NCBI GenBank assembly: GCA_026184775.1
Contig: JANCYW010000001.1
Span: 124,001 to 188,000, forward strand
Direction: 5' to 3'
Source of the DNA: Cyanidium caldarium
Lineage: Eukaryota; Rhodophyta; Bangiophyceae; Cyanidiales; Cyanidiaceae
Length of the DNA stretch: 64,000 nt
Positions 1 through 64,000 of this stretch are shown piece after piece. The notes under the pieces were generated by a model. It did not search any database, was not told the origin of the DNA, and saw only the letters and a list, made by a program, of their open reading frames with translations. Every line of letters starts with the position of its first letter. Position 1 is the first letter of the stretch. The translations under genes and the position numbers were made by a program.

Positions 1-682
1 TCTTGTCGCCGATCTCCGAGAAGAACACCAACGCCAACGACGCGGTGTACCCGTTGGCAAACGCATGCAACGCGCTGTTCGCCGTCGCCGCTGACGTAGC
101 CACGACGGATGCGCTCTGGGCCGCAGCGGCAGCCGCCGGCAAGCAGCGATATAGCGTGGCGGTGAGCGGCGCCCAAGACAGCAGCCGCCAGGCGGTCCTG
201 TGTCCTCCTCGCCGGCGTTCACCTTGTGGGATATCACCAGCCCGCAAACACACCCGCCACGCTCCTGCTGGTCGACCCAAACCACTTCCCGTCCATCGCC
301 CCCGCCGCTCCTCCGTGTTCACCCCGGCTCTGCTCGCGCCCCACCGGATGCCTCGCGAACCGATGCCGCCGGTGCTCTCCCCTCCTCCACGTCGCCGCGC
401 CCTCCATTGCCGGTGGTGGACCGTCCTACTCACTGGAGTCACAGACACAAACCCTGCCTCTCCCGACATGGTGATCTCGTTGGGTCGGATGCCCTCGACG
501 CCCCCAGCGCGTGCTCAATTCACCCGCCTCACCTTGCTTCACGGACGATTCTCAACTGCGCCGACGCCCCCGGCCCACTCGCCCATCGACAGCGGACTTT
601 TTCGGCTCGTTCCTCCGGCCTCGAGGTGGGCAACCGGACAAAAGTGCCGTCATCCAGACGCAAACACTCGTCTCCCCTCACA
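1..682. other. left-edge region, possible 3' end of a truncated gene
   Basis: No complete gene is visible. Bases 3 to about 195 read as natural protein on the plus strand (Ala-rich, no stops). From about 196 a different plus frame reads well (it includes VGYHQPANTP) and runs to a stop near 471. This could be the end of a gene that begins outside the window, with one frame change or intron, or it could be chance in GC-rich DNA. I recognise no family. The rest, to the ATG at 683, is probably the leader and promoter of the downstream protease. Confidence 0.3.
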
Positions 683-3600
683 ATGCAGGCGGATGGAGAG
701 ACATCACCGTCAGCCAAACCTGTGCGCTCGGTGCGCCCCGACCAGTCCCCGCTGGATGACCGCGAGTACCTCACTTTCTCGCTGTCGAGCAACGGCTTGC
801 GGGTGGTGCTGGTGCGCGACGCCGAGGCGGATCGGGCTGCGGCGTGCATGTCGGTCGGGGTGGGCCACCTGAGCGACCCGCCCGAGTACCCTGGACTGGC
901 GCACTTTTGTGAGCATATGTGTTTTCTGGGATCGGACAAGTACCCCGACGAGGGCGAGTACCGCGAATTCCTCAGCCAGCACGGCGGGTTCGCCAACGCC
1001 TTCACCGCGACCGAGGAGACCGACTTCGGTTTCGAGGTGTCGCCCGAACATCTGCTGGCGGCACTGGATCGTTTTGCGCACTGCTTTCTGCATCCGCTGT
1101 TCGCCGAGTCGGCGGTGATGCGGGAGGTGATGGCAGTCGACTCGGAGCACAAGATGAACCTGCACAGCGATGCGCATCGCGTGTTTCAACTGCACAAGTC
1201 GCTGGTGCAGCCGGCGCATCCGTATAGCAATTTCGGCACCGGCTGTCGGGAAACTCTCTTGGGTGATCTAGGCGAGGAGGGCCAGGATGAGACGGCGAGA
1301 GATGCGGCCTGTGCCCGACTGCGAGCGGCGCTGTGGACGTTTCACGAGCGCTACTACGGCGCCGACAACATGGTACTTTGCGTGTTTTTCACCGGCCAGC
1401 ACTCGCTGCAGCAGATGAGCGATACGGTGGTGCAGTTGTTTGGAGACGTGCGGCGGGCCCGCGATCCGCATCCAGAGGCGGCGTATGACCAACTGCCGCT
1501 GTACGCTGCGCCAGCGCCATCCGCGGCTGCATCCAGCGCCGATGGCATCTACACATGCCCACTGGGGTGTCGCTTCTTCGTCGAGCCGGTCAAGGAGGTG
1601 CGCGACTTGCAACTCACCTTTCCTATCCCGCCGCAACGTCACCTGTACCGCAGCAAGCCGTGCAAGTACCTGGCGCACCTGATCGGACACGAGGCGGCCG
1701 GCTCGCTGTTGGCGGCGCTGAAACAGCGCGCCTGGGCCACGGCGCTGTCGGCCGGACCGTCGCACGAGGTCAGTGGCGCGGCGCTGTTCGAGGTGAATGT
1801 CGCCCTCACCGAAGCGGGGCTAGCGGCGGTGGACCAGGTGGTCGACATGGTATACGCCTACGTACAGATGCTGCAGCGATACGTGGATGGCGAGGCGGCA
1901 GACCGCCCGGATTTGCCGGAGTACATCTACACCGAGATGCAGACGCTGGGCGAGATGCACTTTCGGTACCGTGACAAGGACGCCTCGGCGTTCCACGCGG
2001 CCATCACCCTCGCATCCAGCGCACGCCATTTCACCGCCGAACACCTGCTCTCCGGGCCGTTTCTATTGTATGAACGGCCGTCGCGCGTCCAGTTGGCTCA
2101 GCTACTGGCCTGTTTGCAGCCCGACAAAGGCATCCAGTTGTTGGCGGTGAAGGGTGCGCTATCGCTATGCCGGTCAGAAGCGCGCAAGACGGTACGACGC
2201 GGCACGGAGCGCTGGTATGGCACGGAATACGCCGTCGAGACGCACGCCGTGCCCACATCGCGAGCGTACGCCACGTTCACCGACGAGCTGCATTTACCGC
2301 GTCCGAACCGCTTCTTGCCGCGGGTGTTCGACCTCAAAGCGCCACCGCCGCCCGCAACACCTTCCGATTCCGAGCTGCAGCCGACGCGACTCGTGGATGA
2401 TGAGCCGCACGGCCGCGTGCTCCACCATTGTCTAGACACCAGTTTCCGCCTGCCCAAGGCCATTGCGGTGTTCCGCTGGGAGCACCCGCTGGCGTACGAC
2501 ACGCCGCGACACGCAGTGCTGACCAAACTGGCGGTGGCCGCCATCGACGACGCCCTGATGCACACCGCCTACGATGCCGAGCTGGCCGGCCTGACGTACA
2601 GTATCGTGCCCACCGCCACCGGTTTAACGGTGACGGTGCAGGGGTTTTCGGACTCGCTGCCGCGCTTTACCGAGCACGTGTTCCGGGCGGCGGTGAACGC
2701 GGCCGGCGACGATGACCCGGCGGCGGTGGAGCGCTCGGCCCCCGACACCGGACAGCGCTTGTTCGCCGCCAATGTGGACCGGCTGCGGCGGTCGTTGCTC
2801 AACGCATCGCTCAAGCCGCCCTACCAACAGGTGGTGTATCAGACGCGGGTGGCGCTGCAGCAACCCCACTGGCATGCATTGTACGATTACGTGCCCCTGC
2901 TGGGTGCGGAGAACGGGAAGGGCGGGCGGGATGTTGCGGGCGATATCGTGCCCGTCACCCTGGCGGAGATGCAGATGTTCCGCGCCCAGCTATTCCAGGC
3001 CGCGCCGCCCGAGTCGGTGTGCTTGGAGGCGCTGTTGCACGGCAATGTGGATGCCGCGGAGGCGCGGACGCTCTACGATCGCTGTGCCGCCTTGCTGGGT
3101 CTGACGGCACTTGACGCTGTCCACGGCGACACGGCCGTACCGTCTCGACGGCGGCAGCGTTGTCGACAGGTGCAACTGCCGCCGGCGCCATCCTGCACCC
3201 AAATCACCTTCTCCCTGCCCAATCCGGAGGAGGTGAACAGCGCCGTGGGCGTATACTGGCAGACCGGCGTCTGCGACCCCGAGGAGGAGGTGTTGCTGGA
3301 TCTGGTGTCGGATATCTTGGACAAGCCGGTGTTTCACGAGTTGCGCACCGTGCAGCAACTGGGATATGTGGTGTCGAGCTTTGCCTATTCCCTGCACGGC
3401 GTGCAGGGGTGGTGGGTGATCGTGCAGTCGTCCACGCTGCGCTCGCCGTGGCCCGTCGCCGAGCGCATCATGCAGCTGCTGCCGCAACTGTCGCGCGAGC
3501 GTTTCGGAATGGTGGGCACGGCGGACGGGCCATCCGCCTTCCCCGACGCGCATTTGAACGCCGAGTCGTTGGGCGCCTACATCGCCGCCCTGATCGATCG

Positions 3601-4024
3601 CAAGCGGGAGCGCGACCGCAACTTGACAGAGCGGTGTATGCGCTGGTGGAGCGAGATCGATCGCGGCACGTTTGTTTACGCGCGCCGTGAGCGCGAGTTG
3701 CAAATACTGGAGGGCATGCTGCACGCGGAGCGTGCGCCCACCGGCGAGGCGGTGGCGCGAGCGGAGGCGTTGCAGGCGGTGCGGCACTTCTGGGCCGAGC
3801 GCATTCAGCACCACAGCGGTATCTTGCAAGTGCTGGCAGTGCCGCCGGGAGTGGAGGCGCCCGCGGAGATACCGCCCGACACCATCCGGCGCGCGTGGCG
3901 CTGCGCTGCCGATGTGCGCGCCTGGCAGGCGCAGATGCCCGCCTACCCACCGGAACCGGAGATGGCCCAGCCGGCGACATGCACGCGCCACCGCCATCCA
4001 TCGCGTTCCGACCACATCGTGTAA
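683..4024 (+). CDS. insulin-degrading enzyme-like M16A metalloprotease
   Basis: This 1113-residue protein has the inverted zinc motif HxxEH (H74-F-C-E77-H78) and the downstream third zinc ligand E155 in VDSEHK, the active-site signature of insulysins and pitrilysins. The C-terminal half keeps the RTVQQLGYVV segment, which in this family carries the Arg/Tyr that close over the substrate. Length fits the roughly 1000-residue four-domain clamshell fold. Such enzymes degrade short peptides, in the cytosol or in organelles after import of targeting peptides. The frame is open from 200, but the first ATG is at 683, so I start there. It ends 14 bp from the convergent GSK-3 gene. Confidence 0.9.
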   Translation: MQADGETSPSAKPVRSVRPDQSPLDDREYLTFSLSSNGLRVVLVRDAEADRAAACMSVGVGHLSDPPEYPGLAHFCEHMCFLGSDKYPDEGEYREFLSQHGGFANAFTATEETDFGFEVSPEHLLAALDRFAHCFLHPLFAESAVMREVMAVDSEHKMNLHSDAHRVFQLHKSLVQPAHPYSNFGTGCRETLLGDLGEEGQDETARDAACARLRAALWTFHERYYGADNMVLCVFFTGQHSLQQMSDTVVQLFGDVRRARDPHPEAAYDQLPLYAAPAPSAAASSADGIYTCPLGCRFFVEPVKEVRDLQLTFPIPPQRHLYRSKPCKYLAHLIGHEAAGSLLAALKQRAWATALSAGPSHEVSGAALFEVNVALTEAGLAAVDQVVDMVYAYVQMLQRYVDGEAADRPDLPEYIYTEMQTLGEMHFRYRDKDASAFHAAITLASSARHFTAEHLLSGPFLLYERPSRVQLAQLLACLQPDKGIQLLAVKGALSLCRSEARKTVRRGTERWYGTEYAVETHAVPTSRAYATFTDELHLPRPNRFLPRVFDLKAPPPPATPSDSELQPTRLVDDEPHGRVLHHCLDTSFRLPKAIAVFRWEHPLAYDTPRHAVLTKLAVAAIDDALMHTAYDAELAGLTYSIVPTATGLTVTVQGFSDSLPRFTEHVFRAAVNAAGDDDPAAVERSAPDTGQRLFAANVDRLRRSLLNASLKPPYQQVVYQTRVALQQPHWHALYDYVPLLGAENGKGGRDVAGDIVPVTLAEMQMFRAQLFQAAPPESVCLEALLHGNVDAAEARTLYDRCAALLGLTALDAVHGDTAVPSRRRQRCRQVQLPPAPSCTQITFSLPNPEEVNSAVGVYWQTGVCDPEEEVLLDLVSDILDKPVFHELRTVQQLGYVVSSFAYSLHGVQGWWVIVQSSTLRSPWPVAERIMQLLPQLSRERFGMVGTADGPSAFPDAHLNAESLGAYIAALIDRKRERDRNLTERCMRWWSEIDRGTFVYARRERELQILEGMLHAERAPTGEAVARAEALQAVRHFWAERIQHHSGILQVLAVPPGVEAPAEIPPDTIRRAWRCAADVRAWQAQMPAYPPEPEMAQPATCTRHRHPSRSDHIV

Positions 4025-4038
4025 AGCGCCCGCGACGC

Positions 4039-5811
4039 TCAGGATCGCTCCTCGGCGGTCAGCGGACGCTTGCCCGCCACGGCCTCCTCTCCACCTCCAG
4101 CAGCGCCCTGTTCGGTCCTCTCTCCTTTGGATGTAGACGACGACGGCGTCGCCGTCGTCGTCGCCTCCGGCCATCCGTACTGATTGACCAGCGCCTCGTA
4201 CGGCGCCGACGGCATGATCCGCCGCGCCAGTTCCGGCCCGGCCACCGCCCACTCCCGTTCCGAAAAGTTGAACAGCGGTGGCAGCGGCTTGCCGTGCGGC
4301 AGGGTGGTGTCCAGCGATCGCAGCGGGTCGAAAAACGCGTGCGCCAGCGCTTCCATCGGCGGTATCCGCCTCTGCGGGTTGTACACCAACAGCCGGCTCA
4401 CCAGATCGACGGCGTCCGCGTCGGTGCGCGCCTTGAACACGCGCGACCACGGCACCGGCCGGATGTGCGGAAATCGAAAGTCGGTGTAGTTGCTGTTCAT
4501 GGCCTCGATCTCGTCCTTCTCGGGCGTGCCCAACACTTTGATGATCTCCACCAGCTGGTCCACGCCCGAGTCACCACAGAACAGCGGACGACCGAGCAGC
4601 AGCTCCGCCATCACACACCCGGCGCTCCACAGGTCGATGGCCGGGGTGTAATTGGTCGAGCCGAAGATCAGCTCGACCGCGCGATAGAAACGCGACACAA
4701 TGTACGACAGCGACGGCTCGCCGGGCACCAGCACCTTCGCCGAGCCGAAATCGCACAGTTTGAGCACCTGGGTGCGCGGCTCCACCAGCAGATTCTGCGG
4801 CTTGACGTCGCGATGCGCAATGTTCAAATCGCTCAGGTAGGCCAGCGAGCGCAGCAGCTGATACATGTACAGGCGGATATATAACATCGGCATCGGCTGC
4901 TTGAGTTTGGAATAGTGGCGCGAGACGCGATACACCGTCTCGGGGATGAACTCCAGCACCAGGTTGAGACAGACCTCGCCCGACTTTTCTCCCGACGAAT
5001 AGAAACAGTGTTTCAGTTCGACGATGTTCGGGTGCGTGAGCATGCGCATGATCTGCAGCTCGCGATTCTTGTAGCGCTTGTCCTGGATCACTTTCTTGAT
5101 GGCCACCGTCTCGCCAGTCTCGACCACTTTGGCCTGAAACACCACCCCGAACGAGCCGTTGCCGATGAGGCGGTCCGCCGAGTAGGAGATGGTCTGGCGG
5201 CCCATGGCCGCGGAGGGGCCGCTCGCGGAGGGGTCATGCGCTTCGCCACCAGCGGCGGCGGCGACGGCGGCAGTGGCGTTGTCAGCATCGCCCTCGTCTG
5301 TGACCCGATCGCGGCCGCCCCACGAGGCAGCCATCCCGCTGCCGGATGCCTCGGTGGAGTGTGCCGAGGCCACCGAACCCGGCGGCGGCGGCGGCGGCGG
5401 CACCATCTTCCGAGACGCGGTTTCCGTTGGTACCGGAATACCGTGCCGTGCGTCAAAACTCGCCCCGGCGCTGGTTCTTCGCGAGGCGTGCTGCGACGGT
5501 AGCGGCGGCGCCGGCACGTCCACCTCGTCGTCGAATTCGGCGGTCGCCTCGGGCGCGTCGTCTTCTGCGGGCGGCCCGCTCCGATCGTCCACCGCCTCAC
5601 CCTCCCTCTCCGTCGTCTGCGGCATGGCCCTCCCTTCCGGGGGCACGTCCCCGGCCGCCAGATCCAGTGCAGGCGCTGCTGCCACTGCCTCTACCGCTGT
5701 AGCCGCCACCGTGCTCGCCACCGCCGCCGTCGCTTTCGCTACCACCGGACTCAGCGCCGCCTGCACACTCGCCGGCGCTGCAGTCGTTTCCGAACCTGCC
5801 CCAGCCTCCAT
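4039..5811 (-). CDS. GSK3: glycogen synthase kinase 3 / shaggy-like Ser/Thr kinase
   Basis: 590 residues. An Ala/Pro/acidic N-terminal extension of about 210 residues precedes a kinase domain with glycine loop GNGSFG, Lys at about 239 (AIKK), HRDVKPQN with catalytic Asp at about 336, DFG at about 354, and the activation-loop Tyr in [11 protein letters not shown] (about 370), the autophosphorylated Tyr of GSK-3. The catalytic core, including the FGSTNYT stretch and the YVSRHY region of the Axin-binding lobe, is GSK-3 rather than CDK. The conserved Ala-Pro-Glu reads Ala-Val-Glu here, and SRYYR is SRFYR. The start is the first ATG, 13 codons inside a frame that opens with GTG. GSK-3 regulates metabolism, development and stress signalling; the long tail is not conserved. 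Confidence 0.93.
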
Positions 5812-6512
5812 ACGCGCTGTCCACGCGTGTGTCTCGCGAGGCGAGCACACGTCGGATGCGCCGTCACGACTAGAACGAACGGCTCTCTGCCCAATACGGC
5901 ACCACCGTCGTGTTGACTATGAAGCGCGGGCCTTGCAGGGGGCGCTTCAACGCCACGAACCTCTTCGACAGGGGCGGCGAAGCGCGGTGCGCAGCTCTGG
6001 CCGTTCAGCGGGCCGTGTTCGGGGCCCCGCGTTCCCTCTGCCGGGTGATTCCCCACCTTCACCTCCTCCAGGTGGTTATAGACACACGCCTTGCCTCCCC
6101 TATCACCCCTCGACGGAATCGGGTGTCTGTGGATGCTATTCAGGCTCGCGAGGCTGTGCCCTGTGCATGCAGCCCCAACAGCTGCCCACAGAAGCGCGCT
6201 CCCGTTCAGCAGCAACTGTTCGCGGGGCGCGCCAATTGTCGCGGTCGGCCGTCCCCTGCGCGCGAATCGCGGGCAGGGACGGTTTCGTGCGTGGTGGGCG
6301 TGGTCGATCGGATTCGTCGTTGTTGTGGTTGTGGTTCGGAGAGGGGTGAGTGCGAGAGGAAATCCAGAACAAAGCGAGCAGGGGAGTCGGTTGCTGCACT
6401 ATTGTGGAGCAACCTGGAAGCGCGAGTGCGCCTCTGAATCGACTGGCAAAGACGGCGGCGGCGATAAACGCGCGCCTGGTCAGATCTGCCCCCTTCTCTC
6501 TTTTCTGTAGAG
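5812..6512. other. 700-bp spacer between divergent genes
   Basis: This holds the leaders and promoters of the divergent GSK-3 and SLC35B genes. No clear gene is seen. On the minus strand a 44-codon open stretch without a Met (5870-6004) ends in a protein-like tail ([12 protein letters not shown]), and a separate minus frame near 6150-6215 codes a short hydrophobic run. They could be exons of a very small membrane protein or chance. No tRNA-like T-arm was found. Confidence 0.4.
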
Positions 6513-7595
6513 ATGCGCGCTGTCGGGAAATCCAGGATCAGGAAGAGCACACACGCGAGATCGGCTCACGAATCCCAGCAGGCGCTATGGCTTGTGGTGT
6601 GCATCGTGGGCATCGACGTGTGTTATCTGGCGTACGGGGTGCTGCACGAGAAGATCTTCCGCGTCGAATACGGCGGTGAGCGCTTCGGCTACACGCTGTT
6701 CCTGGTGTGGGCGCAGTGTGTGGCCAACGCGCTGTGGGCGTGGTCGATAATGCACCTGCCTCCGGACAGCCGCGCCGCCGCCGCCAAAAACCGCGCCCGA
6801 CGGGCGCCGTGGCACGATTACGCCCTGCTGGCGCTGTGCTACTGCCTGACGCTGAGCCTCTCGTTTACGGCGCTGCAGTACGTGTCGTACCCGCTGCAAG
6901 TGCTGATCAAGTCGTGTAAGATGGTGCCGGTGATGGTCATGGGCGCGCTGGTGCGACGACGGCGATACAGCTGGCAAGAGGTGCTGCGAGTGCTGTTGAT
7001 CACTGCCGGCATCATCGGCTTTTCGCAGCAACAATGGATGGCGGCAACAACGGCGCCCCGAGACCACGAAGCCGCTGCGCCATGGATCGGCATCTCACTG
7101 CTGGTGATCAGCTTGCTGCTGGACGGGGTGATCGGCGCGCTGCAAGAGCGGCTGGTGGCACGATACGCCGTCGGCAGTGGCACGCTCATGGCGTGTCAAA
7201 ACCTGTGGTCAGCGATATGGGTCACGGCGCCACTGTTGGGGAGCGGGGAGGCGAGCGCGGCACTGCAGTTTGTGCAGCGGCATCGACAGGCCCGCATCGA
7301 CCTGCTGCTGTTCACCCTGCTAAGCGCACTGGGACAGACGTTCGTGTTCTCCATGTTGCGCCACTTTTCGGCCCTGACGCTGGCCACGGTGACCACCACG
7401 CGCAAGTTTTTCACGGTGCTGCTGAGCGTTGCGTGGTACGGGCACGCGGTGTCGCGGGCACAATGGCTCGGTATTGCACTGGTGTTTAGCGGACTCGGAT
7501 GGGAAGTGGTCGCCAAGACCGGCAGGGAGCGTCGTCGAGAGAAAACGGTGGCGCGTTCACCGCCGCGGAGAGGACGTCGCCAAGCGAGCAGATGA
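6513..7595 (+). CDS. SLC35B1/HUT1-type ER nucleotide-sugar transporter
   Basis: 360 residues with about ten hydrophobic segments. The N-terminal half has LHEKIFRVEYGGERFGYTLF followed by the family stretch LQYVSYPLQVLIKSCKMVPVM, which is diagnostic of the UAA/SLC35B group; the C-terminal half keeps ATVTTTRKFFTVLLS. Family members exchange UDP-galactose, UDP-glucose or ATP/ADP across the ER membrane. The tail is Arg-rich and lacks a clear KKxx retrieval signal, so ER location rests on homology. The ATG at 6513 starts about 23 residues before the first membrane segment. The last 39 bp overlap the 3' end of the convergent gene. Confidence 0.88.
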   Translation: MRAVGKSRIRKSTHARSAHESQQALWLVVCIVGIDVCYLAYGVLHEKIFRVEYGGERFGYTLFLVWAQCVANALWAWSIMHLPPDSRAAAAKNRARRAPWHDYALLALCYCLTLSLSFTALQYVSYPLQVLIKSCKMVPVMVMGALVRRRRYSWQEVLRVLLITAGIIGFSQQQWMAATTAPRDHEAAAPWIGISLLVISLLLDGVIGALQERLVARYAVGSGTLMACQNLWSAIWVTAPLLGSGEASAALQFVQRHRQARIDLLLFTLLSALGQTFVFSMLRHFSALTLATVTTTRKFFTVLLSVAWYGHAVSRAQWLGIALVFSGLGWEVVAKTGRERRREKTVARSPPRRGRRQASR

Positions 7596-8291
7596 GGAGC
7601 GGGACGCCTGGGTATCTGGCACGGTTTCGCACAACAGTGGCTCCTGTTCGACTTGTTCCCAAAAGTGGCGCTGCTGCTCGAGATATCGGGCCAGCGCGGG
7701 ATCCCGCGGCGGCGTTGCGGCGGCGGCAGCGTCAATCTGCGCGCGTGGGACGCTTCGGCGGGTGCGCCGTGGCTGGCGGGCGGATGCATCGGAGCTGCGC
7801 GAGGCAGTGACAGAGGCGTCGGCATCGGCGCGCGGTGTTCCCGCTGCAGCGGCAGCAGGTGTTCGCGCCGGCCGCCGGGCATGACTGGAGCTCGGCCGCT
7901 CCTCGCCAGCGGTTGCGGCGACGTCTCCTTCGACTCTCTCCTCTGACCAGGCGCTGGTGATGCGAAACGACAGCGCCTGTCCCATAAACGGCGGCGGCTG
8001 GTCCTGAAACGTGATCACCGCCTCCTCCTCCGTGCTGGTGGGCGTGCTCAACGACACAGCTGCCACACTGTCGTGCGACTTGTCGGACAGCCGTTCATCG
8101 AATCGAATCGATTCCCGCGAAGCGCCTTTGGACAAAGTCGCCGGCGAACGGGCAACATTAGGCCGCAACTCGGTGAGCGGCGCCCTGCGTGTGCGCTTTT
8201 TCGCCGCGGGCACTTGCTCGGACGGACGTGTCTTCGAGTCGTCGGTGCCCGCACCCAGTGCGTTGCGCGCCCTGTTTCGAATTTGCCTCAT
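7557..8291 (-). CDS. unknown basic, Ala/Arg-rich protein (sororin-like features)
   Basis: 244 residues starting at MRQIRNRARN. The protein is mostly low complexity. Two short stretches stand out: RRAPLTELRPN near the N-terminus and a C-terminal amphipathic segment RYLEQQRHFWEQVEQEPLL. A basic PLxxL segment plus a short C-terminal aromatic/acidic motif is the layout of sororin-type cohesin protectors, but the match is weak and I do not assign it. The frame extends upstream to 8489 without better sequence. Its 3' end overlaps the transporter gene by 39 bp. Confidence 0.6.
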   Translation of the reverse strand: MRQIRNRARNALGAGTDDSKTRPSEQVPAAKKRTRRAPLTELRPNVARSPATLSKGASRESIRFDERLSDKSHDSVAAVSLSTPTSTEEEAVITFQDQPPPFMGQALSFRITSAWSEERVEGDVAATAGEERPSSSHARRPARTPAAAAAGTPRADADASVTASRSSDASARQPRRTRRSVPRAQIDAAAAATPPRDPALARYLEQQRHFWEQVEQEPLLCETVPDTQASRSSSARLATSSPRR

Positions 8292-8838
8292 CGCCTCAAC
8301 AACATAACATACCCGCGCCGCACCTCCCCCACGTGGAATGTTCCGCACGAGAGGTCGTGCGCCCGGAGGAGACCACCCACCGCCTCGGCAATTCAAAACG
8401 CCGCGCCGTGCCGGCCGTTCTGCCGCGGGGGTGGTCGCCTCTGCGGTTTTGGGTTCCTCTCGTCCTCGGCTGGAAAGATCAGGCGCCACGAGTATCGACG
8501 AGAAAGCGGGCTCTGAGAAGGGTTAGAAGATCGGCACCCTGCGCACGTCTTGGCGAAGCCTCTCTCGGCACGGTTTCAGAACCCTGGCCCCAAAGCGTCC
8601 TCTTGCAATGGTTCGTCTCTTCTCATCCCTCACCTCCCTCTCTTCGCTCCCCTTTCGAACGGCCCCTACCTCCCATGCACCTCCCATTCACCCTCTCCTC
8701 CGTGTCTATCTGTCCGTGCTCTCTGCGCCTCGAGTCCGGCGTCAGGCGCGCGGCATTCCGCGACGCCGATTGCGTTCTCGGGCATTCCGGTTGCCCGACG
8801 CCGCTGGCCATTCACTTGCCGACTGCCCCTGAAAACAT
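8292..8838. other. spacer between divergent genes
   Basis: 547 bp between two divergently transcribed genes. It is pyrimidine-rich in its right half (CT-rich blocks around 8620-8720), as expected for leader or promoter DNA. No tRNA arms, family-like ORF or repeat were recognised. Confidence 0.5.
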
Positions 8839-10119
8839 ATGGCCCGAGCATCCCGACGTATCACGTTCGGCTTCATCGCCCCGGTGCTATTGCCTCGATG
8901 CAAAGCACGTCCCGTATGCCTCTCTCGGCTGACTGGTAGGCGCCAGACGGTGGTGTGGCGGTGGCGGGCGGCGGCGCCCGACCCGTTCCCCTACGACTCG
9001 GACACGGTGGCGGCCACGGCGCCGGCGACAGTGTACGCCACCGCCAGCCGAAATGAGTCGAAGGCGCTGACGGCAGCGCTGTCGGCCACCAAACGCAAGT
9101 ACCGGACGGCGACGGTGGTGGCGGCGGCGGGCGCGCTGGAGACCGGCGTGCTGACGGTGGTCAAACTGCTGCAATCGGATGTGACGTGCGCTACGCGTGG
9201 CTGTGGCGATGTGTTGCGCAGCCCGTTTGCTAGTCTCTTCGGCGTGCCGTTGACCTTCTTCGGGGCCGTCGCCTACAGCCTGGTGGCGTATTTGGCGTAC
9301 CAGGCGTGGAGCGAGTGTTCGCGTTCGGGCGTGGAGGCGCTGCACGCCGACACCTCGCCGCCGGGCATGCGATTGTACGGCGGTCGCATCCGCATTCAGG
9401 GTATAGACTATAACGAGGCGCTGCTGGGAGTGACCGCGTTTATGGCGGTGTTCAGCAGCTATCTGATCGGCCTGCTCGTGTTCGAGTTGCGAGCCGTGTG
9501 CCCGTGGTGCATTCTGTCGGCGGTGTGCAGCGTGGCGCTGTTCACCCTGTCCCTGCGACTGAGCGGCGAGATCGTGGCCACTACGTCCACGGACGGCCAC
9601 ACGGAGGACACTCTAGCCGCCCAGGCGGAGCGACAATTGCGTCAGCGACGGCGACGGCAACGCGCCAGCTGCATCCTGGGCATCTCGGCGGTGCTGGCCA
9701 TGGCCGGCTCCGCATCCTCATACGCGGCCGCTCATTGGAGCATGCACCAGGCGGCCACCACTCACAATGTGCCCGCGTCGCTGCTGCAGCGACCACCGCC
9801 CATCGAGTCGCACTCCACACCGGAGGCGATGGCGCTCGCGCAACACCTGCACCGCATCGGCACCAAAATGTACGGCGCCTACTGGTGTGAGCACTGCCGC
9901 GAACAGCGCGAAATGTTCGGTCGCGAAGCGTACGACCTCATCGAGTACGTGGAGTGCTCCAAATACGGAGTCAACGGGCGTATGGACCTGTGCCGGAAAC
10001 GACACGTGCCCGGATATCCGACATGGGAGGTGGGCGGCCGCCTCTACCCCGGCGAGCACAGTTTGGAGGAGCTGGCGGATATTAGCCGATACCAGAAAAG
10101 CGAGAGGGAGGCGGAATGA
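8839..10119 (+). CDS. LTO1: LTO1-type VKOR-thioredoxin fusion, plastid
   Basis: 426 residues. A basic, Ser/Ala-containing N-terminus looks like a plastid transit peptide. A VKOR four-helix domain follows, with the loop cysteines C117 and C122 and the quinone-site CPWC at 221-224. The C-terminus is a thioredoxin-like domain with CEHC at 350-353 and a further cysteine pair in CSKYGVNGRMDLC. This is the LTO1 architecture of plants and cyanobacteria, which oxidises lumenal protein thiols and passes electrons to quinone to support photosystem II assembly. All catalytic cysteines are present. The ATG at 8839 is the first in frame. Confidence 0.93.
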   Translation: MARASRRITFGFIAPVLLPRCKARPVCLSRLTGRRQTVVWRWRAAAPDPFPYDSDTVAATAPATVYATASRNESKALTAALSATKRKYRTATVVAAAGALETGVLTVVKLLQSDVTCATRGCGDVLRSPFASLFGVPLTFFGAVAYSLVAYLAYQAWSECSRSGVEALHADTSPPGMRLYGGRIRIQGIDYNEALLGVTAFMAVFSSYLIGLLVFELRAVCPWCILSAVCSVALFTLSLRLSGEIVATTSTDGHTEDTLAAQAERQLRQRRRRQRASCILGISAVLAMAGSASSYAAAHWSMHQAATTHNVPASLLQRPPPIESHSTPEAMALAQHLHRIGTKMYGAYWCEHCREQREMFGREAYDLIEYVECSKYGVNGRMDLCRKRHVPGYPTWEVGGRLYPGEHSLEELADISRYQKSEREAE

Positions 10120-10481
10120 GGTAGTAAATATATGGGTTGGAAGTGCGCTACTCGTAAGGTGTCTTTGTCAAACGCTCCTTGTCCGTCGCCCGCGCCTGCT
10201 ACCCGTGTTGAAAGCCGCTGGCGGCCGCTATGCGCCTTCCATGTTGTTGCTGGTCGACGCCGGCTCGGTTGCGAACCGCCACAACGCCCTGCTGTACTCC
10301 CGGCTATTACCCACCGGCGCCCTCATCCAGGTGCGGAGCTGGTGGCGAGAAAGACGTGCCCGCCGTGGGAGGGTTTGGGCAGCAATCACGAGTGGGCACC
10401 TTTCGGTGCTCTCTCGCTGGACGAGGCTGACGTGGCGTTAACGAACGTGCTCTGTCCACTGCTGCTTGCGCGAGACCGTTC
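10120..10481. other. spacer with coding-like but frame-split sequence
   Basis: Plus-strand sequence looks partly protein-like in two different frames: about 10225-10330 (APSMLLLVDAGSVANRHNAL) and then about 10330-10470 (LSLDEADVALTNVLCPLLLA). No single frame with an ATG covers both and I know no homologue. It may be a small broken or intron-containing gene, or simply the promoter of the transporter downstream. There is no T-arm-like sequence. Confidence 0.3.
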
Positions 10482-11984
10482 ATGGAACCGTTCTATGTCC
10501 TCCTCTTCCTCCTGGTGAGCGTGGCAACGCTCGCACTCCACATCCGGGAGCCGTTACGGGCATGGCGACAGTCGCGGAAGCGGGAGGCCGATGCGTCCAC
10601 GGCCGACAAGAGCGCTGCCCCTGGCGCGCCTCGAAGACCGACGACTGCCACTCTGTCGCCCTCTCCACCTCGTCCGAGTGGCGAATCCAACGCTCTGGAC
10701 AAGTCCAGCGAGTTCTTCTCCTTCCAGCGCAACTACCTGCTGGTGTTCCTGGCTGCGGTCACAGCGGACTGGCTGCAGGGCCCGATGGTGTACGCGCTGT
10801 ACGACGCGTACGGCTTTGGCAAGCGAGATATCGCGCTGTTGTTCATCACGGGCTTCGGGTCCAGCATGGTGTTTGGCACCTACGCCGGGTCACTGGCCGA
10901 CCAGCTCGGTCGCAAGACCATGGCCATGGCGTACGGTGTCACGTACGCGTTGTCGTGCGCCACCAAGCACTCGCGCAACTTTTACGTGCTCCTGCTGGGC
11001 CGTGCGCTGGCCGGCGTGGCCACCTCGCTGCTGTTTTCGGTGTTCGAGGCATGGTACGTGTACGAACACACCCAGCGCGGATACCCGCTGCTTACCGTGG
11101 GCGACACCTTCAGCAAGGCCACGTTCGGAAACGGCGTGTCGGCCATTCTGAGCGGGCAGGTGGCCGGGGCCGTGGCCGCGCGTTTCGGCTACGTCGCGCC
11201 CTTCGACGTGGCCATTCTGTGTCTGCTGCTGGGCACCGCAACGGTGTACCGCACCTGGAACGAGAATTACGGCAACGCGCAGCAGAGTGTGCTGGGCGGC
11301 ATGCGACAAGCGCTGGCGTACGTGCACAGCGATACGCGCATCCTCTGGCTCGGGGTGGTGCAGTCGTGCTTCGAGGCGGCGATGTACGCATTCGTGTTCA
11401 TGTGGACGCCCATGCTGCAGGCGTTACATCCGCCGGGTGCGGGCACCATCCCGCACGGGATGATATTCTCGACGTTTATGATGGCGTTCATGTTTGGCAG
11501 TTTGGCTTTCAAAGCGGCACTGCAGACGCCAGCACTGCGCAGCAGCGGCGGCGCCGAGCACACCGGAGTCAGCGCCACTAGGATAGCAATGGAACGCACT
11601 TTCGGGCAGATGCTGGCGGCTAGCGCGTTCTGTTTGGCGGTGGCCGCGCTGGGCGGTCAACTGCACCGACACCTGGCGTATGCGGCCATGGTGCTGTTCG
11701 AGGTCACCTGCGGGTTCTACTTTCCGGCCATCGCCTCGTTGCGTAGTCGAGTCATTCCGGAGGAGTGTCGTTCGGCGCTGATGAACTTTTTCCGCCTGCC
11801 GATGAATCTCCTGGTGGTGCTGACACTGCTATATGTAGACCGGTTGCAGAACCGCACCGTGTTTGGGTGGTGCACGGCGCTAGTCACCGGGGCTGCGGTC
11901 GCTTGGTGCCGCTTCCTGCGCCTCCAGGCAACGATGTCGGGCGGGGAGGCGCGACCATCCGCCAGAGCGGAAGTGGCCCCCTAG
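10482..11984 (+). CDS. MFSD5/MOT2-type molybdate-anion transporter
   Basis: 500 residues with a major facilitator layout. An N-terminal membrane anchor is followed by a Ser/Pro-rich loop, then the block with DWLQGPMVYALYDAYGF and GSLADQLGRKTMAMAYG, the MFS loop 2-3 motif in the form typical of the MFSD5 group. FEAWYVYEH and SKATFGNGVSAILSGQVA are also characteristic. The algal member MOT2 carries out high-affinity molybdate uptake; substrate here is inferred from the family. The ATG at 10482 directly precedes the first hydrophobic helix. Downstream lies the triplicated 3' end of rlmH. Confidence 0.88.
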   Translation: MEPFYVLLFLLVSVATLALHIREPLRAWRQSRKREADASTADKSAAPGAPRRPTTATLSPSPPRPSGESNALDKSSEFFSFQRNYLLVFLAAVTADWLQGPMVYALYDAYGFGKRDIALLFITGFGSSMVFGTYAGSLADQLGRKTMAMAYGVTYALSCATKHSRNFYVLLLGRALAGVATSLLFSVFEAWYVYEHTQRGYPLLTVGDTFSKATFGNGVSAILSGQVAGAVAARFGYVAPFDVAILCLLLGTATVYRTWNENYGNAQQSVLGGMRQALAYVHSDTRILWLGVVQSCFEAAMYAFVFMWTPMLQALHPPGAGTIPHGMIFSTFMMAFMFGSLAFKAALQTPALRSSGGAEHTGVSATRIAMERTFGQMLAASAFCLAVAALGGQLHRHLAYAAMVLFEVTCGFYFPAIASLRSRVIPEECRSALMNFFRLPMNLLVVLTLLYVDRLQNRTVFGWCTALVTGAAVAWCRFLRLQATMSGGEARPSARAEVAP

Positions 11985-12008
11985 GCGTGCGATGGCGTGG
12001 TCGGCTCT

Positions 12009-12248
12009 CTCTCTCTCACTTGTGATAGGGAGTGTTGTGGCGAATTTCCCACGCGCGATACACCTGCTCGACGAGGATCAACCGCGCCCTCTCTCTCACT
12101 TGTGATAGGGAGTGTTGTGGCGAATTTCCCACGCGCGATACACCTGCTCGACGAGGATCAACCGCGCCCTCTCTCTCACTTGTGATAGGGAGTGTTGTGG
12201 CGAATTTCCCACGCGCGATACACCTGCTCGACGAGGATCAACCGCGCC
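12009..12248. repeat. three tandem identical 80-bp repeats
   Basis: An 80-bp unit occurs three times head to tail (12009-12088, 12089-12168, 12169-12248) with no difference that I can see. The unit begins in a (CT)n run. The third copy contains the last codons and stop of the minus-strand rlmH gene; the first two are extra copies of that gene end, lying between it and the transporter stop at 11984. Identity of the copies points to a recent duplication or a collapsed/expanded assembly. Confidence 0.95.
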
Positions 12249-12763
12249 AGCTGATGGGTAAAGGTGAGCGGCGACAAGCTCACCACCAGCGGCGCCTGAC
12301 GACCCTGCCAGAAGCCGCCCGACGCCCTATTTCCCTCCGTGTCCGTCAGCAACTCGCGCGGCAGACCGGCGGCGCCGCCGATCACCACCGATAAGCGCGA
12401 GCCGCCGCGTTCCCACTCCCGAAACAACGCATCGGCGAACCGCTCGCTGGTGTAGAGGCGACCGCGCTGCCCGTCCAACAACATCACACGCTCACTATCG
12501 GGCACTGCCCGTATAAGCGACAACAATTGCGCATCGTCGCGTGCCCAGCACGTCTCTAGATCGACGGCCGACCGCAAGCGGCGGGCGTACTCGGAGATGG
12601 CCGCGTCCAGCCACGCCTCGCGCGTCTTGCCCACCGACAGCAACCGTACGCGCAGTTTGCTGCACCATGAGAGGAGACGCGGAGAATGACTTCGTGAGGG
12701 GAGATGATGACGTAGGTGGCGGCGAGGAGAGGAAGAGGTGGAGAGAGGCACCACAAAGCCCAT
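12176..12763 (-). CDS. rlmH: RlmH-type SPOUT rRNA methyltransferase
   Basis: 195 residues. The C-terminal 150 match the RlmH family: LRVRLLSVGK at the start of the domain, LDGQRGRLYTSERFA, the SAM-knot VVIGGAAGLP and the terminal TPYHK preceded by HQLARLILVEQVYRAW. RlmH methylates pseudouridine 1915 of large-subunit rRNA in helix 69. The N-terminal 38 residues are Ser/Arg/His-rich and probably an organelle targeting peptide, so the target would be plastid or mitochondrial rRNA. The frame stays open to 13006 with other ATGs, so the start is uncertain. The stop lies within the third 80-bp repeat. Confidence 0.9.
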   Translation of the reverse strand: MGFVVPLSTSSSPRRHLRHHLPSRSHSPRLLSWCSKLRVRLLSVGKTREAWLDAAISEYARRLRSAVDLETCWARDDAQLLSLIRAVPDSERVMLLDGQRGRLYTSERFADALFREWERGGSRLSVVIGGAAGLPRELLTDTEGNRASGGFWQGRQAPLVVSLSPLTFTHQLARLILVEQVYRAWEIRHNTPYHK

Positions 12764-13075
12764 GCCATCCGCAGCCGAACTTGCGCGTCTGCAAATCGCC
12801 CGGGCGCAACGCGCCGCCCGACCCGATCTGGCTCGGGGCGCCTCGTCGACGTACGACACGTGACGCTCGTCCACTTTATCACGTTTCCGTTTCATGCGCA
12901 ACAGGCCTACTTGTACATACACATACTTCTCCACAAAAGCGACGACCAGTCCTGCCTCGACGATCCAGTCGGTCATATACGCACGCTCTCTCTTCGACGT
13001 TCTCACGGTCCCTTCCAGCGGTGGGAGCGCAGGCGGCGCTTTAACGGCAACGCCCGCAGCATTACAATAGAGGGC
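12764..13075. other. spacer upstream of rlmH
   Basis: About 310 bp between the chosen rlmH start and the 3' end of chlH. The rlmH frame continues through it to 13006 but reads as low-complexity basic sequence, so it is probably leader. Nothing else was recognised. Confidence 0.4.
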
Positions 13076-16000
13076 TCACAACTCCACGCCCTCTATCTTG
13101 TCCTCCACTTCCTGGTACAACTCCCGCAGTCGCTCGATGTTCTCCTCGGACGTCTCCCAGTATCCGCGACCGTTTGCCTCCAGCATCGTGGTGACCATCG
13201 CCCGGAAACTGTTCGGGTTGCTCTGCATCAGTTTGCGCCGCATCTCCTCGTCGGCGAAAAAGGTCTTGTTCGCGTCCTCGTACACCCAATTGTCCACGGC
13301 GTTGGAGGTCACCGAAAAGGCCATGGTGTTGCGCAGGCGTTTGGAGAGCTCGCGCACGCCCTCGTACCCGCTGCGCACCAGCCCGTCGATCCACTTCGGG
13401 TTCAGCAGCTTGGTGCGACTGTCCAGGCGCACGGTCTCGTCCAGCGAGCGCACCGCGATGTTGGCGGTGGTCGAGTCGGCCACGTACGAGCGCGGCTGCC
13501 GCCCGTCGCCGCGCAACGCCGCCACCCACTTCTCGTTGGCGCCGTCCGCATAATTGGACACATCGGTGAGCGATATCTCGCTCGAGTCCAGATTCTGCAT
13601 GGACACCTCCACCGAGCGTAGCGCCCGCTCGAAGCGCTCGCGCGCGGGTATCATCGCTCCAGGGCGATCGCTGTCGTAGGCGAACGACTTGCGCGACAAG
13701 TACTGCTCCTGCAGCTGTTGTTCGTCGGTCCAGCCGCCGTTCTCGATCGCCAAGCCCACGTTGGCCGAGTAGCTGCCCGACGCGTTCGAGAAGATGCGCG
13801 TCGCCGCCTGGCGCAGGGCGACACCGTCCTCCTCGGCCTGCTGCAGCGCATGCTTGCGCACAAAGTTCATCTCGGATGGCTCGTCCATCTCGGCGGCCAT
13901 CTTGACGGCGCGGTCCATCAGGCCCATCTGGTTGATCAGCAGATCGCGGAAGATGCCGCTCACTGTGACCACCACATCGATGCGCGGGCGACCGAGCTCG
14001 TCCAGCGGCACCAGCTCCACCTGCGCCACGCGCCCCGACGAGTCGCGCACCGGACGCGCACCGATCAGCCACAGCACCTGCGCGATGCTCTGCCCGAACG
14101 ACTTGATCGCCTCGGTGCCGTACAGCACCAGCGACACCGTCTCCGGCACCTTGCCGTCGTTGGCCGCCGCTTCGCGCTCCAGCAGCCGATCCACCACCAC
14201 TTTGGCCTCGGCGTACGCTGAAGCCGTCGGGATCGACTGTGGATCCAGCGCATGGATGTTCTTGCCGGTGGGCACCACCGCCGGGTTGCGGATCGGGTCG
14301 CCGCCCGGTCCGGGCACGATGTACCGCCCGCGCAACGCGTCCAGCAGCGCAGTGAGCTCGTTGTCTTTGATCACCTGCTCGAGACACACCTGCAGGTACT
14401 CGAAGAGCGGTCGCAGCTCCTTGGCGGCGCAGCGCCCAAATCCGGCCGCTTCCAGCACGCGCGAGTACGCCGGCTTGAAGGTGTCGCTGAACAGTGAGAA
14501 CACAATGCGCTCGATGCGGCCCTCGTTGTTCGCCGAACGCTCCACAGCAGCGCCGACGGCGTTGCGGCACGCCGTCTGGATGCGGTTCAGCAGCTCCACA
14601 TCGTCCAACGCCGTCGAGCGGTACAGCTCCTCGATGTCGCGTCCGACCGATTCGGCCAAGATGCGCGGCAGCGCCTTGAGGTTGCGCTCCGGCCGATCCA
14701 CGGCGGCGATGTTCACCAGCGTGGCCACCGCCTCGGCGGCCGTCGGCGGCTTGCCGATGGTGTGCAGGCCGATCGGCAGCAGCCGCGCCTCGATCTCCAT
14801 CAGTTTGGAGTAGACGGCACCGACGACGGCATCGCGTTGCTCGGCCGGCAGCGATGTAGCGCCCTCCTGCGGCAGGCTCGGCACGTCGCGATCCAGGTTG
14901 CAGGCGCGCGCTGTGGCCACAATGGCGTCGCACAGGGCGGCGGCGCGGCTGTCCTTGCCGCGCAGTTCCTGATACTCCCGGATGAGCGACTGACACTCTT
15001 TCAGCTCCTTGTATAGGCCGGCGTTTTCCGCGGGCGGCGTCAGGTACGAGATGATACCGGCGTACGAGCGCCGCTTGGCGATGGTCGCCTCCGACGGATT
15101 GTTGGCCGCATAGTAGTAGAGGTTCGGCAGGCCGCCGATCAGCAGATCCGGGTAGCACTCGTCGCTCATGCCCACCTGCTTGCCGGGCATAAACTCCAGA
15201 CTGCCGTGCGTGCCGAAATGGATCACCACATCGGCCTCGAAGCACTGGTGCATCCAGGTGTAGCACGCTGCAAAACCGTGGTGCGGCGACGCCGACTTGG
15301 CGAACAGCAGGCGCATCGGGTCGCCTTCGTAGCCGAAACTCGGCTGCACCACAATGGCCACGTTGCCAAACTGCGCCCCGAACACCAGCAGGTTCTGGCC
15401 GTCGCTGTTCAGCGTGCCCGGCGGCGGTCCCCAGTGCTCACGCAGCATCTCGTGATACTCGCACCGCTCCTCGTACTCAGAGACCGGCATGCGGTACAGC
15501 ACGTTGAGCTCGGGCGAGCCGATCTTGGCTTCGCGATCGTGCAGCACGCTCTCCATGAGGTCGTCCACCGTGGCCGGAATGTCGCCGACGGTGTAGCCTT
15601 GCGCTTTGAGCGCCAACAGCACCCGGTGCACCGAGCCAAACACGTCCAAGTAGGCCGCGGTGCCGACGTTGCCCTTGTCGGGCGGGAACGAGAACACCGT
15701 CACCACGATCTTCTTTTCCTTGTTGTCGACGCGCCGCAAGCGCGCCCACTTCAGGGCGCGCGTCGACAACAGCTCGATGCGGTCGTGCAGCGGGATGCTG
15801 CGGCCGGTGAAACCGTCGCGTCCGGCGAAAATCACCGGCTCGATGGCGCCGTCCAGCTCCGGCAGGCTCACCTGCAACGCAGTCTGAATCGGATGCAGTC
15901 CCAGTTCGCTGCTGCGCCATTCGTCAAAGGTCTGGAATACCAGCGGCAGCGAGCAGATGTACGGCCGATTCAACTTGAGCAGCGCCTCCACGGCGCGCGG

Positions 16001-17299
16001 GTGATCCTGCTTGGCCGGGCCGCCCACCAGCGCAAAGCCGGTCAGCGACACCACCACGTCCACCAGCGGCGTCGAGGCGTTGGGCTTGAAGAAGAAGCGG
16101 TTCAGCGGGTCGCTGAAATCCAGCGCGCCCGAAAAGATCGGGATCACCTTGGCGCCGCGCGTCTCCAGCGCCTGCAAAAACGACACGTAGTGGCAGTCGT
16201 CCTTGGTGACCAGGTGCGAGCGCTGCAACACCACGCCCACACACGGGGAGGTGTCGGTGAGGCGAGCGCGCGGCGCATGCTCCGTCTCGTACCAGCGCAG
16301 GTACTCGGTGATGTCCTCGAACATCTTGGGCGCTACCGGGTGCCAAATGCCTACATCCGGGAACAACACCGGGTCCTTCACCTGCAGCCGAAACTGGCCC
16401 ACGCCCTGCACGTACTTGGACGCGATCATCAGAATCAAGTTCTCAATGTTGTCCGCCGAGCCACCCAGCCAGTACTGGAACGACAGCATGAAAGAGCGCG
16501 CGTCCTGAGCCTTGTCGTTGGGCAGATACTTCAGCACCTTGGGTAGCGTGCGCAGCAGCCGCAACATCTGCGACTCGAAATCGACGCCCTGCTGCTCGCG
16601 GCGCCGGCGCATAAACTGCCCGATCGGGGACGTGCTGGTTTTGCCCAGCTGACCCATGTTGAAAGAGCCCAGCTTGTTCAGCTTCATTACCGCCGGCATC
16701 GACGGGAAGATGACGCAAGCGTCGATGCGGTCGCGCAGCGGAGATACCGCCGCCACCACCTTATCCGCCAGCTCTTGCACAAAGATCAACGAGCCGATGA
16801 AGATGTTGGTGTGCTCTAACTCTTTCTTGAACGCCTCGTAGTTGTGCTCCTGACGGAGCTCCTCCAACAAGTAGCCGGACATTTCGATGGCGACGTCGCC
16901 CTCGCGCGCGTTAATCGCCCGCGCGGCCGTCGACAGTGCCGACTGGTACTGCGACTCGAGCACCACGTACACCACTTTGATGAGGCGACGTGGTTTGGAG
17001 GAGGGCGGCGGCTCGATGTGTCGATCCTCGGGCCGCGACGCCGTGAACAGGCCCCCGGGCGCACCGGCCATGCTCCAGCCGTCTTCACCGGAGCCGTCGT
17101 CCTGCAGCACCACGGCGCGCGCGCCATCCGACGGGGAAGCCACCATTGCCAAGAATGGTGTGCGCGCGCGGCGGAGACGAGCATAGCCAGCGCGGAAGGC
17201 GGGTACCGCCCCCGTCACCCAAGCGCGGGCGCTGAGGGCGACGTCGGCGCCACCCCGGCCGGAAAAGGACGGGGAAGGTACCACAAATGCCGGATCCAT
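13076..17299 (-). CDS. chlH: magnesium chelatase subunit H
   Basis: 1407 residues, right for plastid-targeted ChlH/GUN5. The catalytic and porphyrin-binding subunit inserts Mg2+ into protoporphyrin IX, together with ChlI and ChlD, as the first committed step of chlorophyll synthesis. Recognisable stretches include [18 protein letters not shown] at the N-terminal domain start, [40 protein letters not shown] and the C-terminal [18 protein letters not shown]. The first about 55 residues ([17 protein letters not shown] onward) are a Ser/Arg/Ala-rich transit peptide. A more upstream ATG exists at 17476; I chose 17299 because it gives a normal transit length. The longest gene here, with no interruption. 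Confidence 0.97.
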
Positions 17300-17808
17300 G
17301 CTCGAAGAGGGTTGCGTGCGCAAATGAAGAGGAGGGAAGTGAACTTGCGCGCAAGTCGGAAAGTCAGAACCACCAGGAGGAGGTGCTGGCGTGCGCGGTG
17401 AACTCAATCGGCGGGCTGGGTGTGCGATGCCCTCGGATCGATGCACGTCGCCGCGAGGTCGCCGCGAAGTGATCATGGAGATCGGTGGAATCGGCGAAAA
17501 TACGGCGATATTAGACACGGCGGGATGGACGATCGGCGCCGCGCAGATCCGTCACCGCGGAAACGGTCCGCATCCCCAATGTTCTGGAATATTAGGGACC
17601 CGAAAGGAAGGGAACCGTGAAAGGGAGAGGGACGCCAAGTTGGAGGCAACACCCGAGCGTTGCAATGTCGATCGTTCTGAGTGCAAGGGGAATTTCCGTG
17701 CAACGATGGTATCTTTCTGCGCTAACCAGAGCCGCCGCGTGTCGCCCTGGGTGCTGATGAGAAGAGGGTTTTTGGTGTGGCACAAAAGCTGCTTCGATCT
17801 CCCTGGGC
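17300..17808. other. promoter and leader region of chlH
   Basis: About 500 bp between chlH and a frame-disrupted coding stretch. The chlH frame is open to 17518. No tRNA arm or family-like ORF was seen. It presumably carries the chlH promoter. Confidence 0.4.
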
Positions 17809-18732
17809 ATGCTGTCCATCCCGGACGAGGATCTTCTCCGCCCGATCGGCTCGCGCTGGTGCTTCGAGGTGGGACGCGAGAAAATCCCGCGTCTCCTGCG
17901 GCGGTCCAATCGGTCAGACGGAGATGTCCTGGAGGATGAGGTCGTGGCTTGCGCCAAGCGCGCGTCGCAGTGCCCGACTCTGTCCGACGAGCTCGCCGCG
18001 TATGGACCGTCGTCGCGGGACGACCTCGAGGCGGTGCGCGCGTTGCTGGTGCGGTATCGAGAGAATGGATGCGGGTTGAAGCGGCCGGTATCCTTCCCGC
18101 CGGCGCCACTGTATGGCAGCTTCGAACACAACATGCTGATGGCGTCGGGCTTGCTGCTGGAATACGGCGTGGTCAGCCTGAGACGCGGGGAGAGCGTCGG
18201 CCGTAGCGCAGTTCCTGTTGTGCGCCTTGCGGAAATGCGACGACCTCCAGGAGGTGGGCCAACGGGCAGAGAGCGCTCTCGGCCGCCGCCAACGGTCGCC
18301 GCCGCGCCTACTGGCGCTTGCAGTGGACAGCGCTTCAGCGTGTCCGGTGAGCGCGCTGAGCGCCGACGATCGTGCGCGGGGAACGATATCGCGGGAGCCG
18401 TTGAGGCATTTCACAGCGCGGCGAAGCCATCGCCGCCTCCAACGCATTACCGACGGCACTGCCTGCAGCTGCTGGCGGTACTGCGGCAGACGCTGCTGTT
18501 TCGCCTGATCGCACTGTGACCACTGACGCTGCCGATGTTGCGGCTTTTCGCGGCGCTAAAGATGTGCTGCTTGACGCTTGTGCCTTGCCAGGGCCTGGTC
18601 ACCGACGAGGGGTCGGCGGTCATCGGCACATTTGTCGGCCTCTGCGAGTTGGACGCGGCGGGCTGCCGACGCTCACCGACACCTCCCTGAGCGATAACCT
18701 CGCCTTGCGCTCCGAAGGCGGTCGCCGCCGCT
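17809..18732 (+). pseudogene. frame-disrupted coding stretch, possibly TPR-like
   Basis: Plus-strand sequence reads as convincing protein but alternates between frames: 17809 to about 18190 (including FEHNMLMASGLLLEYGVVS), then a second frame to about 18380 (VAQFLCALRKCDDLQEVGQR), then the first again (GNDIAGAVEAFHSAA) to a stop at 18517-18519, then short good runs in alternating frames up to 18732. The helical, Ala/Leu-rich periodicity resembles tetratricopeptide repeats. No plausible GT...AG introns bridge the switches. Either a decayed host gene or a real gene with sequencing indels; antisense shadow coding is less likely. No family assigned. Confidence 0.4.
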
Positions 18733-18735
18733 GAA

Positions 18736-20664
18736 TCAGGCAGACGCATTCCCGGCGCCTTTGTCGTCTCGTATCTCCAACATCGCCACCGCCTCCATGT
18801 GCGGCGTGTGCGGAAACTGATCCACCGGAGCCACGCTCCGCAACCGATACGGCGAGTCGCCCGCCAGCATCATCTCCAGGTCGCGCACCTGCGTCGCCGG
18901 ATTGCACGACACGTATACGATGCGCCGCGGACGCACTGCCGCCGGCGCTTCCACAATCGCCCGCACCTGCCGCGGGTTCATGCCGGCCCGCGGCGGATCC
19001 ACCACCAGCACATCCACCGCCTGCGATATCGACGCCGTCTGCACCGCCTTCCAGAGAGTCTCGTGGTCCAAGTTCGCCACCGCAAACTCCGCATTGACGA
19101 TGCGGTTGCGCTCCGCATTGGCGCGCGCATCCGCCACCGCACTCTCCGACAGCTCCAGGCCGAGCACACGCGCCGCGAACGCTGCCACGCACAGGCTGAT
19201 GGAACCGGTGCCGCAAAACAGATCCACCACGAACGTCTGCCGATTCGAGGACGCCGTCTCCAACAGACCGGTCGCCTCCAGAATGCGCGCCAGCAACTTT
19301 TCCGACTGGACCGGGTTGGGCTGGAAGAACGAGTTGGCCGATATGCGGTACAGCACCGTGTGCTGCTGCAAGCGTTCCGGCGGCATATTACGTAAATACG
19401 CCGGTGCCACCCAGCGCAGCGGGCGCAGCGCTTGCTCCAGCGCCGAGCGACTGCCCTTGAGTCGCACCTCCCGTTCGCCCACCGCCACGCCCGATTTGGT
19501 GGTGGTGATGTTCTGCAGCACGCACACCAGCCCGCGACCGCTTTCTGCAAATGCCTCCCACACTTCATCGGCCAGCTGGCGCAACGCCTCGTCCTCATGC
19601 GGTCCGTCCGGCGGCGAGGTCACCACGTTGACCATCAGCTCGCGCTCTCCGGCGGCATTCACGGCGCTGCGAATGACCAGGTTGCGCAGAAAGCCGGTGT
19701 GCGCCGCGTTGTCATACGGCGGTAAGCAGGCGACGCGCTGGCGACAGCGCCGCTCCACAAAACGCAGAATCTCGTTGGCCACGTCACCTTGCAACGCGCA
19801 GTCTTCAATGGCCAGCACCTTGTCGTATCGGCGCGGTGCGTGCAAACCGAGCGCAAAGTCCGTCGGCGCTGGCGCCTCGGGTTGATGATCGCCATGATCG
19901 CTCGGCGACTCCTCTCTTACCGTGTTCGCCGGTATCCATCGGCGCGGGCCGAACGTAAACTCCATCTTGTTGCGGTAGCCGTACACTTCCGACAACTCGG
20001 TGGCGCCGACGATGGGCTCGAAGCGCACCTGCTCCAGGGCGGCTGCCGTCGCCGCGCGGGCATCCCCGGCGCTTAGCCGTTGAAACAGGCCCTGATAGAT
20101 CGCCCGCACCTGGCTCTCCTTCTCCTCCAGCTGCTTGGCGTAGAGCAAGTTCTGGAAAGTGCAACCGCCGCACCCTTCCAGAAAGTGGCGACAGCGCGGC
20201 GCCACCGCAAACGGCGACGACGGCTCCAGGCGCTCCACGACGACCGCCTCAGCAAAGTTGCGCCTTCGAGAGACGACACGCACCCGTACTCGTTCGCCGG
20301 GTATGGCGCGGCGCACAAACAGCACGAGCGACTCGCCGGCGGACGACGGCAGCCGCGCCACGCCCAGCCCGGTGCCGTAGGCGAGAGAGCTCACCTGCAC
20401 GTCCACCGTCGCGCCCCGTTTGGGCAGTCGTTCCAGCGGCTGCGCGAGAGTGCTCTGGTCGGTGGCCTCGTCCACTGCGTTATGTCGACTGGTGGCCACC
20501 AGCTCCGCAGCGGTTCGTTTGGACGGGGTGCGCGACATGCTGGGCGGTGCGGCGGGAGTAGGTGGGGGGCCGGGGAGCGGCAGGCGGTGTGTGGAGCGGT
20601 AGAGCGGGAGACGGGAGGGCAGGGTGATGAAGGGAAGGCGAGTGGTGGGGAGGGTGCAGTGCAT
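18736..20664 (-). CDS. RlmD/TrmA-type RNA (uracil-5-)-methyltransferase
   Basis: 642 residues. After a basic N-terminal extension of about 85 residues (likely organelle targeting) comes a TRAM RNA-binding domain, then the cluster C-x6-CGGC (CRHFLEGCGGC), which holds a 4Fe-4S centre in RlmD-like enzymes. The SAM-binding motif is FVVDLFCGTGSISL, followed by VVDPPRAGMNP and the nucleophile motif YVSCNPATQ. These enzymes form 5-methyluridine in rRNA or tRNA; the intact Cys cluster favours an RlmD/RlmC-type enzyme over classical TrmA, although plants use related proteins on tRNA. Starts at an ATG 184 bp from the divergent citramalate synthase ATG. Confidence 0.9.
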   Translation of the reverse strand: MHCTLPTTRLPFITLPSRLPLYRSTHRLPLPGPPPTPAAPPSMSRTPSKRTAAELVATSRHNAVDEATDQSTLAQPLERLPKRGATVDVQVSSLAYGTGLGVARLPSSAGESLVLFVRRAIPGERVRVRVVSRRRNFAEAVVVERLEPSSPFAVAPRCRHFLEGCGGCTFQNLLYAKQLEEKESQVRAIYQGLFQRLSAGDARAATAAALEQVRFEPIVGATELSEVYGYRNKMEFTFGPRRWIPANTVREESPSDHGDHQPEAPAPTDFALGLHAPRRYDKVLAIEDCALQGDVANEILRFVERRCRQRVACLPPYDNAAHTGFLRNLVIRSAVNAAGERELMVNVVTSPPDGPHEDEALRQLADEVWEAFAESGRGLVCVLQNITTTKSGVAVGEREVRLKGSRSALEQALRPLRWVAPAYLRNMPPERLQQHTVLYRISANSFFQPNPVQSEKLLARILEATGLLETASSNRQTFVVDLFCGTGSISLCVAAFAARVLGLELSESAVADARANAERNRIVNAEFAVANLDHETLWKAVQTASISQAVDVLVVDPPRAGMNPRQVRAIVEAPAAVRPRRIVYVSCNPATQVRDLEMMLAGDSPYRLRSVAPVDQFPHTPHMEAVAMLEIRDDKGAGNASA

Positions 20665-20848
20665 GCGATGGAATAGTGGAGGGGAGCGTTAGCGCGGTGT
20701 TGACATTCGCGGTGTGTGCGGTTTTCTAGCGACGTCGCCGCCTTGCCGCCAGAGGGATACCGGCGTCGTCCCGCGGCGTTTGATTGCGCTCCGGGCCGGC
20801 AGCGCGCTCATCCGGTGTCTGCGCTGCAGGGAGAGCCGAATCGGCTCC

Positions 20849-22966
20849 ATGCTACCGGACTGCGTCACCGACGGCATGGCTTTCGTGACACTGTGTCCAA
20901 CACGAGCTAGTCGATCGCTTTGCAAAACACGACTTCCATCGACTGTCACGCGCCATTCTCGGCTGGGGCGCTGGAGACGGCCACGCCACCCGCGCCCCCT
21001 ACGCTGCACCGCTTCCGCCTCCTCTGCTCCGCAGTCTCAGCGCACTGCCTCTCTCGACGCACTCATCTACGACACGACGCTGCGAGACGGCACTCAAGGT
21101 GAGGGCGTGTCGCTCTCGTGTCAGGACAAGCTCAGTATTGCTCGGGAGCTCGATCAACGACTCGGCGTGGCGTACATCGAATGTGGCTGGCCGGGCTCCA
21201 ACCCCAAGGATGCCGAGTTCTTCATGCGTGCTCGCGCCGAACTGACGCCGCACCTGCGGCACGCGCAGCTGGTGGCGTTCGGAGCCACCCGCTACAAGAA
21301 CACCACTTGCGCGGCTGACAAGCAGGTGCAGGCGCTGCTGGAAGCGCACACCCCGGTGGTGACCATTGTGGGCAAGGCGTCCGAGTTTCACGTCACCCAA
21401 ATTTTAGGCACCACCCTGGACGAGAACCTGGCGATGATACGGGAGACGGTGGCGTTTCTGCGGGCGGCTGGTCGCCAAGTCATGCTGGACGCGGAGCACT
21501 TTTTTGATGGATACTTTCAAAATGCCGAGTACGCGCTGGAGTGTCTAGGTGTGGCTGCCGACGCTGGTGCCAGTGCAGTGGTACTGTGCGACACCAATGG
21601 CGGTTCGGTGCCTTGGGATGTGCAGCGCATCACCGAGCGGGTGCGCCAGTTTCTAGAGGAGCGTTATGCAAGCACGCTGTCTCTTCCGACGCCTCGCATC
21701 GGCATTCATTGCCACAACGACATGGAGATGGCGGTGGCCAACACCCTGGCGGCAGTGCGCGGTGGCGCCATCATCGTGCAGGGGTGCATCAACGGTTATG
21801 GTGAGCGCACTGGCAACGCCAGCCTCACCTCCGTCATTCCGGCGTTGCAGTTGCGCCTGGGACGGACGGTGTTACCGCCGCCGACGACCGAACGACTGGC
21901 GCAACTGACGGGCGTGTCGCGGTTTGTGGACGAGCTCGCCAATCGGCCGCATGTGCCCTGGCGCCCGTTTGTGGGCGAATGTGCCTTCGCTCACAAGGGC
22001 GGGCTCCACGTGGCCGCCTTTCTGAAACACCCCGTCAGCTATCAGTTTGTGGATCCAGCCGCCGTGGGCAATCGGCCGCGAGTGCTGGTCAGCGAGTTGA
22101 GTGGACGCGGTAACATTCTCACCAAGGTGCGGCAGATGGATGTCGGTTTCGACGAGAACGACCCGGTGTGGCGCAAGCGTCTGGCCCAGGTGCTAGAGCG
22201 GGTCAAGGCATTGGAGAACAAGGGATTCACCTTCGAGGCGGCCGACGCCAGCCTGGAGATGCTGGTCTGGCGCGCGTCGCCGAGCTATGTGCCGCCCTTC
22301 GAGCTGGTGGATTTCTCGGTGTTCATCGGCAACAAGCGGGTGCTATTTGTGAACCACGAGGGATGCTTTGTGACCGAGGACGGAGCATCGGCGACCGGCA
22401 GCGATATTTTGGCCCATATGAGTGCTTCTTCGAGCGCGCCCGCGATGCAGCGGGGCAATGGCACGAATGCATGGAGCAGTCTGAGCGGCGGCCCGCTGTT
22501 CGTCTCGCCGGCCAACTTGGCCGATGCGGCGGCGCAGAGTGCCCGCGATCTGACGGCCGACCCCGCAGTGGCGGTCTTTCGTAACGAGACACACACGCAG
22601 GCAGTGATCAAGATGGTGGTAGGATCGGCGAGACCGATCATGGAGGTGGCCGAGGGTAACGGACCGGTGGATGCGGTCAATCGGGCGTTGCGCAAAGCGC
22701 TCGCACCGCACTTTCTGGCGCTGGATGCGGTGACGCTGGACGACTACAAGGTGCGCATTCTGGACGCCGAGTCGGCTACTGCGGCCATCACCCGCGTGCT
22801 GGTGTCTTTCAGAGATAGCCGGTCGTCGCGCGTCTTCACCACAGTGTCATCGGATGCGAATATCATCGTCGCCTCTGTGAACGCCCTCGTGGATGGCCTG
22901 GAGTACGCAGTGCTTCGTGCCACCGATGCGGGCACTCGGCATCGACAGCACGAGGTGGAGACTTGA
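20849..22966 (+). CDS. cimA: (R)-citramalate synthase
   Basis: 705 residues. The TIM-barrel domain begins with IYDTTLRDGTQGEGVSLS, the DRDG metal/2-oxo-acid motif in the form typical of citramalate synthases, and continues with VLCDTNGGSVPW and GIHCHNDMEMAVAN (metal-binding His pair). ALxLxxVINGYGERTGNA-like sequence is present as VQGCINGYGERTGNASL. A LeuA-type regulatory domain lies in the last about 150 residues. The enzyme condenses pyruvate and acetyl-CoA to citramalate, opening the threonine-independent route to isoleucine. The N-terminal about 70 residues are Arg/Ser/Pro-rich and look like a transit peptide. The alternative start at 20876 is also plausible. Confidence 0.85.
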   Translation: MLPDCVTDGMAFVTLCPTRASRSLCKTRLPSTVTRHSRLGRWRRPRHPRPLRCTASASSAPQSQRTASLDALIYDTTLRDGTQGEGVSLSCQDKLSIARELDQRLGVAYIECGWPGSNPKDAEFFMRARAELTPHLRHAQLVAFGATRYKNTTCAADKQVQALLEAHTPVVTIVGKASEFHVTQILGTTLDENLAMIRETVAFLRAAGRQVMLDAEHFFDGYFQNAEYALECLGVAADAGASAVVLCDTNGGSVPWDVQRITERVRQFLEERYASTLSLPTPRIGIHCHNDMEMAVANTLAAVRGGAIIVQGCINGYGERTGNASLTSVIPALQLRLGRTVLPPPTTERLAQLTGVSRFVDELANRPHVPWRPFVGECAFAHKGGLHVAAFLKHPVSYQFVDPAAVGNRPRVLVSELSGRGNILTKVRQMDVGFDENDPVWRKRLAQVLERVKALENKGFTFEAADASLEMLVWRASPSYVPPFELVDFSVFIGNKRVLFVNHEGCFVTEDGASATGSDILAHMSASSSAPAMQRGNGTNAWSSLSGGPLFVSPANLADAAAQSARDLTADPAVAVFRNETHTQAVIKMVVGSARPIMEVAEGNGPVDAVNRALRKALAPHFLALDAVTLDDYKVRILDAESATAAITRVLVSFRDSRSSRVFTTVSSDANIIVASVNALVDGLEYAVLRATDAGTRHRQHEVET

Positions 22967-22996
22967 AGAAGCGCATTCACCACCCCCTCCGTTTTA

Positions 22997-24715
22997 TCAC
23001 GATGCAGAAGTCGTGTCATCGCCACGCGACTTGGATTGCCGGGACGCCTCGCTCGTATCGGTTGTGGTCGTCGACGTGCGCGACACGCTCTCGCTCGTCC
23101 TTACTCCTCTGGAACCGCGACTATCGCGCCGACGCTCTGTGGGCGGAAAGTACCTCCCCAACGCATCAAACCACGGCGTTTTCGGCCCGGTCAAATCCGC
23201 CAACAGCGTCTCATCATCCCTCCCACTATCATCCACCCCTGCTCCCCGCCCCACCGGTGGCATATGCGCGCTCTTTCCACCGGCCGCGGCCGCAATGGCC
23301 CGCGGCGACGACGCCACGCGCTGCGCCACCTCTTTCGCACCCGCTCCTGCCTCCAACCGGGTGCGCTCCATCTGCTGCGCCAGCGCTGCCGTCTCCGCAT
23401 CACCCGTGCCAGCGGTCCACTCGGGCGGGAACCAGTTCGGCCGGCGATTGGGCGTCTTCCCCAGCGGCGGCGGTGGCAGCGACGCATCCACCCTCGCTCC
23501 CTCCTCGCCTTCGGTGCTGTCGCTCTCATCCAGCGTGCCCTTCTTCATCTCCCGCTCCCGCGCCTCCAGCTGCCGGTAAAACACCCGCTCCAGCGACGGC
23601 TCCTCGCTCTGTAGCACCGCCCGGAGCGTCGCGGCGTCGCCCCAGCCCAGATCCACCAGCGACTGCAAGATGGACGGTTGCGGCTCGGTGACCGGATCCT
23701 GATACAGCGGCGCATCCGGCTGCAGCGCTTCGTCGCCGTCGGCGGCCACGCTGTCGTGTCGACTATCGGACGACGCGTGCGACACCTCGTCGCCGTCCTC
23801 TTTTCCGATAAACCACGGGTGTGCCTTGATGCCCTCGACGGTGATGCGCCGTTTCGGATCCACCGTCAGCATGCAGTGGATCAGCGAGCGCAGCTGTTGT
23901 GGCAGGAAACTCGGCAGGTGATACAAGCCGCAGCGCACCTTTTGCAGCAGTCGCTGCAGGTTGTCGTCATCGAACGGCAGCTTGCCGGTCACCAGCGCGT
24001 ACAGAATCACCCCGCAGCTCCACACGTCGCTCTCGAACCCGCTGTACATCTCACCGCTGATAATCTCCGGCGCCGCATAGTGCGGCGAACCACAGCTGGT
24101 CTCCAGCATGCTGCCCGGCGGGAGCATACTGGCCATGCCAAAGTCGGCGATCTTGATGCGATGATGCTTGTCCAGCAGCAGATTCTCCGGCTTCAAGTCG
24201 CGGTGCACGATGTAACGCTTGTGACAGTAGTCCACACCGGCGATGATCTGCCGGAAGAACCGCCGCGCCTCATCCGGCTCCAAACTGCCCCGATTCACCA
24301 GATAATCGAACAGCTCGCCGCCGTCCGCATACTCCACCACCAGAAACAGGTGCGTGTTGGTTTCGAATACCTCGATGAGGCGCAACACGTTCGGGTGGTC
24401 GCACAGCTTCATCACCGCAATCTCTCGTTGCATCTTCTTCTTCAGCGTGGCCTTGTTCTCCAGAAACGCCTTGCGCACCACCTTGATGGCCACCGGCTGC
24501 CCGGTCTCGGTGTGCATGCCCAGCTTCACCTTGCCGGTCGATCCGGTGCCCAGCGTCCGCCCCAGGCTGTACGGACCGATGAGCGGCCCGATGCTGGCGC
24601 CGGCGTGCACCCGCGGCGGCACCGCCCTACCCGACGCGACAGGCGACGCCTCCGGCGACGGCGACCTGCCGTCCTTGTCGATGTATAACGACTGTTCCGC
24701 CGAGGAGTACGACAT
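22997..24715 (-). CDS. CAMK-like (SNF1/BRSK/KIN family) Ser/Thr kinase
   Basis: 572 residues. The kinase domain runs from about 48 to 305: glycine loop GTGSTGKVKL, K78, HRDLKPEN at 171-178, DFGMAS from 191, activation-loop T207 in ETSCGSPHYAAPE, the LKB1-type phosphorylation site of AMPK-related kinases. A UBA-like helix bundle (SLVDLGWGDAATLRAVL) follows at about 345-385, as in BRSK/SIK kinases, then a Ser/Thr-rich tail. Probable roles are energy or polarity signalling. The frame stays open far upstream, but that part is the mirror of the next gene; the ATG at 24715 is used. It shares a 159-bp divergent promoter with the exosome gene. Confidence 0.9.
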   Translation of the reverse strand: MSYSSAEQSLYIDKDGRSPSPEASPVASGRAVPPRVHAGASIGPLIGPYSLGRTLGTGSTGKVKLGMHTETGQPVAIKVVRKAFLENKATLKKKMQREIAVMKLCDHPNVLRLIEVFETNTHLFLVVEYADGGELFDYLVNRGSLEPDEARRFFRQIIAGVDYCHKRYIVHRDLKPENLLLDKHHRIKIADFGMASMLPPGSMLETSCGSPHYAAPEIISGEMYSGFESDVWSCGVILYALVTGKLPFDDDNLQRLLQKVRCGLYHLPSFLPQQLRSLIHCMLTVDPKRRITVEGIKAHPWFIGKEDGDEVSHASSDSRHDSVAADGDEALQPDAPLYQDPVTEPQPSILQSLVDLGWGDAATLRAVLQSEEPSLERVFYRQLEAREREMKKGTLDESDSTEGEEGARVDASLPPPPLGKTPNRRPNWFPPEWTAGTGDAETAALAQQMERTRLEAGAGAKEVAQRVASSPRAIAAAAGGKSAHMPPVGRGAGVDDSGRDDETLLADLTGPKTPWFDALGRYFPPTERRRDSRGSRGVRTSESVSRTSTTTTDTSEASRQSKSRGDDTTSAS

Positions 24716-24874
24716 GGCTGCCACGGAACCCGTCGACGCGGTGAGCAAGCGGGTGCACCGTGTCCGAGCGCGAACCGCCGCAGAACGCAGCGCGCGGTCA
24801 AATCTCGTCTGCGGGCCAGCGCGCGCGGTCGTTGGGGCCAATGCCCGGGCGATGGGTGTCGGTCGGCGGGTTGC

Positions 24875-25669
24875 ATGCGGCCGGTGTTTCTGCAAGTGGG
24901 GATACTGGATAGGGCCAGTGGAAGTGCTTATTATGAGGCGGGCAATACCAAATTGGTGGCAGCGGTGTGCGGACCGCACGCGGTGACGCAGCGCGAGGGT
25001 GACTGGGAGCGGGCGCTGTTGGAGGTGTCGTTCCGACGGGCCGGCTGGAGCAGCCATGGAATCGGAGAGGAGGGGAGGGTTTCCAAACGAGATCCGGGAC
25101 ACTATGGAGAGATAGCTGACGCGGCGCAGTTTGAACAGGATGGAGTGTTGGGATCTGGTGATTCCACGACCCACAACGATATGGAGCGCGAGGCGGGGCT
25201 GTTCCTGTCGCGAGCGCTGGAGAGCGTACTGTTGTTGCGCCAGTATCCTGGCGCGCAGATCGACGTGTCGGTGCTGGTGCTGGAGGAAGACGGCAGTACG
25301 ACGTCGGCTGCGGTGACGGTGGCGGCGCTGGCGTGTGCGGATGCCGGGCTGGATATGGTGGATCTGTTGGTGGGCAGCACGGTGGCGTTGCGAAGAGACG
25401 AGAGCGGCGGGCGGCAAGCGTCGACGGAGCCGGACATGGAAGGAGAAAGGCAAGCGGTGGACGGTTTGTTGGTGTTGGCATGGCAGCCGAGCCTGTGCCG
25501 TATCGCCAACCTGCGATGGCAGGGCGGTGTGGAGGATGCCAGAGAGGAGGACGGTTCGAGCGGCGTTGCTGCGGCCGAGGCTTTCAGCACGGCGTTGGAG
25601 GCGGCGATTTCTGCGGGCGCTGCGATGTACCAGGCGGTGCGCCTGAGCTTGGAGGAGGCCGCACAATGA
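24875..25669 (+). CDS. exosome RNase PH-type subunit (MTR3-like)
   Basis: 264 residues with the RNase PH fold. The N-terminus RPVFLQVGILDRASGSAYYE matches the start of MTR3/EXOSC6-type subunits (GSAYxExGNTK...GP). Later EREAGLFLSRALESVLLLRQYPGAQIDVSVLVLE fits the conserved ring-subunit core. The ring of six such subunits is catalytically inert in eukaryotes and channels RNA into the nuclease subunits. RRP41 or RRP46 are the alternatives; the distinction needs a phylogeny. An unusual acidic insertion lies around residue 60-100. Starts at the first ATG after the divergent promoter. Confidence 0.8.
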   Translation: MRPVFLQVGILDRASGSAYYEAGNTKLVAAVCGPHAVTQREGDWERALLEVSFRRAGWSSHGIGEEGRVSKRDPGHYGEIADAAQFEQDGVLGSGDSTTHNDMEREAGLFLSRALESVLLLRQYPGAQIDVSVLVLEEDGSTTSAAVTVAALACADAGLDMVDLLVGSTVALRRDESGGRQASTEPDMEGERQAVDGLLVLAWQPSLCRIANLRWQGGVEDAREEDGSSGVAAAEAFSTALEAAISAGAAMYQAVRLSLEEAAQ

Positions 25670-25720
25670 ATCGATAGGAAGAATAGAGAAGAGGAGCCTG
25701 TGCATTTACAGAAGCAGCTC

Positions 25721-27103
25721 CTATTTCCCTCGCCACTGGTACACGCTGCCGTCATCGCGGGCAGACGCGAGCAACGTCGACGTGGGCGCGCACCACGACA
25801 GACCGGTTATGAATGCATGTGCGGGGGCAGTCAGTTCTCCCCAGGGCTCGTCGAGGGCGCGACGCGTGGTGTACAGCTGCACCTGGCCGGCCGTTGCGGT
25901 CTCGGTGCGGTGCGCAATCGCCACGCAGAATCCCGAATGGTGAAAGGAAAAAGCGCCGGTCGCCTGGTCGTATTGCCTCAGGCACTCCACCCGGCGCAAA
26001 TCGTAAAGGCGCACCGAGCCGTCGTCACCGGACACGCCCATACTGTAGCCATTGTTGGCAAACTGGACGTACACCGGGTGCCCGGCGACAGTGTCCGCTA
26101 AGTGGCGTGCCGGCTCGGGCATGCGCACATCCCACAGCAGCAGCTCAGGCCCGTGGCCTGCCGTGGCCCACAACAATCCATCCGGATGTTGTGCGAGCGT
26201 GGAAAACCCGAATGAACCGGGTGCGGCAGACGTCTCGCGGTATGTCGCGGCCACCTGTTGCTGCGGCAGATCAATCAGTGCCCAGTGCGCTCCTTGTGCT
26301 ATCCCTCGAAAGCGTGTGGAGCTGACACCGCACACTCGCCCGCTCTCATGCACGCTCAGGCGATGCGCATCGAGCGATGCCTTTGTGGCTGTGCCAGGGT
26401 CTTCTAAATCCGGCAGGAGACAAGTTTTCGCTGAAGCGTGTGGTTGTTGCGGCGATCCTGCTCGCACTGCCAGGGCACCATCGGCGGTCAACAATAACAA
26501 CCGCTCAGCGGCTGGTGCACCCGAACCTTCACTGCTCGACTGTGGCATCCACGCCGCCGAGGCCACTGCATCCATACGCATGAGCGCATTCCGCCGGCAA
26601 ACGCCCACAAGCGAGTGCACCCGACACACCTGATCGCGGTCTATCGTCGCCAGCAACGCGTCCCGATGCGGATGCATCACCAGAGCGGCTATCGGTGCAG
26701 CAAAACGCACCGCGACCTGTGGCTCCCGCCATGACCGTTTCTGCAGTTCCTGCACCGTGACGCCCTCTCGCTGCGCAGCCTGCTTACGTCCATTCATACC
26801 CACGCCCTGCCGCTCCACCAAGAATGACGCCAACTCACCCGGTAACACTTCCCGCCGCTGCTGCTTCCACGCGCGCCCACCCTCCCCGCTCTCCTCGCGC
26901 TCTTGCAACAGTCGCTGGATCACCCGCACTGCCGCCTCGTTACGCAACAGCGCTGCCGCCAGCTCCTCTCGCGCCGCCTGCAACTCCGCCCGCCACTGCG
27001 CGCGCTCCCGCACCAGCCCGTCCACCGCCTCCTGCAGCTGTCGCAACGCCCCGGCGACCTGCTGCGTCGAGCACTCGCCAACCTCTCTAGTCGTCTCTTC
27101 CAT
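25721..27103 (-). CDS. PRP19: PRP19-like spliceosome protein without U-box
   Basis: 460 residues. The protein begins directly with the PRP19 tetramerising coiled coil: residues about 16-75, ending in AALLRNEAAVRVIQRLL, which matches the PRP19 stretch ALYQHDAACRVIARL. The rest is a WD40 propeller whose last blades (LLLWDVR, GDDGSVRLYDLRRVECLRQY, SARDDGSVYQW) match PRP19. PRP19 normally starts with a roughly 60-residue U-box that gives E3 ubiquitin-ligase activity; no U-box is found in any frame upstream. The protein could serve only as scaffold of the NineTeen complex. This fits a lineage with few introns and a reduced spliceosome. Confidence 0.82.
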   Translation of the reverse strand: MEETTREVGECSTQQVAGALRQLQEAVDGLVRERAQWRAELQAAREELAAALLRNEAAVRVIQRLLQEREESGEGGRAWKQQRREVLPGELASFLVERQGVGMNGRKQAAQREGVTVQELQKRSWREPQVAVRFAAPIAALVMHPHRDALLATIDRDQVCRVHSLVGVCRRNALMRMDAVASAAWMPQSSSEGSGAPAAERLLLLTADGALAVRAGSPQQPHASAKTCLLPDLEDPGTATKASLDAHRLSVHESGRVCGVSSTRFRGIAQGAHWALIDLPQQQVAATYRETSAAPGSFGFSTLAQHPDGLLWATAGHGPELLLWDVRMPEPARHLADTVAGHPVYVQFANNGYSMGVSGDDGSVRLYDLRRVECLRQYDQATGAFSFHHSGFCVAIAHRTETATAGQVQLYTTRRALDEPWGELTAPAHAFITGLSWCAPTSTLLASARDDGSVYQWRGK

Positions 27104-27393
27104 ACCGTCAGCAGACTATCTGTCATGAAGTCGGATCGATACCCTCATCGGAGTCGGGCTTGCTCCCCACTTACCCTCTCTTCCTCTCTACCGATAGCGA
27201 GACAGCGCCCGCACAGACCGTCGCGCAGGGAGACGGGCGCGGACACGCATCTCCGATACGCCGACGAGGAGTCGACGCGGGTGCGACACCCGCACCGAGG
27301 AGACGCCAGGACAAAGTGACGCTCCTCACCAGAAGCGTGTCGAGAGGCAGACACCCACTGTCTCGTAGTGGCGGCAATGTGGTCCTGAGTGTT

Positions 27394-29307
27394 ATGGGCG
27401 CAGCGTTGACCGAGACAGGTGAACGTGGCATGTCGACCCCTACCGCCGCGGTTCTCTTGAAAGACGCATCGACGGACGAGTGCAGGTTCGTCGGCGGGGA
27501 AGATGGTTGTCGAAAGCGTCCCAAGGCGGTGGAGTCTTCCTGGGAGAGGGAAAGTACCGTCGAAATCGATATGTCGGTGGAATCCGAGTGTTGGGCGTCG
27601 CCCGTAGTGCGTCCGACGCTGGACGAGCTGCAGCGGTTTCCGGAGTACGTACAAGAGCACCTGGCGGAGTGGGAACCGTACGGTCTGGTGGTGGTGCAGC
27701 TGCCCGATCAGCTCGATATGAATGCGTTGCTGGAGTTGCCGGAGGTGGCGGAAAGGGTGATGCAGCAGACGCGGGCGCGTCCGCGAGTGCAGCGCTTTCC
27801 GCAGTTTCGCAGCCGGCGCGACGACCGCGGTGGCAGCTGGTCAAGCAAACGGTCGCGCCTGTTCGACGCGCCAGCGTTTGCGGAAAGCGGCCATGACTGC
27901 ACGCTCGCACAGCATCGCGAGCACGCGCAAACCGAAGCCGCCCGCATCACCACGCGGCTTCTGGGCGACGGCGACCGTTCGCCCGAGGGGCGGGTTGAGG
28001 AGCTGGAACGGCACTTTTGGCAGATGCTCCAGTGCCGCATGCCCTTGTGCATCTACCAGGCGCTGTATGTTATCGATGTGCCGCATTGGAGCGGCTTTCG
28101 TCGACACCTGGATCGGGTGCCGTGGGCGCCGCGGCACGCCAACCGCAGCGGCGACATCGGCGCCGGTCGGCCGCGGCTCTTGTCGCTGTTGCGTTTCGTG
28201 CACGACTCGTGCGGTATCAGCAGTCCGATGGGTTATTTCGGGAGTGCGTTTTCCCGCTTCGGGATGCACGTCGAGGACGCCTACCTCTTCTCCCTCTCGT
28301 TTCATCACGGCGGCGCCGCCAAAGTGTGGTACAGCGTGCCGCCCGCCTGTGCGGCAATGCTGGAGGCGGCTGTGGGCGAGTGGCTCTCCGCCCATCCCGA
28401 CGCCGCGATGCACAGCGCTGACGCCACCAGCACCGTCGCCGCACTGACCTCCAAAACCCTCCTGGTGCCGCCGCGATGGCTGCGGGCGCGCGGCATCCCG
28501 GTGTACCGCGCGGTGCACACCGCGCACCAGCTGGTGCTCACCCTGCCGCAAGCGTACCACTACGGTTTCAATTGTGGCTGGAATGTGGCCGAATCGGTCA
28601 ACTGGGCGGTGCCGTCGTGGTTGCCGCACGGCGAGCGCGCGCGAGAACGCGAACGCGCCCTCGGCCGTCCGGGCACGGTGTGCATCGAGCGGTTGGTGTT
28701 GTGGGAGGCGCTCTGGCGCGCCAGCTGCCGCCGTCGCCGTCGACGGGTGGACGGGAGCAGTGCGCGCCCGCTGCACGCCCATCTGTTGGCCGTCGGGGAG
28801 CGCGAGCGTCGTTTCCGACAGCGCTGCGTAGAGTCGTTTGCCGCCGCGCCCGATACCGAAAGATTGCATGCGGAGTGCTTTTACGGCACCGACGCGGCGA
28901 CGCGAGCCGCTCAACGATTGATCGAGCTGTGGCGGTGTGCACGCGCGGCCCGTCCCCGCGGCTGGAGCCATGGCGCTCGCACGACCGCTTGGCGCGCGCT
29001 GATCACCGCCCTCCGCGACACCTGGCCGCAACAACCGCTATGGTGTACCCGCTGCCGGGCCGTCTGCGGCGTGAGCCTGTTGGTGTGTCTGGAATGTGTG
29101 CGATGGCACAACGGGACGCTGACGGGAGTGTTGTGCCCGGCCGACCTGGATACCGCGCAAGATGTCGCCGACAAGCGGGTGCATTTGCGCAACGCGCATT
29201 CGGGCTCGGCGCAACAGGCTCCCCACTCGCCGCTGCCGGTGCTGGTGGTGAGCATCGTGCCCCATGAGACCGAATTGCACACCCTGGCGGACACCCTCCT
29301 CCACTAA
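27394..29307 (+). CDS. compact JmjN-JmjC-C5HC2 histone demethylase (KDM5-like)
   Basis: 637 residues. A JmjN motif (RPTLDELQRFPEYVQ) near residue 65 is followed by a JmjC domain with iron ligands H292 and E294 (HVED) and H389 (YHYGFNCGWNVAESVNW); the 2-oxoglutarate Lys lies in AAKVWYS. Near the C-terminus a Cys-rich stretch (CTRCRAVCGVSLLVCLEC) fits the C5HC2 finger of the JARID1/KDM5 group. No PHD or ARID domains are seen, making it shorter than animal KDM5. KDM5 enzymes remove methyl groups from H3K4. The frame is open from 27160 but the first ATG is at 27394. Confidence 0.85.
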   Translation: MGAALTETGERGMSTPTAAVLLKDASTDECRFVGGEDGCRKRPKAVESSWERESTVEIDMSVESECWASPVVRPTLDELQRFPEYVQEHLAEWEPYGLVVVQLPDQLDMNALLELPEVAERVMQQTRARPRVQRFPQFRSRRDDRGGSWSSKRSRLFDAPAFAESGHDCTLAQHREHAQTEAARITTRLLGDGDRSPEGRVEELERHFWQMLQCRMPLCIYQALYVIDVPHWSGFRRHLDRVPWAPRHANRSGDIGAGRPRLLSLLRFVHDSCGISSPMGYFGSAFSRFGMHVEDAYLFSLSFHHGGAAKVWYSVPPACAAMLEAAVGEWLSAHPDAAMHSADATSTVAALTSKTLLVPPRWLRARGIPVYRAVHTAHQLVLTLPQAYHYGFNCGWNVAESVNWAVPSWLPHGERARERERALGRPGTVCIERLVLWEALWRASCRRRRRRVDGSSARPLHAHLLAVGERERRFRQRCVESFAAAPDTERLHAECFYGTDAATRAAQRLIELWRCARAARPRGWSHGARTTAWRALITALRDTWPQQPLWCTRCRAVCGVSLLVCLECVRWHNGTLTGVLCPADLDTAQDVADKRVHLRNAHSGSAQQAPHSPLPVLVVSIVPHETELHTLADTLLH

Positions 29308-29331
29308 AACTCTGTCTCTGTACACGGCGCA

Positions 29332-31638
29332 CTAGCCCATCTCGGCTACCGCGTGTTGCACGGTCGCGGCTCGCTGTACCATCGCGCGAATGAGTCGGTC
29401 GTTGCGATCCAGCAGTTGCTGCAGCTCCTCCCGCTGGGCGGTGCGCAGACCGATGGAAACTGGCGGCGCTGTCGTCGACGCCGGCTCCATCGGGGTCCGT
29501 GCTACCCGCGACTGCATTTCCGCCAATCTCCGTTTCGCCAGCGCCACGCTCTCAGCATATCGTCGCAGCTGTCGAAACGCCTCCACCTCGGCAGCGCTGA
29601 GGCCCGGTCGCCGATGCGCGACTCGCCACTCCAGCGCGTCCAGTCGCCGCAGCAGATTCTCGTTCATCGGTTCGATCAGTTCGTGGCAGCGTTGTTGCAG
29701 GCGGTGCGCCCGCATGGCCAGCGTCTCAGTGTGCTGGCGCAGACGCTGCTCTAGCTGCTCGACGGCGTCGAAGCGCTGTGGCAGGGCATCGATCACCGGC
29801 CGCATCTGGGCGAGGTACAGGGCACGCAGCGGACGCACCGTCTGCTCCCAATCGCCGGCGATGGTGGCCAATGCCTCCACCTCCTCCAGGGTAGGTGGAT
29901 GCGGCTGGTCGGCGGCGGCGCGGGTGTAGAGGGCGCGGTTGGCGATCGGCGGCCAGTGCTGCAGCGCCCGTTCCAACGCGCTCTCCACCGTTGGTGGTGA
30001 ATTGTCCGCACAAGTCGTTTGCGTAGCGAACCGAGATGAGGAGAGCGACGGCGACATGTGTCGCCCCGGGACAGTATTCATCCACCATCGCAAAGCGCTC
30101 GCATGCACCAGCCACGCATCACCATCGCCCTCCGCAGTCAGTATCGCATGCGCCAGCGGCATGCCCGCCCGCAAGCCCGTGCCGCCCAGGTGCGCTTCGG
30201 CCATTCCAATCATCGGTCGCCTCGACGACGTCGACGACGACGACGACGACGACGACGATCTCGCGGGCGTCAACGTCACCACCGTCGACAGAGGCAAATC
30301 CATCGCGTCGGACTCGGGCGGCGCCTGCTGCTCCCATTGTCGCTTCAGCGCATCCAACCAACCGACATACACCGCATGCGCCCCGAATCGACTGCGGATC
30401 AGCAGCACCGTCCGGTGACGTCGGGCGGCCAGGCGCGACACGCTCACCGTCGGCGCCGCCTCGGCATCCACAGCTGTCTTCTCCAGATGTTCCTCACCCT
30501 CGGGACTCAATAGAAGGCGTTCGTACAGCAGCAGCGCCGGTGCCAAATCCTCCAAACGCTGCGCCTCATCCGCCGTCTGCCAGGCCGGCTCGACTGCCTC
30601 CATCGACAGCAACAGATCCACGGCGCCGCCGTGCCAACTGCGAACCAGCAACGGCCCCATCGGGCACGGCACGCACACAAGGCCGCCGGCCCAGTCGTAG
30701 GCGGCATCGGGCGCCGGCTGGTGGTGCTCCAGGTAACACGGACCCTGAAGAGCGGGTGCGGGGAAATGCGGCAGCGGTCGCAGCACTCGGAAAGCGTCCG
30801 GACAGCCCGACACCGACACCACACACTCGCGCAACCAGCGTTGCCGCAAGGACGCGTCGGCGGATGTGACGGAGGCGGACGCGGTGCGCCACAAACCCTC
30901 CACCGTGCGCGTGGAGAGAACAGCACCGACGGGCGCCACTGGACACAACACGAATACGGCGCCATCGGCATCGCGCAACAAATAGAGCGTGAGGCGCGCC
31001 CAGACCATCTCCCCGTCGCCATCCGCGTCGGCATCGGCACGACCTGCTGCCCCGAACGCGACCGCCGACGGTGGCGTCGACAGGCCGTCCTGCCCGGGCA
31101 GCAACACCCGCAGCGTCTGCTCAGCAGTGCTGCTCTCCAGCACGTCAAACAGCTGCAGCACGCCATCGGACGCCAACACCGCCAAATGTCCGTCGCTCCA
31201 CGGATGCCAATGCACTTGCAGCAGACGCGCCAACGACACTGTATGGCCAACCGGATGCACTGCCAGCACCAGCGGCGTCGCCGTGAGCGTGTCATCGTGC
31301 AGTGCCAGTTGCGACACGTCCACCACCGCGCAGTGCTCGGCGTCGTACAGCGCCAGGAAGCGGTCGCTCTCCGATAGGCACAGTGCCACCGGCCGAAACC
31401 GCAACGCCGGCCGCAACTGCACCCAGCGCGGCGCCTGCAGTGGACGGTCGTCACCGGTCACTGGTGCTACACGCAGTTGCCCGTGTCGATCCAGCGCGTA
31501 CACCCGACTGCCGTCCCGCGAACTGCACAGCACCGACCGCAAGTCGACGGTCGACCCATCCTCCTCTTCACGCCTCTCCACTGGTTCCGGCTCGGCGAAC
31601 AGGTGCCACTGCGACAGCCGAGCCAGTGCCTCTTCCAT
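29332..31638 (-). CDS. NUP88: nucleoporin NUP88-like
   Basis: 768 residues. An N-terminal beta-propeller domain contains the family stretch LLQVHWHPWSDGHLAVLASD, close to the NUP88 consensus LxVxWHPxSxxHLxxLTSD. The C-terminal about 190 residues are helical coiled coil (LEQRLRQHTETLAMRAHRLQ onward). NUP88 sits on the cytoplasmic face of the nuclear pore with NUP214 and NUP62 and takes part in mRNA and ribosome export. A (GAC)n tract at 30225-30258 codes a poly-Ser linker. It ends 24 bp from the convergent demethylase stop and starts 39 bp downstream of the delta-COP stop. Confidence 0.82.
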   Translation of the reverse strand: MEEALARLSQWHLFAEPEPVERREEEDGSTVDLRSVLCSSRDGSRVYALDRHGQLRVAPVTGDDRPLQAPRWVQLRPALRFRPVALCLSESDRFLALYDAEHCAVVDVSQLALHDDTLTATPLVLAVHPVGHTVSLARLLQVHWHPWSDGHLAVLASDGVLQLFDVLESSTAEQTLRVLLPGQDGLSTPPSAVAFGAAGRADADADGDGEMVWARLTLYLLRDADGAVFVLCPVAPVGAVLSTRTVEGLWRTASASVTSADASLRQRWLRECVVSVSGCPDAFRVLRPLPHFPAPALQGPCYLEHHQPAPDAAYDWAGGLVCVPCPMGPLLVRSWHGGAVDLLLSMEAVEPAWQTADEAQRLEDLAPALLLYERLLLSPEGEEHLEKTAVDAEAAPTVSVSRLAARRHRTVLLIRSRFGAHAVYVGWLDALKRQWEQQAPPESDAMDLPLSTVVTLTPARSSSSSSSSSTSSRRPMIGMAEAHLGGTGLRAGMPLAHAILTAEGDGDAWLVHASALRWWMNTVPGRHMSPSLSSSRFATQTTCADNSPPTVESALERALQHWPPIANRALYTRAAADQPHPPTLEEVEALATIAGDWEQTVRPLRALYLAQMRPVIDALPQRFDAVEQLEQRLRQHTETLAMRAHRLQQRCHELIEPMNENLLRRLDALEWRVAHRRPGLSAAEVEAFRQLRRYAESVALAKRRLAEMQSRVARTPMEPASTTAPPVSIGLRTAQREELQQLLDRNDRLIRAMVQRAATVQHAVAEMG

Positions 31639-31677
31639 CGCTCTCTCTTTCTCTCTGGCAGACTTGCCCTCACCGGT

Positions 31678-33399
31678 TTACACGATCTGATACCGTTCGG
31701 TGCTCAAGCGCGACTCGGCGGTGAACGCGGGCGACTCGGCGGCAGCCACATGGCCCAGCGGCTCGATGCGGTCGATGGCCAGTCGGGTGCAGGTGGCCGA
31801 CGCCACAAACGACACTTCCAGCGGGAACAGGTGGTCGGGCTCGACGACCAGCGGCAGGGTAAACTCCAGACTGCCGTTGCTGCCGGGTTCGATGTGCGCG
31901 AGTTTCCACAGCAGACACGGGCGGCGGGCATCGTACTCGGCTTGGCCATCGCAGTGACCGATCTGCGGCGCCATCGATGAGGGCGCGCGCGGCACGGGTA
32001 CGCACACCACCACGTCGCGCAGTGCGGCTGGCGGTGTCGGCGCCTCGTACTCGATGTTCACCGTGGTGTCGTTGGCGGTGGCACTCGGCCAACAGTTGAT
32101 GATCAGCGGCAGCATCGACTCGTCGGTGCTCTGCAGGCGCCACTTGACCAGTCCGAGCGGGGTGGCCGCGCCGGTGGGAAAGGCACGCTCCCGGTTCTTC
32201 AGGGCGATGGCGTTTGACTGTTGCCACAGCGTCTTGTCGATGGTGGGATGGATGCGCATCTGAAAGGCGCGCAATACCGCCTCCGATATCGGCTGCAGGT
32301 GAATGATGCAGCGCGTCAAGTTCGGGTCCTGGATTTGCATCAGCAGCTCGCCTTTGATCTCCAGCTGCTCGACGCCGCCGTCGCGACCGACGCGCGCGTT
32401 GATGCGTTCGTCCAGCAGAAAGTGCACCGGGGAGGTGGGCACGGAAGCGGGCGCCGTCGTCGCCGGTCGGAGCGCGGTGGTTTCCGTGGTCGTCGCCCGT
32501 TTCGCGGCAGGCGTCTCCACCTCCACCACTTCACCCTCGGCGCGCATGCGCTCGAGCCAGTCGTCCGCCGCGGCGGCAGTGCGCGCCTTGCCCAGCGCCA
32601 GTCCGCGCCCGCCGGTGGAGGCGGCCACACCCGGTGCGCTCGCACCGCCCGGAGCCGCAGCACCCAGCGTCAGGCTGCTGCTCATGCTGGGCGCGGTGGT
32701 CGACGCGGCGGTCGCCGTCATCGGACCGACACCCTGCATGGTGCCGGAAGAGTAGGCGCCCGAGGAGATGGACGGCATCATGCTCGCCGACGACACCGCG
32801 CCACCCTCGAGCCCCATCAGGCGCCGCATCTCGGGCGGTATCTTGGCCATGTCCTGCTTCTGACGATCGATCATCTGGGCCTTGCGGCGCATCTCCTCGC
32901 GCGCCTCGCTCATCTTGCTCTCCTTGATGGCCTTGGCCAGGCGCTCTTCGTGGCTGTACATCTCCAGAAACTGTCGCACCTGCGGTATGTCGACGTTTTC
33001 GCGGCAGCCGCCCCAGTCGATGACCTCGTCAAAGGCGAACACCAGATCAAACGCCGACTCATACACCGCCTCCTCGTCCACCATGCCGTACGGCGGACAC
33101 GACTCCGACACCAGCTTGCTCAGCAGGCGCAGCGTCTCCAGATCCTCGACGATATTGCTCGACTTGTTGGTGACCAGCACCACGTACAAGTCCTCCACAG
33201 GTTGGTACACGTAACGCACCGAGTCGGACTCGATGAAGGTGTGCTGCCGGCCGAGTGGCAGTGCAGAGGAGGAGCCGTGAATGAGCTTGGGAAACGTGGC
33301 CAGCAGCCCCTCGATGCGCAACCGCGGCATCTCGCGGTACTGCCGAGAGAGGAGCAGTTTGCCCTGTTTGGTGAGGATCGACGCCGCGAGGACAACCAT
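31678..33399 (-). CDS. coatomer subunit delta
   Basis: 573 residues, normal for delta-COP/archain. It opens with MVVLAASILTKQGKLLLSRQ, the longin-like start shared with AP mu chains, followed by FIESDSVRYVYQPVEDLYVV and FDLVFAFDEVID. A linker with KGLALGKA-like sequence (RGLALGKARTA) precedes the C-terminal mu-homology domain, from about residue 320, with VEQLEIKGELLMQI. Delta-COP is part of the F-subcomplex of COPI, which coats Golgi-to-ER vesicles. Start is the first ATG. Confidence 0.96.
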   Translation of the reverse strand: MVVLAASILTKQGKLLLSRQYREMPRLRIEGLLATFPKLIHGSSSALPLGRQHTFIESDSVRYVYQPVEDLYVVLVTNKSSNIVEDLETLRLLSKLVSESCPPYGMVDEEAVYESAFDLVFAFDEVIDWGGCRENVDIPQVRQFLEMYSHEERLAKAIKESKMSEAREEMRRKAQMIDRQKQDMAKIPPEMRRLMGLEGGAVSSASMMPSISSGAYSSGTMQGVGPMTATAASTTAPSMSSSLTLGAAAPGGASAPGVAASTGGRGLALGKARTAAAADDWLERMRAEGEVVEVETPAAKRATTTETTALRPATTAPASVPTSPVHFLLDERINARVGRDGGVEQLEIKGELLMQIQDPNLTRCIIHLQPISEAVLRAFQMRIHPTIDKTLWQQSNAIALKNRERAFPTGAATPLGLVKWRLQSTDESMLPLIINCWPSATANDTTVNIEYEAPTPPAALRDVVVCVPVPRAPSSMAPQIGHCDGQAEYDARRPCLLWKLAHIEPGSNGSLEFTLPLVVEPDHLFPLEVSFVASATCTRLAIDRIEPLGHVAAAESPAFTAESRLSTERYQIV

Positions 33400-33731
33400 A
33401 GTAGCGGGAGGAGAAAAGAGAGGGGAGAAGGATCAACCGCCACGAAGACAGAGAGCGCGCCGATACCGCGGCCTCGACACAGCGCTTGCCAAAGTCGGTC
33501 ACCGAGTCGGTCACCGAACCCGAGGGCGCCGCGGCCAATTCGAGGCAACTGACCGCGGCGTGCGCGCGGAGAGCATGAGCGTCGCGGCATGGCCTCCGGG
33601 ACTGCAGCAGCAGAGGCATGTGCTGTCAGGGTCATCACCAGCCGTGTACCCGCTACTGGTGTTTTATATACCTACACGGCGTTCGTGTGCGTTATTCTAC
33701 ACTTCCTATCCCCTACCCGCAGTCTCCGGCA
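33400..33731. other. delta-COP promoter region
   Basis: 332 bp upstream of delta-COP and downstream of the pentapeptide protein gene. It contains a 12-bp direct repeat in tandem (gtcggtcaccga, about 33494-33517). No gene was recognised. Confidence 0.45.
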
Positions 33732-34361
33732 TCACTCCTGCGGTGGACAGGCGAGCGACTCGCGCGTATCCACACCAGTGCGCGTGTTCACGCCGTGTGC
33801 CCGCTTACACAGGTACCGACGCTGGTCCGGGCGCAACAACACGTCGGTCCAGTCGGAGTTGTCGATGTGCACGCCCTCCAACTTGGTGGCGCCCACGACG
33901 TACGCGTTGACCAGCACTGCGTCGGTGAGGTCGGCGTTGCGCAAATTGGCCAGTTCCAGGTTGACGCGCGACAAGTCCGCGCCTCGAAAGTTGGTACCCG
34001 CGCAGTCGGCGTCGAAGAACGACGCGTCCTGCAGGTTGGCGTCGGAAAAGTCACCTTCGCGCACGATGCTCTGCTGAAACGACACGCCGTGCAAGTCCTT
34101 TCCAGCAAAGTTGGCGCCCTCCAAGTTGACACCCCGGGTGATGATCTTCGAGGTGCCGGTGGACAGCGTGGATGCCCCGCCGCCGGGCACTTTGAAATCG
34201 CTGGCCGTCTCCGCCAGCGCCGGGCCCGGGAGTTGGGTGGACAGGAAGATGAGTGTCGCCGCTGACCACGCTGGCATCCACCTCACTGAACACTGCAGCC
34301 TTACGGCGGGGGTGCGAGTGCTCCGGGAGCGGAAAGTGGGAGGCGAGGGAGTGATGAACAT
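33732..34361 (-). CDS. thylakoid-lumen pentapeptide-repeat protein (TL15/TL17-like)
   Basis: 209 residues. The N-terminus has the bipartite targeting layout of lumenal proteins: a basic Ser/Thr/Arg-rich transit region, then a hydrophobic stretch ([15 protein letters not shown]) ending in GPALA before ET, a thylakoidal processing site. The mature part is a run of pentapeptide repeats with the A(D/N)LxX pattern, for example [13 protein letters not shown] and [19 protein letters not shown]. The C-terminal [20 protein letters not shown] is conserved in cyanobacterial and plant lumenal members. Function of the family is not settled. Divergent from NOC2 with a 126-bp gap. Confidence 0.88.
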
Positions 34362-34461
34362 GAGGTGCTCCCTTCACGAGACCGCGACGAATGTCTGCCG
34401 GCGCCGCGGCGAGATCGTCCGAGCCCCAGCGGGCCGTCCCGCAGGCTTCCTCTCCACCGTG

Positions 34462-34480
34462 CACACACACACACACACAC
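34462..34480 (+). repeat. (CA)n microsatellite in the NOC2 leader
   Basis: About nine to ten uninterrupted CA dinucleotides end 7 bp before the ATG at 34488, inside the 126-bp divergent promoter between the pentapeptide protein and NOC2 genes. Confidence 0.9.
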
Positions 34481-34487
34481 CGACCCC

Positions 34488-35621
34488 ATGAGAACGGAGT
34501 TGCGCACGTTGCGGCAACTGGTGCGTGCTTTTGCTGAGGGCGACGATGAATCACTCCTGTGGAAAGCGGTCGACAAGGTGCCGTACAAGCTGCGCCGCCT
34601 GCTGCAGCATGAGGGCGACGCCGGCTGGCGGCGGGTGCGCCGGGCGGTGCGCACGTTTTGCACGGCACTGGCAGAGTTGCTGTCTCGGGTGCTGACCGAG
34701 GAGGCGCGAGTGCGCCTGCTAGAATGTGCACACCGAATGGTGCCGTATGCCGTGCGACTGGCGGCGTCGGGCAAGGCGTTGGTGCAGGCAGCGGTGACCG
34801 TGTGGAACGACGCTGGCGCCGCCGATCCGACGCGGTCAGCCGCCCAACGCGTGCTAGAGGCGGTGGCGCGCCAGTCGCAGAGCGGCCTGGTGGATCGGAT
34901 GCTGCGGGCGGTGTGCACCGGTCGGGTGTATGGTGCTGAGGGGGCGGCGCGCGTTTTCGCAGCCGCCGACCCGAACATCGCTTACCGGATGGCGTTTCTG
35001 CAGGTGCAGGAGCTGGCGCTGGCGCTGCGACGGGGCCGAGACCATGTGGCGACCACCGTGTACGCGAAACGCCTGCGTTGGTGGGCTACGGTGCTGAGCC
35101 AGGTGCCAGCGCTGCATCCGCTGGGGTTTCCTCACGGTGAGGTGGTGCTGGGGTGGATGCGGCTGTTCGAGGGGCGGGACGCGCTGCGATGGCGACTGCA
35201 GGGTGCCGATTGCCTGATTGAAGTGATGAACGCGGTCAAAGTGTATATGCCGGTGGCGCCGCTGCTGCTGGAGATGACCGGTGTCAAACTGCCCAAAGAG
35301 GAGGAGGAGGCACTGGCATATCGGTTGCTGCAGGTGGCCGCGGCCTGGGTGGAGCATCCGGCGTTTCCGGAAATGGGCGCGACGCTGGTGCGCCGCCTCG
35401 GCAAGGGACAGCCACGTGCCCTGGATCGGGCGAGGAAACGGATACGGGAGGATGTGGAGAGCGCGCTGCAGAGGCGCCGGGACGGGGTGCACGGGTCAGC
35501 GGTGTGGCGCGTGCAGCAACTGCTGGTGGCCGAGGAGGAGCGAAAAACTCGGGAGAGACGAGTGGACGGAAAAGCCGATGAGGTGGATCGGGAGCAGTTG
35601 GTGCCCTTGGAGTGGGATTAG
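34488..35621 (+). CDS. short NOC2-like ribosome biogenesis protein
   Basis: 377 residues. The core LHPLGFPHGEVVLGWMRLF, LRWRLQGADCLIEVMNAVKV and YMPVAPLLLEMTG matches the NOC2 domain (P-L-x-F-P-hydrophobic ... IPVxPLLLEV). NOC2 binds NOC1 or NOC3 to move pre-60S particles from the nucleolus. Typical members are about 700 residues, so this is a trimmed version that lacks the long acidic N- and C-terminal extensions. The chosen ATG directly follows a CA repeat; the open frame begins at 34365. Ends with an acidic/basic helical tail. Confidence 0.78.
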   Translation: MRTELRTLRQLVRAFAEGDDESLLWKAVDKVPYKLRRLLQHEGDAGWRRVRRAVRTFCTALAELLSRVLTEEARVRLLECAHRMVPYAVRLAASGKALVQAAVTVWNDAGAADPTRSAAQRVLEAVARQSQSGLVDRMLRAVCTGRVYGAEGAARVFAAADPNIAYRMAFLQVQELALALRRGRDHVATTVYAKRLRWWATVLSQVPALHPLGFPHGEVVLGWMRLFEGRDALRWRLQGADCLIEVMNAVKVYMPVAPLLLEMTGVKLPKEEEEALAYRLLQVAAAWVEHPAFPEMGATLVRRLGKGQPRALDRARKRIREDVESALQRRRDGVHGSAVWRVQQLLVAEEERKTRERRVDGKADEVDREQLVPLEWD

Positions 35622-35714
35622 GGAGGCGGGAATGCTGACACACAGCGGTCGGCGTCTCCACAGTGGACCCGCCCCAGAATTGGCCTCCTGTGAGAGGCTG
35701 GATCCACCAACAAC

Positions 35715-35720
35715 AAAAAA
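35715..35720 (-). terminator. oligo-T RNA polymerase III terminator
   Basis: Six T residues on the minus strand begin two bases after the discriminator base of the tRNA-Arg gene (one intervening C), the standard Pol III stop. Confidence 0.85.
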
Positions 35721-35721
35721 G

Positions 35722-35874
35722 CGCGGCCGCTGGGACTCGATCCCAGAGTCTTCGCGTCCCTCTCTGCGCATGATAACACCACGCGCTGACCGAAGCGCGA
35801 CGCCTTCTCCATTGGGCCTCGTACCGCGCGGTGCGAAAATGCGCGTTCCCGCGGTCCGAGTAGGCCACGGCCGC
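35722..35874 (-). tRNA. tRNA-Arg(TCG) with two introns, one in the D-arm
   Basis: Read on the minus strand: exon 1 35874-35862 (GCGGCCGTGGCCT: acceptor 5' strand, positions 8-9, D-stem), intron 1 35861-35814 (48 nt), exon 2 35813-35790 (D-loop AATGGAGA to anticodon TCG at 35793-35791 plus base 37), intron 2 35789-35758 (32 nt, canonical 37/38), exon 3 35757-35722. The mature 73-nt RNA folds fully: acceptor GCGGCCG/CGGCCGC perfect 7 bp, D-stem GCCT/AGGC, anticodon stem TCGCG/CGCGA, T-stem CTGGG/CCCAG, discriminator G. Without removing intron 1 no acceptor stem forms. The T-loop starts with A rather than T at position 54. Ectopic tRNA introns are known in cyanidiophyte red algae. Confidence 0.9.
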
Positions 35875-36190
35875 TTCCGAATCGCGCACAGAAATGGCCG
35901 CGAACAGCCTAAAATGCCTTTCGGGACGCGGACAAGTGCAGGGGGAATGACGATGATGATCGAAGGAAATGGAAGGGCAAGGAAGGATTGGCGGAAAACG
36001 CTCGTCGATAGCCTCCCACGACCAAGCACGAGCGCCTCCGCCCCTCTTCTTCCGCCTCGCTTTCTGTGCAAGAAAACGCTCTCCTGGCATCCGTCGTTCC
36101 CTCCACTGGAATCTCGCAGCGATCCTTTCAGCCGCCTGACCGCATGGGCGGTTTCGCGTTGCCAGCCCGCTATTCTCACGCCGCGAGCCG
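35875..36190. other. spacer between tRNA and membrane-protein gene
   Basis: About 315 bp, probably promoter of the plus-strand membrane-protein gene. No ORF with family features was found. Confidence 0.4.
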
Positions 36191-36649
36191 ATGAGGCACA
36201 ACTCCCGCCTCGCGCTCCTGCTCTGCCTCTTTGCGCTCTTCCTCCTCCTGTATCTCTTCGCCTCCCCTGTTTGCTCTTCCCCGATCTTGCAGCCGGAGCC
36301 GTCACCGCTGTCCATCCTGGTGGCGATCGACGTGTCCTCGGGCAACACCACCGCGCTGGCCACCGACCAGGACGACGTGGTCGATGACGACAACGACGAC
36401 CGCAACGATCCCGTTGACATTGACGACGACGGCGACTCTGCTTTACAAGACGATTCGGACGACGGCTGGCTGGATCAAGCCGCCGACTACGTCTCCAAAA
36501 TGCCTCAAATCACTCGGCCCCTCAAGGGCCGCGGCAAGTTCGTAGCGCTGCTCAGCGCGGCGCTCCTATTGGTCGCGTGCACCGGCGTGGTCGTGCAACT
36601 CAGTCGTCGCCGCCGCCACTACGCTCGCCTCCGCTCTCCGCTGCCGTAA
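36191..36649 (+). CDS. small secreted/membrane protein with acidic ectodomain
   Basis: 152 residues. A signal peptide or anchor (RLALLLCLFALFLLLYLFA) is followed by an ectodomain with a very acidic stretch (DDVVDDDNDDRNDPVDIDDD), a short amphipathic segment, a second membrane helix (FVALLSAALLLVACTGVVV) and a basic tail (RRRRHYARLR). Topology is that of a type I single-pass protein after signal cleavage. The Asp/Asn run could bind Ca2+. I know no homologous family. Its last 50 bp overlap the 3' end of the convergent proteasome gene. Confidence 0.65.
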   Translation: MRHNSRLALLLCLFALFLLLYLFASPVCSSPILQPEPSPLSILVAIDVSSGNTTALATDQDDVVDDDNDDRNDPVDIDDDGDSALQDDSDDGWLDQAADYVSKMPQITRPLKGRGKFVALLSAALLLVACTGVVVQLSRRRRHYARLRSPLP

Positions 36650-37331
36650 ACCTATCTATTCGCTCCACACCGCGCTCGCCCACCACCACCATCTCCAACT
36701 CGTACGGCTTGTCCTTGACGACGTCGCGCGACCGCTCCACCACACCAGCCACCTCGCGCATCGCCTCGGCGCGCTCGCGCTCCGCCCACCGCACCTTGTC
36801 GAGCTCGGTGCGCACCGCCGTCCGCCCCTTGCCGTGCGCGTACGCTCGATACTTGTACACGCTGCCGTCCGGCTCCACAGCATACAATACCGCACCAACC
36901 ACCGCATCCCAAGCGCCAATCACCGCCGTGCACCCAAACGGCCGCACGTGCCAGTACAACGAGTATAGGTGCGCATAGCCGGCCACCCGATCCGCCAACA
37001 CCCGCGCCGGAATCGCCTCGCCGTACACCGCCCGGTAGTTCTCCGCCTCACTGCGCGCCCGCGCCACCAAGTGCCGCCCATCCGGCCCCATACCGCCCAC
37101 AGCTATCGCCACGTGCCGATCCACCGTGTGCACTCGCCGCAACGTGCCCGAGACCACGAAGCGATGCGGCAACACGTTCTCCACCGCCAGCACCACCGCG
37201 TCCCGACACACCACCCCCACTACCGTGCCACTCAACTCCACCGCCTTGTTGGCATACTCCAGCTGAAACACCCTCCCCTCGGGCGAGAAGGTGGTGGTGC
37301 TCAGATCGTAACCCGATCCCACGCCCGCCAT
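36600..37331 (-). CDS. 20S proteasome subunit alpha (PSMA3/PRE10 type)
   Basis: 243 residues. It opens with GSGYDLSTTTFSPEGRVFQL, the proteasome alpha signature, in the form (GYD-S-TTFSPDGRVFQVEYA) specific to the alpha-7/PSMA3 subunit. Later GCTAVIGAWDAV and the YGxxYG-like gate region fit the fold. The acidic tail common in PSMA3 is reduced to SGGERSGGGDD. It is a structural subunit of the outer ring. The ATG at 37331 sits back to back with an in-frame ATG (37330) of the plus-strand TOG gene frame. Confidence 0.94.
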   Translation of the reverse strand: MAGVGSGYDLSTTTFSPEGRVFQLEYANKAVELSGTVVGVVCRDAVVLAVENVLPHRFVVSGTLRRVHTVDRHVAIAVGGMGPDGRHLVARARSEAENYRAVYGEAIPARVLADRVAGYAHLYSLYWHVRPFGCTAVIGAWDAVVGAVLYAVEPDGSVYKYRAYAHGKGRTAVRTELDKVRWAERERAEAMREVAGVVERSRDVVKDKPYELEMVVVGERGVERIDRFTAAESGGERSGGGDD

Positions 37332-37530
37332 GTTCACGTTACGGGCCTGTGTGTGTGTCTGTCGACGCTCACCCCGAACGAATCGCCCGTTCCGCCGTCT
37401 CGCCGTTCGACGTCGTCGTGCAATCCGCAATCGGGCGAGCGGTTTCAAACCGACGCGTCGATTTGGCGCGAGTCCTCTCGGTGTGCTCTCGGCCGACGCC
37501 AGTGCCTCCTGTCTGTCGTTCATTCTCGTT

Positions 37531-40164
37531 ATGGAGCCGGAGGAGGCGTTGTTGGAGCAGGCACGCAGTCTGTCGTTCCCAGAACGCGTCAGCCACAAGT
37601 TGTGGCGCGCACGGGAGGCGGCGCTGCGGGAAAGAGCGGAGGCGTGGACGCGGCAGGGCGAGGCGGTGGCGCCGGAGGACGGGCCGCTGCTGGCCACGGC
37701 GGTTCGCGACGCCAACGCTGCGGTGCAGTTGGCGGCGCTGGATGCGGTTGTCGCGCTGAGTGGCGCGGCGCCCGAGGTGGCCAAGCGACCGGGGGTGGCG
37801 CGCGCTATCGCCAAGGCGGTGCCGGAGCGGTGTTTTACCGGCCGGCCGCAGAACCGCAACCGCGCTATGGAGGCCGCACTGGCGCTAGCCGGTGCGGGCA
37901 CGGTGGCGGAAGTCATCGAGGGCCTCATGGAGGGCGGGTACCGGCACCGCCTGCCCAAAGTGGTCGCCGCATGTTTGGAGTGTGTGCGGCAGTGCGTAGA
38001 GAGGCACCGTGAAGCCGTGCCCGACGCGTTGATATCGCGCGACCTGCCCCGCCTGCTGGAGCACAGCAGTCAGGAGGTGCGCAACGCCGCCAAGGCGCTG
38101 CAGTCGCTGGCGGATGCGGCACCTGCAGCTGCCTCGGCACCGTCCACGCCAGCGGATGCGTCGACGGCGCCTTCGGACACCTCGCTGCTGATCGGGGTGG
38201 AGGACGACGACGGCAACAGCGTCTCCCTCGACTTTTACACCGCGCTCGCGCACCCCAAATGGAAAGTGCGCAAGGTGGCGCTGGACAGGGCGCTGGAGCG
38301 GCCACCGGCTCCATTGGAGCGCCTGACCGCCGAGCTGCCACGCATCCTCGCCACCGAGGCGAACATCACCGTGGTCACCGCGGCCGCCAAACTCACCGCA
38401 GCGATCGCTTCCCACACGCCACACGGACGCGCCTTGGCAGCGGCCGCCCTGACGCGCCTCAAGGAGAAGAACCGCGGTATGCTGGATGCGCTGGTGGGCG
38501 CGCTCAACGCGCTAGCGGATCATCGCAGCGTCAGTGTGGATCAGGTGGCCACCGAGATTGCCGACCTCTCCACCAACAAAGTGCCGGCGGCACGCATGCT
38601 GGCGTTGCAGTGGTGTGCACGACTGCTGCGGTTGGCGAGTGCGCCGCAAGTGAAGGCCGTCGTCCGGCCGCTCAAGACGGCACTGGCCAAGCGCATCCAC
38701 GACGCCTCGGTGGAGGTGCGCGATGCCGCCCTGGAGTGCGTCAGTTTGCTGCTGTCGCATCTGGGCGAGCCGGCGGTGGCCTCGCTGCTGGAGGGAATGG
38801 ACAAGATCAAGTTGGGCAAGATCCGCCAGATGCATCCGCCGGCAGAAAAACCAGAGCCGCCGCCAGAGAAGACAGAGCGATCCACGCCTCAGCGGTCGCC
38901 CGAGCCGTCTCCGCGGCAGCCGCAACCGCCGCAGCCACGACGAAAGCCGCCACAGCGCACTCCGCAGCAGCGGGCACCGGCGCAGGCACCGGCCCAGTCG
39001 GGACAGCAAGCGTCTCCTCCCCCTCCGCCGCCAGAATCACCAGCGGCTGTCACACCCGATGAGAACACCTTCCAGCTGGATCCGACGTTCGCCCAGAAGG
39101 AGAAGCACCTGGAGCAACTGCTGGCCGAGGCGAAACGCATTGCGGCGCAGGTCACCCCGGCGCCGCAACGGCCGCGCGTCGTCGAGTTGCTGCTCGGCGC
39201 GGAAGCCGCCACGGCCGAGCGCATCGACGCCACCAAACAAATCTCCGCCACGCTCAAAGAGGCGCAACACGCGACGCTTGTGCCGCACGCCACCGACCTG
39301 TGCGTGGCGCTGGTGGGCGGCATTCGGCAGGGTCTGCAGCCGGAAGCGCCGCCCGAAGACGGCATGCGCTCCGTCAAATACCACTTGAACGCTCTGATGC
39401 ACCTGGTGATGACGCCGGAGATGGCCAGCGCCCTCGAGCTGCGCGCCCTGGAGGCGCTCGTCGACGAGGTCTTGGAGCGCCTGCTGGATGCGCGCGTGCC
39501 ATCCCTCCCCGAAGGACACCAGGTGCTGCGCGCCTACAACCTGCTCATGCTCAAGACGCTCGAACACGCCGCGCGCGTCGAGATGTACCGCGCGCTGGTG
39601 CGTGCCCTGCGCACCACACTGCGCGATCATCACCAACCGTCGACCGCCGAACGCAGCGCCCTGCTGGTCAAGTGTCTGCACAAACTGGTGAGCTATGGCG
39701 GCTGGGAGCGCGCTACGGACGCCAACGGCGCCCTCGAGCTGCTCTTCTACGACATGCACCTGCTGTTCACTTCGGGCGCCGCGCTACCGACCGCTGTCAC
39801 CGCACCGGCCCTGGCCGCAGTGCGCAGCGCGCTGTTGCATTGGACGCGCACCCTCGGTCACGCCAAGACGCGCGCCCTATTGCGGCTGGTGCCCGTGGAG
39901 GCGCATCCCTACCTGGTGCGCCTGGTGGAGGCCGCGCACGCCGATCCCACCGCCGACGCCGATGCACTGCAATGCATACCCTTGGTGCGCAACCCGGACG
40001 AAAGCCAGCGGGTGCCATGGAGCCACTTGGTGGCCCAGCGCGTCACCCAGCGACCGACACCCGATGCACCACCGAGCAGCTCCGCCTCCACCACCACCGA
40101 CTCGTCGGTGTCTTCTTTGCGCGAGCGCCTGGCGCGCATTCGATCGTTGCGACAGCAGGAATGA
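37531..40164 (+). CDS. TOG-domain microtubule protein (XMAP215/MOR1 family)
   Basis: 877 residues. An N-terminal TOG domain begins with LSFPERVSHKLWRAREAAL, where the Trp contacts tubulin (a W in the first intra-HEAT loop is the family hallmark). A second HEAT/TOG domain (LAHPKWKVRKVALDRAL) follows at about 235-440. Then a Pro/Gln-rich linker (about 445-515) and a C-terminal helical domain with QVLRAYNLLMLKTLEHAARV, close to the XMAP215/Stu2/MOR1 stretch ALNxLMLKILENADRT. These proteins are microtubule polymerases. With two TOG domains it is nearer the fungal layout than the five-TOG animal and plant one. The ATG at 37531 is preferred to 37330 because the extra 67 codons are low-quality. Confidence 0.85.
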   Translation: MEPEEALLEQARSLSFPERVSHKLWRAREAALRERAEAWTRQGEAVAPEDGPLLATAVRDANAAVQLAALDAVVALSGAAPEVAKRPGVARAIAKAVPERCFTGRPQNRNRAMEAALALAGAGTVAEVIEGLMEGGYRHRLPKVVAACLECVRQCVERHREAVPDALISRDLPRLLEHSSQEVRNAAKALQSLADAAPAAASAPSTPADASTAPSDTSLLIGVEDDDGNSVSLDFYTALAHPKWKVRKVALDRALERPPAPLERLTAELPRILATEANITVVTAAAKLTAAIASHTPHGRALAAAALTRLKEKNRGMLDALVGALNALADHRSVSVDQVATEIADLSTNKVPAARMLALQWCARLLRLASAPQVKAVVRPLKTALAKRIHDASVEVRDAALECVSLLLSHLGEPAVASLLEGMDKIKLGKIRQMHPPAEKPEPPPEKTERSTPQRSPEPSPRQPQPPQPRRKPPQRTPQQRAPAQAPAQSGQQASPPPPPPESPAAVTPDENTFQLDPTFAQKEKHLEQLLAEAKRIAAQVTPAPQRPRVVELLLGAEAATAERIDATKQISATLKEAQHATLVPHATDLCVALVGGIRQGLQPEAPPEDGMRSVKYHLNALMHLVMTPEMASALELRALEALVDEVLERLLDARVPSLPEGHQVLRAYNLLMLKTLEHAARVEMYRALVRALRTTLRDHHQPSTAERSALLVKCLHKLVSYGGWERATDANGALELLFYDMHLLFTSGAALPTAVTAPALAAVRSALLHWTRTLGHAKTRALLRLVPVEAHPYLVRLVEAAHADPTADADALQCIPLVRNPDESQRVPWSHLVAQRVTQRPTPDAPPSSSASTTTDSSVSSLRERLARIRSLRQQE

Positions 40165-40230
40165 GCGGGTAAAGCGCACCGGATGGTCCGCTGGTGATCC
40201 ACTTCATCCACACTGCTCAAAAGCGTTCCC

Positions 40231-41061
40231 ATGCGACATTCCCATCTCCTGCAACTGCCGTGGGCACCGGACCCCTCGAAAGCACACGCCGAGCGCTTCT
40301 TCATCCTCTGGGGACCGCTCTCCATCGCCTTTCTCGTCCTCGGCGTCGTGGCCACCGGATGGTATCGCCAGCTGGACAGCACCGGGTACACGGTGGTGTC
40401 GCTGGGTATGGCACTGCCGTGTATGCTTGGTCCGGCGTGGTGGACGTGTGCGGCTGACCGTCAGCGTCGCTGGTGGGATCGCTTCTACGTCAAGGCCAAC
40501 GTGTGGAACGCGGTGTTCGGCTTTGTGGGCAACTATTTCTGGACGCACTACTTTTACCAGCTGTTGGGTGCACGGTACACCTTTCCCAACTGGCGACTCA
40601 ACGGGGTGCCGATCGCCTGCTATCTGGCCACCCAGGCGTACTTTTGCTGCTATCACACGTTCACCACGCTGGTGTTGCGGTGGGTGCACCGACGACATCC
40701 CGGAAATATGCTGCTGCGCTGGACGGTCATTCTGCTGCTGGCGTATACCACGGCGTTGGCGGAGACGGCCACCATCGCCGGGTTTCCGCATTATGCTTTT
40801 CGCGACCGTCGGTCGATGTACCGCATCGGGTCGGCGTTTTACGGTCTGTACTTTGTCGTGTCGTTCCCGATGTATGCGCGCATCGACGAGGCGGACGCGC
40901 GAGAACGTAAGCGCTGGACGTTATCGGCGGTGACGCTGGATGCGCTCGCTGCCGCCATGCTGGTGACGCTGTTGTTGGATGCGTGGCGGCTGACGATTGG
41001 CGCCATCGGTGCTACAACGGGTGCCCCGATACCCGATCGTCCCGGTTGGATGAGGCCGTGA
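40231..41061 (+). CDS. CPI1: cycloeucalenol cycloisomerase
   Basis: 276 residues with six or more membrane helices. It matches plant CPI1 in PDPSKAHAERFFILW, DRQRRWWDRFYVKANVW, VGNYFWTHYFYQLLGARYTF and NGVPIACYLATQAYF. The enzyme opens the 9beta,19-cyclopropane ring of cycloeucalenol to obtusifoliol and therefore shows that sterols are made from cycloartenol here, as in plants and other algae. It acts in the ER. The ATG at 40231 starts the family-conserved N-terminus. It lies 66 bp after the TOG gene. Confidence 0.95.
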   Translation: MRHSHLLQLPWAPDPSKAHAERFFILWGPLSIAFLVLGVVATGWYRQLDSTGYTVVSLGMALPCMLGPAWWTCAADRQRRWWDRFYVKANVWNAVFGFVGNYFWTHYFYQLLGARYTFPNWRLNGVPIACYLATQAYFCCYHTFTTLVLRWVHRRHPGNMLLRWTVILLLAYTTALAETATIAGFPHYAFRDRRSMYRIGSAFYGLYFVVSFPMYARIDEADARERKRWTLSAVTLDALAAAMLVTLLLDAWRLTIGAIGATTGAPIPDRPGWMRP

Positions 41062-41102
41062 CACCTTCCTGACGACGGAGACGATCGATGTCCCCGGTTG
41101 GA

Positions 41103-44100
41103 TCAGGCCGTAGCGCGCCCTCCCAAATACCGCATCACTTCCTCGCCGGTGACGCGCTCCAGCTCGTGGATAAACTCGCGCGCGCCGCGTTCCACCTCAC
41201 TATCTGCGTGCTCGATCCACTCGGCCAGCAGCGGCAGTGTGTCCGGTAGCAGCGGCAACAACTCCTGCCCTAGCGCTTCGGTCATCGCGTGCAGACAGCG
41301 CAACGCCCGCTGCGGCTCGCTGCGCACCACCACCCGATGCAGTTGCTTGAGGCGCGCCGGCTCCTGTCGCGACTCGGACGCACCTGCCAACGCTCGCGTG
41401 ATCTCCTCCAACGACTGCATCGCCAGCGCTGCTTCTGGGGTTGGTTTCGAGCGCGGCCGCAACCACGGTGTCATCGCTCGCAATATGGCTGTGAACACTG
41501 GTTCCGGCAACGGCGACGGCAAGCACACCGCCAGCGCCCGCAGCGCCTCCAATGCCAAGGCATCCGTCCGCTGCACCCACTGCAGCAATCGCTCCTGAGC
41601 GGCCGCGGCGACGACGCTCTGCGCACTGAACAGTTCGCCCAGCGTCTCTGCCAGCGACCGTGTCAACCGCGCCAGCACCCGTGCCCGCAAGGTGTCCTCG
41701 GACGCCGCGGCATCGCACCACTCCAGCGTGCGCATGTACAGCTGCTGAAACACGCGCTCGGGCACGCGCAACACCAGCGCCACACAGGCGGCGATTCCGG
41801 CGTCCACTTCGCGCTCCCTCTCCTCCTCCTCCTTCTCCTCCTCATCTCCCACCGATTCTATCACCTGCAACACGCTCGCCAGCACGGTCGCATACAGTTC
41901 CCGCACCTCCGACGCGCTCCATTTCGTGAATGCTGCCGCCAACGCCCGCATCACCCGTCGCTTCCGCGGCAGCGTGGCCGCGCATTCGGCCAGTGCCGCA
42001 GCGATGTGCCGCGGCGGACAGCGCTGCAGCACCTCTACACGCCCGCGCTGCATCGCCTGCACGATCGTCTGCTGGGATACAAACTGCGGCACCGTATCCA
42101 GCAGCGCCTCCAACACTTCGCCACGCGCATGGCGTTGCAGATGCGGCAACGCCGGTACCACCCGCACTCCCAGCGCCCGCACTGCCGCCGCCAGACAAGC
42201 GGCATCGTCCACCTCCGGCAACAGCACCACCAGAGCATCGGCCGTCTGGTCATCCAGCTGCTGCACGTCACATCCCTGAATCAGTTGTTTCAGCGGGGTG
42301 TATAACCGCTGTTGCCCCAGCACCGGCCCCAATCGCTTCAACAGGCGTTCCGGGTGCCGCACCCACCGCCCGCATTCCGCCACCAGCGGATGCGCCGGGC
42401 GCCGCGCCAGCGCCTCCATCACCACCGACTCGGCCCAGCCATCTCGCGCGGCGGCCCGCATCACCTCCAGCGGCACGTTGTCGCGATCCAGCAGCGCCAC
42501 CGCCTCCTCGACGCCGTCCGCACCGAACAGGCGCTGTGGCCCCAGTCGCTCCAACGCCAGGCGCAACACCGCCGGCCGTACCCGTTGCGGAAAGCGCGGC
42601 GGCGACGGCGCCGCCTGCAACCACAGCTCCACCTGCAACGCCGCCGGCGCCTCGTCTAGCAGGCGCTCAATACGCGGCCGCCAGCGCGGTGCGCGCGTGA
42701 TGAGCGCGGTGAGCACCGCACGCGTCTCCGGCCACGGCCGCTGCCGCAGCACTTGCAGCAGCCGTTCCACCCCGGCGCCGTCGGTGCAATCGGCGACCCA
42801 GTCCACCATCCGCTCCAGCACCTGTTCTGGCGTCGGCGATACCGCCAGCGCATCCAACACCGCCATCCACACCGTCTCATCCACGTCTTCGACGTCGACA
42901 ATCGCTTCCCGCAACACATCCAACGCCAACAGGTGACACTCCACCCAGGCGTCGCGCTGCAGGATCCCCAACAACACCGCCCGCGACAGGTGTTGCCGCA
43001 GCGCTGGATATTGTCTCGCAATGGCCAGGGCGCAGCGGACCGCCTCCCCGTTCTGGTCAGTCGACGCCGCCACTTGCAACACGCTGTCCCACTGCACCGA
43101 CTCGATTTCTCGCACGCACAACCGCCGCTGCTCCACCGCCTCCAGAATCGCCTCTCGATCGGCTGCGCTGAACATCGCCTGGTATGTCGGCCCGAAATGG
43201 CCCACACTGGACAGCGGTACCGATACCGGTCCGCCGATGACGTCGACATCGTACGCCGCCAGCCAACGACACAGCCGCGCCGTGAGTGCGGGCGACAGCG
43301 GCCGCGTTGTCGCCTCCTCCGCGTTTGTGAGCGCGTGCACCACCTGACGCGCCGCGGGCAGATACGCCGCCGACATCTGTAACACCTGCAGCGCCAACGA
43401 CTCGTCGTCGTAGGCGCCGTCGTCGTCGACGCCCAGTAGACGCACACATTCCGCCAGCACTTGTGCATGGCGGGTGGCCCGCGCCAACGCATGCAGCGGC
43501 GGACGACATTCGGCACCCAGTGGCGCTCGATGCACCTGCTGCAACAGCCGCGCGATCAGTTCATCGCCCAACGCCTCTCGATACGCCCACAATGTCCGGA
43601 GGCATTCCGCCTCGTGGCCGGGCAACGTCGTCGCATCACACAGCCACTGCGCCATCGGAACGCCGGCCTCGGCCAGTAGGCGCACATTCAGGCGATGATG
43701 CTCGTGCACGTCACCGCCACATTCATACAGCAGACGGGTGGCCAGACACTCGCCGATGCGATCCTCCGCCTCGAGCAGCCGCATCAATAGCGTTTCGGCC
43801 ATCGGCAGACCGTCGTATCGTTGCAACGCCTGTTCGAACCGTTGCCGCAGGTCGACGTACGAGGACACCGCCACAGGGGGCACGGACGGGGCGTGTGGTG
43901 CGTTTCCGGCCTCCACAGGAATCGCTTGGTGCTCGTCCATCTCCACCAGTTTGCCACGCTCCGAGGGCATCATCCGTTGGTGGCGCAACACCGCGAGCGC
44001 TTTGGCCGCGATGACCGCATCCGCCGCCTCCGTCAGCGCCCAGCGTTCGATACACGATTGCGCCGCCTCGCGCTCCTTCGTGGAAATCTGCTCACCGTAT

Positions 44101-44885
44101 TGTAACGCACCGACGATCACGCTCACACAGGCCACACCAAACTCCCGCCGACACTCCCTATCAGCGCGACGGGGCTGCGGCATCGATCGTGCCCGCTGCA
44201 AGACGTTGGTGGCCCGCATCAGCACATGTTCCGCCAGCGACGGCCGCAGCGCACAAACCCGCACCGAGAACGCTGCGTACATCGCATTCATGGCCGGGGC
44301 ATGCACATGCTGCAACACCAACTCCAGTGCCGCCTCGCTGACCCAGTCGTGCAGCCACGGCCGCGCCGCGCCCGCTACCACCAGGTCGTGTCGGGTGGCC
44401 ACGCGACGCACCCACGCCCAGCGCTCCGCGTCGGGCGTATCCCGCAGCCGCAACGCCTGTACCAGCTGTGCAAACTCCGGCCGCCCCACATACGGCAGCG
44501 CACAGCACAACAACGCCTCGCACTCGGTGGCGCCCGCCGCCCAACCGCATAGCAGCCACTCCAGACATTTCTGCGCCGGACGCGACAGGAAATGCGGCGT
44601 GAGCAATTGACAGAACCGCCGCACCTCCGCGCTCACCGCACCATACACCTCCGGCGACTGGTGCCCGCGATCGGTCACCCGTTCCACCCCACTGCCCACA
44701 CTGCCATACGTCTCCCGAAACAACAGCGACTGGTGATAGACCCCGAAGCGCTCATCCCAACGTCGCAACTGCCATAGCGCACTCCATGCCAACGCCGCCA
44801 CCTCTGCCTCCCCGTCCACCTCCGTCGATCGCACCGCACCCACTGCATCTTGTCGTCGTAACTGTGCGAGTTGTGTCGCCAACAT
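41103..44885 (-). CDS. UTP10: UTP10/HEATR1-like U3 snoRNP protein
   Basis: 1260 residues of HEAT-like repeats. The N-terminus matches HEATR1: MLATQLAQL..., then LLTPHFLSRPAQKCLEWLL and EALLCCALPYVGRPEFAQLV, corresponding to LSPYFLLKPAQKCLEWLI and DSLIACVLPYHETxIFVRVI. UTP10 belongs to the tUTP/UTP-A complex that nucleates the small-subunit processome on nascent rRNA. Other eukaryotic members have about 1700-2100 residues, so repeats have been lost here. An acidic run (EKEEEEREREV) lies near residue 1010. It shares a 238-bp divergent spacer with RNase Z. Confidence 0.87.
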   Translation of the reverse strand: MLATQLAQLRRQDAVGAVRSTEVDGEAEVAALAWSALWQLRRWDERFGVYHQSLLFRETYGSVGSGVERVTDRGHQSPEVYGAVSAEVRRFCQLLTPHFLSRPAQKCLEWLLCGWAAGATECEALLCCALPYVGRPEFAQLVQALRLRDTPDAERWAWVRRVATRHDLVVAGAARPWLHDWVSEAALELVLQHVHAPAMNAMYAAFSVRVCALRPSLAEHVLMRATNVLQRARSMPQPRRADRECRREFGVACVSVIVGALQYGEQISTKEREAAQSCIERWALTEAADAVIAAKALAVLRHQRMMPSERGKLVEMDEHQAIPVEAGNAPHAPSVPPVAVSSYVDLRQRFEQALQRYDGLPMAETLLMRLLEAEDRIGECLATRLLYECGGDVHEHHRLNVRLLAEAGVPMAQWLCDATTLPGHEAECLRTLWAYREALGDELIARLLQQVHRAPLGAECRPPLHALARATRHAQVLAECVRLLGVDDDGAYDDESLALQVLQMSAAYLPAARQVVHALTNAEEATTRPLSPALTARLCRWLAAYDVDVIGGPVSVPLSSVGHFGPTYQAMFSAADREAILEAVEQRRLCVREIESVQWDSVLQVAASTDQNGEAVRCALAIARQYPALRQHLSRAVLLGILQRDAWVECHLLALDVLREAIVDVEDVDETVWMAVLDALAVSPTPEQVLERMVDWVADCTDGAGVERLLQVLRQRPWPETRAVLTALITRAPRWRPRIERLLDEAPAALQVELWLQAAPSPPRFPQRVRPAVLRLALERLGPQRLFGADGVEEAVALLDRDNVPLEVMRAAARDGWAESVVMEALARRPAHPLVAECGRWVRHPERLLKRLGPVLGQQRLYTPLKQLIQGCDVQQLDDQTADALVVLLPEVDDAACLAAAVRALGVRVVPALPHLQRHARGEVLEALLDTVPQFVSQQTIVQAMQRGRVEVLQRCPPRHIAAALAECAATLPRKRRVMRALAAAFTKWSASEVRELYATVLASVLQVIESVGDEEEKEEEEREREVDAGIAACVALVLRVPERVFQQLYMRTLEWCDAAASEDTLRARVLARLTRSLAETLGELFSAQSVVAAAAQERLLQWVQRTDALALEALRALAVCLPSPLPEPVFTAILRAMTPWLRPRSKPTPEAALAMQSLEEITRALAGASESRQEPARLKQLHRVVVRSEPQRALRCLHAMTEALGQELLPLLPDTLPLLAEWIEHADSEVERGAREFIHELERVTGEEVMRYLGGRATA

Positions 44886-45123
44886 GAACTTGGTAGTTGA
44901 TCCGATCCGAGCCGCCGCCGACCGACGCCAGGTCTCCGTCCTCGCGTCCCGTCCGCCGCGGACGGGTGTCGTGTCATCGATCGATCATTCGTTCATTCGT
45001 TCATTCGATCGATCGATCGATCGGCGCATCGCTCCCATGCATTCGCGCGCGCGCGTGCGCACGCCCATCCGGTCGCGGCGCCGGCCTGCCTCGGTGTGAG
45101 GCCATCGACGACCACCGGAGGGC
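44886..45123. promoter_or_regulatory. divergent UTP10/RNase Z promoter region
   Basis: 238 bp between two divergent ATGs. It contains a block of TTCATTCG and CGAT repeats (44974-45023) and a 20-bp alternating CG/TG tract (about 45043-45063). Promoter role is inferred from position only. Confidence 0.5.
44974..45023. repeat. CGAT/TTCATTCG simple repeats
   Basis: Two CGAT units are followed by three CATTCGTT-like units and then four more CGAT units. CGAT is self-complementary within a frame shift, so the block can form a cruciform. Confidence 0.8.
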
Positions 45124-47490
45124 ATGCGAGCGTACCTGGAGTGGTTGGGTAACGGGGCATGGGATGCATCGGGATCGGTGGTGCTGACGCTGGAGCACAA
45201 ACGGGTGTTGTTTCAGTGTGGCGAGGGCACACAGCGGCTGCTGCACGAGTACCGGGTGCGCACCGGGCGCATTCGCGACGTGCTGTTGCTGCACCTGGAC
45301 GCGGAGGCGTGTGGTGGTATGTTGGGTCTGCTATTGACGCTGAGTGATGCCGAGCACGGGGGCGTGCGGGTGATAGGGCCGCGCGGTCTGCAGCGGTTGT
45401 TTCGAGCGGCGGACGGGTTTGCGCGGCGTCCGGACTATGCGGTGACGGTGACCGAGGTGGGCGGGGAGGGCGGCTCGCCGGTGTTGTTGATCGACGATCC
45501 GGTTATGCGGGTGTACGGCGTGCTGTTGCAGCGAAATGGCGGTTGGAAAACGGGGGCAGAGCGCTCCAAGCGGCCGCGACGGGGTGCTGCACCCGCGACG
45601 ACGCCGACGGTGCGCACCGTGGGCATCTGGGGCAATAACGTGTCGGAAGAGGTGGTGAATGGCCCGACAGCGTCAACGTCCGATGCTGCGGCAGATGCCG
45701 TGCCCCCGCTCTGTCTGTGTTATGTGGTGCGCGTGGCGGATCATCGCGGCAAGTTCGATGTGGAGCGCGCCAAGGCGCACGGCGTGCCTGTCGGCCGCCT
45801 GTTCAGCCGCCTGCAACAGGGCGAGACCATCACGGTGACGTCGCCCGAGGACGGCTGCGAGCGGATCGTGCGGCCGGAGGACGTGATGGAGCCGTCCACG
45901 CCCGGTCCGACCATTGTGTTGCTGAGCTGCGCGTCGCCGGAATGGCTGGCGCCGCTGCTGAGCGCCGAGACGCGCGCCGCCCTGCAACGCGCCGCGTGGG
46001 ACAGCGACGCCGAACGACGGCGGCAATCGCGTGCAGTGTGCGTACTGCATATACTGTGTGCGGAGGCGTGGCAGGACCGCCGATACAGCGAGTGGGCGCG
46101 CGACACCTTCGGCGATCGGGCGTACCACGCGGTGGCCGGCGAGCAGCTGGGCGATGAGCCGGTGGTGTTTCGATCGCAGGCGGCGATGCTGGAGCGACTG
46201 CATCGCTTGCGACCGGAGTGGTTTCGGCTGCCGCGGCAGGGTGTTCAAAGTGCAGAGGGAAACGAGGCGGCCGCGACGTTGCGATCCAACTGGCGGGTGG
46301 CGGTGCCGATGCTGCGCTTCAACCTCGCACCGCCGGCCACCATCGGTTGGGAAGTGCCGCGACTCGGCGCCGAGACACCGTCGCCGCCGGCCGCGCTACC
46401 GCCGTCGCCCCCATCGTCCGCGGCGATCGACTCGCATTACCGAGTGCTGTTTCTGGGCACTGGCAGCGCGGTGCCCGGCAAATATCGCAATGTGAGCGGC
46501 ATCCTGGTGGACTTGGTGGACAGCGCGCTGTTGCTGGACGCCGGCGAAGGCACATACGGCCAGTTGATGCGGGCGCTAGGGGCACGCGAAGCGCAGCATC
46601 TGCTGCTACGCAAATTGCGCTGTGTGTGGATCTCGCACATGCACGCCGACCACCACCTCGGCCTGCCGCGGTTGTTGTCGCGGCGCGCCCGTCTGGCAGC
46701 CCAGTCACCGCCGCCCCCGCCGCCGTCGCTGCTGGTGGTGGGACCACGCGCCCTCCAGCCCTGGCTGCGCTCCCTGTCGCAGTACGAGCCGTTGCCGTTT
46801 CTTTTCATCGGCAACCACGAGCTGCTCCATTCGGGCGCCGCGCCCATTGCCGACTATTTGCCGAGCACCCTGGGCGTGCATCTGCGCACGCTCCCGGTCG
46901 TGCACTGTCCAGACGCGTACGCGGTGATGATCGAGTCGTCCACGGCAACCGCCGCCGCCACCGATGCGCACCACTGGCGGCTGGTGTATTCTGGAGACAC
47001 GCTGCCGCACAACCCCGGCATTATATCCGCCGCCAGCGGTGCCTCGCTGCTCATCCACGAGGCCACTTTCGAAGACGCCAAAGCGGACGAGGCGCTGGAG
47101 CGCCGCCACTGCACCATCGGGCAGGCGATCGAGACGATACGGCAGGCGGCGCCGCAACGCGCCATCCTGACGCACTTTTCGCAGCGATACGCCAAGGCGC
47201 CCGCCGTGGACGATGCGCAAGTGCAGCGTGCGCTGCGGGAGACGCGTAGTCTGCCGGCGTGGGATCTGATGCAAGTGCCGTGGTGGCGCAAACCGGAGGG
47301 CGGCGGGGATGCGGCTGGCAGCGCAGGCCATAGCGAGGAAGAGGTGGCCGCGTTTTTACGGGAGCTGGTGGTCGAATTCGCCACCGAGCTGGCCACCCAG
47401 GCAGAGGAGGAGGAGGAAGGGGAGCACCGGGGAGAGGTTGAGGGGGGTGGCGTGCAGCCGCGTGCAGGCGTGTTGACGGCCTCCGAATAG
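45124..47490 (+). CDS. tRNase Z, long form (ELAC2)
   Basis: 788 residues, double metallo-beta-lactamase architecture. The N-terminal domain keeps LFQCGEGTQRLLHEY but not the metal motif, as in all long RNase Z proteins. The C-terminal domain has LFLGTGSAVPGKYRN, the zinc motif H505-M-H-A-D-H (HMHADHHLGLPRLL), YSGDTLPHN, the flexible-arm independent HEATFEDAK and the final His in LTHFSQRY. The enzyme cuts the 3' trailer of pre-tRNAs. Extra Pro/Ala linkers lie around 420-440 and the tail is acidic. Starts at the first ATG. Confidence 0.95.
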   Translation: MRAYLEWLGNGAWDASGSVVLTLEHKRVLFQCGEGTQRLLHEYRVRTGRIRDVLLLHLDAEACGGMLGLLLTLSDAEHGGVRVIGPRGLQRLFRAADGFARRPDYAVTVTEVGGEGGSPVLLIDDPVMRVYGVLLQRNGGWKTGAERSKRPRRGAAPATTPTVRTVGIWGNNVSEEVVNGPTASTSDAAADAVPPLCLCYVVRVADHRGKFDVERAKAHGVPVGRLFSRLQQGETITVTSPEDGCERIVRPEDVMEPSTPGPTIVLLSCASPEWLAPLLSAETRAALQRAAWDSDAERRRQSRAVCVLHILCAEAWQDRRYSEWARDTFGDRAYHAVAGEQLGDEPVVFRSQAAMLERLHRLRPEWFRLPRQGVQSAEGNEAAATLRSNWRVAVPMLRFNLAPPATIGWEVPRLGAETPSPPAALPPSPPSSAAIDSHYRVLFLGTGSAVPGKYRNVSGILVDLVDSALLLDAGEGTYGQLMRALGAREAQHLLLRKLRCVWISHMHADHHLGLPRLLSRRARLAAQSPPPPPPSLLVVGPRALQPWLRSLSQYEPLPFLFIGNHELLHSGAAPIADYLPSTLGVHLRTLPVVHCPDAYAVMIESSTATAAATDAHHWRLVYSGDTLPHNPGIISAASGASLLIHEATFEDAKADEALERRHCTIGQAIETIRQAAPQRAILTHFSQRYAKAPAVDDAQVQRALRETRSLPAWDLMQVPWWRKPEGGGDAAGSAGHSEEEVAAFLRELVVEFATELATQAEEEEEGEHRGEVEGGGVQPRAGVLTASE

Positions 47491-47589
47491 GATGTTCAGA
47501 GCGCCCACGGGGATGACACGGGAGACGCTGGCGGTCGTCTGGTGTTGCGGAATCCAGTTCACGGAACCCGCGGTGACAAACCCCTCGGT

Positions 47590-48771
47590 TTAGCCATCCG
47601 GGGAGCCGATGAACCGAATAAAGGTGTCCGAGAGGGAAGCGTAGGCCAGCAGTGGCCGCTGCGGATGCCAATCCAGCGCGATGCAGCCGCCGGGCGCATC
47701 CAACTGCACTGTTCGCGGCAGCATCGCCGCGCCATAGGTGGTGTCCGCGGGAGGTCCCTCGGTGGCCTCCACAGCAGCCACCTCCACGTCGCTATCCCAT
47801 TCGGGCAGCGCACCGCAAGCCGCCAGAAAATGGTGACCGGGAGTGTCGGCCGCCGTGGAAACCGCCGCTGACCAACGCAGCTGCTTCACCGGCGAGCGCA
47901 ATCGTTGCAGCACGTACTGCGGCTGTAGCGTGGCCAGCTCCACCACGCTCACCAGGCCGTACTCGTTGCCGCAAGCGAGCTGCCGGCCGGAGGGATGAAT
48001 GCGAAAGGCCAAGTCCGACACCGCGGCGACACCCGGCAGCGGCTCGTTCACCGGATGAAAGTGGACGCTCTTGAGGCTGGGCCACAGCATCATCTCCACG
48101 CCCGTGCCGCCGTACGCCATGCAGAACAGCTCCTCGTCCGGGGTCCACTGCACCGTGCCGATGCAGGTGCCGTACGAGAACGTCTTCAGCAGGCGCCGCG
48201 GCACGCGCATGTCCATAAAGGAGATACTGCCCCGCGGTTGTCGACGCGGTGCTGCCAGGTATACGGCCGAGCGCGGCGACCAGGCCAGGTCGGCGTGTTC
48301 GCCGCCGGGCATCTCCAACGTCTGCACGAGCCGTTTGGCGTCGCGCAGATCCCACACCCGCACCAGGCGATCGTCGCCGGCGGTGGCCAGCACCTGCGAC
48401 TGCTCCGGCGACCAGGCGATATGATGCACCACGGCCGGGGCGGCGGCTGCGTCGGGCGTCACCGAGCGCAAGTGTGCCACCGTGCCCACAGCGTCCAACA
48501 CGGTCGGCGTCGAAGCGGTCGCGGCGTGGTCGGCACCGACCGTGCTGCCGCCGCTGCGGCCACTCCGCCGGCAAGCCCGCACCACATCGTACACTTTCAG
48601 CCCGCCGTTATCCAGTGCCACCGCCAGCAGTGCCGGTTCGCCTGTGTTGCGGTCGCTATCGGGAAAGCGCAGCGCGGTCACCCGGGCACCGCCGGCCTCG
48701 TGCCCCGGCGCCGGCGTGCTACCCACCGCCGCGGCGTTCCACAGCCAGCACCGCTGCAGCGGTGTTACCAT
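47590..48771 (-). CDS. THOC3: THO complex subunit THOC3/TEX1
   Basis: 393 residues forming a WD40 propeller. Stretches such as IAWSPEQSQVLATAGDDRLV, VRVWDLRDAKRLVQTLE, LFCMAYGGTGVEMMLWPSLK, LACGNEYGLVSVVELATL and ALDWHPQRPLLAYAS follow THOC3 blade by blade. THO couples transcription to mRNA export. It is usually linked to spliced mRNAs, so its retention in an intron-poor genome is of note. The frame is open to 48966 with GTG only; the first ATG is 48771. Confidence 0.85.
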   Translation of the reverse strand: MVTPLQRCWLWNAAAVGSTPAPGHEAGGARVTALRFPDSDRNTGEPALLAVALDNGGLKVYDVVRACRRSGRSGGSTVGADHAATASTPTVLDAVGTVAHLRSVTPDAAAAPAVVHHIAWSPEQSQVLATAGDDRLVRVWDLRDAKRLVQTLEMPGGEHADLAWSPRSAVYLAAPRRQPRGSISFMDMRVPRRLLKTFSYGTCIGTVQWTPDEELFCMAYGGTGVEMMLWPSLKSVHFHPVNEPLPGVAAVSDLAFRIHPSGRQLACGNEYGLVSVVELATLQPQYVLQRLRSPVKQLRWSAAVSTAADTPGHHFLAACGALPEWDSDVEVAAVEATEGPPADTTYGAAMLPRTVQLDAPGGCIALDWHPQRPLLAYASLSDTFIRFIGSPDG

Positions 48772-48967
48772 GCCGTTGACGGTGAAGACACAGTGGTGAT
48801 GGGGTCGATGAGATGGGTGTGGCGGTCCGCTGCCCCCATTTTCCTCCGAGGCGACTTTATGCAACGTTCTCGGGTGCGCGGTGCACCACGACGACGAGTC
48901 GCTCGGCGGCGAGCGCGGCTCTCCCGCACACGGCAACAAGCAATCTCTGACGGACGCCCACAACACC

Positions 48968-51106
48968 TCATGCTCGAGCAGGCTCCACCGGCAACAGACG
49001 CTGGTCGTCGGTTATCATCAAGTGTCGCGGAAAGAGCGGCGATAAAGAGGTGTGTGGCTCGCTCAGGTACAGCACGGTGATGCCGCATTGCATGGCGGAG
49101 GACAATGCCTCGGCCGCCGCATCGCTGTCGGCGCCCCGCAATGCCTCATCGAGCACTGCAAGTGCCGGTTGATGCCAGAGCAGCCGCGCCATACACAGTA
49201 ACTGCTGCTCGCCGTGTGATAATGCAGCGCTCCAATCGCGCGGCCCATTCAGCTGCGGATACCGGGGGAGGAGGCGGGCGAGGCCGACTCGCTGTAGCAG
49301 TTGCTGCATCTCCACTTCGGTCGGTAGACGCCAGGATGATGCGGGTGAGACCTTGGAGACGCGGGCGGAGTGTTCGTCGGGTGTTCCTGTCGTTGGCGAT
49401 GGGTAGGCGATCAATCCGGCCAGAGCGCCGTCCATAACATCCACCGGTAGATCCGGTTCAGCGCCGAGGAAGAGGACGCCAGACGCCGCTCCGGCCACCG
49501 TCGTCGGTAGTGGCAGGCGACACGCGCAGACGCCGGCTGTTCTGGGATGCTGCAGCGGCCATAATCCCCGTAACGCACGCATCAGCGAGGTCTTGCCGCT
49601 GCCGCTGCGCCCGAGGATGAGCGTGTGCGCGCCGCGTATGATTCGCAAGTCGATCTGTCGCAACAGCAACAAACCCGTGTCGGGCACCACCAAGTCAGCT
49701 TCCTGAACTTGCAGCAGAGGCGGCGACCGCTCGACCGTCTCTAACTCGTTTGCATCGCTCGTCATCACGCATCCGCCGCGCCTGCTCCTCGGTAACGCCT
49801 CGTGCAGGCCGCCGAGGCGACTCACGTACGCCGCCAGCTCACTCAGTTGCGCGTCGTGGTGGATGAGCGTGGTGAACGCGTACAAGAGTTGGATGAGTAC
49901 CGACGCGGTCTGGGAGATCCACTCGGCACGCTCCGCCGCCGCCGACGTCGTCGTCGCGCCGTCTCCGTAGAACAATGCCGCCCCCACGATGGCATACGCC
50001 GTTAGCGGTGCCAGGTACGCAAAACAGTGGTTCGCCGCGTTCATGGGCGCGTGGCGCCGGATGACCGTGGCGGCAGCGCGCACCACCCGCAACAGGAGGC
50101 GATTCAGGTGGCGCCACTCGTCGGCGCCCGCGCCCAGCATACTCATGGCCTCGGCGCGGTCGCGGACGTGCACGTGGTGATACCGAAAGGAGGACTCGAC
50201 CACCTCCTGTCGGTATATTGCCGGCGCGGTGATATTGGCCAACATCCACGAGGCGGCTATGGACAGCGCCGACCACCCGTACACCACCACCACCCCGCGC
50301 CATCCCGTTCGGTACGCGGCGGCCACCGAGTACCACGCCAGCGTCGCCGCGCCCTCCAGCAAGCCACCACTACCGGTGGTGCCCGCCAGCAGCGCCAGGC
50401 ACGTCTGGCAGAAGAGACGCACTTCGGTGACCATGCGCTGGTCGGGGTTCTCGATGCGATGAGTTGGTCGCGTCAACAGATACAACGGTGGCACTGTTGC
50501 CGGCGATGGGTGATAAGGCGATGCGAGACGTCCGTTGACACGCTCGCCCGGCCGTGCAGCATCCATTGCAAAGTCAGTCAGTGTCGGCGACAGGTATCGG
50601 GCGTGCAAGTGGCGCGTCAGATGCCATCGCCAGCGATTGGCCATCCACTCGCCAAGCGTACCCCGCAAGGTGCGCAGCACCGCCACCAACAGCGCCAACT
50701 CGAAGAGCCGGGCGAGCTCCATCCGGAACCGCGCTGACGAGCCATCCACCAGGGTCGCGTAGATACGTCCAGGCGCCAGCAGCAGCCGGTAACTGCTCAG
50801 CAGGCATAGAGCGATGAGCACTGGCAGTGCCAACCCCAGCAACCACCGGTCGTAGTGCCGCTGCAGACATACGGACAGCAGCCGTCGAAACCGTCGCCAG
50901 AAGAGAAGATCCACTCGGGCCTGTCGCGAAGGGTTCAGAGACGAATCAGGTGTCGCGCGACGTTCCCACCGAAGTTTTTGGTCTGAGTGGGGAAAGATGT
51001 TTGAATGGAATGGTTCAGAATCGCCTGAAGCTTCCGTTCCCGCCGCTTCTTGCCAATCTATCGGTATCGACCGACTCGGTCCTGCCTCCGGTGCGTCCAC
51101 TGGCAT
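48968..51106 (-). CDS. ABC transporter, subfamily D-like
   Basis: 712 residues: an N-terminal membrane domain (about 1-430) with the ABCD-type motif IENPDQRMVTEV after a Pro-rich loop, and a C-terminal nucleotide-binding domain with Walker A GRSGSGKTS, signature LSHGEQQ, Walker B ALAVLDEAL and a H-loop His in SEPHTSL. ABCD transporters are half-transporters that move very-long-chain acyl-CoA into peroxisomes or, for ABCD4, cobalamin out of lysosomes; a plastid member also exists. Substrate cannot be told from sequence. The D-loop is LRGADSD rather than SALD. Starts 279 bp from the divergent SDA1 ATG. Confidence 0.85.
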   Translation of the reverse strand: MPVDAPEAGPSRSIPIDWQEAAGTEASGDSEPFHSNIFPHSDQKLRWERRATPDSSLNPSRQARVDLLFWRRFRRLLSVCLQRHYDRWLLGLALPVLIALCLLSSYRLLLAPGRIYATLVDGSSARFRMELARLFELALLVAVLRTLRGTLGEWMANRWRWHLTRHLHARYLSPTLTDFAMDAARPGERVNGRLASPYHPSPATVPPLYLLTRPTHRIENPDQRMVTEVRLFCQTCLALLAGTTGSGGLLEGAATLAWYSVAAAYRTGWRGVVVVYGWSALSIAASWMLANITAPAIYRQEVVESSFRYHHVHVRDRAEAMSMLGAGADEWRHLNRLLLRVVRAAATVIRRHAPMNAANHCFAYLAPLTAYAIVGAALFYGDGATTTSAAAERAEWISQTASVLIQLLYAFTTLIHHDAQLSELAAYVSRLGGLHEALPRSRRGGCVMTSDANELETVERSPPLLQVQEADLVVPDTGLLLLRQIDLRIIRGAHTLILGRSGSGKTSLMRALRGLWPLQHPRTAGVCACRLPLPTTVAGAASGVLFLGAEPDLPVDVMDGALAGLIAYPSPTTGTPDEHSARVSKVSPASSWRLPTEVEMQQLLQRVGLARLLPRYPQLNGPRDWSAALSHGEQQLLCMARLLWHQPALAVLDEALRGADSDAAAEALSSAMQCGITVLYLSEPHTSLSPLFPRHLMITDDQRLLPVEPARA

Positions 51107-51385
51107 ATCGAGGGCTGCTCCGAGGTCCTCTTCTCTTGTGAGACCACCGCGTCCTCGGCGACTATACCAACCACCTCCTCCTTAGCGCTCTACCACCACC
51201 GACCCCTGCCTGACGCAACTTTCTGCCCTGCTGCCCCCTCGTGCAACCGCACTCGATACCGCTGCACGCGTCGGCACACCGCCAGCGGGACGATTCTCGC
51301 GTCCGTCACAATTGGCGCTGCTCGGCGCCCGCAAAACCTGTCGTCTGCTCTCTCGACCACGATTCGCGTCTCCGCTGCCCTGGCC

Positions 51386-53212
51386 ATGGACTGGTCACTG
51401 CTGGCCTCTCAATGTCGGGCAGATCCCGACGCCTACCGTGAGGATTTCCTGCGACAACGACAACGTTTCGAGGCGCTAGCGGCTGTCGCCGAGCTGGAGC
51501 CGCACGCAGCGCACCCCGACTTGAGCGAGCTGGTGTGGTTCATCGGTCAAGTGGCCGGCGAGTACGCGAAAGAGGCGCGGTCGGTGGCTGACTGGGCAGT
51601 GCGTTACGTGGAGTGCGCTGCCGAAAGGATGGATGCACAGTTGCAGTCGAGCCTGGTGCGCAGTGTGATCGTGTTTCGAGCGCGCGGCGGGGCGGCGGTA
51701 TTGCCCGCGCTGACCACCGTTCGCTGGTATTATCGGCTGTTGCGGTTGCGCAACAAAGAACTGCGACGGCGGGTGTCTGCGGCCATCGTGGCCGAGGTGC
51801 GACGGATGGCCGAGCGAGGTGGCAGCGAGTGGGCTGCCATGCAGACGCAGCTGCTGCAGCTTCTGGGGGCACTCATCCCGGACACCGATCCATTGGCGGT
51901 GAAACGGCCGCTACGGGTATCGTTCGCCCTGTATCGCCGCGGCGTCTGGCGCGATGATGCGCGACTGGTGAACACGCTGGCGGAGGCATGTTTCCACGCG
52001 CATCCCGACGTGGTGACGTGTGCCTGTCGTTTTTTGCTGGACGCAGATCGCGACGCAGCGGCCGCCGCCGCGGATACTTTCGATGAGAGCGATACAGAGA
52101 CGGAGGCGGATGAGGGAGCAGCAACCCAAAACAAGCCCCATGCCGCCGTGCGACCGGCCATCATGGACACCAGCAGCACCCAGCGACTCGCGCGGGCGTT
52201 CAAGCGAACTCAGAAAAAGTCCGCCCGCAACCGCCACCGCATGGCCCAGCGGCTGGCGCGGATGCGCCGGCGAACAGCCACTACCGCCGCCACCGAACCA
52301 CCGGCGATCTCCTCGGCTATTCAGTTGCTGCACGACCCGCAGCGCTTTGTGGAGCGCCTGCTGGCGCAGCTGCGCGGCCGCCATGACCCGTTCCCGCTCA
52401 AGCTGACGATGCTCAATCTCATCAGCCGTTGCATCGGCGTGCATCAGCTGTTGTTCCCTTCGTTTTATTCCTTCCTGCAGCGGTACTTGCGACCGTCGCA
52501 ACGCGAGGTAACCCGTTTACTAGCGTACGCCGTGCAAGCTTGCCATGCGCAAGTGCCGCCCGAGGCGGTGCAGTCACTGCTGCGCCATCTGGCGTACTAT
52601 TTTGTGAGCGACCGGCGCACCGAGGAGGTGATGGCGGTCGGTCTGAACGCCGTCCGCGAAATATGTGCGCGCGTGCCCGACGCCATGGACCCGGTGCTGT
52701 TGCAGGATCTGACGCAGTATCAGGGCTCGCGCAACAAGGGTATCATGATGGGCGCCCGCGGCCTGATTCGGCTGTTTCGGCGAGTGGATCCACAGCGGTT
52801 GCACCCGCGGGATCGCGGGCGACCCAGCCGAGAGGAGGGTAGTGGGAAGGAGGAGGATTCGGCAAGTTCCATGGGAGAGTCCACGCCGGAGGCGCGTGAA
52901 GCGGATGATTTCGTTGTGCCGGATGGCGCCTGCGTGGCTTACCTGGAGCCGTCCCGACCGGTCGACCCGTCGGCACTGGAGGCACATTCGGTGCGGCATC
53001 GGCGCTCACGGGAAGAACGCCTGGAGGCGGTGCGCGCAGGCCGCGCCGACCGCATACCCTACTCGGGCAATCCGCACCGCATGCGCCCCAAGACCGGCGG
53101 CACGTCCAATCGCGAAAAGGCCCGCGCCAACCCGCTGCGAATGCGAACAGCGAAGCGGAAAAAGAGCGAGGTGAATCGCTCGGGACGTAGGCGTGCCACT
53201 CGTCGACGGTAA
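51386..53212 (+). CDS. SDA1: SDA1-like ribosome biogenesis protein
   Basis: 608 residues. The N-terminus DPDAYREDFLRQRQRFEAL matches SDA1 (DPExYxEEFLxQYxxFxxxL), followed by helical repeats. The C-terminal part has LTQYQGSRNKGIMMGARGLI and DRGRPS, equivalent to the conserved LxxYKxxKxKxVMMAARSLIxLFRxxNPxxLxxKDRG. SDA1 is needed for 60S subunit maturation and export. The tail is basic (RTAKRKKSEVNRSGRRRATRRR ends the protein) and looks like a nucleolar signal. The frame is open from 51050; 51386 is taken because the family start follows directly. Confidence 0.9.
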   Translation: MDWSLLASQCRADPDAYREDFLRQRQRFEALAAVAELEPHAAHPDLSELVWFIGQVAGEYAKEARSVADWAVRYVECAAERMDAQLQSSLVRSVIVFRARGGAAVLPALTTVRWYYRLLRLRNKELRRRVSAAIVAEVRRMAERGGSEWAAMQTQLLQLLGALIPDTDPLAVKRPLRVSFALYRRGVWRDDARLVNTLAEACFHAHPDVVTCACRFLLDADRDAAAAAADTFDESDTETEADEGAATQNKPHAAVRPAIMDTSSTQRLARAFKRTQKKSARNRHRMAQRLARMRRRTATTAATEPPAISSAIQLLHDPQRFVERLLAQLRGRHDPFPLKLTMLNLISRCIGVHQLLFPSFYSFLQRYLRPSQREVTRLLAYAVQACHAQVPPEAVQSLLRHLAYYFVSDRRTEEVMAVGLNAVREICARVPDAMDPVLLQDLTQYQGSRNKGIMMGARGLIRLFRRVDPQRLHPRDRGRPSREEGSGKEEDSASSMGESTPEAREADDFVVPDGACVAYLEPSRPVDPSALEAHSVRHRRSREERLEAVRAGRADRIPYSGNPHRMRPKTGGTSNREKARANPLRMRTAKRKKSEVNRSGRRRATRRR

Positions 53213-53653
53213 ACTGCCTGGAGAAATGTATCGGTGGATAGATGGGAGTGACGCATCGGCTCTCATACGGCCTCCGAGTGATTTCCGCTCCGCGGTACCC
53301 CTCTCGATGGGACACGTCATTCGCGCGAATCAACGAACGGCGAGCGCGTGCACTGCACGATCCTCGCAGATCGCGTGGCCATGTGAGGCTGCCGCGCGCG
53401 CGATGCACGGGCGTATGGGATGCGCGCTGACGCATGGCAGCGGGCGGGCCGCGCTGGGGCGCGACGTTGCGCACCGCACGGCCACCTCGCGACTTTGCGC
53501 TCGACCGCAGAGGAGTGCTCCCGGGGCACGCATCGGTCTGTGACACCGCTGAGGGCGGACGGGCAATCGTTGGCCCGTGTTTGTAGTTGTCGCTGGGCAT
53601 CCGTCACCGACGGTGGTGGCGCTTGCTCTGGAGCGCGAGCACCGGTGCTATTC
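53213..53653. other. HSF upstream region
   Basis: 441 bp between SDA1 and the heat-shock factor. The HSF frame remains open to 53420 but with Arg/Ala-rich, family-free sequence. No tRNA, clear heat-shock element array or other gene was recognised. Confidence 0.4.
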
Positions 53654-55246
53654 ATGGGCAGTGTCATGAACAGCCGGCCGGACCCCAACAAGCCTGGCGC
53701 GACGCCGTTCGTGCAGAAAGTGTACGAGCTGGTGCAGGATGCGTCGACGGACGAGACCGTGGGTTGGGAGGCCTCGGGACGGTCGTTTGTGATACGGCGA
53801 GTGGGTGACTTTACCGAGGTGGTGCTGCCGAGCTACTTCAAGCACAGCAACATGTCTTCGTTCGTGCGGCAACTGAACCAGTACGGTTTTCACAAGGTGA
53901 GCCACGAGCGGTGGGAGTTTGAACACGAGTACTTCCGGCGGGATCGACCGGAGCTGTTGGACTCGATCAAGCGCAACCGCTCGGATCGCTCCCGGAGACG
54001 GGGCGGGGCAGCGGCCGCAGGTGCTGGCGGCACCGGCGGGCCGTCCGCCAGCGCGCACCACGCCAACCACATGCGAATGCTGCCGGGATCGGTGGAGACC
54101 AAATCCAAAGCGGACGCCGGCGCGCAGTACATCCGACAGCATGTGAACGTGCCGCGGGCGGCGTCGGAGTTTCTGGCACATCAGCACCAGCAGGGCGGCG
54201 AGGAACGTGCCTCCTCCAGCCAGGTGGATGTGCGACTGTCGGAGCGCGAGCGCCAACCGGTGTGGAGCGGACGCTACCCCAGTCGCGGCGCTTCTACGGT
54301 GGAGGTGGGCAAGTATGGCTCGATGGAGGACGAGGCGGCGCAGTTGCGACGAGATAACCGCGTGCTGATGCAGGAGCTGACCGAGATGCGACGCCTCTAC
54401 ATGAACATGGAGCAGCGGCTGTGCGAGACGGAGATTCACGCTGAGGAGCGTGATGAACACATGCGCCAACTGAAAGCGTTCATGTTGCGCATGTTTTCCT
54501 CGGTGGAGGTGCTGAACGCGCAGCTGATCAACGCGGGGTTGGACTTTTTGGCACTCGACCCGGAGTGGACGCAGGCGCTGCCGTACCTGATGGACAAGGA
54601 GAGCGCTGAGGGCGCCTCCGGTGAGGACAGCAGCGCTTTTGTGTCTCTGGACTCGTTCATGGACGCGTACAGCCAGCGGGCCTCGGCGTCGACCGGCGCG
54701 GCACCGATATCAAGCACGCTGCCGCCGCCGTTTGGGGAAGGCGCGGCCGGCGAGCGGCCGTCGGAATCGGGATCGGGCGCCGCTGCTGACAGCGCGCCGT
54801 CGCGGAGCGCGAACGCCTTCGCGGCCGGCCCGGAATCGCGCCTGTGCATGATGGATCTGCTGTCCAGCCCGATGACTGGCGCCGATGTCCACGGCAAAGG
54901 GGCAGCGGCGGCAGCACCGGACACGCCGGTGCTGCCGAACGTGCCGGCCGCCGAACAGTACCGACTGCTGCAGGGCCAGGGTAGCAGCGATCGCGAGCTC
55001 GAAACGCTTCAGGAGAAGATGCGCAAGATGTATCAACAAGAGCAGCAGCAACAGCAGCGGCGGGATGCGTTTCTCACCTGGCAGCAGCGCGGACCGCAGG
55101 CCACCGAGCCGACATCGGCGGATGCAACCGGCGATAGCGCGACTTCGGCGTCGGGTGCAGCGACCACGACACGAGCGTCCGCGCTGGAGGGTGTCGATTA
55201 CTTGTGCGAGCCGGAGGCGCCGTCGCGAACTGCCGGCTCGGTGTGA
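53654..55246 (+). CDS. HSF: heat shock transcription factor
   Basis: 530 residues. The DNA-binding domain (about 14-110) begins PFVQKVYELV and contains the recognition-helix stretch SNMSSFVRQLNQYGFHKV followed by the wing and FEHEYFRRDRPELLDSI. A heptad region (AAQLRRDNRVLMQELTEMRR) at about 220-275 is the trimerisation coiled coil, with a second predicted helix block up to 300. The C-terminus is Gln/Ser/Ala-rich (QQEQQQQQRR) and acidic in parts, as expected of an activation domain. The ATG at 53654 (MGSVMNS) is used; the frame opens at 53420. Role: heat and stress response. Confidence 0.95.
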   Translation: MGSVMNSRPDPNKPGATPFVQKVYELVQDASTDETVGWEASGRSFVIRRVGDFTEVVLPSYFKHSNMSSFVRQLNQYGFHKVSHERWEFEHEYFRRDRPELLDSIKRNRSDRSRRRGGAAAAGAGGTGGPSASAHHANHMRMLPGSVETKSKADAGAQYIRQHVNVPRAASEFLAHQHQQGGEERASSSQVDVRLSERERQPVWSGRYPSRGASTVEVGKYGSMEDEAAQLRRDNRVLMQELTEMRRLYMNMEQRLCETEIHAEERDEHMRQLKAFMLRMFSSVEVLNAQLINAGLDFLALDPEWTQALPYLMDKESAEGASGEDSSAFVSLDSFMDAYSQRASASTGAAPISSTLPPPFGEGAAGERPSESGSGAAADSAPSRSANAFAAGPESRLCMMDLLSSPMTGADVHGKGAAAAAPDTPVLPNVPAAEQYRLLQGQGSSDRELETLQEKMRKMYQQEQQQQQRRDAFLTWQQRGPQATEPTSADATGDSATSASGAATTTRASALEGVDYLCEPEAPSRTAGSV

Positions 55247-55686
55247 TGGACACACCAATGAAAGGGGGAAACGTTTCGCAAGCACACCACACCTATCGGC
55301 TTGCGCTGGAAATCGAAATCCTGAGGGAATACCCACGCGCCAGCGGCGCACACACCTTTTCCTCGGCTTGACGCGGATGCGGCAGCGCCGGTATCGCCGA
55401 ACACGTAGAGGTGGCGCGAGGCGAGCGCGCTTCTCGTCGGCAGCATCGATGGACGCTGCCCGGCATATGCCCATCATGCACCATGCTAAACTTCTTCATG
55501 GCACGCGGTGACTCTCATCGGGAAAAGCGATGGAGACAGAGGCGGGACGTAGATCCCGACCACCCGACGCGTCCATGCACCGGGCCGAACGTCCGCACGC
55601 GAGTGGTGAGGCGGCTGCGCGCGGCAGACCACTTGGGAAGCGTGGTCAGTTCCGTCGAGGCGCGGCATCCTTTTTGAAGAATCACC
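55247..55686. other. spacer; small minus-strand ORF possible
   Basis: 440 bp. On the minus strand an ATG-started 82-codon ORF (55446-55198) reads fairly naturally (SRHLYVFGDTGAA, FQRKPIGVVCLRN) and would overlap the HSF stop by 49 bp. No homologue is known to me and it may be chance. Confidence 0.3.
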
Positions 55687-56250
55687 ATGGGGCACTGGGC
55701 TTTTGTGGGCATTCCGAGTGCGGCCATCGGATGGAGACGCAGTTCATTTCCCCTATCAGCTCGATGGGCGGTGCTGTGGCGAGTGCAGGCGTCGCAGAGT
55801 GAACCGCGTTGCAACCGCCCACTTTGCACCACCCCCGCGTTTGTACCCACTCGACGACAGTTTCTGCAACGCGCGGCGGCCGTTCTCCTCTCCTTTTTCA
55901 TCACCAACGGTTGGCTGTCGAATCGGGCGGCGACGGCCGCCGACGAAGCGCCACCTGCGACCGACCCAGCTGCCGCCGCCGCCGCCGCCGCCGAGCCGGT
56001 ATGCGGCAACTGCGGCGGCGGCGGCAAGGTGGAGTGCGATATGTGCGCGGGTACGGGCTTTTGGCGAGCGGGTGGCTTTGCCGACGATCGGCGTGCACGT
56101 TACAAGGGCGCGGTGTGTCCGCAGTGCGACGGCAGCGGCAAACTGGTGTGTCCGGTGTGCCTGGGCACCGGCGAGGCGGACGTGCGCGGCATGCTGCGGA
56201 GACGGCGGGTGCCGGCCGGCCCGGGTCGCCGGCTACAGACGAACTTTTAA
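55687..56250 (+). CDS. DnaJ-type zinc-finger thylakoid protein (LQY1/BSD2-like)
   Basis: 187 residues. A plastid transit-like N-terminus is followed by [20 protein letters not shown], a twin-Arg plus hydrophobic thylakoid-transfer signal ending before ATAADE. The mature part has four CxxCxGxG-type repeats: [24 protein letters not shown] and CPVCLGTG, the DnaJ cysteine-rich zinc domain without a J domain. Similar plastid proteins (LQY1, BSD2, PSA2) act as thiol-disulfide isomerases or assembly chaperones for photosystems or Rubisco. The Tat-like signal points to the lumen or lumen-facing membrane, where LTO1 also works. Confidence 0.8.
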
Positions 56251-56688
56251 AGCTGCGGAGAGAGTGGGAGTGGGAGGTATCGGGAGCTTGCGGATGACGA
56301 GTGGCGAAGGAGGGATACGAAGTGCTTCATCGCTGACGGGGAGACCCAGCGCGGGTGGCCAGCTTTTGTAGCCAAGCTGCATACGGCATCACGCCGTGGC
56401 CGTCGACGCGCAGGGCTTTCAGGTGATGATGCGCGTGCAGTGTGCGCATGGCGCGCATCACGCCAAACGTCCACAGTCGCGGTAAGTAAGGGTTTCTGAT
56501 GAAACGGCAGCTGACGAGGTAGTGCGAAAACGAAAGGCCACTGTGTGAGCTTTGCCCACCGCACAAACAGCGGCTGTGCGATCGGAATCGCGACGGTCGA
56601 AATTCCGCGTTCACTGCATCGCCCGGTCATCGTCTCTGTTTTGTGTGTACAAAGATCGGGGGAATCACCCACCGAATTGGATACCTTG
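56251..56688. other. spacer with coding-like minus-strand stretch
   Basis: 438 bp upstream of the first secreted-protein gene. On the minus strand an open stretch 56614-56327 without an early ATG ends in natural-looking sequence (RNPYLPRLWTFGVMRAMRTL). It could be the last exon of a small mitochondrial-type protein. Not assigned. Confidence 0.3.
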
Positions 56689-57627
56689 ATGAGAGCAATC
56701 ACCCTTCGTATACTCGCCTCTATATGCAGCTTGATTGTGTTGACGCTGTCGCTTTCCCTACTGGTTGGGGCTGCCCCTCGTGGGGTGCTGACTGGCGCTC
56801 AACCAGCCGGAGCACCTGCCGGGCGGTCGACGGACGCGCAGCACTTGCTGGAGGGCAGCAGGCCGCAAGACGTTCCCACCAGTCTCATTCTGGGTGAGCG
56901 TTTGCGTATGTTGGACGTGGTCGTAGACCGCTCCTCGAGCACCGCCAGCTGCACCAGCCCGCGCGGCTTGCAAGTGTCGTGGCGGTGGGTGAACCAGACC
57001 CTGGGGATTGTGTTGTGGACGATGCACAACCCGACCGACGAAACGTTGGCAGTCTCCCTCATTCGCGGCGCGCACCCTATGGTGCCTGCCTACTGTTTCG
57101 GCAACGCGTTCTGGCCGGCGTATCTGTCGCCGACCACAGCGTTTGTGGAGCTCGGCACCGGACCGTATCCGCCGCAGGAGGAACTGCCGGTGTACATGCA
57201 GCTGGCAATTTTGAAGGCGCAAAAACAGGGCATGTGTTTCGTGTTCACGGTGGCGGCAAATTCGTCTATCTATTTCACAGAGGCGGGTTTCCCGTCGCCG
57301 CTGACGCCGTATTGCGAATCCGTGGTAGATGTGGACTTTGTGGAGAACCGCCAGGCAGCCGTGGACTACACGGTGGAGAGCCACTGCGCGCTGTACTTTT
57401 TGCAGCAACGCGTGTTGCCGCCATACTGTTGCCCGAGCAATCCGGTGAAAGCCGAGTTCCCGGTGTACGCTTTCGCGAACAGCTCGGTGCCAGAGAAGTA
57501 CTATTACGACTCGGGCGTGTCCATCCATCTGGGTGCCGCCAACGGCTCCACCAGTGTCCAGTACTCGTGTTATACCTTTGGCGGCACGTCGAGCAATGCG
57601 AGCTGTTGTCTGGGAGTGAAAGTCTAG
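56689..57627 (+). CDS. secreted Cys-rich protein, Hint-less paralogue
   Basis: 312 residues. A signal peptide (LRILASICSLIVLTLSLSLL ending near VGAA) leads to a domain shared with the next gene: VSWRW...LWTMHNPTDETLAVSL, PAYCFGNAFWPAYL, GTGPYPP, GMCFVFTVAANS, PPYCCPSNPV and EFPVYAF. Six cysteines line up between the two proteins. Several N-glycosylation sequons are present. The protein ends SNASCCLGVKV, at the point where the neighbour's Hog cysteine begins. The domain is not one I know. Located 456 bp before its paralogue. The ATG at 56689 gives a proper signal peptide. Confidence 0.8.
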   Translation: MRAITLRILASICSLIVLTLSLSLLVGAAPRGVLTGAQPAGAPAGRSTDAQHLLEGSRPQDVPTSLILGERLRMLDVVVDRSSSTASCTSPRGLQVSWRWVNQTLGIVLWTMHNPTDETLAVSLIRGAHPMVPAYCFGNAFWPAYLSPTTAFVELGTGPYPPQEELPVYMQLAILKAQKQGMCFVFTVAANSSIYFTEAGFPSPLTPYCESVVDVDFVENRQAAVDYTVESHCALYFLQQRVLPPYCCPSNPVKAEFPVYAFANSSVPEKYYYDSGVSIHLGAANGSTSVQYSCYTFGGTSSNASCCLGVKV

Positions 57628-58083
57628 ATAAGATAGATGGAACGCCGAAGCGAGCGGCGAGTAGATACGGGTCAGCGTGAGGAGTGGAACGACGATCGCT
57701 TTGCAGACGATAAAGAGTGACTCTGTGAGGCAACTATCTTGCGGACTATCCGCGTCACTGCTGTCACACGAGGCATATGATCACAGTGCCGCTGGGCGGA
57801 CCCATGCAACTGCGCAGCTTGTGACCCTTTCAAGGGCTACCACGCCTCTTTTCGCTCACATCCACTCTCCTTTCCCGTTGCTGCGACTCCCGCTCGCCAC
57901 CCCGCCGCCAACCACTGGCTGGCTGCCCGCATCTGGACACCATTTCGTCCCCGTTGCTGTTCCGGTCACGTAATCGCCCGATGCGCGGCACACGGCACCG
58001 GGTTCGCGGTTCCGCCGTTCCCGGGGACGATGCGTGGTGTTGGCGTTCTCCGTTCCTCGGACAACAGTGTCACCCTGGTCAGT
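57628..58083. other. spacer between the paralogue pair
   Basis: About 450 bp. The next gene's frame is open from 58030. The rest is AT-richer than the surroundings around 57630-57790, then CT-rich. No other gene or RNA was found. Confidence 0.45.
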
Positions 58084-59634
58084 ATGACCCACAGAACATG
58101 GCTTCACCGATGGTGTTTCCTCTTGGTATTGTGTGTCACCGTGATCGCCTCATTTCCCGGTACTGACGCTGCAGACGTCGGCTCGAAGTGCGGGCCCGCT
58201 CTCTTTCAAAGCCCCGGCTCCAAACGGAACACCCTCTCTCAAGCCATCGCCGCGCACCAACGCACTGGCCCGCTGCCCGTCCCCCGCGTCGGCCGCACTT
58301 CTTCCTCCAGCTCTTCGTTTCCCGATGCCTCACAGAGCGGCCAACAGTGCAACAGCTCACTGGGCATGGTCGTGTCCTGGAGTTGGCAGAGCGAGTCGCA
58401 GGGCGTGGTCACCTGGAAGTTCGAGAACACCGCCAACGAGACGCTGACCGTAGTGCTGAACCGCGGTGCGCAAAACGAGGTCTCCAGTTACTGCTTCGGT
58501 GGCGCCTTCTTTGCTGCCTACATCGTGCCCGAGATCGGTCTGGCCTACATCGGCAGCGGGCCGTACTCGCCCATGAGCGGCGCCCTGAGCACGCTGCCCC
58601 TGGCGCTGGTTGATGACGACCCAAGCCGTGGCATTTGCTTTGTATTCACGGTAGCCACCGGTGACAGGGTGGAGGTCTCCGAGGGCGGTTTCTCCTCTTC
58701 ATCGCCACCGTTTTGCACCTCGATCCCGGACTTGCAGTTTCAGAACAACACCAACTTGAGACTCGACTACCAAGTGTCCAGTCAGTGCGAGCAATTCTAC
58801 TCGCAGACGGGATTGCCGCCGCCGTACTGCTGTCCGGCCAACCCGATTGTGACCAAGTTCCCGGTGTACACCTTGCGGGACGGCTCCATGAGCGGCCAGT
58901 TCGGACCGCAACAAGGCGACACCATCACTCTGAACGTGCAAGGCGACTCGTCGCCCACCAGTAACTTGTCGTGCCCGAGCAGCACGCACGACACCACCAC
59001 CACCACCAGCCTGCACTGCTTCCCGGGCGACGCGACGGTGCGGCTGCCCGGCGGCGTGATCAAACGCATGCACGAACTGGCCGTCGGTGATAGCATCGAG
59101 ACCCTGGCGCTCGATACCCGCACCCACACCTATCGTCGGTCGTTTACCACAGTTTATGCCTTTGTGGATCGTGTAGCAGAGGCGCGCTCGCTCACCTACA
59201 TTCAGGTGCAAGTGAGTGGAGCGGCAGCGGTTTTGGAGTTGACGCCAGAGCACCTGTTACCGGTGGCGCCCGCCGATATCGCATCGCACTCGTTCGTGCC
59301 TGCCAACGCTATCCGCGCGGGCATGCGTGTGCGTCGCCACGACGGAACTTGGGGGCGCGTGGAGCACGTGCGCCACGTCGTCCGCGATGGCGCTTACGCC
59401 CCGCTCACCCACGCGGGCACGCTGGTGGTGAACGGCGTCTGGGTTTCGTGCTACGGACACACCGCGTCGCACCGCGTAGCGCACTGGGCATTTGCACCGC
59501 TCCGCCTGTACGCCCGGCTGCAGCGCCTCCGGCCGGCGCTATCCGCCAAACCCACTGCCAGCATCCCGGCGGTAGGATTGCACCGTTACGCGCAGTTTCT
59601 GCTCGCCTGGCGTCGCCTTTGGCACAGTACCTAG
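58084..59634 (+). CDS. secreted protein with C-terminal Hedgehog-type Hog/Hint domain
   Basis: 516 residues. A signal peptide (HRWCFLLVLCVTVIASFPG) is followed by a Ser-rich stretch, the same Cys-rich domain as in the preceding gene (about 85-290), and a Thr-run linker. From C312 a Hint module starts with CFPGDATVRLPGG. The Hog landmarks are all there: nucleophile C312, D362 in AFVDR (the aspartate needed for sterol attack in animal Hog), the TxxH motif T387-P-E-H390, and the C456 of WVSCY. The tail HWAFAPLRLYARL ... GLHRYAQFLL matches the animal sterol-recognition region. Predicted: self-cleavage before C312, with a sterol joined to the N-terminal fragment. An upstream ATG (58030) would add 18 residues. 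Confidence 0.9.
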   Translation: MTHRTWLHRWCFLLVLCVTVIASFPGTDAADVGSKCGPALFQSPGSKRNTLSQAIAAHQRTGPLPVPRVGRTSSSSSSFPDASQSGQQCNSSLGMVVSWSWQSESQGVVTWKFENTANETLTVVLNRGAQNEVSSYCFGGAFFAAYIVPEIGLAYIGSGPYSPMSGALSTLPLALVDDDPSRGICFVFTVATGDRVEVSEGGFSSSSPPFCTSIPDLQFQNNTNLRLDYQVSSQCEQFYSQTGLPPPYCCPANPIVTKFPVYTLRDGSMSGQFGPQQGDTITLNVQGDSSPTSNLSCPSSTHDTTTTTSLHCFPGDATVRLPGGVIKRMHELAVGDSIETLALDTRTHTYRRSFTTVYAFVDRVAEARSLTYIQVQVSGAAAVLELTPEHLLPVAPADIASHSFVPANAIRAGMRVRRHDGTWGRVEHVRHVVRDGAYAPLTHAGTLVVNGVWVSCYGHTASHRVAHWAFAPLRLYARLQRLRPALSAKPTASIPAVGLHRYAQFLLAWRRLWHST

Positions 59635-59709
59635 AGAAGACCATCACCTGCTGTACGCGTCTCCTCATCGCCGCCCGCCCTCACGTCGGTCAGCCCGTTC
59701 ACCCCTCCT

Positions 59710-60216
59710 TCATTGATTCGGTTGTTGCGGCAGGCCGAAATTCTGCGTCAACTGTCCCAGCTGCGTCTTCATTCGCTCGGCACTCAGCTTGTGCGCTTCC
59801 TTCACCGCCTCGGTCACCGCGTCGCTGACAGCCGGATTGCCCTCGGCGATCAAGTCGTCCGCGATCTCCACCCGCACCGGCACCTGCTGGCCGGTGATCA
59901 CCACGCGCACCCGCCCGTCGGCCGAGGTGGCCTCCAACTCGATGCTCTTCAGCTCCTCTTGCAGCGCCTGCGCGGACTTGGAGAACTCCTGCGCTTTCTT
60001 CATCGCATCCATCAGGTTGCCCAAACCGCCAAACAGGCCACCGCCACCTTGCTTCTTGTCGTTCTTCCCCGCCTCGCCGCCTTCATCGCTCGCCGCCCGC
60101 AGCCGCAACCGCCCGCCGGGGGCAGCGGCAGTGCACGTCCGCCGGAACGGCAGCGTCGCTCGCTGACGATACCCTGGCACTCGCACCAGGGCATGCACAA
60201 ATGAGAGAGAGGACAT
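59710..60216 (-). CDS. YbaB/EbfC-family nucleoid-associated protein, plastid
   Basis: 168 residues. After a transit-like N-terminus (MSSLSFVHALVRVPGYRQRA) the YbaB fold starts with LGNLMDAMKKAQEFSKSAQA and continues with VRVVITGQQVPVRVEIADDL, the conserved core of EbfC/YbaB proteins. These are small dimeric DNA- or membrane-associated proteins; the plant plastid member is STIC2, which helps thylakoid biogenesis. The frame is open to 60324 with GTG; the first ATG is 60216. Convergent to the Hog gene with a 75-bp gap. Confidence 0.87.
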   Translation of the reverse strand: MSSLSFVHALVRVPGYRQRATLPFRRTCTAAAPGGRLRLRAASDEGGEAGKNDKKQGGGGLFGGLGNLMDAMKKAQEFSKSAQALQEELKSIELEATSADGRVRVVITGQQVPVRVEIADDLIAEGNPAVSDAVTEAVKEAHKLSAERMKTQLGQLTQNFGLPQQPNQ

Positions 60217-60720
60217 CTTGGTGCCGAGACGCCCGTTTCGAACAGCACAACGCCGTTCAGTATGCACCGCAGAAGTGGTGTCCGAGAACCCGGCGTGAAA
60301 GACATCGCCGCCGATGATACGCACGAGAGACGGTGATATCCCGCGATACAGGAAATGCCCAGTATGAGAGAGTGCGTCGAGCGCCAGAGGGGGAAGGGTG
60401 TCGAGAGGACCGGTGGATCAGAGTGCAGTGCTTGGGTGCGCGAGTGCTGCGCGCAACCCTCCGATAAGGGAGAGGCACGATATAGCCTTACCGATCCAGC
60501 ACATCGGAGGAACGGTTTCCTGTGTGCGACAGGCCCACGTCCATCAGCACGGCATCACGTTCGTCAACCGCCGTCCCTCTTCTTGCCGCTCCACGCACTC
60601 GCCCTGCCGCTCCGCTTCTCAGCCGCTTTTCCGGCTCGGGACTGGCGAGGAGAAAATCCGCATACGACGTTTCGCTTGCACCGTTGGGCGCTTCGATTCG
60701 GAAACGGCGACGCTCTCCCC
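60217..60720. other. divergent spacer between YbaB and GPC1 genes
   Basis: About 500 bp that must hold two promoters. The GPC1 frame is open from 60355 but the sequence before its acidic start looks non-coding. No RNA gene was recognised. Confidence 0.4.
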
Positions 60721-62010
60721 ATGGAAACGGACGACGACAACAACAACAACCATCGCGCCTTGGAGACCAACACGGACGAATCCGCCATGACGTCCGAGGA
60801 CACCGTTCGAGAGGCGCGGCCGTCTTCCGTCGGCGCGAACTCCCGCAGCACCACGCCCGAAGCGGACGGCAGCGACGAGTGGGGCTACGATTTCGGCGAG
60901 GACTTTGACGGCCTGCGCTCCCTGTCGCTGGGCGACTTGTTCCTGCTGGGACACTTGTCCCGGCTGGAGGACCGGATTCGGCGCACCCGCAAGCGCATCT
61001 CGGCACAGCGGCGGGCGCTGGTGGAGCGCGCCCGCACTCCGGAAATTGTGCGCCTGCGGGACAAGCTGTCGTTTGTGCTGGGTCTGCTGAACGTGCTCGT
61101 CACCGAGCACGTCCTGCTGCGGCACCCATCCCAGCTGTGGAACTGGTATTTGGGCCAGATGATACCGTTGTTGCTTCTGCGTTACTACTTGTATCGCAAG
61201 TCTTTCCAACACTACTTCATGTACGACTACTGCTACTTTGTGCAGGCACTGCTGGTAGCATTCTACTTTGGCTGGCCGCGCAACCACCTCTGGCGACAAG
61301 CGATGTTCGTGGCGCTGTTTGCGTCCGCCAACGGGCCGGTGCTATGGGCGGTGGTCGCCTGGCGCAACGCGCTGGTGTTCCACTCGCTCGACAAGATGAC
61401 CTCGGTATTTATTCACGTGTTCCCGCCGCTGGTGACCTACATGGCGCGCTGGCACCCCGAGGTGGTGATCGACCTCGGCCGCCGGCGCGTGGGCATTTGC
61501 GACAGCGCCGCCGAATGCTTCGCGCTCGGTCGGCGTCGTCTCACCCTGGCGGTGCCCTTGGTGATCTTCTTGGTGTGGCAATCGCTGTACCTGTTGAAGA
61601 TATTGGTGGTGTCGCGGAAAAAGCTGGACCGCAATCCGGAGATGATCACCAGCCTGCGCTACATGACCCGGCGGGGCGGCTCCGGCCTGTATCGCATGTT
61701 GAACATATTCGGCACGCGATATCAGAACCTGGCGCTAGCTTTTTGGCAACTGTTGTTTACGGTGTTCACCTGCCTGCCCACCGTGCTCATGTGGCGATGC
61801 CGACGGTTGCACGAGGTGGTGCTGGCGCTGGTCGGGCTCACGCTGGTGTGGAACGGCAGCTCGTACTACTTTGAGGTGTTCGCCTCGCGGTACACGCGAC
61901 ATCTGCTGCAGTACGCGCGCGACCGCATGGACGCGATGAACGATCGTCGCGATGGCCAACCCGCTAGCAGCTCCTCCGAGGGCGCGAACGCGGAGGCCAA
62001 GGCTGAATAA
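60721..62010 (+). CDS. GPC1: glycerophosphocholine acyltransferase 1
   Basis: 429 residues with about eight membrane helices after an acidic N-terminus. Diagnostic stretches are YYLYRKSFQHYFMYDYCYF, SANGPVLWAVVAWRNALVFH and SLDKMTSVFIHVFPPLVTY, the DUF2838/GPC1 core. The enzyme acylates glycero-3-phosphocholine with acyl-CoA to make lysophosphatidylcholine in the ER, recycling the phosphatidylcholine headgroup. The ATG at 60721 lies upstream of an Asn/Asp run (DDDNNNN). Confidence 0.9.
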   Translation: METDDDNNNNHRALETNTDESAMTSEDTVREARPSSVGANSRSTTPEADGSDEWGYDFGEDFDGLRSLSLGDLFLLGHLSRLEDRIRRTRKRISAQRRALVERARTPEIVRLRDKLSFVLGLLNVLVTEHVLLRHPSQLWNWYLGQMIPLLLLRYYLYRKSFQHYFMYDYCYFVQALLVAFYFGWPRNHLWRQAMFVALFASANGPVLWAVVAWRNALVFHSLDKMTSVFIHVFPPLVTYMARWHPEVVIDLGRRRVGICDSAAECFALGRRRLTLAVPLVIFLVWQSLYLLKILVVSRKKLDRNPEMITSLRYMTRRGGSGLYRMLNIFGTRYQNLALAFWQLLFTVFTCLPTVLMWRCRRLHEVVLALVGLTLVWNGSSYYFEVFASRYTRHLLQYARDRMDAMNDRRDGQPASSSSEGANAEAKAE

Positions 62011-62043
62011 GGCCAGCGCGCCGGCTTCTTGCGGCGGTGCTGC

Positions 62044-62520
62044 TCACTTATCGTCTAACATCTTCGGGTCCTCCACGGTCACGTCGACGCATTCGGGTAT
62101 GCGGTCCTGGATAAACTTTTGCAGACGCGCCAGCACGTCGGCGCGTCGGTGCCAAAAGCGTCCTTCCAAGCGCAGCACCACCGTGGGACCTTCCAGGCCG
62201 GCCAGCGCCGCCTTGCCGGTGATGCCGACGGCGCGATTCTCCTCAGAGCCGAAGATGGTAGACAGCGTACCGCGCGCCTCCTCCAGCACCCGCTCCACGT
62301 TCTCCTCCGACAGCGTCAACGGTTCCGTGCTGCTCAGGCGCCAGGATGCGAAGAAGCCGCGGCGGAGACGCCGGGCGGGGAGAGAGGACGAGAAAGTCGA
62401 CCTGACGAGTTTGCAAGAGTGGCGTCTGGATGAACGTGCAGGACTTGATATGGAAGATGAATGTCGGCGCAAGCCGTGCGCGTGCTGCGCCCTCGCCGTG
62501 ACACTCCCCACAAACGCCAT
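62044..62520 (-). CDS. degenerate NFU-like domain protein, organelle
   Basis: 158 residues. A Ser/Arg/His-rich N-terminus is probably a transit peptide. The C-terminal 85 residues (SEENVERVLEEARGTLSTIF ... RADVLARLQKFIQDRIPE) follow the NifU C-terminal domain, with the helix VEKVLDEVRPxL and the closing MxxGIERRLxEKIPE. The cluster-binding CxxC loop is missing: GRFWHRR stands where GxCxSCP is expected. Such Cys-less NFU domains occur as second domains in plastid NFU proteins; here the domain is alone. It cannot bind an iron-sulfur cluster in the usual way. A farther ATG exists at 62613. Confidence 0.65.
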   Translation of the reverse strand: MAFVGSVTARAQHAHGLRRHSSSISSPARSSRRHSCKLVRSTFSSSLPARRLRRGFFASWRLSSTEPLTLSEENVERVLEEARGTLSTIFGSEENRAVGITGKAALAGLEGPTVVLRLEGRFWHRRADVLARLQKFIQDRIPECVDVTVEDPKMLDDK

Positions 62521-62622
62521 GACAACGCGAGTCACACCGACAACCGCAAGCGTTACCGTCAGCGCAACGCGGCGGCGTCTCTCACCAGTCAACACCTCCT
62601 CCCGCGTTCTCATCCGCACTGA

Positions 62623-62979
62623 TCAGCCGATAAAATTTACAACCGTGAGGAAGAGCACCAAGTGACACAGCGTCCAGCCGATGTAGGCTAGCTCCGGGGT
62701 CAGCTGTTGCCATCGGTGCTTGTCCTCCGCCTGATTCACCGGGTTGAGCTGCATACGCAGCGACACTGTGATGACGAAACTGCCCAGGCAACAAAACATG
62801 GCCGACAGGAACGCGTTGAAAGGAAAGGTGCCCGCTAGCATCCCATACGTCGCCAGACACCCGGCTGTGGCCACCAGACACACCAGGTAGAGATCGATCA
62901 GCCGCAGCTCCCGTGGCACCACGGAACGGTACCCACTCGCCAGCTCATGCAGCACTCGCCGCGCTTGGGTGCTGGACAT
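62623..62979 (-). CDS. DAD1: DAD1, oligosaccharyltransferase subunit
   Basis: 118 residues, full family length. RRVLHELASGYRSVVPRELR is followed by three membrane helices and the conserved SLRMQLNPVNQAEDKHRWQQ and final VNFIG. DAD1/Ost2 stabilises the ER oligosaccharyltransferase that N-glycosylates proteins, in line with the many sequons in the secreted pair nearby. The ATG at 62979 gives exactly the family N-terminus; the frame upstream (to 63252) is not conserved. Divergent from the next gene with a 191-bp spacer. Confidence 0.95.
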   Translation of the reverse strand: MSSTQARRVLHELASGYRSVVPRELRLIDLYLVCLVATAGCLATYGMLAGTFPFNAFLSAMFCCLGSFVITVSLRMQLNPVNQAEDKHRWQQLTPELAYIGWTLCHLVLFLTVVNFIG

Positions 62980-63170
62980 GTCTATGATAAGGAAGGGTCG
63001 TAGCGGAGAGAGGGTCCAAACGGTCTCCCAAACGTTCGAGCGTGCGTCCCGCCACGAGCAGCTGCCGAAACGCGGCGCCAGCGCTCCGGCGCGTTCCTCT
63101 TTGGTGACACGCACTCCGGTTGCGTTGCACCTCGGCGGCGTGCTCACCGGAACCTCGACACTGGAGAGGG

Positions 63171-64000
63171 ATGGCTTGCTTGGGTTCATCAACCGCACTT
63201 CCATTCTTTGTGTTGTCCCCAACGGGACGGAAGCGGGATGCTCACCGTGCACCTCGAGAACGCCCTCACTACCCGCAGCCGGTCCGCCGTTCTTTCACTC
63301 CCCGAGTGCTCACCTTGCGCGCGACGGCTGCAAGCACTTCTCAGCGCTCGCTCTCCAGCGATTGGGCGTACGCAGCTACGCAGCTGGCGCTGGCGTTCCC
63401 GCCGACTGCGTGGGCTCTGAAACGCTTGGGCCGCTCCATGGTCATCCGGCGCGCAGAGCAGCTCGGTATACCATGGCGCCGCAACTACTGGCTGATGCAA
63501 ATGCAGCGGTACGAACTGGAGCAACGTCGGGCACGGCTGGTCAACCGTGACCTGGTCTATCCGCGCTACTACCTGGATGCGCAGTTTCACACCTACACCG
63601 ACGGAAACCTGGGGTGGATGCCGGCGCTGGAGGTGGAGTCGTCGGCGCTGTCGGTGCATGCGCGGCTCTTCCCGGATGCACCGCCGCTGGAGGGCGACCG
63701 GCGATTGCGGGACACGTTCCTGGATCGGCTGTTGCCATACTTGCGTTCAGTGCTGGCGGACGGGCCGGAGCCGTATCGGGTGCTGGATATGGGTTGTTCC
63801 ACAGGTCGCAGCACTTTCCACCTCATCGACCGCCTGCTGCAATCCGAGCTGGTGCGCCCGCTGGAGGTCACCGGGTTGGATTTGTCTCCGTTCATGCTGG
63901 CGGTGGCCGAGTGGTACGCCACCCACCGCGGATACGACGAGGGCGTGCGGATGCTGTGGAAGCACGGCGCCGCCGAGGACGTGCCCGAGCCGTCCAACGC
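63171..64000 (+). CDS. plastid-type SAM methyltransferase (partial, runs off window)
   Basis: 276 codons, open at the right edge. The ATG at 63171 begins a Ser/Thr/Arg/Pro-rich transit peptide of about 60 residues. The mature part has NYWLMQMQRYELEQRRARLV, YPRYYLDAQFHTYTDGNLGW and the class I methyltransferase motif VLDMGCSTGRS followed by GLDLSPFMLAVAE. Close relatives occur in cyanobacteria and plant plastids; substrate is not known to me. The 3' end lies outside the window. Confidence 0.8.
   Translation, partial: MACLGSSTALPFFVLSPTGRKRDAHRAPRERPHYPQPVRRSFTPRVLTLRATAASTSQRSLSSDWAYAATQLALAFPPTAWALKRLGRSMVIRRAEQLGIPWRRNYWLMQMQRYELEQRRARLVNRDLVYPRYYLDAQFHTYTDGNLGWMPALEVESSALSVHARLFPDAPPLEGDRRLRDTFLDRLLPYLRSVLADGPEPYRVLDMGCSTGRSTFHLIDRLLQSELVRPLEVTGLDLSPFMLAVAEWYATHRGYDEGVRMLWKHGAAEDVPEPSN

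Follow-up and report, generated by a model that had tools for sequence, protein, structure and literature searches.

A gene at 58084..59634 (+ strand) in DNA of Cyanidium caldarium raises the question of whether a red alga might attach sterols to secreted proteins by means of the Hog module known from animal Hedgehog. Its product of 516 residues is referred to below as C1 Hog. Positions without a prefix are those of the window, the whole stretch of 64,000 nucleotides that was analysed. By sequence, C1 Hog is a secreted Hog protein in which a Hint domain and a tail of sterol-recognition region (SRR) type are joined to a non-Hedgehog N-terminal domain, and its residues make sterol attachment plausible.

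Domain architecture of C1 Hog

An in-frame ATG at 58030 would lengthen the protein by 18 residues, giving a 534-residue version. The start at 58084 was preferred because P0002, a protein of 514 residues that is 87% identical to C1 Hog over its full length, begins at the equivalent position. Hydropathy exceeds 1.6 (19-residue segments) only where segments start at residues 6-12. This single N-terminal hydrophobic stretch agrees, on hydropathy alone, with the signal peptide expected of a Hog protein and with the original proposal that this red-algal protein is secreted. The predicted signal peptide comprises about residues 1-29 (58084..58170, +), its cleavage point being an estimate. No second hydrophobic stretch of 19 residues was found by hydropathy after the leader, either here or in the C1 Hog-less twin described below.

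The N-terminal domain and linker occupy residues 30-311 (58171..59016, +) and contain six cysteines (C89, C137, C185, C211, C235 and C250), invariant in all five aligned proteins, namely the four copies in this genome and P0002. Profile searches yielded no Pfam or NCBIfam match to this domain and, within the Pfam search, no kelch match anywhere in C1 Hog; no solved structure matched outside the Hog part. That the domain is not Hedgehog, as had been proposed, was borne out by the lack of a match to PF01085 (HhN) in C1 Hog and by a best E value of only 0.11 when residues 1-311 were compared by BLASTP with one Hedgehog. A PF01085 search of the genome was also empty, with no control genome positive.

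The Hint domain, residues 312-457 (59017..59454, +), is defined by its Pfam match and by alignment with 1at0 and 6tyy, both crystal structures of Drosophila Hint (PMC9163320), which align to C1 Hog from Cys312. The PF01079 (Hint) match covers residues 325-525 of the 534-residue version, equivalent to 307-507 of the 516-residue protein, with an E value of 4.8e-39 and 134.6 bits (cut-off 29.7). For comparison, the Vint model (PF14623) reached 16.9 bits, under its cut-off of 27. An intein is not indicated, since no intein family matched (Hint and Vint were the only families listed at E up to 1) and there is no C-extein, the protein ending with the tail. The best solved-structure relative was 6td6_B, 'Protein hedgehog' (8.3e-21, residues 320-506 of the 534-residue version), taken as the Drosophila protein because its Hint stretch reads like 1at0; its alignment runs past the Hint core into the tail. 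The tail itself, residues 458-516 (59455..59631, +), includes two helix regions, AHWAFAPLRL and GLHRYAQFLL, in which H467, F470, P472, R474, H500 and Y502 are conserved.

Conservation of the active-site residues

Cys312 (59017..59019, +) corresponds to Cys1 of the Hint domain, aligning with the first residue of 1at0 and with Cys1 in 27 of 27 animal-type sequences, and the predicted cut lies before it, after His311. Asp362 (59167..59169, +) aligns with D46 (D303 in Drosophila) and is the predicted general base activating the sterol hydroxyl, a role described in PMC9163320 and PMC13060885. Owing to an insertion it is the 51st Hint residue of C1 Hog, and D46 is used here as a Hint number. Alignment also places the TxxH motif at T387-P-E-H390 (59242..59253, +) and the cysteine of the SCY motif at Cys456 (59449..59451, +), equivalent to the C400 named for Drosophila in PMC9163320.

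Sequence searches with C1 Hog returned 44 distinct proteins, of which 32 were aligned with it and with the C1 Hog-less paralogue; the remaining 12 were its own entry and 11 animal Hedgehogs. Twenty-seven of the 32 rows were classed as animal-type, among them P0010, P0011, P0031 and P0032, which carry no source name. All 27 have Gly at position -1, Cys1, D46, the Thr and His of TxxH and the SCY cysteine. In their tails the first helix has His in 25, Phe in 26, and Pro and Arg in 27, and HWY is present in 27. At the same positions C1 Hog and P0002 read His (-1), Cys, Asp, Thr/His, Cys, then His, Phe, Pro, Arg and HRY. The expectation that all landmarks of animal Hog would be kept thus stands for Cys312, D362, T387/H390, C456, H467/F470/P472/R474 and H500/Y502; two positions differ from animals: residue -1 is His311 rather than Gly, and HRY replaces HWY. 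Where a bona fide Hedgehog has a Gly-Cys cleavage junction, C1 Hog has His311-Cys312.

Four rows besides P0002 fall outside the animal-type group. P0033, in which the Hint start is missing, departs from the animal pattern among the scored positions only by His at D46, and its HWY is complete. In P0049, D46 is again His, the Thr of TxxH is replaced by Ser and the SCY cysteine by Asn, and HWY reads HPY. P0025, from the diatom Seminavis robusta, also carries His at D46, with Ser at the SCY cysteine, and lacks HWY; P0047 retains Asp at D46, with Ser at the SCY cysteine and HPY. On this alignment C1 Hog matches the animal pattern about as well as P0033 does, and better than the other three. Replacing D46 by Ala in animal domains abolishes the transfer of cholesterol (PMC13060885); a His in its place (D303H) in Drosophila Hint retains activity and widens the choice of sterol (PMC9163320; PDB 6tyy).

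The sterol-recognition-type tail

A tail-only model was built from 25 animal-type tails; in the other two rows of that group, P0022 and P0037, the motif search detected no tail. The model scored the tail of the C4 Hog, one of two further Hogs in the genome, at 1.1e-10, C1 Hog at 3.5e-9, P0002 at 1.5e-8 and P0047 at 4.1e-5. Weaker scores were obtained for the third Hog, C16 (3.8e-4), P0033 (4.0e-4) and P0049 (0.67, no better than several shuffles); P0025 lay outside the set of tails scored. As a control, 9,000 shuffled tails, 3,000 each from C1, C4 and C16, gave a best score of 4.6e-3. The claim had been that the module is more than a generic Hint, with profile comparison and separate support for the tail named in advance as its test. 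The PF01079 match, together with a tail that scores well beyond the shuffles when taken apart from Hint, upholds that claim.

Mutagenesis of human SHH allows the tail to be considered residue by residue. In cells, Ala at H374, F377, R381 or any of H433-W434-Y435 drastically reduces the cell-associated product (PMC7242414). In vitro, H433A and Y435A fail too, and W434A works (PMC7242414). C1 Hog retains the equivalents of H374, F377, R381, H433 and Y435, with Arg in place of W434; the comparison covers these six positions out of a longer set in PMC7242414, which also names L382/L386/L390 and L447.

Related genes within the genome

A search of the genome (20 contigs, 8,787,356 bases) yielded three PF01079 matches: C1 Hog itself, C4:76680-77291 and C16:257706-258302, the latter two Hogs being 37% and 25% identical to C1 Hog. 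Four copies of the N-terminal domain are present, as two tandem pairs (C1 and C4), and in each pair the Hog-less gene comes first and the Hog gene second. The C1 Hog-less paralogue (56689..57627, +) encodes 312 residues with the same N-terminal domain, 35% identical to that of C1 Hog (E 8.7e-49), and without a Pfam match. Its C4 counterpart, located through the N-domain search, lies at C4:74394-75494, upstream of the C4 Hog gene (C4:75855-77330; P0027), whose product has Asp at D46 and a complete HWY. The Hog-less protein of C1 ends about where Hog would begin and that of C4 some 25 residues earlier. No Hog relic was found behind either in a permissive tblastn search of the two gaps (best E 0.015, antisense).

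A clear hydrophobic leader, with no later hydrophobic stretch, is present in the C1 Hog-less protein. Secretion is less certain for the C4 Hog-less protein, whose frame offers no more than a short leader-like stretch at a second methionine around residue 29. The N-domain tree joins the two C4 copies as sisters (96/97), a grouping that suggests that the Hog/Hog-less pairs either formed separately or were homogenised; the C1 Hog-less branch is long and unsurely placed. On either side of the C1 pair, 53420-55246 upstream encodes a protein of heat-shock-factor DNA-binding type (PF00447, 2.9e-30), and 60355-62010, downstream of the Hog gene, a multi-spanning protein with a DUF2838 match (4.3e-37).

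The third Hog gene (C16:257055-258335; L003) encodes a different N-terminal domain, present once in the genome, and its Hog has His at D46 and MGY for HWY. Its place in the Hog tree is beside P0033 (94/89). Both of these resemble the engineered Drosophila D303H protein (6tyy) in their His at D46, the difference being that theirs is natural and, in C16, combined with MGY. Since D46H in Drosophila Hint widens the sterol choice, the C16 protein may be a natural D46H variant with another substrate. A single origin of the three Hogs of this genome was marginally rejected (AU p 0.041, with long branches), a result on which we do not rely.

Outside the genome, P0002 was the only relative of the N-terminal domain found in two database searches, each of which scored the 7,999 candidates with the most words in common and may miss divergent relatives. 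Twenty pattern matches in viral contigs, inspected as possible carriers, included no relative by tblastn.

Cellular context

There is no sign of a Hedgehog pathway in the genome. Patched (PF02460) and the sterol-sensing domain (PF12349) gave no genome matches at E up to 0.001, with positive controls in 3 and 4 of 14 genomes, respectively. Judged by solved relatives, none of the three MBOAT matches is HHAT-like, their resemblance being to LPCAT3 or to DGAT1/SOAT. Palmitoylation of the Hedgehog type was considered and is not favoured, in view of these resemblances and because no Cys is present at the estimated mature N-terminus. C1 Hog differs from animal Hedgehog, whose Cys1, D46, TxxH, SCY, first-helix H/F/P/R and the H and Y of HWY it shares, in its lack of a Hedgehog signalling domain, its His at -1, its HRY and a genome with neither a Patched or sterol-sensing match nor an HHAT-like MBOAT.

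Cyanidium caldarium makes ergosterol and 24-ethylsterols (PMC8172173). Within the genome we found an ERG4/ERG24-family reductase (2.1e-80) and, as predicted, a CPI1-type cyclopropylsterol isomerase gene in the same 64-kb window (about 40231..41061, +; tblastn with an Arabidopsis CPI1 query, 43% identity over 265 residues, 2.6e-63). All that this CPI1 gene indicates is endogenous sterol synthesis in the alga. As a functional partner of C1 Hog it was rejected, the two being mere co-residents about 17 kb apart with other genes between.

PF01650 (Peptidase_C13), to which the catalytic subunit of GPI transamidase belongs, gave no genome matches, with one control over the cut-off. Nor were there genome matches to PF04113 (Gpi16), for which no control was positive, or to PF08288 (PIGA), for which the single control fell under the cut-off. 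Taken singly, these family searches are weak evidence for an absence of GPI anchors; GPI-anchor biosynthesis is apparently missing in the red algae analysed in PMC3797821.

Proposed mechanism and alternatives

With modest confidence, we lean towards a reading in which the N-terminal domain of C1 Hog would receive a C-terminal sterol anchor at the cell surface, through self-cutting before Cys312. The precursor would enter the secretory pathway by means of its leader. The Hint domain would then convert the His311-Cys312 peptide bond to a thioester on Cys312, aided by T387 and H390, and the tail would bring a membrane sterol to this thioester, D362 activating its 3-hydroxyl. The predicted products are a freed Hog fragment and the six-cysteine domain, esterified at His311 to a sterol that tethers it to the outer leaflet of the membrane. 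The sterol would be of ergosterol type, made by the alga itself, and the Hog-less tandem paralogue might provide a similar domain untethered. What the analysis shows is the module with its residues, the tandem pair and the lack of a detectable match to Hedgehog-receptor families; that C1 Hog is cut, receives a sterol and is held at the membrane is what we infer, as is its role in the cell.

Several observations favour a sterol anchor. The strength of the Hint match, the extension of Hedgehog chain alignments into the tail and the tail scores of C1 and C4 do so, as do the retained Asp at D46 and the equivalents of SHH H374, F377, R381, H433 and Y435. The lack of a second hydrophobic stretch in C1 Hog or its Hog-less twin is in keeping with it, as are the ergosterol and 24-ethylsterols of the alga and its CPI1 and ERG4/ERG24-family genes. 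Finally, wall-less haploid cells are the main site of expression for two of the three C. caldarium Hog genes (PMC13353863).

The main doubts concern the non-Gly residue at -1 (His in C1, Val in C4 and Asn in C16, where all 27 animal-type rows have Gly) and the HWY position, which reads HRY in C1 Hog and P0002, HWY in C4 and MGY in C16. In cells, the W434A change in SHH drastically reduces the cell-associated product (PMC7242414). Further weakening comes from the lack of a Patched or sterol-sensing partner among the genome matches and from the literature, in which sterol attachment is left open for the Hedgehog-related Hogs of nematodes and a sterol or similar adduct is only postulated for those of protists (PMC2362128). 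The non-Gly -1 residue and the Arg in HWY would be accommodated if C1 Hog cut itself with another nucleophile, such as water, another hydroxyl lipid or a wall component, the tail being an adduct-recognition region lacking sterol specificity. Such a region has been suggested in nematode Hogs, where the tail is termed the adduct recognition region and the adduct is unknown (PMC2362128), and the C16 Hog, with His at D46 and MGY, points the same way. Against this, Asp at D46 is found in C1 Hog, P0002 and the C4 Hog, C1 and C4 keep the equivalents of H433 and Y435, and their tails match animal SRRs far above shuffles. We regard another nucleophile as possible, if on the unlikely side.

It might also be supposed that the module is defunct, the protein remaining one unit with Hog as a structural remnant, and the two Hog-less paralogues do show that the N-terminal domain can manage without Hog. 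Between C1 Hog and P0002, however, the Hint domain (135/146 identical) and tail (52/59) are at least as conserved as residues 31-311 (241/281), and Cys1, D46, TxxH and the SCY Cys are all kept, making loss of function very improbable. Lastly, beyond its own entry and P0002 the top database matches of C1 Hog are animal Hedgehogs, as would be expected had the module been gained from an animal by horizontal transfer. The Hog tree speaks against such a gain, grouping C1, P0002 and C4 (99/98) outside all of the animal rows used (14 of the 27 available, their own group being 85/80, not starred). Hogs are, moreover, known from several red algae and other protists (PMC2362128), and the database search, which depends on exact words in common, passes over divergent relatives. 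An animal source is accordingly hard to credit.

If a sterol anchor were shown for C1 Hog, the sterolation of proteins would extend beyond animals, and a route to surface anchoring would be available in a lineage seemingly without GPI anchors. One could go further and suppose that in these algae Hog is a general C-terminal lipid anchor replacing the GPI anchor: wall-less haploid Cyanidium would tether secreted domains by Hog-made sterol esters and leave the Hog-less twins untethered, Hog would be an ancient protein-anchoring device, and animal Hedgehog one special use of it. We consider this extension improbable as it stands, and it is testable because the presence of Hog coincides with apparently missing GPI anchors. 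Haploid C. caldarium cells are transformable (PMC13353863).

Relation to published Hog proteins

The expectation that such a protein would be a new system was not upheld. As early as 2008, red algae and other protists were reported to have Hog proteins whose N-terminus is not that of Hedgehog (Burglin, PMC2362128). In Cyanidiophyceae, a 'hedgehog protein' gene was reported from the chromosome ends/subtelomeres of C. merolae (Cyanidioschyzon) in 2007 (PMC1955436), and kelch, trefoil and Hint genes from Cyanidiales in 2023, most of those in Cyanidium being >80% identical (PMC9812998). The Hog genes of C. caldarium are themselves already counted in print: in 2026 ten were listed for Cyanidiococcus, 17 for Cyanidioschyzon, three for C. 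caldarium and two for "G." (PMC13353863). The proteins described here come from the same algal class as those of PMC1955436, PMC9812998 and PMC13353863, and three is also the number that we find.

C1 Hog resembles the protist Hogs of PMC2362128, in which a Hog with motifs J and K follows an N-terminal region of unknown kind. That region often has conserved cysteines, and a signal peptide is present in those whose start is known. Unlike the untruncated red-algal and moss Hogs of that survey, which have Ser, Thr or Asp at the motif-J cysteine, all three C. caldarium Hogs keep Cys.

Sterol attachment by Hog outside animals is, in the available literature, only postulated, and by residue content the C1 and C4 Hogs are good candidates for it; the C16 Hog, in which D46 is His and HWY is missing, offers a built-in comparison within one organism. 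Available sections of the published accounts make no mention of the residue-level case for sterol attachment (two of the three Hogs), of the tandem Hog/Hog-less pairs or of the natural D46H relative. These are added here, with the coincidence between Hog and apparently missing GPI anchors. Our search of mainly open-access literature found nothing on sterol-attachment residues of algal Hogs, which is no proof of absence.

C1 Hog is unlike the subtelomeric, mostly >80% identical kelch/trefoil/Hint copies of PMC9812998: it has no kelch match, the other two Hogs share only 37% and 25% identity with it, and it lies at least 48 kb inside its contig. Indeed all three Hog loci are at least 48 kb from a contig end, against the subtelomeric copies stressed for Cyanidiophyceae in the available literature.
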